A stretch of 37,807 nucleotides of DNA, taken from positions 1 through 37,807 of IMG/VR virus record IMGVR_UViG_3300035015_000002; one strand, written 5' to 3'. A model generated the notes under the pieces. The model saw only the letters and a list, made by a program, of their open reading frames with translations. It was not told the origin of the DNA and did no database searches. A program made the translations under genes and the position numbers. Within the stretch, counting starts at the first letter, position 1. The number at the start of each line of letters is the position of its first letter. The DNA is from a virus. This document shows positions 1 to 37,807 of this stretch, piece after piece.

Positions 1-345
1 CGAGGTTGGCACCGGCGAGGTTGGCACCGGCAAGGTTGGCACCGGCGAGGTAGGCACCGTCGAGGTTGGCACCGGCAAGGTTGGCACCGGCGAGGTTGGC
101 ACCGGCGAGGTAGGCACCGGCAAGGTTGGCACCGGCGAGGTTGGCACCGGCAAGGTTGGCACCGTCGAGGTTGGCACCGGCGAGGTTGGCACCGGCAAGG
201 TTGGCACCGTCGAGGTTGGCACCGGCAAGGTTGGCACCGTCGAGGTTGGCACCGGCGAGGTTGGCACCGGCAAGGTTGGCACCGTCGAGGTTGGCACCGG
301 CGAGGTAGGCACCGGCAAGGTTGGCACCGGCGAGGTTGGCACCGT
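1..345. repeat. Tandem array of 23 15-bp units coding pentapeptides
   Basis: Every unit has the form C[G/A]AGGT[T/A]GGCACCG[G/T] on the plus strand, with variation at three positions only. The array sits inside the leftward pentapeptide-repeat gene and is not intergenic. Units 136-225 are identical to 211-300, so a block of five units (75 bp) appears to have been duplicated in tandem. A degenerate last unit ends at 37680, where the array meets the C-terminal domain on the circle. The first 127 bp recur as 37681-37807 because of circular closure. Confidence 0.97.
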
Positions 346-475
346 CCTTCACGCCCCACTTCACCGCCAAGCCCAACTTAACGCTGGTGGCCGCGTTCTC
401 GTCGCACTCGATCTCGGCTGTGAAGTTCACAAAGCTGCTGAAGCGGTTCATCACGTCGAACTTGATCAGGGCCAT
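1..475 (-). CDS. Pentapeptide-repeat protein, N-terminal part (gene crosses the circle junction)
   Basis: Leftward gene starting at ATG 475 behind a strong Shine-Dalgarno (AGAGGAGG on the minus strand, 481-488). It stays in frame through base 1 and, on the closed circle, on to the stop at 37433, giving about 240 residues. A non-repetitive N-terminus of about 43 residues is followed by 23 perfect 15-bp units (1-345) encoding the pentapeptide [A/D]GA[N/Y]L. Such repeats fold as a right-handed quadrilateral beta-helix. Some family members (Qnr, MfpA) mimic DNA and bind gyrase, but the phage family is not characterised that way, so function is open. It lies 26 bp below the cytosine methyltransferase-like gene in the leftward operon. 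Units are almost identical at DNA level, which suggests recent expansion. The repeat number is the least certain part because the assembly closes inside the array. Confidence 0.9.
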
Positions 476-501
476 CCCGGCCTCCTCTGTTGATGGTGGG
501 G

Positions 502-1134
502 TTAGACGGCTTCTGCGATCTGGCTGTTTGCAGCGAAGACGGCACGGGCAAAACCAAGCGGCGTTGCCGAGCGGAAGTCGGCCCGCCCTTCGTGGGGAGG
601 GGCCTTGTGAATGCGGTCGTCAGGCGACCCAAGGTCTGCCTGCTGGATGTGCGGCATGACAAAGCCGCGCCCTATCCAAAGGCAGGTTTTCTTGGTGTAA
701 TTGTCGCTCGGCTCCAGTCGCGTGAACTGGAACGGGTGGAACGTATGGTCCGGCTTGCGCCAGTAAGATGAGATGGTGCTGACCGGGTTTTCGATCAGGT
801 ACGGCGCTTCAAACCACTCGCACCAGTACGCAGCGCGCTCGAAAAGCTGGACGCTGTGAGCGAGCTTGCCAAGACCCTTGCCGGCGAACCAGCGGGCACC
901 GGAAACGGCGAGGTGATCGCATGGCGGGAAGGCCGCGACGAACGCCACATCAGCCTTTGCGAGCCACTTCGGCGGGTACCAAGTCAGCATGTCCGCACCA
1001 ATCCGTGTGATGCGGCCAGACGTGTGTTCGCCTTCCGGGTGCTGTAGATCGACCAGCACGGCGCGGTAGCCCGCCTCGACCCATGGCTTCACCATGGCGT
1101 CCGTCTTGCTGTAGAGGGCGACGACGACACCCAT
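502..1134 (-). CDS. DNA cytosine methyltransferase-like protein
   Basis: A 210-residue protein related to phage cytosine-5 DNA methylases. It has a PPC motif at about residues 70-72 ([15 protein letters not shown]), where the catalytic cysteine of motif IV is expected, and ENP at about 115-117, the place of motif VI. At 210 residues it is shorter than typical C5 methyltransferases (over 300) and has no obvious target-recognition domain, so it may be a minimal phage enzyme. Expected role: methylation of phage DNA as protection from host restriction. No cognate endonuclease is nearby. ATG 1134 is preferred because it makes a TGATG junction with the upstream small gene; a longer reading frame starts at 1194. 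It belongs to the leftward operon. Confidence 0.72.
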
Positions 1135-1337
1135 CACACCCGCCCGTAGCCAGCGCGGTTGTCGGTGACTGTGATCTGGCTGCCGTGCACGCACATCTTG
1201 CCGCCATCATCGAACTTGACGATGTGCCACCCAAGGAGCGGGTGGGATGCCTTGGTCGCGCGGGCGATGGTGCCGGTCACGCGACGGTCGCCCATGGCGT
1301 AAGAGCAGGAAACTCGGGTTCCGGTCTTGATGGCCAT
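1134..1337 (-). CDS. Small hypothetical protein, first gene of the leftward operon
   Basis: A 67-residue soluble protein with a strong Shine-Dalgarno (GAGGAGAGAG on the minus strand) before ATG 1337. It is rich in short beta-type segments (TRVSCSYAMGDRRVTGTI, WHIVKFDDGG), compatible with a small SH3- or Tudor-like barrel, but I do not recognise the family. It is the first gene downstream of the proposed pL promoter (start near 1380), and its stop overlaps the start of the methyltransferase-like gene (TGATG). Being first expressed after derepression, it could be an early takeover or anti-restriction protein; that is position-based inference only. Confidence 0.7.
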   Translation of the reverse strand: MAIKTGTRVSCSYAMGDRRVTGTIARATKASHPLLGWHIVKFDDGGKMCVHGSQITVTDNRAGYGRV

Positions 1338-1386
1338 CTGTCTCTCTCCTCATCACCGCGCCGGGTGGCTGGTGTTTGTGAGGAAA

Positions 1387-1415
1387 GTTATAGTACCGCT
1401 AAAAACAGAACTCAA
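1387..1415 (-). promoter_or_regulatory. Proposed leftward promoter pL
   Basis: On the minus strand TTGAGT (1415-1410) and TATAAC (1392-1387) are separated by exactly 17 bp, giving 4/6 and 5/6 matches to sigma-70 boxes. Transcription would start near 1380, about 43 nt before ATG 1337. The -35 box lies in the middle of three operator-like sites and the -10 box abuts the site nearest the gene, as expected for a repressor-controlled promoter. Confidence 0.6.
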
Positions 1416-1439
1416 GCGAAAAATGCAGTGGTGCTATAA
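1392..1439. promoter_or_regulatory. Left operator triplet (proposed oL)
   Basis: Three copies of a 13-bp motif AGYNNYGCTAWAA lie at 1392-1404 (AGTACCGCTAAAA), 1410-1422 (degenerate, ACTCAAGCGAAAA) and 1427-1439 (AGTGGTGCTATAA). Start-to-start spacing is 18 and 17 bp. The motif core AGY-N3-GCT is an imperfect dyad. The same motif occurs three times beside the start of the repressor gene (2174-2220). The cluster overlaps the proposed pL. Confidence 0.6.
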
Positions 1440-1444
1440 AAATG

Positions 1445-1768
1445 TTAGCGGCAGGGGAATGAGGCTTTCAGCGCATTGAACATCAATACCGCTGACGGTA
1501 GGTGGCGATCCTGCGGTCGGTCGGCCAGATAGTTCATAAACACATCTTTAATCTGCCCAACCGTGGCGCGCGGCGGTAGGCAGATTTCACGGCTATATCC
1601 CAGCCATATTCCATCGGATAGCCCGGCGATCATTCCAACGCAGGTCGTGAACTCAGCCGACCCGGATGGCGACTGGCAAAACGAATACAGCCGGTTCCCG
1701 TCATAGAAATTAGCATAAGACGCGGCGGGTGCCGCAACGAGGAAGGCAAGGAAATACAGCAGCCTCAT
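1445..1768 (-). CDS. Exported Rap1a/Tai-type protein
   Basis: A 107-residue protein with a clear N-terminal signal peptide (hydrophobic residues 3-18, cleavage probably after ASYA). The mature part has the pattern of the Rap1a/Tai immunity-protein family: FYDGNRLYSFC near the start, CVGMIAGLSDGIW in the middle, CLPP followed by a helix, DRHLPSAVLMFNAL and a final FPC. The four cysteines are probably disulfide-bonded in the periplasm. Family founders neutralise type VI secretion amidase effectors, but many relatives, including phage ones, have unknown targets. Its start overlaps the repressor stop (ATGA), so it should be made with the repressor in the lysogen. That makes it a lysogenic-conversion or superinfection-exclusion candidate (inference). 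Confidence 0.75.
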   Translation of the reverse strand: MRLLYFLAFLVAAPAASYANFYDGNRLYSFCQSPSGSAEFTTCVGMIAGLSDGIWLGYSREICLPPRATVGQIKDVFMNYLADRPQDRHLPSAVLMFNALKASFPCR

Positions 1769-2136
1769 CCGCTAGTTCCCGTCCTAAGCATGATCCTGGC
1801 CATCTCCATAACGCGGGTGGCGTCTGCGTCGGAAATCTCATCAGCGAGGGCACGCAGGACGCTCTTAGGCCCGCTTGGCATGGTGGCCTGTAGGTTAGGG
1901 TCTTTCTCTGGTGGCCAAGAGACCAGCGCGCCCGGTGTGGTCTGTAGAGCGTCGGCAAGCGCCTCTAGCATGGGCTGCGTGTAATTGGTGTCGCCGCGCT
2001 CAAGCTGGGAAACCGCGCCAGCCGTCACGTCTATCCGCTCCGCCAGCCGCTCAAGCGTCAGCCCTCGGAACTTCCTCCATTCACGAATGAAGTGGCGGGG
2101 GTGTCCGGTTTTGAAGCGCGCTTTGACCTTGGCCAT
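1765..2136 (-). CDS. XRE-family prophage repressor (CI-like)
   Basis: A 123-residue protein with a helix-turn-helix at about residues 12-70. The core (LTLERLAERIDVTAGAVSQLERGD) is typical of XRE/Cro-CI proteins. The C-terminal 50 residues are short and helical, and no LexA-type peptidase domain is present, so induction cannot be by RecA-stimulated self-cleavage of this protein. It diverges from the Cro-like gene, with three operator-like sites between them. The gene downstream (1445-1768) is translationally coupled. Expected role: maintenance of lysogeny by repressing pL and pR. Confidence 0.85.
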   Translation of the reverse strand: MAKVKARFKTGHPRHFIREWRKFRGLTLERLAERIDVTAGAVSQLERGDTNYTQPMLEALADALQTTPGALVSWPPEKDPNLQATMPSGPKSVLRALADEISDADATRVMEMARIMLRTGTSG

Positions 2137-2173
2137 CCCGTCATTCTGATCCCTGCCCGGATTCGTTCTAGAC

Positions 2174-2220
2174 AGCAGCGCTAAAAAAGCAGTTGCGCTA
2201 TAATTCTAGTGGTGCTAAAA
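2174..2220. promoter_or_regulatory. Right operator triplet and pR region
   Basis: Three copies of AGYNNYGCTAWAA start at 2174, 2191 and 2208, exactly 17 bp apart. They match the cluster at 1392-1439; AGTGGTGCTA is shared exactly by 1427-1436 and 2208-2217. A perfect TATAAT sits at 2199-2204 but has no good -35 box. TTGCGC (2193-2198), 17 bp and TAAAAG (2216-2221) is an alternative pR with the same geometry as pL. Either promoter would be covered by repressor. Confidence 0.62.
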
Positions 2221-2229
2221 GTCTGGGCC

Positions 2230-2427
2230 ATGAACACGATCCAAAACACATTCATCGAACGCGGCGTTGACCGGGCAGACCTGGCAAAGCAGCTCGGCGT
2301 AACGGTCGGCGCGGTCTGGCAGTGGCGGCAAGTTCCCGCTGCCCGCGTCCTTGATGTCGAGCGCATTACCGGCATCAGCCGTCATGAGCTTCGGCCCGAC
2401 GTGTTCGGCAAGTCGGAGGCCGCATGA
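2230..2427 (+). CDS. Cro-like (YdaS-type) helix-turn-helix protein
   Basis: A 65-residue protein whose core (RADLAKQLGVTVGAVWQWRQ) is a Cro/YdaS-type helix-turn-helix with a tryptophan-containing recognition helix. It is the first rightward gene and is divergent from the repressor, the normal place for Cro. The start is set at ATG 2230 because YdaS proteins begin this way; the reading frame extends upstream to a GTG at 2209. No Shine-Dalgarno precedes 2230, so translation may start from a very short leader. Expected role: lytic-side repressor competing at the operator triplets. Confidence 0.8.
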   Translation: MNTIQNTFIERGVDRADLAKQLGVTVGAVWQWRQVPAARVLDVERITGISRHELRPDVFGKSEAA

Positions 2428-2516
2428 CCCGCCTTCTCTTTGAACTCGGATACCTCGGGCTGTCCGTTCTGGCGGTCTGTCTCCTCCTGTGGCTGACCAG
2501 TCGGAGCCCGTCATGA
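2424..2516 (+). CDS. Tiny single-span membrane peptide (30 aa)
   Basis: A 30-codon frame, too short for most gene finders. ATG 2424 overlaps the stop of the Cro-like gene (ATGA) and has a GGAGG five bases upstream. After MTRLLFELGY it is a run of hydrophobic residues (LGLSVLAVCLLLWL) and a short polar end, so one membrane span is predicted. It forms a pair with the next peptide. No family recognised. Confidence 0.55.
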   Translation: MTRLLFELGYLGLSVLAVCLLLWLTSRSPS

Positions 2517-2587
2517 ACGCCGAAGTCGCAGCCGCTTTCTTCTTCGCAATCATCGCAGTCGTCGCCGTTATCGCGAAGACGCTGTGA
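2513..2587 (+). CDS. Tiny single-span membrane peptide (24 aa)
   Basis: A 24-codon frame starting at ATG 2513, overlapping the previous stop (ATGA), with GGAG six bases upstream. After MNAEV almost the whole peptide is hydrophobic (AAAFFFAIIAVVAVIA) and it ends in KTL. The good ribosome-binding site and coupled start argue for translation. Function unknown. Confidence 0.5.
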   Translation: MNAEVAAAFFFAIIAVVAVIAKTL

Positions 2588-2937
2588 TGGCCCATTCAAA
2601 CACGCACACGAGGCTTTCGCCCCTCGGGAGCGCCCGATCTGGAACTTCGAACGACCGGATCAGGGGGTGTGACGGCATCCCCGGCGAGTGCGTGAAGGCT
2701 GGCCGGTGGGAGCCAAGCCAGTTCCGTCGCCTTTTCAACCCGCGCGCTTTCCTCCTTGGGCGCGCAAACTTGGCCGCGAATGGCCTTTTTCTTTCTGTCT
2801 CCCTGCCGCCACAAGCCTGCAAGCACGCGCGGCAAGATGAGACCCAATCTACGCATTCGAATGCCTCCGTTGTGATGAGCAATCATCACCACAGGAGCAA
2901 TCGGAAATGCCCAACAACATGTCGGAGACCATTGTGA
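2587..2937 (+). CDS. Doubtful hypothetical ORF in an otherwise gene-free stretch
   Basis: An open frame of 116 codons whose ATG forms a TGATG junction with the preceding tiny gene. It has no Shine-Dalgarno, is basic and low in predicted structure, resembles nothing I recognise, and runs 31 bp into the next gene, which has a good start. The same stretch holds a 6-bp GCGCGC inverted repeat (2742-2747 with 2760-2765) and a weak GGCC hairpin followed by T5CT3 (2772-2793). These could instead mark an untranslated leader or an attenuator of the early operon. Confidence 0.28.
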   Translation: MAHSNTHTRLSPLGSARSGTSNDRIRGCDGIPGECVKAGRWEPSQFRRLFNPRAFLLGRANLAANGLFLSVSLPPQACKHARQDETQSTHSNASVVMSNHHHRSNRKCPTTCRRPL

Positions 2938-3293
2938 ACGATGTCACGCTCGAAGCGGCGCGGCTCATCCGTCTGTTTGCGCCACCAGCCGAACACCAGA
3001 ACGTCAAGAGCCGCATTGCGACAGCTACCCGGCGTCTTGGGTGGGAAGCAAACCGCGTTCGGGACATCTGGTACTCGGACCAGCGCATTCGAGTTCGCGC
3101 CTCGGAGCTTGAGCAACTGAGGGCCAAGGAACGAAAGAACGAAGAGAAGGCCGCGCGGCATGAATTTGCAGAACTTAGAGACCGGATCGCACGACTTGAA
3201 GCGCTCTTGGTTTCGACAGACCCGGACATGCACAGCGCTCATATTGATGCGCTTCACCCGATGGCTCGCCTTGAAAATCGCACCCTGGATTGA
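2907..3293 (+). CDS. Hypothetical early protein with coiled coil
   Basis: A 128-residue protein with AGGAG nine bases before ATG 2907. Residues 15-55 are helical and include LGWEANRVRDIWYSDQR, which has the look of a DNA-binding helix pair. Residues 60-105 are highly charged with heptad leucines (RASELEQLR, RDRIARLEALL), a probable coiled coil. I do not recognise the family. As the first well-supported gene of the early block before Gp157 and Erf it could be regulatory (inference). Confidence 0.72.
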   Translation: MPNNMSETIVNDVTLEAARLIRLFAPPAEHQNVKSRIATATRRLGWEANRVRDIWYSDQRIRVRASELEQLRAKERKNEEKAARHEFAELRDRIARLEALLVSTDPDMHSAHIDALHPMARLENRTLD

Positions 3294-3302
3294 GGATTGA
3301 CC

Positions 3303-3527
3303 ATGACCGTCGCTGATGAAATCCAATACGGCGTCGATAGCATCCGCAGGGGCCGGAACAGGCTGTTCCTTGCCTATCGCCTTGGCGGGTTCGCATCTGC
3401 CGGAAGCCTCGCAACCGTCACGCTGTCACAGGACATCGAAGACCTGACGGGCCTTCTGGCAGACCTCAAGAAAGCCAGAGCCGCACTGATTGACAACACG
3501 CCTGCCGAGTTTCGGAGGGCGTCATGA
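3303..3527 (+). CDS. Small hypothetical early protein
   Basis: A 74-residue, mostly helical protein. ATG 3303 is preferred (GAGGA upstream) over an in-frame TTG at 3297. The C-terminal half (LSQDIEDLTGLLADLKKARAAL) is amphipathic. Its stop overlaps the start of the Gp157-like gene, so the two are probably translated together. No recognised domain. Confidence 0.68.
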   Translation: MTVADEIQYGVDSIRRGRNRLFLAYRLGGFASAGSLATVTLSQDIEDLTGLLADLKKARAALIDNTPAEFRRAS

Positions 3528-4027
3528 GCCGCACCGACATTGATATTCAGTGGATCGAGCGGGTGATGGCCGGGCTCTTGGCCGAGCATCCCGAGATGGC
3601 CGAGGACGAAATCCTTCGGGCTGACATGCTCGTCGGGTGCACCAACGCGGATGAGATACTCCGCAGGCTGGTCTTCGAACTCATCACCGACATCGCCATG
3701 GCCGAAGGCGTGGCCGAAAGCATCGGTAAGCTCAAGGAGCGCCAAGCCCGTTTTGAGAGGCGCCAGGATGCCATTCGCTCGCTGATGCAGCGTGTGATGG
3801 ACGCAGCGCAGATCGGCAAGATCCAGCTTCCAGAGGCGACCCTTTCCATGCGTCCCGGTGTGGCTCGCGTCGTCATCGCTGACGAGAAAGCGATCCCCGA
3901 ACGCTTCATCGTCACCACCACGTCAATCAGCAAGGCCGCGATCAAGGAAGCCATCAAGGACGGGATCACCATCGAAGGGGCTTACCTCTCGAACGCGCCG
4001 CCGTCGCTCTCAGTGAGGCTGTCATGA
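3524..4027 (+). CDS. Gp157-family phage protein
   Basis: A 167-residue protein matching the siphovirus Gp157 family in layout: a long N-terminal coiled coil (ESIGKLKERQARFERRQ at about 65-85), then a C-terminal region with IPERFI, followed by KAAIKEAIKDG and EGAYL. The family is common next to single-strand annealing proteins in temperate phage recombination modules and is linked in the literature to phage resistance, but its biochemistry is unclear. It is coupled by ATGA to both neighbours, including Erf downstream. Confidence 0.8.
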   Translation: MSRTDIDIQWIERVMAGLLAEHPEMAEDEILRADMLVGCTNADEILRRLVFELITDIAMAEGVAESIGKLKERQARFERRQDAIRSLMQRVMDAAQIGKIQLPEATLSMRPGVARVVIADEKAIPERFIVTTTSISKAAIKEAIKDGITIEGAYLSNAPPSLSVRLS

Positions 4028-4665
4028 TCGAAACATCCGCCAACATTGCCAATCTCGCCAAGGCGCTGAACGCCGCACAGGGCGCGATGACAGGCGTCCA
4101 TAAGGACGGCAAGAACCCGCATTTCAAGTCCCGGTATGCCACGCTTGAGAACGTGATCGACACGGCGCGGCCCGCTCTCAATCAGAACGGGCTTTCGTGG
4201 ACGCAAGCGCCAGGTCCCCTCGTGGACGGCGCAATCACCGTCACGACCATGCTCATGCACGTCTCAGGCGAATGGCTGCGGTCGGACTTCCACATGCCGC
4301 TCGCCAAACGCGATCCGCAGTCCACCGGCTCTGCGATTACCTATGCCCAGCGCTACGCCATGATGGCGATGCTCGGCCTCCCGCCGACCGATGACGACGC
4401 AGAGGAAGCAAGCCGTCCAGTCAAGCAGGAAGCCAGGCAAGCCCCTCGAGGCAAAGACCCGGCTGACGAATATGTCGTTATCGCTCTGGAGGTCATCAAG
4501 CTAGCCACGAGCGCCGACAATCTCAAAGCGTGGTGGGCCGAAGAACAGCCGCACCGCTCCGAACTCGGCATCGAGAAGGGCACGCCGCGCCATCAGGTTC
4601 TATGGGAGGCGCTGTCCGCAATGGGATCGGAGCTTCGCAGGCAATCCATGGAGGAGGCTGACTAA
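4024..4665 (+). CDS. erf: Erf-family single-strand annealing protein
   Basis: A 213-residue protein with the Erf signature: an N-terminal domain (about 1-125) containing HFKSRYATLENVIDTARPAL and GSAITYAQRYAMMAMLGL, then an acidic linker (DDDAEE) and a basic tail. Erf of P22 binds single-stranded DNA as rings and anneals complementary strands, allowing RecA-independent recombination and genome circularisation. ATGA start with the Gp157 gene. The early operon also holds an Snf2-type helicase, a Ref-like nuclease and a resolvase-like nuclease, which together form a recombination module. Confidence 0.88.
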   Translation: MIETSANIANLAKALNAAQGAMTGVHKDGKNPHFKSRYATLENVIDTARPALNQNGLSWTQAPGPLVDGAITVTTMLMHVSGEWLRSDFHMPLAKRDPQSTGSAITYAQRYAMMAMLGLPPTDDDAEEASRPVKQEARQAPRGKDPADEYVVIALEVIKLATSADNLKAWWAEEQPHRSELGIEKGTPRHQVLWEALSAMGSELRRQSMEEAD

Positions 4666-5042
4666 TGCCATCCGAGAAGCGCCCGCTTTGGGTAGACCCG
4701 AAGCACATCACCGACGATCCGCGCACTGGCATGGTCCAGGTGGAAGTGCGCAAGCGCCGATCCACGATCATGAACGGGATGTATTGGGCACAGCTAGGCC
4801 AGATCATCGCCAGCGGTGCCACACGATACCCAACTGCCGAGCATCTGCACGACGCCATCAAAATGGAACTCGGTTACGTCGCGCCGATCTACCGGATGGA
4901 TGGGTCGGTGGAGATCGTCCCCGACAGCACGGCCTTCGACCGGATGGACCAGGCCGCGTTTAACGCCTTTTACACGGCCGCGATGGAGATGGTGCAGATC
5001 CATCTCGGCATCGACGTGTCGCAGATCGTGAGGGCGGCATGA
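4665..5042 (+). CDS. Recombination-module protein, DUF1367/NinB-like C-terminus
   Basis: A 125-residue protein in TAATG contact with erf. Its C-terminal part (YRMDGSVEIVPDSTAFDRMD, then FNAFYTAAMEM) resembles the end of DUF1367/NinB-type proteins found in phage recombination regions. The N-terminal KRRSTIMNGMYWAQL also fits that group (RNPKFHRKFFALL-type pattern). NinB is an annealing-associated protein of lambda-like phages. The match is from memory of the pattern, so the family call is tentative. Confidence 0.6.
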   Translation: MPSEKRPLWVDPKHITDDPRTGMVQVEVRKRRSTIMNGMYWAQLGQIIASGATRYPTAEHLHDAIKMELGYVAPIYRMDGSVEIVPDSTAFDRMDQAAFNAFYTAAMEMVQIHLGIDVSQIVRAA

Positions 5043-6436
5043 CCCTCGATGATTACCGCGCCATCGTCGCCAAGTCGCATTCCTCGTTTGAGCCGTCCGG
5101 GTTTACCGGGGACTTCGATCTACCCTCGGCAATGTTCCCGCATCAGCGCGCATCCGTTGAGTTCGCCTTGCGTGGCGGGTCTAACGCACTGTTTCTCGAT
5201 ACCGGGCTAGGTAAGACGCTATGCGCGCTTGCATGGGGCCAGGAAGTTGTTCAACGGACTAACCGCCCTGTCTTGATGTTGGCACCGCTTGGCGTCACAG
5301 GCCAGCACAAGCGCGAGGCAGACCATTTCGGAATTGACGCCGTCGTTTCGCGCGATGGTGGTCCGCAATCTCCCCGCGTGGTCATTGCCAATTACGAGCG
5401 GCTGCATCTGTTCAACGCAGATGACTTCGCGGGCATCATTCTTGATGAAAGCTCGATCCTTAAGAGCTTCAGCGGGAAGACCACAAAGCGGCTGATTTCC
5501 TCGTTTTCCCGCACGCCATACCGATTGGCTTGCACGGCGACCCCGGCCCCGAACGATCATACCGAGCTAGGCACTCACGCGGATTTCCTTGGCGTCATGT
5601 CGCGTGACCAGATGCTCATGCGATGGTTCCTGCATGACAGCATGGATACCGGAACATGGCGGCTTAAGGGCCATGCCGTCCGTCCCTTCTGGGATTGGGT
5701 CGCGTCGTGGTCGCGGTGCATCTCCAAGCCTTCGGATCTTGGGTTTTCCGATGACGGGTTTTCAATGCCGGAACTGCGGATGCACAAGCATCAGGTTGCG
5801 GCTGACCGTTCAATCGGGAGGGGATCGGAGAAGGACGGGCAGAACCATCTTTTCCGAATGCCCGATACCTCAGCGACATCCATCCATGCTGAAAAGAGGC
5901 TGACCAAAGAGGATCGAGCCGCAAAGGTCGCGGAAATCGTCGGCGCGGAACCGGGCGAGGCTTGGTCGATCTGGGTTGAGACCGATTACGACGCCGAGGC
6001 AGTCCTTGCCGCTGTGCCTGGGGCCGTTGAAGTCCGAGGGTCTATGTCGCCAGAGGAAAAGGAATCGCGCCTATCGGCTTTCTCCGATGGCAGCGTTCGC
6101 ATCCTTGTCACCAAGGCCAGCATCGCGGGCTTTGGGCTGAACTGGCAGCACTGCGCACGCACCGTCTTTGCCGGAATGAGCTTCTCTTACGAGGCGTTCT
6201 ATCAGGCGGTGCGCAGGCATTGGAGGTTCCGTCAAACGCGCCCCGTCGATTGCCATGTGGTCGTTGCCGATACTGAGGCTGCGATCTGGGATGTCGTGTC
6301 CCGCAAGGCAGGCGACCACGCCGCGATGAAACGCGAGATGGCTGCGGCAATGGCCCGCGCCCATCGTTCTGAAATCCGCCTTCGCACCTATCAACCCGAA
6401 CAGAGGACCGCGCTTCCGACGTGGCTGTCTGCATGA
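5039..6436 (+). CDS. SNF2/DEAD-type helicase
   Basis: A 465-residue superfamily-2 ATPase. Walker A is DTGLGKT at residues 54-60, preceded by the Q-like FPHQRASVEFAL. Motif II is LDESSILK at about 135-142 (DES rather than DEAH), and motif III is TATPAPND at 166-173. The C-terminal RecA-like lobe contains EKESRLSAFSDGSVRILVTK, ASIAGFGLNWQ (motif V) and QAVRRHWRFRQ (motif VI). It is of the short phage type, lacking the extra domains of chromatin remodellers. Expected role: ATP-driven DNA translocation or branch processing in replication and recombination. ATGA junctions join it to both neighbours. Confidence 0.88.
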   Translation: MTLDDYRAIVAKSHSSFEPSGFTGDFDLPSAMFPHQRASVEFALRGGSNALFLDTGLGKTLCALAWGQEVVQRTNRPVLMLAPLGVTGQHKREADHFGIDAVVSRDGGPQSPRVVIANYERLHLFNADDFAGIILDESSILKSFSGKTTKRLISSFSRTPYRLACTATPAPNDHTELGTHADFLGVMSRDQMLMRWFLHDSMDTGTWRLKGHAVRPFWDWVASWSRCISKPSDLGFSDDGFSMPELRMHKHQVAADRSIGRGSEKDGQNHLFRMPDTSATSIHAEKRLTKEDRAAKVAEIVGAEPGEAWSIWVETDYDAEAVLAAVPGAVEVRGSMSPEEKESRLSAFSDGSVRILVTKASIAGFGLNWQHCARTVFAGMSFSYEAFYQAVRRHWRFRQTRPVDCHVVVADTEAAIWDVVSRKAGDHAAMKREMAAAMARAHRSEIRLRTYQPEQRTALPTWLSA

Positions 6437-7335
6437 ACGTGATCGATCAGAAGATTGGCGAGCGCTTTGCCGCCTATAACGCGGACACAGTTGAGTTTTC
6501 CGCGACCATGCCGAGCGAGAGCATCGGGCTGTCCGTCTACTCCCCTCCGTTCTCTCAGCTTTACGTTTACAGCGAGAGCGACCGCGATATGGGCAACGTC
6601 GCGGATCATGACGAGTTTGCCGAGCGCTATCGGTTCCTTGTCCGAGAGCTACTGCGCGTCACCAAGCCGGGTCGCATCAGCGCGGTCCATTGCTCCGATC
6701 TGCCGACATCAAAGCAACGGGATGGCGTTATCGGCCTGTTCGATCTTCCCGCACTGATCCGTCAGGTCCACGAGGATGAGGGGTGGATCTATCACTCCCG
6801 CGTCACGATCTGGAAATGCCCGGTCGTGGAGATGACGCGGACCAAAGCCCACGGGCTGCTCTACAAGACGCTCCGCACGGATGGCTCCCGCGTCCGTGTC
6901 GGAATGCCCGACTATCTCATGGTTTTCCGTAAGAAGAGCGACGGCAAGACGCCGGAGCCGGTAACACACGACCCAGGCGTTTACCCGGTCTCATGGTGGC
7001 AGGAAGCCGCATCCCCGGTGTGGAGTACGATTGACCAGACGGACGTTCTCAACGTCGCCGTTGCCAGAGACGAAAAGGACGAGCGCCATCTTTGCCCGCT
7101 GCAACTCGATGTGATCGAGCGGTGCGTGCATCTGTGGAGCAATCCGAACGATGTCGTTTTCTCACCGTTCATGGGGATCGGTTCGGAGGGATACATTTCC
7201 CTTAAGCATGGACGGCGGTTCATCGGGACTGAGTTAAAGCCAGCCTATTTCCGGCAGGCGGTGCGCAATCTTAACTTGGCAGAGAGCGAGGGCGTTTCGG
7301 GTGATCTGGTGTCGCGGATGGTGGCGGCAGAATGA
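6433..7335 (+). CDS. DNA N6/N4 methyltransferase
   Basis: A 300-residue methyltransferase of the N6_N4_Mtase type. The catalytic motif IV is SPPF at residues 37-40, near the N-terminus, and the SAM-binding motif I is FSPFMGIGSEG at about 243-253, near the C-terminus. This is the beta-class order, with the target-recognition region between. ERHLCPLQLDVIERC (about 217-231) just before motif I is also typical. SPPF usually indicates adenine-N6 or cytosine-N4 methylation; the base cannot be decided here. ATG 6433 overlaps the helicase stop, so the upstream in-frame GTG (6421) is not needed. No endonuclease partner is present. Confidence 0.87.
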   Translation: MNVIDQKIGERFAAYNADTVEFSATMPSESIGLSVYSPPFSQLYVYSESDRDMGNVADHDEFAERYRFLVRELLRVTKPGRISAVHCSDLPTSKQRDGVIGLFDLPALIRQVHEDEGWIYHSRVTIWKCPVVEMTRTKAHGLLYKTLRTDGSRVRVGMPDYLMVFRKKSDGKTPEPVTHDPGVYPVSWWQEAASPVWSTIDQTDVLNVAVARDEKDERHLCPLQLDVIERCVHLWSNPNDVVFSPFMGIGSEGYISLKHGRRFIGTELKPAYFRQAVRNLNLAESEGVSGDLVSRMVAAE

Positions 7336-7733
7336 CCCTCGTTCGCGCGCCCATCGGCAGCCTCCTCAAGTCCGTCGACAAGGCCCGCAAGCCCGTCAAG
7401 GCTCGGGCCAAGGATGACGACCATCTGGCCTTCCTCCGCACGCTCCCTTGCGTCGTCACCGGCTCCAGCCCGGTAGAGGCCGCGCACATCCGGTATGGCT
7501 CGAAAATATGGGGCAAGCCGATCAGCGGCATCGGCACGAAGCCAGACGATCGGTGGTGCCTCCCCCTCAGCCCGGACAAGCACCGTGAGCAGCACAGCGG
7601 CTCTGAGGCGGCGTTCTGGAAAGCCCACGGCATTGAGCCGCTCGTGACCGCCGCCCGCCTTTACGAGGCTTCTGGCGACCACGCAACCGCATTGAAAATC
7701 ATCCGTGACGCACAAGCAGCGAGGACGAAATGA
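7332..7733 (+). CDS. DUF968/Ref-like HNH nuclease
   Basis: A 133-residue protein with the metal-binding layout of DUF968/Ref nucleases: LRTLPCVVTGSSPVEAAHIR (about 34-53), GIGTKPDDRWCLPLSPDKH, then REQHSGSEAAFW. Histidines in AAHIR, DKH and EQH are the expected HNH-type ligands and catalytic base. Phage P1 Ref is a RecA-dependent nuclease that cuts displacement loops. Here it follows the methyltransferase by ATGA and lies in the recombination block, consistent with such a role. Confidence 0.8.
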   Translation: MTLVRAPIGSLLKSVDKARKPVKARAKDDDHLAFLRTLPCVVTGSSPVEAAHIRYGSKIWGKPISGIGTKPDDRWCLPLSPDKHREQHSGSEAAFWKAHGIEPLVTAARLYEASGDHATALKIIRDAQAARTK

Positions 7734-8458
7734 ACGCCGGTGAACGAATTTTGCAGATGCTTCAAAACGGTGTCTCGAATGCAGACATCATGCGCAAGTT
7801 ACACGTCGGGAAGGACCGCATTCAGCACGTCAGGCGTGATCATGGCCTCGTCGGTATGCAGGCCAAGAAGCTCGCCTGCGGGAACACTGCCCCGGAAGCT
7901 GGCCCCTATCTCCCCGATATTGATGTCACCATAGAGGGCGACCCGCTTGGTGATGCCTTGGCCGCTGCCGGGTATCAACGGGCTGTCGCTGGTCCGTGGT
8001 CGGCATTGCCCGTCCGTCAGAAGCTCCTTCAGTCCAAGCGGAAAGATGCGTCTCACGACCCGATGCACTATCCAAAGCCGATAGGCCCAGCAAATCTGCG
8101 GATTGATCTGAGGTTGGTTTGTGATGGCCAGGTTATCCTAAACCGCACTCGCGGCCCGCGTACCATCATGATTGCGGTTGCCGAAGAACACGGCTTGACC
8201 GTTGAGGACATGCTTTCTTCGGCACGAATGGCCGGGCATGTCAAGGCGCGGGCGGTCTGCGCTCACCGTCTCCACAAGAGCGGGAAGTCGCTGCCACAGG
8301 TCGGGGAATTGATGGGTGGCAGAGACCACACCACAATCATGTATTTGATCCATACATACGATGAAAACGGAGTGCATTGCGGCTCTTATCGGCGTTCAGC
8401 GCCATCTGGCCAATCCCCCTCAAGGAACTCGGCAGGGTCGGGAGCGGTTCCATCATGA
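7730..8458 (+). CDS. Protein with DnaA domain IV (DnaA-box-binding-like)
   Basis: A 242-residue protein. The N-terminus (ERILQMLQNGVSNADIMRKL, 5-24) is a probable helix-turn-helix. Residues about 145-210 match the DNA-binding domain IV of DnaA: IAVAEEHGLTVEDMLSSAR, then VKARAVCAHRL, and the signature GGRDHTTI at 196-203. The ATPase domain III of real DnaA is absent. Expected role: recognition of DnaA-box-like sites, either to bring replication factors to the phage origin or to compete with host DnaA. The last 30 residues are low complexity. ATGA links with both neighbours. Confidence 0.82.
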   Translation: MNAGERILQMLQNGVSNADIMRKLHVGKDRIQHVRRDHGLVGMQAKKLACGNTAPEAGPYLPDIDVTIEGDPLGDALAAAGYQRAVAGPWSALPVRQKLLQSKRKDASHDPMHYPKPIGPANLRIDLRLVCDGQVILNRTRGPRTIMIAVAEEHGLTVEDMLSSARMAGHVKARAVCAHRLHKSGKSLPQVGELMGGRDHTTIMYLIHTYDENGVHCGSYRRSAPSGQSPSRNSAGSGAVPS

Positions 8459-8763
8459 GCCGCTTTTCCCGCGACAAGGGCAACCGATACGAAAACGAGA
8501 TCGTCAACGCCCTGCAAGACATGGGCCTTGACGCCGAGCGCGTACCCCTCTCAGGGGCAGCAGGGGGCTCGTACACGGGCGATCTAACTTGCCCGGTGCT
8601 TGGAGAGGACAAGAAGCTCGAAGCCAAGCGTAGGGCCTCCGGGTTCAAGACGCTCTACGGCTGGATGGGCGACAACTACGGCATCGTGATCCGCGACGAC
8701 CGTTGCCCGTCTCTTGTCGTGATCCGCCTGGAGGATTTCGCGAAGCTGGCGAGGGGTACATGA
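8455..8763 (+). CDS. PDDEXK-type resolvase-like nuclease
   Basis: A 102-residue protein starting at ATG 8455 (GGGAG upstream, ATGA overlap). It has the compact order of archaeal-Hjc/PDDEXK enzymes: KGNRYENEIVNALQDMGLDA at 8-27 with the conserved glutamate, a GGSYTGDLT segment with the first acidic residue, then EDKKLEAKRR, where E-x-K completes the active site. A role in cutting Holliday junctions or branched replication intermediates is likely. A longer frame upstream (from 8377) overlaps the DnaA-like gene and is rejected. Confidence 0.75.
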   Translation: MSRFSRDKGNRYENEIVNALQDMGLDAERVPLSGAAGGSYTGDLTCPVLGEDKKLEAKRRASGFKTLYGWMGDNYGIVIRDDRCPSLVVIRLEDFAKLARGT

Positions 8764-9452
8764 CCGAATGGTTCCGCATGTGGCACGGCGCTCCATCGGA
8801 CCCAAAGTGGCGCACCGTCGCAAAGCGAGCGAACACCCAGCCCGGCAATGTCTGGGCTGTGATGACATGCCTCATGGATAGGGCGAGCCAAGCAGAGGAG
8901 CGGGGCTGCGTTCATGGGTTTGATAACGAGGTTATCGCGGACGCTCTCGGATACGAGGTTGAAGAGGTCGAACGGATTATCTCAGTTCTGGCAGACAAGG
9001 GTGTCATTGCCAGCGGTCGGCTTGCGGCCTGGGACAAGTACCAGCCGAAGCGCGAAGACGGCTCTGCGGAGCGTGCAAAGGCATATCGGGAGCGCGTCAA
9101 GGGCGATGCGAACGCAACCGAACGCAACCGAACGCAAACGACCGCTAGAGAAGAGGAGATTAGAGAAGAGAAGAAAGAGAGGGTAGTCGCGCTATGCGCG
9201 CCGCCCGCCCCCAAGGCTACAAACAAGATGGGGAGAAATACCCGTTTAGCAGCGGGATGGGAAATTTCCGAGGGTCAGTTGGAGTATGCTCTGTCAAGTG
9301 ATTTGACGCTTGGCGAGGCCCATGACGAAAGCCTGAAGTTCAAGGACTACCACTTGAGCAAGGGCAGCATGATGACCGATTGGGATGCGGCATGGCGGAC
9401 CTGGGTTCGCAACCATCTCCGGTTTCGCTCAACCGACAAACGGAGGGCTTGA
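8760..9452 (+). CDS. Phage replication protein (DnaD/DnaT-like)
   Basis: A 230-residue protein. Residues 1-95 form a winged-helix-like initiator domain (WFRMWHGAPSDPKW, then LADKGVIASGRLAAWDKYQP), as in phage replisome organisers. Residues 100-150 are a charged low-complexity linker, and the C-terminus (KFKDYHLSKGSMMTDWDAAW then RTWVRNHL) has the DnaT-like motif. DnaT-type domains bind single-stranded DNA and help load DnaB. The linker DNA contains three iteron-like repeats and a purine tract, as in the lambda O gene. It precedes a gene in the position of a helicase loader. Confidence 0.75.
   Translation: MTEWFRMWHGAPSDPKWRTVAKRANTQPGNVWAVMTCLMDRASQAEERGCVHGFDNEVIADALGYEVEEVERIISVLADKGVIASGRLAAWDKYQPKREDGSAERAKAYRERVKGDANATERNRTQTTAREEEIREEKKERVVALCAPPAPKATNKMGRNTRLAAGWEISEGQLEYALSSDLTLGEAHDESLKFKDYHLSKGSMMTDWDAAWRTWVRNHLRFRSTDKRRA
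9111..9184. other. Candidate replication origin inside the replication gene
   Basis: Three contiguous 10-bp direct repeats AACGCAACCG, AACGCAACCG and AACGCAAACG (9111-9140) are followed at once by a 38-bp tract (9147-9184) that is purine on the plus strand apart from two T. Lambda and related phages keep iterons plus an asymmetric, easily melted tract inside the initiator gene. The same DNA codes a charged linker, so low complexity alone could explain it. Confidence 0.42.
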
Positions 9453-10231
9453 TGCTCCCCTCGATGATCCAGACGCACTTTCTCGACCGCATCTCAAACA
9501 CCCACGGCGAGCCCCCTAAGGACACCGAATGGGCGACGGACCTCAGCGTTAGGCTTGAGGGCGTCGATGCGACCGCCGAGCAACTGAACCGGGCTGCGGA
9601 TAGCCTGGTTGAGACGATCAAATCAAAGAGCTTCCCGCCTTTCTCGGTCTGCCTGAAGGCGATACGTGACGCGGTGCAAGACCGGTATGCCAAGGGAGGC
9701 CATATCGGGGCGGTGGAAGGGATCACCTCCGAAAACTACAGCCATCATGTCCAGAAGTGGCGAGGCCGCTTCGGAAACGACTATCTCGTTTTGAGCCGCA
9801 ATCAGGCTGCGGAATGGGAGACATGGCGGGAGTATTTCCGCATCAAGGCCGAGTTCGATCCGAAATTCGGTTTCGACTATGAGGCGCTTTCCAACCCTGC
9901 AAAGCAGGATTGGACGGTGCCGACGCCATGGCCGGATATGTTTGACCGCAGCGCACCGATGCCATTGACGGGCGAGGCTGTCCGCAGGGCGCGCACACCC
10001 GCTGGCACCTTCCGAACCGAAGCCATGATCGCCAAGACCAAGGCAGAGCTTGAGCGGTTCCACCGTGATGTGCCGAGCCGTCGCCGTGAGGAGCGCGTCA
10101 AAAGACAGCACATCGACGAAGGGGCGTTTGACAGGTGGGCAGAGGAAACCCGAGCCAGCCCGACGCCATCCCCGTCATCTCAGCTTGTCAGTCGCATGAA
10201 CCCGCAACAGTTCCGCGATGCAGCGGAGTGA
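9452..10231 (+). CDS. Hypothetical replication-region protein (helicase-loader position)
   Basis: A 259-residue protein beginning at ATG 9452 in a TGATG junction with the replication gene. Residues 1-75 are helical and include SKSFPPFSVCLKAIRDAV, similar in feel to phage helicase loaders or DnaB-interacting domains. The middle is rich in aromatic residues, and the C-terminus (190-259) is highly charged. No Walker motif is present, so it is not an AAA+ DnaC. Its place after the initiator corresponds to lambda P, which makes a loader role plausible, by position only. Confidence 0.65.
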   Translation: MLPSMIQTHFLDRISNTHGEPPKDTEWATDLSVRLEGVDATAEQLNRAADSLVETIKSKSFPPFSVCLKAIRDAVQDRYAKGGHIGAVEGITSENYSHHVQKWRGRFGNDYLVLSRNQAAEWETWREYFRIKAEFDPKFGFDYEALSNPAKQDWTVPTPWPDMFDRSAPMPLTGEAVRRARTPAGTFRTEAMIAKTKAELERFHRDVPSRRREERVKRQHIDEGAFDRWAEETRASPTPSPSSQLVSRMNPQQFRDAAE

Positions 10232-10238
10232 GGAACCC

Positions 10239-10478
10239 ATGAGCAAGCGTTTTGAAGTGAAATCCTGGCGCAAGAGCCACACCGGGAAAGCCTACACCGT
10301 CCGCATCGGCTCGGCATGGACCGACGACAAGGGCCTGATACGGCTGTCGTTCGATGCCCTGCCCATCGCAGACGACCAGAACCGCGTCCAGTGCTTCCTA
10401 GAGGAGCCGAGGGAGCGGGAAGAGACACCGCGTAAGAGCCCCGGTCGGGCGGATGTATCGGACGATATCCCGTTCTGA
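10239..10478 (+). CDS. Mini-protein with SSB-like C-terminal tip
   Basis: A 79-residue protein starting at ATG 10239 (GAGG upstream). Residues 1-55 look like a small beta-sheet (AYTVRIGSAWTDDKGLIRL then SFDALPI), followed by a charged linker and the C-terminus VSDDIPF. Bacterial single-stranded-DNA-binding proteins end in DDDIPF, the peptide that binds many repair and replication proteins. The globular part is far shorter than an OB-fold SSB and lacks its recognisable core. It may dock on SSB-binding host proteins; this is inference from the last five residues. Confidence 0.7.
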   Translation: MSKRFEVKSWRKSHTGKAYTVRIGSAWTDDKGLIRLSFDALPIADDQNRVQCFLEEPREREETPRKSPGRADVSDDIPF

Positions 10479-10487
10479 GGAGCCACC

Positions 10488-11087
10488 ATGGCACGACGCG
10501 GCGGCAAGAAGCGCAAGGCGGGTATCAAGCGTGAGGCGAACGGGCGGGCGTCCCGCAGGCTGGACGATGTGAAGCGGTCTCAAAAGCTGAGTGACGAGAT
10601 GTCAGAGGCAGAGGCCAAGTCTGTCGCGCTAGAGGCTCGTATGCGACACACCGGGCTGAAGCTCGAACTGCTGGACCTTCAGGACGCAGGGCGACCGAAC
10701 GCCGGGACCGTCCATGGTGTGTTGTTGCTCCGTGGCGATATCACCAAAGACCAGTACACGGCGGCAGAGTGGTACATCGGCAGGCGGTGCGAGTATTTCC
10801 GCTGCCAGCAGATACCAGACCCCGACGTGCCGCGCTTCCTTGGCAGCGGTCACGGCGACGAGGACAAATATGAAAGCTGGGTGGTCGCCACTAAAGCGAT
10901 GTGGTCGGACGTACTGGACTGCATTCAGGATGCATCGACGCAATCTAGGTCGCCGCTCAAGTCCGCGCTGGACACGCTGCTAGCCCGTCAAGTGATGGTC
11001 GAGCATCAGGTGGGAGACCTTCGGCTGGGGCTCAACGCCATCACACGGCGGTTTATCCAGACGAAAAAACTTGCGATGGCATGTTGA
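10488..11087 (+). CDS. Hypothetical last gene of the early block
   Basis: A 199-residue protein with GAGGAG before ATG 10488. The first 30 residues are strongly basic (ARRGGKKRKAGIKREANGRA), suited to nucleic-acid binding. A conserved-looking core follows (LRGDITKDQYTAAEWYIGRR), and the end is helical. It is the last gene before a 190-bp gap holding an intrinsic terminator and then the late genes, the location of Q-type antiterminators. No sequence match to a Q family is visible, so late control is only a positional suggestion. Confidence 0.65.
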   Translation: MARRGGKKRKAGIKREANGRASRRLDDVKRSQKLSDEMSEAEAKSVALEARMRHTGLKLELLDLQDAGRPNAGTVHGVLLLRGDITKDQYTAAEWYIGRRCEYFRCQQIPDPDVPRFLGSGHGDEDKYESWVVATKAMWSDVLDCIQDASTQSRSPLKSALDTLLARQVMVEHQVGDLRLGLNAITRRFIQTKKLAMAC

Positions 11088-11231
11088 CATCCTCGCGCGC
11101 GTGTGCGAGGTGTCAGTTACATCAGTATGCGGAATTGCGTCTGGCCTCGGTCGGGCGATTTCATCGACGGGCGCGCCAACGCCTCGGTAAGTGCATTGTC
11201 AGTGATTTCCTTTTGCGGGTTTTCGATACAG

Positions 11232-11267
11232 GGCCTCCCGGTTTCCGCTGGGGGGCCTTTTCGTTTT
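11232..11267 (+). terminator. Intrinsic terminator before the late genes
   Basis: An 8-bp stem (GGCCTCCC, 11232-11239, with GGGGGGCC, 11250-11257, one G-T pair), a 10-base loop and the T-rich tail TTTTCGTTTT. It ends one base before the ribosome-binding site of the first late gene, so it must be read through, or sit downstream of the early operon with the late transcript beginning after it. The rest of the gap (11088-11231) shows no gene. Confidence 0.7.
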
Positions 11268-11277
11268 GGAGGCCGCT

Positions 11278-11475
11278 ATGTCCGATCTGTATGACGACGG
11301 CCTCGAAGCTCTTGACGAGTGCTACACGGCGGATTGCGCCATGGTCTGCGTGATAACCCTCGACAGCGAGGGGACGGTCCGCGTGTCGGTGGTTGATGAT
11401 TGCGAGTTGACCGAAGACGAGGTTGCGGCAGTCGTCGCCAGTGCGGCCAGGATGATGACGGAAAAGAGCCACTAG
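11278..11475 (+). CDS. Small acidic protein preceding terminase
   Basis: A 65-residue acidic protein. ATG 11278 has a perfect GGAGG (11268-11272). Sequence pattern: MSDLYDDGLEALDECYTADC, then a short beta hairpin (TVRVSVVDDCELT) and a helix (DEVAAVVASAARMM). No family recognised. It stands directly after the terminator and two bases before the small terminase gene, so it belongs to the packaging operon. Confidence 0.62.
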   Translation: MSDLYDDGLEALDECYTADCAMVCVITLDSEGTVRVSVVDDCELTEDEVAAVVASAARMMTEKSH

Positions 11476-11477
11476 CT

Positions 11478-11747
11478 ATGGCAGAGCGCGGACGTAAGCC
11501 CGGTTTCACGATGTCTAACGAGCATCGGGTTAAAATTCAGAACAGCAACGTTCTCAATGCGCTTATTGAACACGCTGAAGGAAGGCGTGAAATGTCGTCG
11601 TCACAGGTCACAGCGGGCCTTGGGCTGCTCAAGAAAGCGCTGCCAGACCTGACCACGATCACGCATCAGGGCGACGAAGACGGCGGTCCAGTCAATCACT
11701 CTCTCAAGGTCGAATTTGTCAACGGTTCGCCTGCCGACCGCGTTTGA
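11478..11747 (+). CDS. terS: Probable terminase small subunit
   Basis: An 89-residue protein. The core (HRVKIQNSNVLNALIEHAEG then SSSQVTAGLGLLKKALPDL) matches the short small-terminase proteins seen before PBSX-type large terminases in alphaproteobacterial phages. It is helical and probably oligomerises to recognise the packaging site. ATG 11478 is used; an upstream frame from 11400 overlaps the previous gene. It overlaps the large-subunit start by 32 bp. At 89 residues it lacks the long N-terminal helix-turn-helix of larger small terminases. Confidence 0.72.
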   Translation: MAERGRKPGFTMSNEHRVKIQNSNVLNALIEHAEGRREMSSSQVTAGLGLLKKALPDLTTITHQGDEDGGPVNHSLKVEFVNGSPADRV

Positions 11748-12939
11748 GGGCCTGTTCAGGCCGCATCGCTACAAAGCATTCTACGGAGGGCGCGGGTCGG
11801 CCAAGTCTCACTCGATAGCGGCTGCGCTGGTCCTGATCGGTGCACAGGAACCCAAGCGCATCCTCTGCGCTCGTGAAATCCAGAAGTCGATTGCGGATTC
11901 GGTCAAGCGGCTGCTTGAGGACAAGATCAAGGCTTTGGGCCTGTCGGGCTTCTACTCGTCAACGCTAACGGGGATCACAGGCAAAAACGGCACAGAGTTT
12001 CTGTTCGCGGGGCTTCGGACTAACCCGGAAAGCATCAAGTCGCTCGAGGGCGTTGATATCGCATGGGTCGAGGAAGCGGCGACCGTCTCGCAATCCTCAC
12101 TCGACATTCTCATCCCGACCATTCGCAAGAGCGGATCGGAGCTTTGGTTTAGCTGGAACCCCAGGTTCAAGAACGATCCGATTGACGTGATGTTTCGCGG
12201 CGAGCACCCGCCACCTGAGGCTCTTGTCCGTCGTGTTCTATGGGATGAAAACCCATGGTTTCCCGATGTGCTGAAAGGCGAACTCGAGTGGGATCAGGCC
12301 AGAGACCCTGACAAGTATGCCCACATCTGGCTTGGCGAGTATCAGCGGAACTCGGAAGCCCGCGTGTTTCGAAACTGGCGGATTGACCGCATGGACGCAC
12401 CGCAGGACGCCAGACCCTACTTTGGCGCAGATTGGGGCTTTGCCGTCGATCCGACCGTTCTGGTTCGCGCATACCTTTGGGATCGAACGCTCTACATCGA
12501 TGCCGAGGCTCACAAGATCGGTTGCGAGATAGATCATACGCCGAAGCTGTTCGACACGATCAGCGGCTCTCGCGATTGGCCGATCAGGGCTGACAGCGCG
12601 CGGCCTGAGACGATTTCTTACATGCGTAAGCAGGGTTTCAACATTCACGGTGCCGAGAAGGGACCGAACAGCGTCAAGGACGGCGTGGAGTTCCTGAAGT
12701 CGGTGGACATCGTTGTTCATCCTCGCTGCACGCACACGATTGACGAACTGACGCTCTACTCGTGGAAAACCGACAAGCTGACTGGCGAAATCCTGCCGGT
12801 TCTCGATGACAAAAAGAACCATGTGATTGACGCGCTGCGGTACGCCCTGGAGGCGACGCGCAAGTCTGTCGCCACCGTTGATGACGACACATTCATTCCA
12901 CCGATGCCGATGCACTCGGGCGGGTGGCTAGGAGCGTAA
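11716..12939 (+). CDS. terL: Terminase large subunit (PBSX/Terminase_3 type)
   Basis: A 407-residue packaging motor. The ATPase has Walker A GGRGSAKS at residues 24-31 and Walker B VDIAWVEE at 113-120 with the catalytic glutamate. The nuclease domain has the RNase-H-like acidic triad in GADWGF (D239), RADSARPE (D293) and HVIDALRY (D372). It pumps DNA into the prohead and cuts it at headful. The start appears to be TTG 11716, inside the small-subunit gene, because the conserved N-terminus (STVRLPTAFEGLFRPHRYKA) begins right there. The next ATG is far inside the protein. Confidence 0.92.
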   Translation: MSTVRLPTAFEGLFRPHRYKAFYGGRGSAKSHSIAAALVLIGAQEPKRILCAREIQKSIADSVKRLLEDKIKALGLSGFYSSTLTGITGKNGTEFLFAGLRTNPESIKSLEGVDIAWVEEAATVSQSSLDILIPTIRKSGSELWFSWNPRFKNDPIDVMFRGEHPPPEALVRRVLWDENPWFPDVLKGELEWDQARDPDKYAHIWLGEYQRNSEARVFRNWRIDRMDAPQDARPYFGADWGFAVDPTVLVRAYLWDRTLYIDAEAHKIGCEIDHTPKLFDTISGSRDWPIRADSARPETISYMRKQGFNIHGAEKGPNSVKDGVEFLKSVDIVVHPRCTHTIDELTLYSWKTDKLTGEILPVLDDKKNHVIDALRYALEATRKSVATVDDDTFIPPMPMHSGGWLGA

Positions 12940-14961
12940 ATGACCGAACCTGACGACATGGAAAAGGGCGGCAAGAAGCCCGAACATAGTCAGGTCATGA
13001 AGGCGTTTGATCAGGCGTGGGAGGCTGACCGCGACAATCGCGAGGATGCGCTTTCCGACCTGAAGTTTGTCGCTGGCGATCAGTGGCCCGATGACGTGCG
13101 CAAGGCGCGGGAGGCGCAAGGCCGTCCGGTCATCACGATCAACCGGATGCCGCAATTCCTGCATCAGGTCACGGGCGACATGCGGCAGTCGCGCCCGGCC
13201 ATCAAGGTCTCGCCGGTTGACGACGAGGGCGATCCCGATATCGCCAAAATCTACAATGGCATCATCCGCCAGAGCGAACGGCTGTCAAAGGCCGATATGG
13301 TCTATACGAAGGCGTTTGAGGGCGCTGCGGCCTGTGGCATCGGTCATTTCCGCATTGCCACCGAATACGCCAAGGACAGCGTTTCGGACCAAGATATTCG
13401 GATCAAGATCGTCCAGAACCCGCTTGGCGTGTTTTGGGATGCGAACTCGAAAGAGATAGACCGCTCGGACGCCAAGTTCTGCTTTGTCGTCGATGGCATG
13501 ACGGAGGAGGCTTACAAGGCGCGCTGGCCGAAGGCTGTCGTTGCCCCCATCGGCGCGGGAACCGACCAAATCGGTACGGGGCTGTTCTGGGCCTCGACCG
13601 ATATGATCCGGGTCGCGGAATATTGGTACAAGGTTCCCAGGCGCCGCACGATTGCGCTGATGGAGACCGGCGAGACCGTCGATCTCGGCAACGTGAAAAA
13701 GGAGCTTCACCAGTTCCTTCCTATCGCTGTCCGTGAGGACGGCACGAAGGCCACGCGCGAGGTGGACAGCTTCGACGTTGAGATGTGCATCGTGTCCGGT
13801 TCGGACATTCTTGAGGGGCCGTACAAGTTCCCGGTCCCGCATATCCCGATCATCCCCGTCATTGGCGAGGAAGTGGTCATCGGTGATCGCGTCGTGCGAT
13901 CCGGTCTCATTCGCCACGCGAAAGACCCTCAGCGGCTTTACAATTACTGGCGGTCATCGGCTGCTGAACTGATCGCGCTGGCACCGAAGGCCCCTTGGCT
14001 GGTCACAGCCGAGATGATCAAGTCCAACAAAGGCATGTGGGATCGGGCGAACGTCTCGCCGGTTCCGTATCTGCTCTACAATCCCGACCCGGCTGCTCCC
14101 GGCGGAATGCCGCAGCGCATCATGCCTCCGACGCCTCCTCAGGCCCTGTGGCAGGAAGCACAGATCGCATCCGACGACATGAAGGCGACCACCGGCATTT
14201 ACGATGCTAGCCTGGGTGCCAAGTCGAACGAGACATCAGGCAAGGCCATCCTGGCTCGCCAGCGTGAGGGCGATACGTCAACGTATCACCTGATGGACAA
14301 CCTCAGCCACGCCATCCGCCGTGCTGGTGAAATCATCTGCGCTTTGATCCCGAAAATCTATGACACGAAGCGGGTCGTGCGCCTGCTGAACGAGGATGGG
14401 TCGGAGGATTGGAAGACGATCAACCATCAGGTCATGAACGCCGATGGAACGCCCATCGTTCTCAATGACCTGTCGGTGGGCAAGTACGATGTCACCGTCT
14501 CGACCGGGCCGAGCTACTCGACGCAGCGCATTGAGAGCGCGAACGCGATGGTTGAGTTTGCCCGCGCTTACCCGAACGCCGCCCCCGCGATGCTCGACAA
14601 GATTGCCAAGATGATGGATTGGCCGGAACACGAGATCATTTCGGCCCGACTGAAGGCGATGCTCCCGCCGCAACTCCAATCGCTGTTCGACATGATCGAC
14701 GACAGCGGCGGCGATAGCAAGAAAATGGCCGAGTTGATGCAACAGCAGCAGGGTCAGCCCGATCCTGCCTCCGAACTCAAGGCCAATGAACTCGTCTCCA
14801 AGATCGAAAAGACCAAGGCGGAAACGCAGGGGATCGGTCTGGATAACCAACTAAAGGCCATGCAAGCAGGCTTGCCCATGCCACAGGCAGAGCAACAGCC
14901 CATGGCTCCTGAGATGCAGCCCGATCCGGGTATGCAGTCGCCCCAGTCGGCGTTCGGCTGA
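12940..14961 (+). CDS. P22-like portal protein
   Basis: A 673-residue protein of the P22 portal family (P22 gp1 is 725 residues). The N-terminal region holds ALSDLKFVAGDQWPDDVRKA and RPVITINRMPQFLHQVTGDM, and the stem/wing region ATTGIYDASLGAKSNETSGK then AILARQREG, all hallmarks of this family. The C-terminal 90 residues are glutamine- and methionine-rich, a shortened barrel. It forms the dodecameric DNA gate of the head. AGGAG lies six bases before ATG 12940. Confidence 0.92.
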   Translation: MTEPDDMEKGGKKPEHSQVMKAFDQAWEADRDNREDALSDLKFVAGDQWPDDVRKAREAQGRPVITINRMPQFLHQVTGDMRQSRPAIKVSPVDDEGDPDIAKIYNGIIRQSERLSKADMVYTKAFEGAAACGIGHFRIATEYAKDSVSDQDIRIKIVQNPLGVFWDANSKEIDRSDAKFCFVVDGMTEEAYKARWPKAVVAPIGAGTDQIGTGLFWASTDMIRVAEYWYKVPRRRTIALMETGETVDLGNVKKELHQFLPIAVREDGTKATREVDSFDVEMCIVSGSDILEGPYKFPVPHIPIIPVIGEEVVIGDRVVRSGLIRHAKDPQRLYNYWRSSAAELIALAPKAPWLVTAEMIKSNKGMWDRANVSPVPYLLYNPDPAAPGGMPQRIMPPTPPQALWQEAQIASDDMKATTGIYDASLGAKSNETSGKAILARQREGDTSTYHLMDNLSHAIRRAGEIICALIPKIYDTKRVVRLLNEDGSEDWKTINHQVMNADGTPIVLNDLSVGKYDVTVSTGPSYSTQRIESANAMVEFARAYPNAAPAMLDKIAKMMDWPEHEIISARLKAMLPPQLQSLFDMIDDSGGDSKKMAELMQQQQGQPDPASELKANELVSKIEKTKAETQGIGLDNQLKAMQAGLPMPQAEQQPMAPEMQPDPGMQSPQSAFG

Positions 14962-14979
14962 TCTAAACCCAGAGCTTCA

Positions 14980-15765
14980 ATGTCTGACGAACTTTCGCCT
15001 GTGGAGAGCGTATCTCCCGAGGTCGCACAGCCGACTGAAAATGCTGCCCCGGTAGAGACCACCGAAAAGGTCGAAACTCATGAAGTCGTTGAGGCCAAAC
15101 CGGAAGGCGAAGCCCCTGAGACCAAGGAGAAGCCCAAGAGCCGCGCGCAAGAGCGGATTGAGGAGCTTAATGCGAAGTACCGCGAGGAACAGCGCCGAGC
15201 CGAAGCCCTCCAAGCCCGCTTGGATAGCCTCAAATCGGCAAGTGCGCCCGATCCTCAGAGGTATGACGACCCGACCCAATTCCAGGTTGACACGACAAAG
15301 CACGCTGTCCGAGAGGCGCGCGCCGAGGAACTGGCAGCCGAGATTGGGGAAGTCCGCAACTCCGCAGAAACGGCCAAGGCCGCGATGTGGAGCGAGAAAG
15401 TCAACGCCAATCGGGAGCGCTTTCCCGACTTCGACGCCGTTGTTGGCGCTCCTGACCTCACCATCACGAAGACGATGGCAGAGTGCATTCAGGACAGCGA
15501 CCTAGGCCCGGCTGTCGCCTATTACCTCGGCAAGAACCCTGATGAGGCCCGCCGCATTGCCGGTCTCCCCGCTGTCCAGCAAGGACGCGAGCTTGGCCGC
15601 TTGGAAGCGAAAGTAACGCTGCCGCCGCCAAAACGAACTTCAACGGCCCCACCTCCCGCGCCCGTGTTGGCCGGTGGCGGTGCGCCAATCTCGACAACGG
15701 CTCTCGCAGACCTTCCGATGGATCAGTTTGCCGAACGGCTTCTGAAGTCCATGGGAACGCGATGA
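14980..15765 (+). CDS. Scaffolding protein
   Basis: A 261-residue, very charged protein between portal and coat, where P22 scaffold (gp8) lies. The first 60 residues are acidic and proline-rich, followed by a coiled coil (AQERIEELNAKYREEQRRAE at 50-69) and further helices. The C-terminal tip is a short amphipathic helix (DQFAERLLKSMG), similar in kind to the coat-binding end of scaffold proteins. Expected role: internal scaffold of procapsid assembly. No Shine-Dalgarno is obvious at ATG 14980. Confidence 0.75.
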   Translation: MSDELSPVESVSPEVAQPTENAAPVETTEKVETHEVVEAKPEGEAPETKEKPKSRAQERIEELNAKYREEQRRAEALQARLDSLKSASAPDPQRYDDPTQFQVDTTKHAVREARAEELAAEIGEVRNSAETAKAAMWSEKVNANRERFPDFDAVVGAPDLTITKTMAECIQDSDLGPAVAYYLGKNPDEARRIAGLPAVQQGRELGRLEAKVTLPPPKRTSTAPPPAPVLAGGGAPISTTALADLPMDQFAERLLKSMGTR

Positions 15766-15793
15766 GCCACTTGCCCTGAAGGGGTAAAATCTC

Positions 15794-17044
15794 ATGGCTA
15801 CCAATACCACTCTGACGGCGGATATCGTCGCCAAAGCGGCCCTCACACTGCTCGACAATGAGCTTGTGATGGCCAAGAACGTCTACCGCGGCTACGATTC
15901 CGAGTTTGATGCCAATGTGAATGGCTTCAAGCCCGGTGACACCATCCGCGTTCGTCGCCCGGCTGACTTCACCGTCCGCGACGGCGCAACCGCATCATCC
16001 CAGGACGTTGTGGAAGGCTCGACCACTATTGTCGTGGACAAGCAAAAGGGCGTGGACTTTGAGTTCACCTCGTCCGAACTGACCCTCAAGATCGAGGATT
16101 TGGCGGAGCGCGTCCTCAAGCCCGCCATGCGTCAGCTTGCCAATCAGATCGACGTTGATCTGATGAACCTCTACAGCAAGGTGTGGAACTGGGTCGGCAC
16201 GCCGGGCCAGACGGTGAACAGCTTCGCGGACTTCTACAAGGCCCCGGAGCGTCTGAACGCCTCGGCTGTCCCGATGGATAGCCGTTACGCTGCTCTCTCT
16301 CCCTATGACCACGCTGGCATGATGGGTTCGCAGACCGCCCTGTATATTCAGGACGCGGCGCGCGGTGCCTATCGTTCTGGCGCTCTTGGCGAGATTGGCG
16401 GCATCATGACCGGCATGACCCAGAACACCCCGACCCACACGGTCGGCGTTGCGACGGGTACGCCGCGCATCAACGGCGCTTCGCAGAACGTCACGTACGC
16501 TTCGGTCAAGGCCGTTGCCGCGTGGTCTCAGTCCCTTGTGACCGATGGCTGGACGAACTCCACCACCGGCATTCTGAAGGCTGGCGACGTGTTCACCATT
16601 GCCGGCGTTTCTGCCGTCAACCCGGTGACGAAGGCAACCCTGCCTTTCAGCCAGCAGTTCGTTGTGCTTGCCGACGCCAACTCTGGCGCTTCGACCGGCC
16701 CGGCAACCCTGACCATCTCGCCTCCGATCATCACGTCGGGCGCGTTCCAGAACTGTTCTGCCGTTCCGGCTGATGACGCTCTTATCACCGTGATCGGTTC
16801 GGGCGCGACTGCCTACGTCCAGAACCTTGTGTTCCACAAGAACGCATTCGCTCTGGCGTCTGTCCCGATGGTTCGCCCGCCTGGTGCGGTTGACGTGTCG
16901 CAGCGCTCCTACAAGGGCCTGAACGTTCGCGTCATCCCGTTCTATGACGGCACGAACGACGTGTCCAAGTGGCGTCTTGATTGCCTCTATGGCGTCAAGG
17001 CACTAAACCCCGCTTTGGCCACCCGTCTTTCGGGCACTGCGTAA
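15794..17044 (+). CDS. P22-type major coat protein
   Basis: A 416-residue protein, close to P22 gp5 (430). The N-terminus (ADIVAKAALTLLDNELVMAK) and FKPGDTIRVRRPADFTVRDG, then GVDFEFTSSELTL, are typical of the P22 coat family with the HK97 fold. GAAPRG-like central segments and the C-terminal YKGLNVRVIPFYDGTNDVSK also fit. Codon use is strongly biased to GC-ending codons, as for a highly expressed gene. A strong terminator follows directly, which would limit downstream expression relative to coat. Confidence 0.93.
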   Translation: MATNTTLTADIVAKAALTLLDNELVMAKNVYRGYDSEFDANVNGFKPGDTIRVRRPADFTVRDGATASSQDVVEGSTTIVVDKQKGVDFEFTSSELTLKIEDLAERVLKPAMRQLANQIDVDLMNLYSKVWNWVGTPGQTVNSFADFYKAPERLNASAVPMDSRYAALSPYDHAGMMGSQTALYIQDAARGAYRSGALGEIGGIMTGMTQNTPTHTVGVATGTPRINGASQNVTYASVKAVAAWSQSLVTDGWTNSTTGILKAGDVFTIAGVSAVNPVTKATLPFSQQFVVLADANSGASTGPATLTISPPIITSGAFQNCSAVPADDALITVIGSGATAYVQNLVFHKNAFALASVPMVRPPGAVDVSQRSYKGLNVRVIPFYDGTNDVSKWRLDCLYGVKALNPALATRLSGTA

Positions 17045-17053
17045 CGAAACGAG

Positions 17054-17080
17054 GGGGAGGGCCGAAGCCCTCCCCTTTTT
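17054..17080 (+). terminator. Intrinsic terminator after the coat gene
   Basis: A perfect 9-bp stem GGGGAGGGC/GCCCTCCCC with a CGAA tetraloop, followed by TTTTT. It lies 10 bases after the coat stop and about 13 bases before the gp4-like start. It probably gives partial termination so that coat mRNA exceeds tail mRNA. Confidence 0.88.
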
Positions 17081-17092
17081 CGTGAGGTATCC

Positions 17093-17515
17093 ATGGCCAC
17101 AGTCGAACAGATCGTCACGCGCGCACGTCGCAAGCTCGGGATATCCGACGCCGAAGAACCGTTGCAGGCGTACGAACTCCAGGAGGGCATGGGCCTTCTC
17201 AACGACATGCTACAGGCATGGAAGTTGGAAAAGGTCGTCTTGGCCGTCCCGACGCTCCAGGCTGTATCCGACACGGTTTACGTTGACACCTACGGCGCTG
17301 CAACGCTCTCAGACGAGGCTAACGAGGGCTTCACGTCCTGTCTCGCTATTCGGATGGGCGATCACTACGGCACGCAGGCAAGCCCGTCCGTGGTGGCTCT
17401 CTGCTCCAATTCCAAGCGCGCCATCCTGTCGGAGAGCTTCGACAGTGAAAACGCGGACGCCGAGTTTGACGATGGTATCATTCGTATGCCCTCGCAACGG
17501 CTGGCTGGCTTCTGA
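17093..17515 (+). CDS. P22 gp4-like head-completion (tail accessory) protein
   Basis: A 140-residue protein with the gp4/gp6 adaptor pattern: VEQIVTRARRKLGISDAEEP at the start, EGMGLLNDMLQAWKLE (about 32-47), then a beta region with DEANEGFTSCLAIRM. P22 gp4 forms a dodecamer under the portal and seals the head. P22 gp4 also has muramidase activity, which cannot be read from this sequence. GAGG precedes ATG 17093; the stop overlaps the next gene (TGATG). Confidence 0.85.
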   Translation: MATVEQIVTRARRKLGISDAEEPLQAYELQEGMGLLNDMLQAWKLEKVVLAVPTLQAVSDTVYVDTYGAATLSDEANEGFTSCLAIRMGDHYGTQASPSVVALCSNSKRAILSESFDSENADAEFDDGIIRMPSQRLAGF

Positions 17516-18873
17516 TGCTTGAGGCACCGTTTGCCACGCGGGCGGGCGAAAACCTCTCTGTCCAGAACACGCGAGAGAACCTTCTCAATATGTATGTTGA
17601 GAAGGCACCGGGCGGGCGCGGTCAGATATTGAGGACGCAGCGCGCGGGCCTGAAAAAGAACGCCAGCCTCTCAGGGGAGGCGAGGGGCGTCCAGAACCTT
17701 CGCGGCAATGATTACGCCGTTGTGGGTTCAGGCTTCTACCGGCTGTCCACCACGGAAGCCTTCTTGCTCGGCACGCTGGAAACCGAAACCGGGAAATGCT
17801 CCTTCGCTGAAAACGCAACCCAGATCGCCATTTGCGACGGGTTCTCGCTCTACTGCTTCGACGGAACGGTTCTGACCAAGACGACGCTCCCCGATGGGAT
17901 TGTCGCGGGTTCGGTGTCGGGTCTGGACGGCTACGCTCTCATCAATGACCGGAACTCTGGAAAGTTCTATCGAACCGACCTGAACGATTTCAAGACCGTT
18001 GGGGCTTTGAACTTCGCGACCGCCGAAAGCCAGCCTGACAAGCTGGTGCGCGTGTTTGTCGATCACCGTGAAGTCTGGCTAGCCGGTCAGACTTCGATTG
18101 AAGTCTGGGGCAATACCGGCGCGTCAGGGTTCTCATTCTCGCGTGTCCAAGGCATCGCTCTAGAGCGTGGCTGTGCAGCGGCACATTCCTTCGCAGCCGA
18201 AGACAACACGGTTTTTTGGCTCGGCAATGACGGCTTTGTCTATCGCGCCGACGGGTATCGCCCGGCTCGGATTTCGGATGAACAGATTGAACGGCTGATT
18301 GCCAGCGCAGCGCCGTGGTCTGACGCCCATGCCTGGGTCTATGCGGTTCCGGGCCATAAGTTCTACGTCCTGACGTTCCCCGGTCGTCTGACGGTCGTCT
18401 ATGACATCACGTCGGGTCTCTGGCATCAGGCGAAAACCTGGGGTTCGGAGAGTTGGGATGTCGTCGGCCCCGTCAAGCTCGGGGCAAGCGTGGTCCTGGC
18501 GCATTCCGGCATCTGCCAGCTTGTCAAAGAGCGCAACACCGACAATGACGGGATAATGGAACGCAAGGCGACGGCACCCCCGATCTATTCGGAGGGCAAG
18601 CGCATCGCCATAGACGCCTACTGGCTAGACGTGGACGTAGGCACCAGTCTTTCGAGTGTCAGCCCGTCTGTCATGCTGACGATATCGCGCGACGGCGAGA
18701 CATTCGGAAACGTCCGAACGAGGGGACTGGGCGCCATTGGCGACTATGTACGCCGGGCAGTCTGGCGGAACCTTGGCGTCTCTAGAAAGTGGACCTTTTC
18801 GGTTTCTGTGACCGATGACGTGCCGTTCACCGTGGTTTCAGGCCGCATGAGCGCAAGGGTCATGGGGTCGTGA
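17515..18873 (+). CDS. P22 gp10-like DNA stabilisation / tail hub protein
   Basis: A 452-residue beta-rich protein (P22 gp10 is 472). The start (ENLSVQNTRENLLNMYVEKA) and the repeating beta-propeller-like strands (YAVVGSGFYRL, VWLAGQTSIEVWGNTG, AEDNTVFWLGNDGFVYRADG) are characteristic of the packaged-DNA stabilisation family. It forms the hexameric hub that closes the portal and carries spikes or fibres. TGATG and GTGA junctions tie it to both neighbours. Confidence 0.88.
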   Translation: MLEAPFATRAGENLSVQNTRENLLNMYVEKAPGGRGQILRTQRAGLKKNASLSGEARGVQNLRGNDYAVVGSGFYRLSTTEAFLLGTLETETGKCSFAENATQIAICDGFSLYCFDGTVLTKTTLPDGIVAGSVSGLDGYALINDRNSGKFYRTDLNDFKTVGALNFATAESQPDKLVRVFVDHREVWLAGQTSIEVWGNTGASGFSFSRVQGIALERGCAAAHSFAAEDNTVFWLGNDGFVYRADGYRPARISDEQIERLIASAAPWSDAHAWVYAVPGHKFYVLTFPGRLTVVYDITSGLWHQAKTWGSESWDVVGPVKLGASVVLAHSGICQLVKERNTDNDGIMERKATAPPIYSEGKRIAIDAYWLDVDVGTSLSSVSPSVMLTISRDGETFGNVRTRGLGAIGDYVRRAVWRNLGVSRKWTFSVSVTDDVPFTVVSGRMSARVMGS

Positions 18874-19295
18874 CGGTCTTTATCCCGCCCAATATCATGT
18901 GGGTGGACCAGCGCGGCGGACTGACAAGAGAGGCGCTTGCCGTCCTGAGTTCCATTACCAATGCCGCACCGACGCAGTGGGTGGCTGACACTCTGACAGC
19001 CTCTGACGCCCTCTACTACACGGTGCCTGCGGACAAAACAGGCGAAATCACCGCAGCAAGTGCGGTGAACACGTCAGCCGGCGACATTCTGATAAACGTC
19101 AACATCGTTCCGGCTAGCGCAAGCCCGTCCGCATCCAACCTCGTCGTTTCCAACCTCGTCGTCTCGGTTGGGGGTTCTGTTTCACTCAGCAGCCTAGTTG
19201 GGCAGGCCGTTCCTCCCGGCGCGTCGATCTACGCCAACAGCGACACGGTTGCCGCCTGCGTTCTGACCATCTCGGGAATAGAGCGCGCGCAATGA
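18870..19295 (+). CDS. Hypothetical virion-associated protein
   Basis: A 141-residue protein. Residues 1-30 contain IPPNIMWVDQRGGLTREALA. The remainder is a beta-rich domain with many Ser/Thr/Val strands (LVVSNLVVSVGGSVSLSSLV), as in small decoration or tail-knob proteins. The start is GTG 18870, in a GTGA overlap with the gp10-like gene. Its place between gp10 and ejection genes suggests a structural role. No family recognised. Confidence 0.65.
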   Translation: MTVFIPPNIMWVDQRGGLTREALAVLSSITNAAPTQWVADTLTASDALYYTVPADKTGEITAASAVNTSAGDILINVNIVPASASPSASNLVVSNLVVSVGGSVSLSSLVGQAVPPGASIYANSDTVAACVLTISGIERAQ

Positions 19296-19705
19296 GAGAG
19301 GCGACAGAAGACGATATCCCCCGTCTCGTTGAGATGGGGCGGCAGTTCCATGCCATGTCTGACTATAACTGGGCAGAATATGACCCGGAAGCCATCGCTT
19401 CCATGCTTCGCGGCTTTATCGCCTCCGATCAGGCGTGCGCCTACTGCCACGATCATGGCGTGATTGGTGGGGTGCTGACGCCACTCTATTTCTCACCGTC
19501 CAACCTGATCGCGGTTGAAACCTTTTGGTGGGCTGAACGGGACGGCGGGCAGCTTCTGACGGCCTTTGAATGGTGGGCAGAGACCAAGGGCGCGAAAGCC
19601 ATGTCGATGTCCCGCCTCGAGGGAAAGAGAGACCGCGTTGTTGATTGCATTTTGCGCAAGCGCGGCTATTCGCCCGCTGAACACTCGTATCTGAAGGGGC
19701 TGTAA
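19292..19705 (+). CDS. GNAT-family N-acetyltransferase
   Basis: A 137-residue protein with the GNAT fold signature: REATEDDIPRLVEMGRQFH at the start, a central pair of strands (GVIGGVLTPLYFS) and ERDGGQLLTAFEWWAETKGA (about 89-108), where RDGGQLL corresponds to the acetyl-CoA-binding (Q/R)xxGx(G/A) loop. It then ends with a RKRGYSPAEHSYLK strand. Its substrate is unknown. Similar acetyltransferases occur among head/tail genes of other podoviruses. ATGA start. Confidence 0.8.
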   Translation: MREATEDDIPRLVEMGRQFHAMSDYNWAEYDPEAIASMLRGFIASDQACAYCHDHGVIGGVLTPLYFSPSNLIAVETFWWAERDGGQLLTAFEWWAETKGAKAMSMSRLEGKRDRVVDCILRKRGYSPAEHSYLKGL

Positions 19706-20581
19706 ATGGCTGCCATCTCCGGTCTCATTGCGGCTGGCATTGGCGCGGCTGGTGCCATCGGTGGCGGTATGCTTGCCTCCAGCGGTGCACGGTCTGCGGC
19801 CAACACACAGGCCAAGGCCGCCGATCAGGCGACACAGGCCCAGAAGGACGCATATCAGCAGACCCGCGTCGATCAAGCCCCATGGATGCAATCGGGCCAG
19901 ACGGCGCTCTATAGCCTGATGGACAATCTAGGGCTGTCCCGTCCGACCAACCCGGTTTTCTATGACGTGAACTCAGGCCCGGTTGGTTCACAGTATGGCA
20001 ACAGCCTACAGGGCAATAGCCAGACTGACATGGGGTCGCCTGGGATCACGGGAGGCCCGGCCCCCGGTCCCGTCGGCACAACTCGGCCCGGCATGACGGC
20101 CTCGATGGGCTTTCAGCAGACGCCAGGCTATCAGTTCCAGGTTCAGCAGGCGACGGACAACACCAAGAACCAGATGGCCGCGCTCGGCATGGCCGGGTCC
20201 GGTGACGCTCTGAGGGCCTTGGGCGAGCGGACGCAGGGTATCGCCAATCAGGAATATGGAAACTACCTGAACCGCCTCGCATCCCTTGCTGGCATGGGCC
20301 AGACGGCGACGAACAGCGTCCAGGGTGCCACGACGGCCATGGGCAATAATATGTCCAGCATCGCCATGACGGCGGGCAATAACCGCGCCTCGTCTCAGCT
20401 AGGCGAAGCGCAGGGATGGGGCCGTGCTTTGGGCCAGATCACCGCACCGGGCGGCTTTGGCCAGCAGGCGGGCAACTATCTCGCGAACAGCTTCAACGGT
20501 GGCGGTGGCTACGGCGGGGGCGGTTATTCGCAGCCGGTCGGCTATGGCGGAAACTACCTCTCACCGTATGGGTCATATTGA
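19706..20581 (+). CDS. DNA ejection protein, Gly/Gln-rich
   Basis: A 291-residue protein with an N-terminal hydrophobic Gly/Ala segment (AAISGLIAAGIGAAGAIGGG) and then a Gln/Asn/Gly-rich helical body with QTPGYQFQVQQATDN and GSGDALRALGERTQGIANQE, a pattern common in P22 gp7-type internal (pilot) proteins. The last 30 residues are Gly/Tyr-rich. Such proteins leave the head with the genome and form part of the trans-envelope channel. It directly precedes two further ejection-type proteins. Confidence 0.77.
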   Translation: MAAISGLIAAGIGAAGAIGGGMLASSGARSAANTQAKAADQATQAQKDAYQQTRVDQAPWMQSGQTALYSLMDNLGLSRPTNPVFYDVNSGPVGSQYGNSLQGNSQTDMGSPGITGGPAPGPVGTTRPGMTASMGFQQTPGYQFQVQQATDNTKNQMAALGMAGSGDALRALGERTQGIANQEYGNYLNRLASLAGMGQTATNSVQGATTAMGNNMSSIAMTAGNNRASSQLGEAQGWGRALGQITAPGGFGQQAGNYLANSFNGGGGYGGGGYSQPVGYGGNYLSPYGSY

Positions 20582-21903
20582 TGGCGAACGCTCTCTCCCC
20601 TAGCGACTACGCTGCTGGCTCGACTGGCTTCATGGAGGGCAATGCGCTCGCCATGCAACAGCAGCGCTTGCAGATGGATCAGGGCAAGGACCAGCGGGAC
20701 GCGCTTGCCCATTCAATGACGATGATCGGTTCTATTGCTCTTGGCGCTAAGGGCAACCGAATGGATGGTCAGGTTGACCCGCAGAAATTTGAACAGGGCT
20801 TGGACTACCTCCAGTCGCGCGGCCTCAACGTGTCGGCCTTCCGTGGTCGGCCTGAGATGGCAGACGTTGCCGCGTCGGCCTCCATGACCGCCATGCAGCA
20901 ACTTCAGGCTGGGCAGATGGCGAACGCCGTCCAGCAGCAATTCTTGCAGAACGTCCTTGCCGTCCGTAGGGACGCCCGTGACGAGCAAAACCTGCAACGT
21001 CAGATGGGCATTGCCGAGCGTACCGCAGCGCAGCAGGGCATCCCCTCTGGCTTCCGCAGGGCCGATAACGGCAACCTCGAGGCTATCCCAGGGGGGCCGA
21101 ACGATCCGGCCAGCCCCGCAAACCAATCGGCGGCAACGCCGCAGTCTACCCTCGGCAAGCTGAATGCCGACCTTGCGCGCGGTGCTATCACCCGCGAACA
21201 GTTCGACGTTGAGCAAGAGCGCATTACCAAAGCAGCCGAAACGCCGCTGCCGCAAAACGTCATCACGTCGTTTAATTCCGCAGGCAAGACGCTCACGGAC
21301 GCGGACCGCTTCGTCCGCACATTCGATCCCAAATTTGCAGGGTATGGATTGGGGATTATCGGTGATGCGGTCATGGGTGCTGGTCGCGCTGGCGTGGGGA
21401 CTGAAGCCGGTAGACAGGGCGCGGCTTGGTGGAACGACTATGACCGCTACAAGAACCAGGTTCGAAACGAACTGTTCGGCTCTGCACTGACGAATACTGA
21501 AAAAGGGGCGTTTGAGCGAGCCGACATCAACCCCGGCATGGCTCCCGATCAGATCACCACAAACCTTGCACGCCAGCGTGAGGCAGCTCAAGCCGCAGCA
21601 AGAAAACTCATTGCACCGCACGTTCTGGCCGGCAAGAGCGTGGAGCAAATCGAATCCGCTGTCGGGTTCTCTCTTTCCGACCTTGGCATCGCGCGCCCGG
21701 CTGCTAGGGCGCGTCCGCAGCCTCCGGGGACTGCTCCCACCGCTCCCCCGGCTGCTCCTGCTACGCCCGCCGCTACGCGTCCCGCTCCTGGCACCGTCTT
21801 ACGCCCTGCCGATGCTGGCGCACGAGAGGGCAGGACAGGCACAGACGAAGCAACCGGCGCTCCCGTCGTCGTCCGCAACGGTCAAATCGTGGTGCGTGAA
21901 TGA
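20581..21903 (+). CDS. Internal virion / DNA ejection protein
   Basis: A 440-residue Ala/Gln-rich protein starting at ATG 20581 (TGATG junction); an in-frame extension to 20416 overlaps the previous gene and is rejected. Residues 20-150 are helical and Gln-rich (FMEGNALAMQQQRLQMDQGK), with a conserved-looking middle domain at 240-350 (FNSAGKTLTDADRFVRTFDP, NDYDRYKNQVRNELFGSALT). The end is a Pro/Ala linker. It corresponds in position to P22 gp20/gp16. Most of the minus-strand frame at 20713-21648 is a shadow of it. Confidence 0.72.
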   Translation: MANALSPSDYAAGSTGFMEGNALAMQQQRLQMDQGKDQRDALAHSMTMIGSIALGAKGNRMDGQVDPQKFEQGLDYLQSRGLNVSAFRGRPEMADVAASASMTAMQQLQAGQMANAVQQQFLQNVLAVRRDARDEQNLQRQMGIAERTAAQQGIPSGFRRADNGNLEAIPGGPNDPASPANQSAATPQSTLGKLNADLARGAITREQFDVEQERITKAAETPLPQNVITSFNSAGKTLTDADRFVRTFDPKFAGYGLGIIGDAVMGAGRAGVGTEAGRQGAAWWNDYDRYKNQVRNELFGSALTNTEKGAFERADINPGMAPDQITTNLARQREAAQAAARKLIAPHVLAGKSVEQIESAVGFSLSDLGIARPAARARPQPPGTAPTAPPAAPATPAATRPAPGTVLRPADAGAREGRTGTDEATGAPVVVRNGQIVVRE

Positions 21904-24782
21904 ACCTAACGCCGCAGGATAGAGACCTTCTCATCCGCACCGTCATTGGTGAAGCGGCTGGGGAAAATGAGGTCGGACAGCGCGCGGTTGCGCATGTCGT
22001 GCTTAACCGTATGCGCGGCGCTGGCTCTGGCGTGGCTGATACGGTCTTTGCCCGCAATCAGTTTGAGCCGTGGGGCAACCCGCAGACCCGCGCCCGGCTT
22101 GAATCGATCGCTCCTAGCGATCCCGTCTATCAGCGCGTTGCGGCGAGCCTTGCCCCTGTCTTTACCGGCCAGTCTCAAGACCCGACACGCGGCGCAACGC
22201 ACTTCTATTCACCGACTGCACAGGCTGGCCTCGGTCGCGCTGCCCCCTCTTGGGATAATGGCACGGGTCAGGACTTAGGCCGTCATCGCTTTTTTGCGCT
22301 AGGCTATGGTGGCGCAACGCCCGCCAATCCGCACGGCATCCAGGCGCAAGCGTCGGCTGGCAGGCCAATGCAGCTTCAGGGCGCGAACCCGAACACGATT
22401 GCATGGGATGACGAGCCGCGCGGACAGGCACAGGCCGCGACGGTAACGCCCGCGTCTGTTCCGGCTGCCGCTACGGCTTTCGCTCCCACGGCTACCCCTG
22501 CCGCCGCTCCTACCCCTGCGGCTGCTACGCCTTCCGCCGCTCCTGCGATCAAGTGGGATGACGAGCCAGCCGCACAGCCTCCCGCCCGCCCGGAACTTCC
22601 GGCCCCCGAGCCCGCGCTTGACCGGACAGAGAACTACGGCGAGACGGCTGCATTTAGCGCGCCCGTTCCCCAGCCGCGTCCCGAGACAGCGCCCGCGCCA
22701 ACGACATCAGCCGGGCAGATGCCGCCTGTTCAGGCCGCTCCCCCGTCCGGTCCCGGTATCCAGGCTCCGAACCTAGACCAGACCTTTGCGCAGTTCCGCA
22801 CCGCGCCCGTGAACACGGAGGGCGAGGGCGCTCCGGTTCAGCAACAGTCAATCCCCGAAATCACGGTGCGCCCGCCCGACAGCATGACGGCGCGTCAGCG
22901 CTATCAGCTTGAGCGGGAAAAGCTGACTGCCGAGCGCAATCAGTCTCTTATTGGCCGAAACATTAACAACCTCGATATTGGCGTTCGTGGTGTCACGCGC
23001 GGCATCAACCCGTTCATGGATGACACGGCGGCTTTTCTCAGCACCGTCACAGGTGGCGGGCAGGGCGGGACATTCTCCGAACGCTACCGGGACAACCTTG
23101 CCCGCGAACGCGGCATCAACGCGGCCAATGATGCGGAGGCCCCGATTGTCTCCTACGGGACGCAGCTTATCGGCGGTCTTGCGCTGCCGGTCGGGCGCAT
23201 TGCCGAGCCTGCGAATGCCCTTGTTCGCTTCGGTCGTGGCGCTGGCATCGGTGCTGGCTACGGCGCTGCCTACGGCTTCGGCGCGGGCGATAGCCTCGAG
23301 GATCGCGCCACAAAGGCAGCTACAGGCGCGGCAGTCGGTGCCGCTGTCGGTGGGCCTCTCAACGCCCTGATCGGCGCTAGGGTGCCTCAGAACGCCATCG
23401 CAAGCACACGCCCGAACAGTGCCGAGGTTGTCGCCGCCGCCGAGCGTCAGAATGTCCAGGTTCCGCGCCTGATCGCGACCGATAGCATGGCTATGCAGCG
23501 CGCCGGGCAGGCCGTCCGCAATGTCCCCTTGGCTGGTGATTCGATTGTCTCCCGAACTGACCGCATGGTTCAGCAGATGGGCGGGCGGCTGGATGATCTG
23601 GCCGGTCAGGTTCCGACGCGGGATGCTGTCGGCGGTGCGGTTCGTTCTGCCGTTGACGAGACGATGCGCAGGACCATGCCTAACCGGGCAGATGCGCTTT
23701 ACAAGCGCGTCGAGCAATTCATGCCTGTTGGGCAGGCTTACCCCCTGTCAAATACCCAATCCATTGTCCAGACGCTTACTGCCCGCAATCAGGCAGCGGC
23801 GCTTGGCAATGATACCGCTCAGGTAGTGCAAGAGGCGCTGTCTCGACCGGGCGGGATGACATATGAAGGTATGCGCGCCCTGCGGACCCGTATCGGTGAA
23901 ATGACAGGCTTCAATGCCGCCCCGCAAGGGACTTCGAACGCCGAACTGAAGCAGCTTTACGGCGCGCTTTCCCAGGATATCGAGGCGGCTGTTTCGTCAG
24001 CCGGGCCACAGGCCCAGCGTGCCTACGGGCAGGCCAACCAATGGTTTCAGGGCTGGGCACAGCGCCGCGAGACGCTTCAGCGCATCCTTAATGCCCCATC
24101 TGACGAGGGTGTCGTCAACCAGATCAGAAACGCCGCCTCGTCGCGCGCCTCGGCTGATATCTGGAAACTATCCACGGCGCGCAAGGCTGTCGGCAATGAC
24201 GAGTGGAATGACGTTGCCGCTTCCGTTGTCCAGTCGCTTGGGCGTGATGCAGAGGGCAACTTCAGCCCAGCGCGGTTCGTGACCGATTACGGCAATCTGT
24301 CCGAACGCGGCAAGGATTTGATTTTCCGAGCGACGGGCAATCGGCAACTCGCCACAGCCCTTGATGACATCGCCACCATTTCCAGCCGAGCTAGGGAAGT
24401 CCAGCGCTTTAGTAATCCTTCCGGTACGGTTCAGAACCTTACCGGGATCGGAATGGGTGCTGGCATGATGACCAGCCCGCTCACGACGATTTCAACAATT
24501 GTCGGTGCAAACGTCATGGCACGGGTGCTGTCTTCCCCTGCCACTGCATCCTCTGCCGCCCGCTGGTCCCGCGCCTATCAGGCCGCAGTCCGGACGCCGA
24601 CCTCTGTCACCATGACAGGTCTACAGATTGCCTCGCGTAACTTTGCCTCCACGCTGGGCGATAAACTTGGCGTAACGGTAGACCCATCGAAGCTCTTCCA
24701 ACCCGCTCAAAACCTTCTGATAGGCCGTAGGCCCATAGCCGCAGAGGGCGACGAAGCCCCAAGCCCAGAGCGGGTCCAGTAG
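21900..24782 (+). CDS. Large ejection protein with SleB cell-wall hydrolase domain
   Basis: A 960-residue virion protein. Residues 1-130 form a SleB/CwlJ-type peptidoglycan hydrolase domain: LLIRTVIGEAAGENEVGQRA (9-28) with the catalytic glutamate, VAHVVLNRM, FEPW, ATHFYSP. A Pro/Ala linker with repeated IKWDDEP/IAWDDEP motifs spans 155-260. The rest is a long helical ejection body with a Gly/Ala hydrophobic patch near 455-490 (GAGYGAAYGFGAGD, AATGAAVGAAVGGPLNALIG) that could insert in the membrane. Likely role: local digestion of murein while the genome enters. ATGA start. Confidence 0.83.
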   Translation: MNLTPQDRDLLIRTVIGEAAGENEVGQRAVAHVVLNRMRGAGSGVADTVFARNQFEPWGNPQTRARLESIAPSDPVYQRVAASLAPVFTGQSQDPTRGATHFYSPTAQAGLGRAAPSWDNGTGQDLGRHRFFALGYGGATPANPHGIQAQASAGRPMQLQGANPNTIAWDDEPRGQAQAATVTPASVPAAATAFAPTATPAAAPTPAAATPSAAPAIKWDDEPAAQPPARPELPAPEPALDRTENYGETAAFSAPVPQPRPETAPAPTTSAGQMPPVQAAPPSGPGIQAPNLDQTFAQFRTAPVNTEGEGAPVQQQSIPEITVRPPDSMTARQRYQLEREKLTAERNQSLIGRNINNLDIGVRGVTRGINPFMDDTAAFLSTVTGGGQGGTFSERYRDNLARERGINAANDAEAPIVSYGTQLIGGLALPVGRIAEPANALVRFGRGAGIGAGYGAAYGFGAGDSLEDRATKAATGAAVGAAVGGPLNALIGARVPQNAIASTRPNSAEVVAAAERQNVQVPRLIATDSMAMQRAGQAVRNVPLAGDSIVSRTDRMVQQMGGRLDDLAGQVPTRDAVGGAVRSAVDETMRRTMPNRADALYKRVEQFMPVGQAYPLSNTQSIVQTLTARNQAAALGNDTAQVVQEALSRPGGMTYEGMRALRTRIGEMTGFNAAPQGTSNAELKQLYGALSQDIEAAVSSAGPQAQRAYGQANQWFQGWAQRRETLQRILNAPSDEGVVNQIRNAASSRASADIWKLSTARKAVGNDEWNDVAASVVQSLGRDAEGNFSPARFVTDYGNLSERGKDLIFRATGNRQLATALDDIATISSRAREVQRFSNPSGTVQNLTGIGMGAGMMTSPLTTISTIVGANVMARVLSSPATASSAARWSRAYQAAVRTPTSVTMTGLQIASRNFASTLGDKLGVTVDPSKLFQPAQNLLIGRRPIAAEGDEAPSPERVQ

Positions 24783-24855
24783 GCCCCACACAGACCAGAT
24801 CACAGACCACCAGAACAACCGCCAGTCCGGCGGTCGCTTCCGTTCGGGAGAGCCG

Positions 24856-25740
24856 ATGTCCGTCACCCTATTATCAGCATGGTTTCAGGCTGTTTCCTCA
24901 ACCGGTGCACCTTATTCCGGCGCGCTGCTCTACACCTACACCAGCGGGACCACGACGCCGGTTGCCACCTATTCGGACAGCACCAGGACTACGCCGCACG
25001 CCAACCCGGTCGTTGCTGACGCTTCTGGCGTGTTCCCGACCATCTACCTGTCGGACAGCACGACCAAGCTCGTTCTCAAGACATCAACCGGGACCACGAT
25101 CAAAACGATTGATCCGGTCGGTGAGCTTACCACGGCCACCACGCCGCTTTCCATCCCGACCGGGGCCTATTTCCCATATGGCGGGGCATCTGCTCCCACC
25201 GGCTACCTTCTCTGCGACGGCACGGCCTATTCGCGGTCTACCTATTCAGCCCTGTTTGCGGTTATCGGCACGTCTTACGGGACGGGCGACGGCGCAACGA
25301 CCTTCAATGTCCCTGACCTTCGCGGGCGGACGCCATTTGGCCGCGATAACATGGGCGGCAGTGACGCGGCTCGCATTCCGTCAAGCATCACAGGCCGCAC
25401 CAGCATGGGCGGCACGGGCGGCGCTGGTCAGGTCACGCTTGCCGAAACGAACCTTCCTTCTCATTCCCACAGCAGCGTGCCGACGACTGCCGTGGTCACT
25501 CGAGACGGCTGGACCACAACAGGCAGCGCGCCAAGCCCGTCTGCCTCCATAACTTCGGGACGTGTCGTCGTCGGTTCCGGTTCAAACGAGAGCGCAGAAA
25601 CGCTTGAGAGCATTCGTGCGGCTGGTGCTGACCTGACTGTGACGCTTTCCGGCACTGCCTCCACAAGTGCAATCGGGTCGGGAACCGCACTGGTCACACT
25701 CAGCCCGGCTCAATTCGGTTCCTACATCATCAAGACGTGA
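24856..25740 (+). CDS. Tail collar-domain fibre protein
   Basis: A 294-residue protein. Residues 1-85 form a beta-rich N-terminal domain (SGALLYTYTSGTTTPVATYS) typical of podovirus fibre attachment. Residues about 97-175 form a phage tail collar domain (YFPYGGASAPTGYLLCDGTA, TFNVPDLRGRTPFGRDNMGG), and the end contains LPSHSHS and a beta-rich tip. Collar fibres mediate host contact. GGGAG lies before ATG 24856. A perfect ACCGCC/GGCGGT hairpin (24818-24834) lies in the 73-bp leader, and no terminator tail follows it. Confidence 0.85.
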   Translation: MSVTLLSAWFQAVSSTGAPYSGALLYTYTSGTTTPVATYSDSTRTTPHANPVVADASGVFPTIYLSDSTTKLVLKTSTGTTIKTIDPVGELTTATTPLSIPTGAYFPYGGASAPTGYLLCDGTAYSRSTYSALFAVIGTSYGTGDGATTFNVPDLRGRTPFGRDNMGGSDAARIPSSITGRTSMGGTGGAGQVTLAETNLPSHSHSSVPTTAVVTRDGWTTTGSAPSPSASITSGRVVVGSGSNESAETLESIRAAGADLTVTLSGTASTSAIGSGTALVTLSPAQFGSYIIKT

Positions 25741-25747
25741 GGGCGGC

Positions 25748-26104
25748 ATGGCATCACGGCGTGATCTGAAAATCATCAAGGGCTCGACCTTCAACCTCCT
25801 GTTCCGGCTGAAAAGCCGTGACGCGGCAGGTGGGGATACGGCCATCAACCTCACAGGTTCGACCGTCGCCTTGCGCATGGAAACGGCTTCCGAAGAGTGG
25901 GAATACGTGACCGGGACGGATGCTGAAATCGTGGTCACGGGTGCCTCGACTGGTGAGGTGACGTTTACTCTCTCCGCTGCCGAGACCGCGACATTCCCCA
26001 GCCCCCGGACCCGTTGCAAGTGGTCGCTGGAACTCAGGACCGCCACCGAAGACCGGACGCTTGTGATCGGCAACGTCACCTTGATTGATTGGGCCAACCC
26101 ATGA
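25748..26104 (+). CDS. Small tail-associated beta-rich protein
   Basis: A 118-residue protein of a type often found beside phage tail fibres: LKIIKGSTFNLLFRLKSRD (7-25), INLTGSTVALRM, then GEVTFTLSAAETATF and a final strand with LVIGNVTLIDW. The order resembles an immunoglobulin-like fold such as the BppU-type N-terminal domain. ATG 25748 is chosen; a longer frame from 25667 overlaps the collar gene. An ATGA link to the collagen-like fibre suggests they act together. Confidence 0.72.
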   Translation: MASRRDLKIIKGSTFNLLFRLKSRDAAGGDTAINLTGSTVALRMETASEEWEYVTGTDAEIVVTGASTGEVTFTLSAAETATFPSPRTRCKWSLELRTATEDRTLVIGNVTLIDWANP

Positions 26105-26952
26105 CGGTCGTTATCGAAGCCGTCGAACGCGGCGTTCAGGGACCGCAAGGCGATCAAGGTCCTTCATTCACCAACTGGAAAGGCGCATGGTCTGGCGCTA
26201 CTGCGTACATCGTCGGTGACGGCGTTTCGTCCGGTGGCTCGTCTTACATTTGCATCCTGGCGCATACCAACCAGACGCCACCGAATGCGACCTATTGGGG
26301 CGTCATCGCATCCAAGGGCGACACGGGCGCAACTGGTCCAACAGGCGCAACCGGCGCGACAGGATCGGTTTCGTCAATCGTCGCGGCAGACATCACGGAC
26401 AGCACGGCGACGGGTCGATCTGTCCTGACAGGGGACGCCGCTGCCGGTCGAACGGCTCTTGCCCTCGGCACCGCTGCTGTCTCAGCCACAGGCGACTTTG
26501 CGGCGGCATCCCACAACCATGCCGGTTCCGCCATCACATCCGGCACGGTGGGCGCTGCAAGGCTTCCTGTCGCCACCTCGTCAGAGTTCAGGTCTGGCAC
26601 CGCCGACCGCGTTCTTGGCGTGGTGGAGACAGCCGCAGCCGGTGCCTATGTCAGCCTGTCCGACGCGGCGACCATTGCCGTCGATATGTCCGCTGGCATC
26701 AATTTCACGGTGACGCTTGGCGGCAATCGGACGTTAGGCGCACCGACCAACACGACCGAAGGCCGATTCGGGTCAATCCTCGTCTATCAGGACGGGACTG
26801 GCGGTCGGACGCTCTCCTTCAATGCCGTCTACAAGTTCATCGGCGGGACGGCGTTTTCAATCGACACGACGGCCTCGCGCCTGTCTGTCCTGAATTATCA
26901 GGTCATCAACTCGACCACCATTTTCCTGACGGGCGGGGCTGGCGTCCGATGA
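26101..26952 (+). CDS. Tail fibre with carbohydrate-binding and collagen-like segments
   Basis: A 283-residue protein. The N-terminus VIEAVERGVQGPQGDQG is shared with another fibre gene. Residues about 25-72 resemble a CBM5/12 chitin-binding domain (NWKGAWSGATAYIVGDGVSS, then SYICILAHTNQTPP and YWGVIAS). A GXY collagen-like run (GDTGATGPTGATGATG) forms a trimeric stalk, followed by repeats with AGTA/ALGTAA and a beta-rich C-terminal tip (LVYQDGTGGRTLSFNAVYKF). Such fibres bind surface sugars. Confidence 0.8.
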   Translation: MTVVIEAVERGVQGPQGDQGPSFTNWKGAWSGATAYIVGDGVSSGGSSYICILAHTNQTPPNATYWGVIASKGDTGATGPTGATGATGSVSSIVAADITDSTATGRSVLTGDAAAGRTALALGTAAVSATGDFAAASHNHAGSAITSGTVGAARLPVATSSEFRSGTADRVLGVVETAAAGAYVSLSDAATIAVDMSAGINFTVTLGGNRTLGAPTNTTEGRFGSILVYQDGTGGRTLSFNAVYKFIGGTAFSIDTTASRLSVLNYQVINSTTIFLTGGAGVR

Positions 26953-27848
26953 TCCCAGGCATGGGCAGGATGATGATCCCGCAGACGAGCGGGGGCACTC
27001 AGACCGTTGTCTTCGCGGGGACAAACGGCGACGCGTGGACATCGACGGACGGGGCAACCCTGTCAGCAAAATTCACGCTCGGTTCGGGGACATCAATTGC
27101 TGGCGTCGCTTACAGAAGCGGAACGTGGGTCGCGTGCAACGAGCGGTATATATATTCCAGTCCAGACGCTACGGCATGGACACAGCGCTATGACATGACG
27201 GGGGGAGGTGGCGCTGCCCCTGTATGCGTGGTTTCGGGAAATGGCGAGTTTATCGCCAGAACAAACGGCTCCGCAGCCGCCTTTCTCTATTCTTCTAACG
27301 GCACGTCGTGGTCGGCAAGCAGCGCAGTCACCATTTCCGCAAGATCAATAGCATGGTCATCCGACCTCAGCATTTATGTCTGCGTCGGCAATTCCGGCGC
27401 AATCGTGACCGGCGCGACTGCCGCAGGGGCGTGGACCAGCAGGACAAGCGGCACCGCCAATAACCTGTTCTGCGTGGCCTACGGCAATGGAAAATTCGTT
27501 GCTGTCGGCGCATCAGGGACCATCCGATATTCCACCACCGGATTAACCTGGACTGGTGCGACAAGCGGCACGACCGAAGCACTGTATTCTGTTTGCTGGA
27601 CGGGCTCCTACTTTATCGCCTGCGGATCAACCGGGGCGCTTTTGAGGTCGGCTGGCGGCGTAACGTGGTCAACACTCACGAGCGGCACGACAAATCCAAT
27701 TTTGGGTGTCTTTGCAAACGGAACTTACGTTTTCGCGATGGGTCAGAACGTGGTGCTTCGCTCCACCGATAGCGGCGCATCGTTTTCGAGCTTTTCAGCC
27801 TCGGTCCCCAGCCTTTCAAATTCCGTCTACCCGACAGAGGGCGCATAA
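26949..27848 (+). CDS. Beta-propeller (BNR/Asp-box-like) tail protein
   Basis: A 299-residue protein built from a repeating unit of about 40 residues containing degenerate Asp boxes: YSSPDATAWT, YSSNGTSWSA, YSTTGLTWTG, RSAGGVTWST, RSTDSGASFS. Each is preceded by strands like FVAVGASGTI or FIACGSTGAL. This predicts a six- or seven-bladed propeller as in sialidase-like and WD-type virion proteins. No catalytic residues can be assigned. ATGA start at 26949; a longer frame from 26250 overlaps the fibre gene and is a shadow. Confidence 0.75.
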   Translation: MIPGMGRMMIPQTSGGTQTVVFAGTNGDAWTSTDGATLSAKFTLGSGTSIAGVAYRSGTWVACNERYIYSSPDATAWTQRYDMTGGGGAAPVCVVSGNGEFIARTNGSAAAFLYSSNGTSWSASSAVTISARSIAWSSDLSIYVCVGNSGAIVTGATAAGAWTSRTSGTANNLFCVAYGNGKFVAVGASGTIRYSTTGLTWTGATSGTTEALYSVCWTGSYFIACGSTGALLRSAGGVTWSTLTSGTTNPILGVFANGTYVFAMGQNVVLRSTDSGASFSSFSASVPSLSNSVYPTEGA

Positions 27849-29092
27849 TGGCTCTAGAAACCGTCATCGTTGAAATTGTCGAACAGGGCGTTCAGGGGCC
27901 ATCCGTCTCCGATGGGGATAAAGGCGACGTTACTGTTTCCGGTAGCGGGTCTGTCTGGACTATCGATAGCGGCGTCATCACCGACGCCAAGGTCAACGCC
28001 TCCGCAGCGATTGCAGGGACGAAGCTGGCCAACACCCCATCCGGCAATATCGCCGCGACGACGGTTCAAGCTGCGATAAACGAGTTGGACACGGAGAAGG
28101 TCGCCAAGGCTGGCGACACGATGACGGGGGCGCTAAATGTCAATCTATCAGGAGGAAGCACCTACCCTGCAATACTGACGGGCTCTGGAGCGCGCCTTAT
28201 CGGGTCTTTGTCTGCCTCCTGCAATTTTGAGATAATGACCACCTTTGGCACCCCCACTATGACCTTCCGCCAGCAGGGGGGGACATGGGCGTCCCCGACA
28301 GCAATCGCCTCCAGCCAAAACATCGGAAATTTTCAGGTCATGGGGCATGACGGCACGTCCGCCGGAACGGCGGCGCGCGGGTCATTTCGTTTCCAAGGTG
28401 CCGAAGGCTGGACACCATCAGCGCAAGGTACACGGGCTGACGTACGCGTAACGCCCATTGGCTCGACCGTACTTACCACTCGACTTTCAATCGAGAATAA
28501 CGGCGACACAACCCCCGGCGTCGACAACACCCAAGCCCTCGGCACCGCGTCGCTTCGGTGGAACTCGCTGCGGGTTGGTACGGCTACAAGTCAGTTCGAC
28601 GGTGATTTGACTGTCGGCGCTGGCACCGGCACTAAGGTGCTTCGTATCAACGGCGGCGTTTCTGGCGCTAATGATGGCGCGGCGATCTACTTCCAGAATG
28701 GCGGTATCTCGTTCAACGCCATGGGTAACACCTCAGCCATTCTCGGCGCTGGGTATGACACCAGCTTCATGATCTACACTGGCGGCGGTGGGATCGCGAA
28801 GTTCTTCGGCGGCACGTTCCGCCCCAACACCGACTTGCAGGCCGATCTCGGCACCGCTTCATTCCGCTGGAACAGCCTTCGGGTTGGCACGGGCGGCGCG
28901 CAGATCGACGGCAATGTGATCGTTGACGGCTACGTAAAGCCCAAATCCTACACGGTCGGCACCGTGCCAAGCGCGGCGTCGTCTGGTGCTGGTGCGCAAA
29001 TCTACATCAGCAACGAGAGCGGAGGGGCTGTCATCGCTTTCTCCGATGGCACCGATTGGCGTCGTGTCACTGACCGCGCCATCATCTCCTAA
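27848..29092 (+). CDS. Tail fibre with internal duplication
   Basis: A 414-residue protein. The N-terminus VIVEIVEQGVQGP matches the start of the fibre at 26101, suggesting a common anchoring motif. Two segments, LGTASLRWNSLRVGT (about 233) and LGTASFRWNSLRVGT (about 337), are near copies in a 100-residue repeat. AAINELDTEKVAKAGDTMTG then AL is the widespread fibre-stalk motif. The end (SGAGAQIYISNESGGAVIAF, then SDGTDWRRV) is a common fibre tip. Likely the receptor-binding fibre. Confidence 0.8.
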   Translation: MALETVIVEIVEQGVQGPSVSDGDKGDVTVSGSGSVWTIDSGVITDAKVNASAAIAGTKLANTPSGNIAATTVQAAINELDTEKVAKAGDTMTGALNVNLSGGSTYPAILTGSGARLIGSLSASCNFEIMTTFGTPTMTFRQQGGTWASPTAIASSQNIGNFQVMGHDGTSAGTAARGSFRFQGAEGWTPSAQGTRADVRVTPIGSTVLTTRLSIENNGDTTPGVDNTQALGTASLRWNSLRVGTATSQFDGDLTVGAGTGTKVLRINGGVSGANDGAAIYFQNGGISFNAMGNTSAILGAGYDTSFMIYTGGGGIAKFFGGTFRPNTDLQADLGTASFRWNSLRVGTGGAQIDGNVIVDGYVKPKSYTVGTVPSAASSGAGAQIYISNESGGAVIAFSDGTDWRRVTDRAIIS

Positions 29093-29104
29093 AGCGAGGC
29101 TACC

Positions 29105-29689
29105 ATGACAACATATGCCTATGAAGTGATGCTTCGTGGTACTCCTGACCGTGGCCTGAAGGTCGCGGGCTGCCATCTCGTTGAAAGCGTGGTGGTGAAC
29201 GGGAAAGACTACCCTGGCGATCCGATGCCGATCAATTACGCAGACCTCAAAGACCTGTTGCCAGAATGGTTTTCTGGCATGGCCGGTCAAGTGGCTGCGG
29301 CGGAAGCGGCGCGCGACGCGGCGTTGGCTGAAGTGGAGGCCGCGAACAGTGACCGCGACGAGAAAGTCGCCGCAGCCGAACAGGCCGCAGCCGCGCACGC
29401 AGAGGCCATCGCCGCGCTTCAGGCCCGCATTGACGAACTGACGGCGACCCCTCCCCCGCCACCAGTGGACGAGGTCCACATTGCCTACGTGAAGCAGGCG
29501 CTTGATGAGGCTGGCAAGCTGGATGCCGTTGACGCCGCTGCGGACGCCGCTGGCAAAGGCGCGCTTTGGCGCTTCGCGACATCCATCACCGGAACCGAAC
29601 CGGACGTGATGGCTATCGCTCAAGCGCTCGGTATCGACCTCGATGCCATCCTGACCGCAGCCCGCACCATCCGCGCATCGCGCGGCTGA
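29105..29689 (+). CDS. Coiled-coil tail-region protein
   Basis: A 194-residue protein after the fibre gene with GAGG before ATG 29105. Residues 1-55 form a globular start (YAYEVMLRGTPDRGL), and residues 58-112 are an Ala/Glu-rich coiled coil (QVAAAEAARDAALAEVEAAN). A PPPPP break is followed by a helical C-terminal domain (VKQALDEAGKLDAVDAAADA). It may be a fibre chaperone or a minor tail protein; no family recognised. Confidence 0.66.
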   Translation: MTTYAYEVMLRGTPDRGLKVAGCHLVESVVVNGKDYPGDPMPINYADLKDLLPEWFSGMAGQVAAAEAARDAALAEVEAANSDRDEKVAAAEQAAAAHAEAIAALQARIDELTATPPPPPVDEVHIAYVKQALDEAGKLDAVDAAADAAGKGALWRFATSITGTEPDVMAIAQALGIDLDAILTAARTIRASRG

Positions 29690-29808
29690 TGTCCCCGACA
29701 GACCTCCCGCCCGCTGCGGTCATCGCAGTGGGCTTTTTCGTGTTCGCGGCCCTCGGCTTTTTCACCTTCGACACCATCCGACAAATCCACAGAAGGGAAC
29801 GGCCATGA
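29689..29808 (+). CDS. Small single-span membrane protein, holin candidate
   Basis: A 39-residue protein in a TGATG junction with the previous gene. One membrane span (AAVIAVGFFVFAALGFFTF, residues 9-27) is followed by a charged tail (RQIHRRERP). Being directly upstream of the endolysin with ATGA overlap, it is a candidate holin or pinholin. One span is unusual for a canonical holin but known for some. Another one-span protein in the block (31507-31842) is an alternative. Confidence 0.62.
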   Translation: MSPTDLPPAAVIAVGFFVFAALGFFTFDTIRQIHRRERP

Positions 29809-30569
29809 ACCGCCGCATCTTCTTGAATTACGTCCGCAACGCTCCCTTTGGCGGTCGGCTTGTTCACGCTCAGATCGACGGGATCAACCGCATCCTTGAC
29901 GAATGGAAAGCGCGCGGTCTCTTGGATGACCGCTGGCTGGCCTACATGCTCGCGACGGTATTTTGGGAGACGGCCAAGACAATGCAGCCCGTTCGCGAGA
30001 TGGGCGGCGAGGCTTACCTTCGATCCAAGCGCTATTACCCGTGGGTCGGTGAGGGGCTGGTGCAAGTCACATGGGAGGCCAATCACCGGAAGTTTGGCGC
30101 GACAAAGCCCGGCGAGCTTCTGACGTGGCCCATCGCACTGAAGGCCATGTTTGACGGCATGACGCGCGGCATGTTCACCGGCAAGAGCCTCCGGGACTAT
30201 TTCAACGAGACGAGAAACGACCCGCGCGGCGCTCGCAAGATTATCAACGGGACCGACAAGGCCGATCTGATCGCGGGCTTTTACGCCTCGTTCCTGGCTG
30301 CCATCAAGGCCGCGAAGATGGAGGCAGACGACGTTGAGCCAGCCAAAGCGACAGAACGGAATGCTCAGCCTGACGACGTGAAGCCGACCGATAGCACCGC
30401 AGTCCTGACCGCTGGCGGTCTTCTCACGACCGGCGTTGCGGCCATCCCTGCCATCGGCGGGATTTCCTCCGCATGGGGCTTTGCCGCGCTCGCTCTCATC
30501 GTTGTCGCGGGTGGCATTGCCGCGTGGCTGGTCATGTCGGGTCGCGTGACGATCAACAGGGGCGCGTGA
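29805..30569 (+). CDS. Endolysin (chitinase/lysozyme-like) with C-terminal membrane anchor
   Basis: A 254-residue protein. The catalytic part (1-165) has AYMLATVFWETAKTMQPVRE (residues 46-65) with the presumed catalytic glutamate in WET, and the family signature GEGLVQVTWEANHRKFG (about 83-99, usually GRGxVQLT), as in GH19-like phage muramidases. A charged linker follows, then two hydrophobic stretches (LTAGGLLTTGVAAIPAIGG and FAALALIVVAGGIAAWLVM) at about 196-245. It would be tethered to the inner membrane, active domain outward or held until holin triggering. Most endolysins lack this anchor. Confidence 0.8.
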   Translation: MNRRIFLNYVRNAPFGGRLVHAQIDGINRILDEWKARGLLDDRWLAYMLATVFWETAKTMQPVREMGGEAYLRSKRYYPWVGEGLVQVTWEANHRKFGATKPGELLTWPIALKAMFDGMTRGMFTGKSLRDYFNETRNDPRGARKIINGTDKADLIAGFYASFLAAIKAAKMEADDVEPAKATERNAQPDDVKPTDSTAVLTAGGLLTTGVAAIPAIGGISSAWGFAALALIVVAGGIAAWLVMSGRVTINRGA

Positions 30570-30805
30570 TGTTCACACAGTTTCGTCTAATCGCCGCAGG
30601 AATAGCGGTGATTTCGCTCCTAGCCGCCGCAGGCGGGCTTTACCTGAAAGGACGTTCTGATGGCCGTGCTTTGGAACATGCCGAACAGCAAGCCCGCGAT
30701 CTGGCGGCATTGGACGCAGCCGAAAAGGCTAGGCGTGATCGGACTTTGCGCGACCTCACTGATCCTAACGGGATGCGGGACCGCGACCCTTTCCGGCGCG
30801 ACTGA
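30569..30805 (+). CDS. Rz: Rz-like inner-membrane spanin
   Basis: A 78-residue protein starting at ATG 30569. One N-terminal membrane span (FRLIAAGIAVISLLAAAGGL) is followed by a charged coiled coil (DGRALEHAEQQARDLAALDA then AEKARRDRTLRD). This is the i-spanin layout. It overlaps the Rz1 gene by 146 bp in a different frame, and both follow the endolysin, the standard gram-negative spanin arrangement. It should disrupt the outer membrane together with Rz1. Confidence 0.82.
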   Translation: MFTQFRLIAAGIAVISLLAAAGGLYLKGRSDGRALEHAEQQARDLAALDAAEKARRDRTLRDLTDPNGMRDRDPFRRD

Positions 30806-30920
30806 GTGTCGGGTATTTCAACGCATCACTTACTCGTCGCGCGACACGACGCAGACGCAGCGCGAAGTCCGGGGGCATAATGCAGCCGGTGTAGCCGCTT
30901 GCGGATGGAGGGCGCGGTGA
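30660..30920 (+). CDS. Rz1: Rz1-like outer-membrane lipoprotein spanin
   Basis: An 86-residue lipoprotein whose ATG 30660 (AAGGA nearby) lies inside the Rz gene, another frame. A signal sequence ends in the lipobox LTGC with cysteine 39 as lipidation site. The mature part has TECRVFQRITYSSRDTTQTQ then REVRGHNAAGVAACGW, the pattern of alphaproteobacterial phage Rz1 proteins (C-x-F-x-I-x-x-S-x-x-DT). It pairs with the inner-membrane spanin. Its stop overlaps the protease start (GTGA). Confidence 0.82.
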   Translation: MAVLWNMPNSKPAIWRHWTQPKRLGVIGLCATSLILTGCGTATLSGATECRVFQRITYSSRDTTQTQREVRGHNAAGVAACGWRAR

Positions 30921-31507
30921 GGGCGCTCCTGGCACTTGCCTTAGCGCTAACTCTCGCCGCTTGCGCTGGCCCATTCGACGCCCTCCGCTATTCCGTCAAG
31001 GTGGTCTCTGCCGCTGGCCACGGGTCAGGAACGGCAGTAGGTAGCGGCTTGATCCTGACAGCGGCGCACGTCGTCAAGGACGGCGAGACGGTCACGCTCA
31101 TCCGGTCGGACGGGTCGGAACTCAAAGCGGTGACGGTGTGGCGAGCGCCCGCCGAAGACGTGGCTATATTGCGGATAACAGACGGCACCATGCCGGAAGC
31201 CCGCATGTCGTGCGCTCTCCCCAAGCCCGGCGAGCCTATCGAGATTGTCGGCAATCCCGGCCCCTTAACCTTCATCACGTTGCGCGGCTTTGTGGCGTCC
31301 AGCGTCAATGTTCGCGGTCCTTGGAGGGTGGCGCATATCCTTGACGCGACTGCGATGGGCGGCGTGTCCGGCGGCGGCGTCTTCGACACTCGAGGGAGGC
31401 TGATCGGCATCTTGGTTGGTGCCTACGCTTCCGGCATCTCACCACAGTCCGGTATCTCCGTCATGGTTCCGGCTTCTGAAATCTGTTTGATGATGGGCCG
31501 CACGTAA
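30917..31507 (+). CDS. Trypsin-like serine protease lipoprotein
   Basis: A 196-residue exported protease. The start is GTG 30917 (GGAGGG just upstream, GTGA with Rz1). A signal peptide ends in LAAC with lipid cysteine 16. The S1/DegP-like catalytic triad is complete: H51 in LILTAAHVV, D81 in AEDVAILRI, S151 in GGVSGGGVF. No PDZ domain follows, so it is a protease domain alone, anchored to a membrane through lipid. It lies inside the lysis cassette between the spanins and further membrane proteins. It could cleave periplasmic or outer-membrane proteins during lysis (inference). Confidence 0.85.
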   Translation: MRALLALALALTLAACAGPFDALRYSVKVVSAAGHGSGTAVGSGLILTAAHVVKDGETVTLIRSDGSELKAVTVWRAPAEDVAILRITDGTMPEARMSCALPKPGEPIEIVGNPGPLTFITLRGFVASSVNVRGPWRVAHILDATAMGGVSGGGVFDTRGRLIGILVGAYASGISPQSGISVMVPASEICLMMGRT

Positions 31508-31842
31508 TGGACCCGACGACAAAACTCGTCACCTATACGATCGACCAAGCAGGAATAGAGCGCCTGATCGCAGCCGCTTCTCTTGCCGCCGCAAAGGAAG
31601 TCAAGGCCGAAGGCCCAAGCAAGACAGACATGGAAGCCATTGCCGAAGAAGCGTTGGCCCGATTTATGGACCGCTTAGGGATTGATGACATCCCGGCATT
31701 ACGAAAAGACCTCACAGCCATGCGCGCGGCTCGGGAGACAAAAGAGGCGCTTATCTCCCACGGACTTAAGGCGGTCCTGACCCTGCTTATCGGCGGCATC
31801 ATCACGGCCATTTGGCTTGCGCTCAAGGATACACGGGGATGA
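31507..31842 (+). CDS. C-terminally anchored membrane protein
   Basis: A 111-residue protein in a TAATG junction with the protease. The body is helical and charged (AKEVKAEGPSKTDMEAIAEE, DDIPALRKDLTAMRAARETK), and a single membrane span lies near the end (AVLTLLIGGIITAIWLAL, about 89-106). The tail-anchored layout is seen in phage proteins of lysis regions and may be a holin-like or antiholin-like protein. Family not recognised with confidence. Confidence 0.65.
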   Translation: MDPTTKLVTYTIDQAGIERLIAAASLAAAKEVKAEGPSKTDMEAIAEEALARFMDRLGIDDIPALRKDLTAMRAARETKEALISHGLKAVLTLLIGGIITAIWLALKDTRG

Positions 31843-32309
31843 GCGAGAGGATCGTCGCGGGGACTTTTGTCTGGCTTATTGCGGGATGTGTAAGTATGGC
31901 GTTTTTTATGTTCGCCGCGCCTGCTTTGGAGGCCAGACTAGCCCCTGTGCTGACAGACCAGCGCATCGTAATCGAAGCAGACGACCGAAAGCCCGGACGC
32001 ATGTGCTGGACGTGGCATTGGGTCAAGCGGCGATATGCCCAGCCCGTTGTCGTCACATGGTCGATTGCAATCGACAACACTGCCGTTGCAATCCCGGTGG
32101 TTGCCGAGCGCGAGGCAGACGGGTTCGCCTTGCGCACTCCAGCGACACACTCCCCAGGGGCAGGGCGCAACGACTTGTGCGTCAAGATACCGGATCACTT
32201 GGACAAGTCGCCGGGGATGACCATCAAGGGGAGCATCAATTACCGCACGTCTCATGGTCTTTGGACGGTCTGGCAGGACATGCCGACAGTCAAAGTTCCG
32301 CCGCTCTAA
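31839..32309 (+). CDS. Membrane-anchored or exported hypothetical protein
   Basis: A 156-residue protein starting at ATG 31839 (ATGA). An N-terminal hydrophobic span (VAGTFVWLIAGCVSMAFFMF) acts as an anchor or uncleaved signal. The rest looks like a beta-sandwich with paired cysteines and tryptophans (RMCWTWHWVKRRYAQPVVVT, NDLCVKIP, HGLWTVWQDMP). It is probably periplasmic. Function unknown; the lysis-region location suggests an envelope role. Confidence 0.66.
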   Translation: MSERIVAGTFVWLIAGCVSMAFFMFAAPALEARLAPVLTDQRIVIEADDRKPGRMCWTWHWVKRRYAQPVVVTWSIAIDNTAVAIPVVAEREADGFALRTPATHSPGAGRNDLCVKIPDHLDKSPGMTIKGSINYRTSHGLWTVWQDMPTVKVPPL

Positions 32310-32313
32310 TCGC

Positions 32314-33531
32314 ATGTCACACCCTCCGCTGCCTCGCGAGATGGCGCAAGAGGCGCTTGACGCCTTCCGCGCCTATGGGTCTCAGCAGAAAGCCGCAGAC
32401 GCCCTCGGCATCCCCAGGCCGACATTGCAGGCCCGCCTAGCCAAGGCGTCCCTATATGGGATGGACGGGACAGGCCCGGTTCTGAACGGCTTCGAAATCT
32501 CGTCTATCTCCACACAGCGCGGCCCGGACGGCGAGACGCAACGTGAGTGGGTGAAACAGAAGCCAGAAGCTGGCGGCACGTTTGAAGTCCCGGCTGGCCA
32601 CGTCGTCAAGGGCGTCTCTGCCTTGGTCGGCGCGGATGGGCGAACGGTTCAGCAGTGGGTTAAGACGAAGGAAGGCGATCTAGGCCCGGAAGCGTGGGCC
32701 GATATCATCAAGGCCGCTCTAGCCGATTTCCAGCATCACAGGCAGGCGCAAGAGCCTCCCCCGTCCGATGACAGCCTGGCGGTCTTCCTGCCAGTCAGTG
32801 ATGCACATTTTGGCCTATATGCCCACGGCCCGGAAGCTGGCGAAGATTATGACCTCGGCATCGCAGATCGTACCAATCGCGATACGTTCGCGCGCCTGAT
32901 TGACGCGACACCGGCAAGCGGTCATGCCGTGATTGTCGGACTGGGCGACCTTCTCCACGCCGACAATCCTTCAAACCAGACAACCAATTCCGGTCACGCT
33001 TTGGATGTGGACACGCGCCATTCCAAGGTGCGCAAAACCGCTGTCATGTACATGATTTTCTGCACTGAAAAGGCTTTGGAGCGGCACGCCAAGGTGACGG
33101 TGCGCGTCCTTCCTGGCAACCATGATGAAGTAACGGCGGGCGCTATCGCCTTGGCTCTTTGGGCTTGGTTCCGCAACGACGACCGCGTGACGGTTGATAT
33201 CGACCCGTCTCGCTTCTGGTGGTGGCGGTTCGGTGCAAACCTTCTAGGCGCGACCCATGGCGACCAGGCCAAGATGCAAGCGCTGCCTATGCTGATGGCG
33301 GCAACCCGACCGAAGGATTGGGGAGAGACGCGGCACAGGTTCATTGCCTGCGGTCACATTCACACGAAGACGGCTCTGGAGATCGGCGGCGTGATTGTTG
33401 AGAGCTTCCAGTCCACAGCGGCTAGAGACGCATGGCACGCGGGCATGGGCTACAAGGCCGGGCGGTCCATGCAAGCCATCGTGTTGCACGAAGAGCGCGG
33501 CGAGATTGGTCGGCATCGGGTGGTCATATGA
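32314..33531 (+). CDS. HTH-linked calcineurin-like metallophosphoesterase
   Basis: A 405-residue protein. Residues 10-48 contain a helix-turn-helix (SQQKAADALGIPRPTLQARL). After a beta linker comes a metallophosphoesterase domain with all metal motifs: D163xH165 (VSDAHFG), GD at 211-212 (GLGDLLHAD), GNHDE at 268-272, HGD at 315-317 and GHIH at 347-350. Enzymes of this fold cleave phosphodiester or phosphomonoester bonds; with a DNA-binding-like domain a nucleic-acid substrate is likely but unproven. It sits at the end of the late operon, away from the replication genes. The start at 32314 fits the conserved beginning. Confidence 0.83.
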   Translation: MSHPPLPREMAQEALDAFRAYGSQQKAADALGIPRPTLQARLAKASLYGMDGTGPVLNGFEISSISTQRGPDGETQREWVKQKPEAGGTFEVPAGHVVKGVSALVGADGRTVQQWVKTKEGDLGPEAWADIIKAALADFQHHRQAQEPPPSDDSLAVFLPVSDAHFGLYAHGPEAGEDYDLGIADRTNRDTFARLIDATPASGHAVIVGLGDLLHADNPSNQTTNSGHALDVDTRHSKVRKTAVMYMIFCTEKALERHAKVTVRVLPGNHDEVTAGAIALALWAWFRNDDRVTVDIDPSRFWWWRFGANLLGATHGDQAKMQALPMLMAATRPKDWGETRHRFIACGHIHTKTALEIGGVIVESFQSTAARDAWHAGMGYKAGRSMQAIVLHEERGEIGRHRVVI

Positions 33532-33752
33532 AACCCCGCGTCAACGGCATCTTTCGCTATGTCCGGCACTCAGACGCCGAAGCCTATGCGCAGCGCGGAT
33601 GGATGTTTCTTCGCGACCTCGGACCCACGCACGGTGAGTATTCCGCCCTCTGGTGGCATTGTGGCTGCGTCCCTCAGAACGATGCGCCTCGTGGAACGGT
33701 TCGCGTTATGGTCGCTAATAGACCTGGACAAGCCGTTATGGTCCACGCATGA
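33528..33752 (+). CDS. Small hypothetical protein
   Basis: A 74-residue protein in an ATGA junction with the phosphoesterase. Pattern: MKPRVNGIFRYVRHSDAEAY, then AQRGWMFLRDLGPTHGEYSA and LWWHCGC. It is basic and rich in aromatics, perhaps a small DNA- or protein-binding fold. Other frames in this stretch are shadows. No family recognised. Confidence 0.62.
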   Translation: MKPRVNGIFRYVRHSDAEAYAQRGWMFLRDLGPTHGEYSALWWHCGCVPQNDAPRGTVRVMVANRPGQAVMVHA

Positions 33753-33946
33753 AGCAGGAGCTATCCCTGCTGGTGGCGTTCGTAGACCACGAAACGGGCT
33801 TGATCGGGATCAATGTCATTCTAGACGGCAATCAGGAGACGCGGCTTGTCGCGTCCCCACAGGTCGTTGCATCGGCCATCCGCCACCTTGCCGAGGCGCT
33901 GGCACGGAAGGCGGGGGCTGTTCCCGCTCGGGATCATTTGGGCTGA
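33749..33946 (+). CDS. Small hypothetical protein, last rightward gene
   Basis: A 65-residue protein, coupled by ATGA to the previous gene: two beta strands (LLVAFVDHETGLIGINVILD) and a helix (SPQVVASAIRHLAEALARKA). The last gene before the attachment region; no terminator is visible after it. Its end contains the first copy of a 16-bp dyad-containing repeat (33919-33934). Unknown function. Confidence 0.58.
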   Translation: MKQELSLLVAFVDHETGLIGINVILDGNQETRLVASPQVVASAIRHLAEALARKAGAVPARDHLG

Positions 33947-33984
33947 TTATCGCATAAATGCAATGGAATGTTCCCGCTCGGGAT
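33919..33984. repeat. Two 16-bp repeats with dyad, 50 bp apart
   Basis: TGTTCCCGCTCGGGAT occurs at 33919-33934 and 33969-33984. Each holds TCCCG-CT-CGGGA, a near-perfect palindrome. GTTCCCGCTC appears again at 34072-34081. They lie about 150-200 bp from the attachment core, in a place suited to excisionase or other accessory factor sites. The 50-bp spacing is close to five helical turns. Confidence 0.6.
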
Positions 33985-34040
33985 AACCCTTCCCAAGTAC
34001 TAGCGCGAGGATTGCGGTACGGGATGAACCGGGAACAGGC

Positions 34041-34277
34041 TCCCCCAGATTTCCCCCAGACGATGGCGCACGTTCCCGCTCCGTGCTGCCGATTGGTGCA
34101 CTACCGTCCCGCTGTAATCGCTTGGAATATGGTGGGCGCGACAGGGATTGAACCTGTGACCCCTCCCGTGTGAAGGGCTTGGTCATCTACTTTGAAACCA
34201 TCTTTATCCGTTTGAGAACTATATCATTTCCGCTGCTCGGCTGCACTGCGTTTCCACACTTCCCCCAGATTTCCCCC
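34041..34277. repeat. 17-bp direct repeats flanking the attachment core (arm-site-like)
   Basis: TCCCCCAGATTTCCCCC occurs at 34041-34057 and 34261-34277, one on each side of the tRNA-like core (34130-34177), 72 and 83 bp away. Each contains two CCCCC runs one helical turn apart. This is the geometry of arm-type integrase sites in lambda-like attP. The right copy lies in the 3' end of the integrase gene. Confidence 0.6.
34130..34177 (-). other. attP: attP core: 3' half of a tRNA-Val(CAC) gene
   Basis: On the minus strand this is the tRNA 3' half: anticodon loop TTCACAC (34174-34168; CAC anticodon), stem GGGAG, variable loop, T-arm ACAGGTTCAATCCCTGT, acceptor strand CGCGCCC, discriminator A and CCA at 34130. 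The 5' half is absent and the outer anticodon-stem bases on that side do not pair, so it is not a functional tRNA but the identity block used for integration. It lies 9 bp beyond the integrase stop. Insertion would restore the host tRNA. Confidence 0.85.
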
Positions 34278-35305
34278 GAAATGATCGGAAGAGCGTTGAT
34301 CGCCGGGGCGAAGTTCGAGCTATTTAAATGGGCGTAGCGCTGAACCATGGTCATGGTTTTCCAGCCGCCTAGCTTCATCAACGCCAACAGGTCGCGGTGC
34401 TCCAGATAGTACCAGGAGGCCCATGTGTGGCGGAGCGTGTGGGGTGTTACCTCTGCGCTATAAATCCACCGTCCGTTGGCCCCGCGCTTCCGGCTACCTA
34501 GCCCGGCGTTGAATGCGGCTATGCGGAAGGCGGTCTTGATCATCCCTCCCCCCTCATCCTTTTCCTGATAGGGCAGGCCACTGGGCTTGCGGAAAACCGC
34601 GCCTTCCCTGTCTGGCAGATTGGCGAGAGCCGCGACCGCAGACGGGTGCAGCGGCATACCGCGCGGCTCGCCGTTCTTGGTCTTGAGGAATTGGACGTGA
34701 GCGCGGGAGAGGTCCACCTGTTTCCAGTCAAGGAACAGAGCCTCGGATATCCTGGATCCCGTGTAGATCAGGAATGTGATCAGCGGCCTAAGATGCGGCC
34801 CGCTCGCATTGATCAGGGCTTGCGCCTCCTCCACCGATAGCCAGCGAGTTTTGCCCTCAGGCTGACGCGGGCGCTCTAGCGAGACTTCGGCGCACATCTT
34901 CCGGTTGGCCGCGTGCTGGAGCACGGCGGAGACAGGCGTGAATATCTGGCGGTTGATCGTGCTTGGTTTGGCTGTCGGCATCAGGGCCTTCGCGCATGTC
35001 TCGACCGCAACCTGATCAATCTCCGATAGCTTCCGGGTTCCGAAATAGGAGAGCAGCGGCGACATAAACCGGCGCTCGCCTCCCTGTTCCATGTAACTCA
35101 GGGCCGCGCTGGCAAAGGTCGCGACAGCGGAACGACCGTGGATTGCCTCATCGAGGATCTCTGCCTCTCGCCGGGCGCGGTATTCTTCCGCCCTTTTTCG
35201 TTCGCGAGTGCCAGTGCTTTCTTCAACGCGTCGGCCCCGGACGGAGCCCCGGACGTACCAAGGGCCGTCTTTGACTTTCCGGTTTTTGACGAGCTTGAGT
35301 GCCAT
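34187..35305 (-). CDS. int: Tyrosine-recombinase integrase
   Basis: A 372-residue integrase. The N-terminus (WYVRGSVRGRRVEESTGTRE) is an arm-DNA-binding domain, the core-binding domain spans about 60-150, and the catalytic domain carries R185 (YTGSRISEAL), a lysine in LKTKNG (about 208-210), H289xxR292 (TPHTLRHTWASW), W315 (LGGW) and nucleophile Y324 (QRYAHL). It directs recombination between attP and the host tRNA gene. ATG 35305 has GAGAGG upstream; a longer frame to 35353 is not needed. The first 70 codons overlap the excisionase-like gene. Confidence 0.92.
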   Translation of the reverse strand: MALKLVKNRKVKDGPWYVRGSVRGRRVEESTGTRERKRAEEYRARREAEILDEAIHGRSAVATFASAALSYMEQGGERRFMSPLLSYFGTRKLSEIDQVAVETCAKALMPTAKPSTINRQIFTPVSAVLQHAANRKMCAEVSLERPRQPEGKTRWLSVEEAQALINASGPHLRPLITFLIYTGSRISEALFLDWKQVDLSRAHVQFLKTKNGEPRGMPLHPSAVAALANLPDREGAVFRKPSGLPYQEKDEGGGMIKTAFRIAAFNAGLGSRKRGANGRWIYSAEVTPHTLRHTWASWYYLEHRDLLALMKLGGWKTMTMVQRYAHLNSSNFAPAINALPIISGEIWGKCGNAVQPSSGNDIVLKRIKMVSK

Positions 35306-35454
35306 CTCAGGGCCTCTCGGATTACAACGATGTCTTCGGGGAGAAAACGCCACTCACGCCCAATGCGGTAGCCGAAGCCTTGCTTGCCCGCCAGCCAACC
35401 TTGCAGCCAGCGGCGAGAACAGCCAAGAGCCTTTGCGGCGTCATCCAGCCCCAT
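35098..35454 (-). CDS. xis: Excisionase-like helix-turn-helix protein
   Basis: A 118-residue protein. Residues 1-45 form a MerR/Xis-type winged helix (MGLDDAAKALGCSRRWLQGW, then RIGREWRFLPEDI). A Ser/Lys/Ala tail follows (SSSSKTGKSKTALGTSGAPS), then a helix. The last 69 codons overlap the integrase gene in another frame (208 bp). The start is placed at ATG 35454, with AGGGAGG ahead; ATG 35475 would form an ATGA junction with the previous gene. As with lambda Xis, it probably bends attP DNA to favour excision. Confidence 0.75.
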   Translation of the reverse strand: MGLDDAAKALGCSRRWLQGWLAGKQGFGYRIGREWRFLPEDIVVIREALRWHSSSSKTGKSKTALGTSGAPSGADALKKALALANEKGRKNTAPGERQRSSMRQSTVVPLSRPLPARP

Positions 35455-35471
35455 GATTGCCGAAACCTCCC

Positions 35472-35681
35472 TCATGGCGTGGGCTCGGGGGCGGCGGGGG
35501 AGAGCGGCACGGATGGCAATGCCGGGTCGTGGATTGTGTCGATGAACCAGTCTGGGTGCAGATTGATGGTCATCCCATCGACAATGCGATCCACCTGTCG
35601 CTCCGACTTTCCGGTGACATCGACCCGCCCCGTCCGCTCGCCGGTCTCGTAGTTCACTCGCTCAAGATAGGTCCTGGTCAT
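35472..35681 (-). CDS. Small hypothetical protein upstream of xis
   Basis: A 69-residue protein starting at ATG 35681 (GGGAGGGG upstream; TGATG junction); GTG 35684 is an alternative. Pattern TRTYLERVNYETGERTGRVD, then GKSERQVDRIVDGMTINLHP, suggests a small alpha/beta fold. The end is proline-rich. Part of the leftward operon; function unknown. Confidence 0.66.
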   Translation of the reverse strand: MTRTYLERVNYETGERTGRVDVTGKSERQVDRIVDGMTINLHPDWFIDTIHDPALPSVPLSPAAPEPTP

Positions 35682-36016
35682 CACTCCCCTCCCTTGGCTG
35701 CGGTCATGGCGCGGTAGACTGCAACGGCGACCATCCCGTCATCCCAGTCCGGCGTGATGCCCGCGACGTAGTTCTGGTGATCAGCGTGAACCCCTTCTAA
35801 AACGGTGATCCCTGCGTCGATCATACCAAATGGTAAGGCGCTGTCTGAGACTTCGCGCGTCTCGTCGTCCTTCGGCACGCACACCATTCCAGCCGCCTCT
35901 ATGGCCGACAGGGCGGCTTGGGCTGCGATGCGCGCGTTCATCCGCCGAACATGATGTTCGTTCTCCTCGAACGCTTCCGGGTCGATCTTGACCGCGATGC
36001 TCTCGACCAGCGTCAT
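35681..36016 (-). CDS. Hypothetical leftward-operon protein
   Basis: A 111-residue acidic, helical protein coupled by ATGA to the upstream gene. Residues 15-45 are an amphipathic helix (NEHHVRRMNARIAAQAALSA). Two acidic stretches (PKDDETREVSDS, TPDWDDGM) follow. No domain recognised. Confidence 0.66.
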   Translation of the reverse strand: MTLVESIAVKIDPEAFEENEHHVRRMNARIAAQAALSAIEAAGMVCVPKDDETREVSDSALPFGMIDAGITVLEGVHADHQNYVAGITPDWDDGMVAVAVYRAMTAAKGGE

Positions 36017-36618
36017 GACTTGGGCTCCTTGAGTAGGGCGATGTTGACTGCGCGGGGAAAGACTTTGTTGCCGTAGCGAAGTGTGTCGGGAGAGCCTGAT
36101 GGCTCCTTGGTGAGCAGGGCGCGGGCGATCCGTTCAAACTCCTCAACCCTGGCGCGCAAGGCGTTGGCCTCCATCAGCCGGTCATGAGCAATCGCGGCCC
36201 ACCTGTCGGATGTCCGCTCAAGCTCTAGGACGCGCGCTTCGGCGGTCTCGGCGCGGGTGTTGGCAGCAGTCTCCAGTGCAATTCGGTTGACGTTCTCGTC
36301 GTACTGCCAGTCGCGCTCCCTCGTCAGTCTCTCCACCTCGGCTTGCAGGCCGGGTTGGGGGGCGGCGTAGAGGGGCTGAACTTTTGTATAGTCAGGATGG
36401 TTCTTACGCGGCTCGGTGTAACGCAACTCCCATCGGTTGCTGATTGCACATAGCACCCGCCACGCCACCGGCTCCGGCGCGGGGGAGGCAGCGCTGTCCC
36501 GCATGCATAAAGTGCTATCGTAATGCGGCGACATCGACATGGGGCATGAACCGTTGCACTGGGTCCAGTTGTCGCCAGAATGAAGCCCACACTTCGGGCA
36601 TGTGAGATCACCCGACAT
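36013..36618 (-). CDS. Zinc-knuckle and coiled-coil hypothetical protein
   Basis: A 201-residue protein. The N-terminus has a CPKCG...C...C cluster (CPKCGLHSGDNWTQCNGSCP, residues 7-26), a likely small zinc site. A middle domain (PVAWRVLCAISNRWELRYTE) and a long coiled coil (QAEVERLTRERDWQYDENVN onward, about 93-170) follow. ATG 36618 is preferred; an upstream frame to 36864 overlaps another gene. Similar ead/Ea-type proteins with variable C-terminal coils are common in phage early left operons; this is a comparison of architecture, not a firm match. Confidence 0.66.
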   Translation of the reverse strand: MSGDLTCPKCGLHSGDNWTQCNGSCPMSMSPHYDSTLCMRDSAASPAPEPVAWRVLCAISNRWELRYTEPRKNHPDYTKVQPLYAAPQPGLQAEVERLTRERDWQYDENVNRIALETAANTRAETAEARVLELERTSDRWAAIAHDRLMEANALRARVEEFERIARALLTKEPSGSPDTLRYGNKVFPRAVNIALLKEPKS

Positions 36619-36874
36619 GGTCGGTCTCCTCGATTCCGCAGATGACGACGGGGACGACGCAATAACCGGAGTGTGTCCACTTCTCGTCAGGCTCAACGGC
36701 TTCGACCCGAACAAGCTCCTCGTTGTCCGTGTCCATGATCGCCCACCCCCGCACTCCGCACAGCGGCAGAGCGGCGAGGAGGGCGGCGCGCATGGCTTCG
36801 TCATCGGACGATGTGCGTCGCACAGCGGCAAGCCACGCGGTTTGCGCCGCTTCCACGGCTTCATCGGGGATCAT
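36608..36874 (-). CDS. Hypothetical leftward-operon protein
   Basis: An 88-residue protein, helical at the start (EAVEAAQTAWLAAVRRTSSD, then DEAMRAALLAAL) and beta at the end. The N-terminal pattern resembles a frequent accessory-phage motif with DDEAMRAAL. It overlaps both neighbours by about a dozen bases. Function unknown. Confidence 0.66.
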   Translation of the reverse strand: MIPDEAVEAAQTAWLAAVRRTSSDDEAMRAALLAALPLCGVRGWAIMDTDNEELVRVEAVEPDEKWTHSGYCVVPVVICGIEETDHVG

Positions 36875-37061
36875 CGGGGCCTACCTGGTCGTCGCGTTCC
36901 AAACGGCGGCGCTCGTCGCGGTCTTCGCGGAGATAGTCGGGATCGGGGTCAAACGGGTCTTCAAATTCACAGGGCGCGCTTTCGGGCATGTTCCCTGTCT
37001 TTTCCTCCCACTCGCAATTCCGGGTGGAATATGACCCGCACCATCGGCAAATGTCAGACAT
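36861..37061 (-). CDS. Small zinc-ribbon-like protein
   Basis: A 66-residue acidic protein beginning at ATG 37061. It has a CRWCG...C pattern (SDICRWCGSYSTRNCEWEEK) and a further cysteine in APCEFED, a possible one-zinc ribbon, then a run of Asp/Arg (DPFDPDPDYLREDRDERRRL). A longer frame up to 37070 is not needed. Function unknown. Confidence 0.6.
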   Translation of the reverse strand: MSDICRWCGSYSTRNCEWEEKTGNMPESAPCEFEDPFDPDPDYLREDRDERRRLERDDQVGPDDPR

Positions 37062-37182
37062 TCTCAACATCCCTCATCATCGCCCTCGCGAGCGCTATCG
37101 TCTCGATGTCGCGGCTGTCTGATCCCCCAGCCGCTAGGCGCGCTTCGGCCTCGGCTATCAGGGTGAGAAGGGCGGCGGTCAT
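37054..37182 (-). CDS. Very small hypothetical protein (42 aa)
   Basis: A 42-codon frame that is easily missed. ATG 37182 makes an ATGA overlap with the upstream gene and its stop overlaps the start of the zinc-ribbon-like gene by 8 bp. It fills the only gap in the operon. It encodes one long amphipathic helix (ALLTLIAEAEARLAAG) and a second (IETIALARAMMRDV). Function unknown. Confidence 0.55.
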   Translation of the reverse strand: MTAALLTLIAEAEARLAAGGSDSRDIETIALARAMMRDVENV

Positions 37183-37433
37183 GGCCGCACCTTCCAAAGC
37201 GAGCCGACCGCATCGGCCAGGTTGTCTTCGACCATGTTGACGAATTCCGAGATATCAGCGCCACCGACCCCATCGGCGCGGGCTTGTGCGGCGCGAAGGA
37301 AGGCCATGAACGTCTCGGCCTGTTCCTCGATGTCCTGTGCAATCTGGAGCGCGATCACGTCGCTTGCTGACAACAAGTCGGCGTTGCGCTGGCGGGGCGA
37401 GCGGTAGAGCGTGGCGAGTTCTGACGGGGACAT
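37179..37433 (-). CDS. Hypothetical leftward-operon protein
   Basis: An 84-residue, all-helical acidic protein, starting at ATG 37433 in a TGATG junction with the pentapeptide-repeat gene and with GGAGG upstream; GTG 37436 is an alternative. Pattern SASDVIALQIAQDIEEQAET then FMAFLRAA. No family recognised. Confidence 0.66.
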   Translation of the reverse strand: MSPSELATLYRSPRQRNADLLSASDVIALQIAQDIEEQAETFMAFLRAAQARADGVGGADISEFVNMVEDNLADAVGSLWKVRP

Positions 37434-37807
37434 CACGCGGCCTCCGACTGGATAGAAACGACCGACGCGGCGCGCTTCTCGATGAAGTCGAGGATGTCCG
37501 TCGTCTCGGTGGCCTTCGGTGTGTTCGGATAATTGGCGGCGACGTGCGAGTGGAACTCAGCAAGCGAGAACGTCCGGCAACCGGCGCGGATGATCAGGCC
37601 CTTGTCCGTAGCGTAGGCCAGGAACTCGTAGCCATCGGAGCGCATGGCGCGAGCGACCAGCGAGCGAACGGTGGCACCGTCGAGGTTGGCACCGGCGAGG
37701 TTGGCACCGGCAAGGTTGGCACCGGCGAGGTAGGCACCGTCGAGGTTGGCACCGGCAAGGTTGGCACCGGCGAGGTTGGCACCGGCGAGGTAGGCACCGG
37801 CAAGGTT
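37433..37807 (-). CDS. Pentapeptide-repeat protein, C-terminal part (same gene as 1-475)
   Basis: This is the end of the gene that begins at 475. Bases 37681-37807 repeat 1-127, so the real junction is 37680 to 1, in frame. After the pentapeptides comes a C-terminal domain of about 80 residues: [40 protein letters not shown] and a terminal helix ([14 protein letters not shown]). This cap, with I-x-AGCR-x-F-x-LAE, is common to phage pentapeptide proteins. ATG 37645 is internal, not a separate gene. Confidence 0.88.
37681..37807. repeat. 127-bp terminal redundancy (circular closure)
   Basis: Identical to bases 1-127. The length equals a common assembler k-mer, so this most likely reflects a circular assembly graph and not a biological terminal repeat. 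P22-type headful packaging gives circularly permuted DNA, which assembles this way. Because the overlap lies wholly in 15-bp repeats, closure is less certain than usual, although the reading frame through it is intact. Confidence 0.9.

Follow-up and report, generated by a model that had tools for sequence, protein, structure and literature searches.

A predicted exported HtrA-type serine protease encoded among the lysis genes of a virus

Gene order around the protease

The locus described here raises the question of what a serine protease does when its gene lies inside a phage lysis cassette. To our knowledge, the models of lysis in Gram-negative bacteria do not have a protease among their components. 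The window, that is, the whole stretch of 37,807 nucleotides of viral DNA that was analyzed, carries in this order genes for an endolysin, Rz and Rz1, the protease, an XhlA-like protein, a transmembrane (TM) protein, and an exonuclease:

29805 to 30569, plus strand: endolysin with a C-terminal hydrophobic tail (phrog_181, E 2e-25), related to phage GH19 chitinase-type endolysins
30569 to 30805, plus strand: Rz-like inner-membrane spanin (phrog_1026, a weak match, E 9e-4)
30660 to 30920, plus strand: Rz1-like lipoprotein spanin (phrog_1275, E 4e-10), in part inside the Rz gene in a different frame, its exact start uncertain
30907 to 30912, plus strand: GGAGGG, the likely ribosome-binding site of the protease gene, within the Rz1 coding sequence
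30917 to 31507, plus strand: protease gene, coding for an HtrA-type serine protease lipoprotein of 196 residues with predicted export (from sequence, profiles, and fold model)
31507 to 31842, plus strand: small protein with a C-terminal TM segment, weakly XhlA/'hemolysin'-like (phrog_6420)
31839 to 32309, plus strand: 156-residue protein with an N-terminal TM segment and a probable extracytoplasmic domain
32314 to 33531, plus strand: helix-turn-helix and metallophosphoesterase 'DNA repair exonuclease' (phrog_704, by PHROG profile)

The junctions overlap as TGATG between the endolysin and Rz genes, as GTGA between Rz1 and the protease, as TAATG between the protease and the XhlA-like gene, and as ATGA between the latter and the gene for the 156-residue TM protein, for which no relatives were found in the phage collection. 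A scan for sigma70-type promoters across positions 28,800-34,200 found none. Because of the overlapping joints and this result, the protease and the lysis genes are very probably made from one message. A terminator-like 11-bp stem followed by TTTTT is present at 29709-29733, just upstream of the endolysin gene and within an open reading frame for a 39-residue TM protein. Both ends of the record carry the same 15-bp tandem repeat (positions 1-344 and 37672-37807 of the window). Read on the minus strand, this repeat gives a repeated NLAGA-type pentapeptide. It is therefore probable that a pentapeptide-repeat-like gene spans the join, and the record may represent a near-complete genome that is circular or permuted.

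The protease sequence and its predicted export

Translated from the GTG at 30917, the gene at 30917-31507 gives VRALLALALALTLAAC and then continues with AGPF. The preliminary description of this locus had noted a triad of H51, D81, and S151 behind a lipobox and a GTGA coupling to Rz1, and the translation bears out both: H51 is in TAAHVV, D81 in AEDVAIL, and S151 in GGVSGGGVF, and the GTG overlaps the Rz1 stop codon TGA (30918-30920) to form the GTGA junction at 30917-30920. An alternative in-frame start is the ATG at 30905, and there too the signal peptide is retained. The N-terminus opens with a short n-region of positive charge, which is followed by a hydrophobic stretch and then by the lipobox LTLAAC (LAAC) ending in Cys16. 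This is the build of a bacterial lipoprotein, a signal peptide that closes with a lipobox cysteine, and the protein is thus predicted to be lipidated.

Family, fold, and predicted specificity

The Pfam model Trypsin_2 (PF13365) matches the protease with 74.2 bits (cut-off 27.6; E 2.4e-20), and residues 32-193 match the profile of PHROG 9683 ('protease') with an E-value of 9.7e-36, which makes it a member of this family; matches of this strength are far above what chance would give. An AlphaFold2 model made with an alignment of 47 relatives has a mean pLDDT of 94. By profile, by the chymotrypsin fold of the model, and by the conserved triad in the order His-Asp-Ser, the protein belongs to the Trypsin_2/PA clan. 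Foldseek and VIA-align showed that the model resembles the protease domains of DegP, DegQ, AlgW, and DegS at TM-scores of about 0.77-0.80, and the same four head the VIA-align fold list with Z of 23-26. DegP, DegQ, and DegS are of the HtrA family (MEROPS S1C) and have in common with the window protease the fold, the order of the triad, and the periplasmic location that its export signal implies. They have a PDZ domain, whereas in the window protease a C-terminal PDZ domain was looked for and is absent, the chain ending at residue 196 right behind the protease domain; the window protease, on the other hand, has a predicted lipid anchor and a family-specific cysteine pair. Its scores with the curated NCBIfam models for Do, DegS, and DegQ are far under the cut-offs (54.8 bits as against 416.2 for TIGR02037). 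Since a Deg-type fold comes here without a PDZ domain and with scores under the curated cut-offs, the modelled protease is HtrA-like in fold and yet not a canonical HtrA. The term 'trypsin-like', by which it had been described at first, is right for the fold but probably not for the specificity because T145, the residue six before S151 that forms the bottom of the S1 pocket, is Thr and not Asp. This makes specificity for Lys/Arg unlikely and suggests an HtrA-like specificity instead. The defence proteases in PADLOC (LmuA, RT-Protease_XI, and Avs1b) gave partial, fold-level matches to the peptidase domain only and did not amount to a whole system, and on these grounds a place for the protease in a defence system was rejected.

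Conservation of the family

Profile-guided IMG/VR scans yielded about 90 non-redundant relatives, and further ones came from GenBank phages. A scan of genome_contigs gave a sole match that was remote and cellular, in an Oligoflexales MAG. Through relatives of Rhizobium, Sinorhizobium, Ruegeria, and Sulfitobacter phages, the family appears from its sequences to be tied to alphaproteobacterial phages. Among its named members are p036 of Rhizobium phage 16-3, SUBG_00019 of Sulfitobacter phage pCB2047-C, and a protein of RHph_X2_25, which match the same profile and have the same triad as the window protease. They are often close to lysis genes with the phrog_704 exonuclease next, as in the window. 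Most members have a signal peptide or a TM anchor where the window copy has a lipobox, and the Sulfitobacter copy is remote from that of the window and is without the cysteine pair.

It had been held at the outset that a triad not conserved in homologues would speak against the proposal. In 94 aligned members His and Ser are invariant (94/94 each) and Asp is present in 90, the other four having Glu. These four are the phage 16-3 clade (L009, L085, L088, and L089), in which, unlike D81 of the window, the catalytic Asp is replaced by Glu and the genes are otherwise intact. One pattern of the smaller IMG/VR scan included the histidine; the patterns of the larger scan were without triad residues, and therefore the conservation found with it is not an effect of selection by the search. 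The cysteine pair, C99/C190 in the window protease, is kept in 88-89 of the 94, and essentially every member has a signal peptide, a TM anchor, or a lipobox at its N-terminus. The cysteines and the export signals fit an oxidizing extracytoplasmic compartment. Members with a lipobox are scattered over the protease tree, with at least eight changes by parsimony, at least three of them forced by well-supported branches; the window protease and that of its relative L108, both with a lipobox, form a supported pair. The gene is under purifying selection: among independent pairs, the 20 closest, all with dS under 0.9, had dN/dS values of 0.02-0.20. Judged by its sequence, the protease is a conserved and almost certainly working enzyme, and that an active exported serine protease is encoded alongside the lysis genes is well supported.

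Occurrence of the protease in related phages

The preliminary description had regarded this arrangement as outside any standard lysis model and had called for a survey of related prophages for the same order. The arrangement is not unprecedented and was already in GenBank because the Sulfitobacter phages pCB2047-A and -C and NYA-2014a carry an annotated 'protease' in the same slot, in a series of endolysin, small membrane genes, 'hemolysin', 'protease', and exonuclease. The nearest relative, L108, has endolysin, lipobox protease, and exonuclease in the order of the window. Upstream of the protease in many loci are Rz1 and endolysins of the GH24, GH19, and GH108 types, the GH24 and GH108 labels being taken from PHROG matches. 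The commonest downstream partner is the exonuclease, which was found at 80 loci among the protease relatives, nearly always downstream, and, by profile, in 37 of the 47 records so tested.

The same order is not the rule, as many relatives of the same layout are without the protease; L126 and L148, for example, have endolysin, Rz/Rz1, and exonuclease and no protease. When the exonuclease was used as the anchor, the protease was present in 22 of the 64 loci with enough sequence and a recognizable endolysin in 39. A scan anchored on the endolysin gave three loci only, two of them from near-identical relatives with the protease. An independent anchor was the gene for a holin-like protein with two TM segments, phrog_12264, which sits in the place of Rz/Rz1 (as in L108:6759-7166 and L201-L281) and gave 59 cassettes. 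The protease was found in 10 of these 59 loci, in 9/14 of those with the exonuclease as against 1/45 of those without it (p 1.4e-6, shared ancestry not being corrected for). Thus, the protease is an optional extra that sits between the lysis genes and the phrog_704 exonuclease. Some of the phages that carry it have spanins and others do not, and the endolysins that accompany it differ in their build. It is not tied to lysis cassettes everywhere, for in the Pootjesviridae (AF3 and phiM9) its gene is by itself, close to head genes and on the opposite strand. In rhizobial phages a distance of several kb sometimes separates it from the endolysin, and genes predicted on the reverse strand lie in this interval.

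Possible roles of the protease

The reading that we tentatively prefer is that of a late-made envelope protease, of the HtrA type without PDZ, that is accessory to lysis or to the release of virions. It would be translated late, together with the lysis proteins, would receive a lipid at Cys16, and would stay in the periplasm, where the Ala at +2 suggests, by the Lol rule of E. coli, a place at the outer membrane. At the end of infection it would cut exposed envelope proteins, and outer-membrane failure and virion release would become cleaner or faster, the protease not being needed for lysis. That close relatives with this gene order do without it marks it as an accessory. We count for this role the HtrA-type fold, the triad and the cysteine pair, the export features, the dN/dS values, the overlapping junctions with no sigma70-type promoter found in the scanned region, the endolysin upstream, and the shared gene order in L108; we count against it that the gene is optional, that its tightest link to a neighbor is with the exonuclease, that it is isolated in the Pootjesviridae, and that it is distant from the endolysin in rhizobial phages. 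As was suggested early on, it may ease outer-membrane failure or remove receptors. A bolder form, which we think rather doubtful, is that phages of this group have added to holin, endolysin, and spanin a further class of lysis protein, a dedicated envelope protease. This HtrA-type enzyme, anchored by a lipid or a peptide, would strip envelope proteins at lysis so that more virions are free.

Two other roles are the main rivals to one in release, the first being exclusion or the removal of receptors and the second quality control of the envelope. In the first, the protease would trim outer-membrane receptors or would inactivate, within the periplasm, the proteins of phages that enter, and would do so in the lysogen or ahead of lysis. 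That it is predicted to be exported, is optional, and has switched several times on the tree between a lipobox and other N-termini would suit such a role, as would its presence in temperate phages, its occurrence alone in large lytic phages, and its position apart from the lysis genes in some rhizobial phages. In the window, however, it is within an overlapping chain of lysis genes and no sigma70-type promoter of its own was found, and we consider receptor removal or superinfection exclusion unlikely. Somewhat less likely still is quality control, in which a small DegP/DegQ-like enzyme would remove misfolded phage membrane proteins during late expression. DegP, DegQ, and DegS are the closest relatives by fold and sequence, and T145 at the S1 position would fit the HtrA-like preference for small residues. 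But the protease domain is alone, and without PDZ the substrate capture and cage assembly of HtrA proteins are missing; this role also leaves the place among the lysis genes unexplained.

In 16-3-type rhizobial relatives (L036:6670-7140 and 7259-7825; L088, L085, L029, and others) MotA/ExbB-like and ExbD/MotB-like genes directly follow the protease. The former matches PF01618 with an E-value of 1e-4, under the Pfam cut-off, and its matches to ZorA are weak; the ExbD/MotB-like partner has a single TM segment with an invariant Asp at it. PDB profile searches with the MotA-like and MotB-like proteins gave no credible match and, therefore, the assignment as an ion-driven membrane motor pair rests on Pfam, PADLOC, and the conserved Asp. 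The protease might form with these adjoining membrane proteins, or with the TM proteins of the window, an envelope module for defence or counter-defence, for which the presence of the pair directly downstream in many rhizobial phages speaks. We regard this as improbable because neither the window nor most other lineages have the motor-like pair, and because the protease matches PADLOC entries only in part and at the level of the fold.

It had also been proposed that the protease activates the endolysin by cutting its linker, which would free a tail-anchored enzyme, and hydrophobic tails do close the endolysins of the window and of L108. Tails were not in excess with the protease, being found in 36/51 phages that have it and in 18/32 that lack it (Fisher p 0.24), and 15 of the former have endolysins without a recognized tail. 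With no association between the protease and tailed endolysins, the proposal lost its support, and such maturation of endolysin or holin is very improbable. In the endolysins themselves (window 29805-30569; L015, L018, L077, and others), a Pro-rich linker is often followed by a terminal element that is either a TM segment or a short cationic amphipathic helix.

The least probable role, far down the scale, is replacement of the spanins in disrupting the outer membrane. Like the protease, the Rz/Rz1 spanins include a lipoprotein whose gene closes the lysis cassette, but the protease folds as an enzyme with a catalytic triad and has no sequence relation to them. A first sample had Rz1-like lipoproteins in 23/24 cassettes without the protease and in 31/56 with it, an inverse relation with p from 3e-8 to 2e-4 depending on the threshold (3e-8 in the stricter version). 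However, Rz1 and the protease coexist in the window, so the one does not replace the other where present, and in 45 of the 59 cassettes anchored on phrog_12264 neither a recognizable Rz1-like lipoprotein nor the protease was found. Since most spanin-less cassettes are thus also without the protease, the anticorrelation is a product of sampling and spanin replacement was rejected. An essential spanin-like role is likewise not supported because so many relatives of the same layout do without the protease.

Relation to earlier work and significance

No paper discussing a PHROG 9683-type protease in lysis was found in a literature search, and in the accessible part of the AP-16-3 paper p036 is not discussed. 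Trypsin-like proteases are named in passing in T4-like alphaproteobacterial phages (PMC10783043). A Mu lysis protein has been speculated to be a protease, a possibility that the authors of the paper themselves dismiss in the event that a specific interaction does not exist (PMC9239132). In Caulobacter the trypsin-like peptidases LypA/LypC, of a multidomain CARD-NLR-like system, are essential for the release of the gene transfer agent (GTA) (PMC13236601). According to the accessible part of that paper, they resemble the window protease as serine peptidases whose activity is required for release of phage-like particles; they differ in being much larger and multidomain, some of their domains being of the ATPase or nuclease type; an export signal is not noted for them there, and the GTA system is without holin and endolysin. 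None of the three papers concerns a PHROG 9683-type protease.

The window protein is a newly recognized member of a known phage protease family whose sole annotation is 'protease', and within the literature that could be searched the function of this family has apparently never been asked about. An exported, conserved, and evidently functional protease that recurs beside the lysis genes of many temperate phages is a test case for envelope proteolysis in lysis, release, and exclusion.
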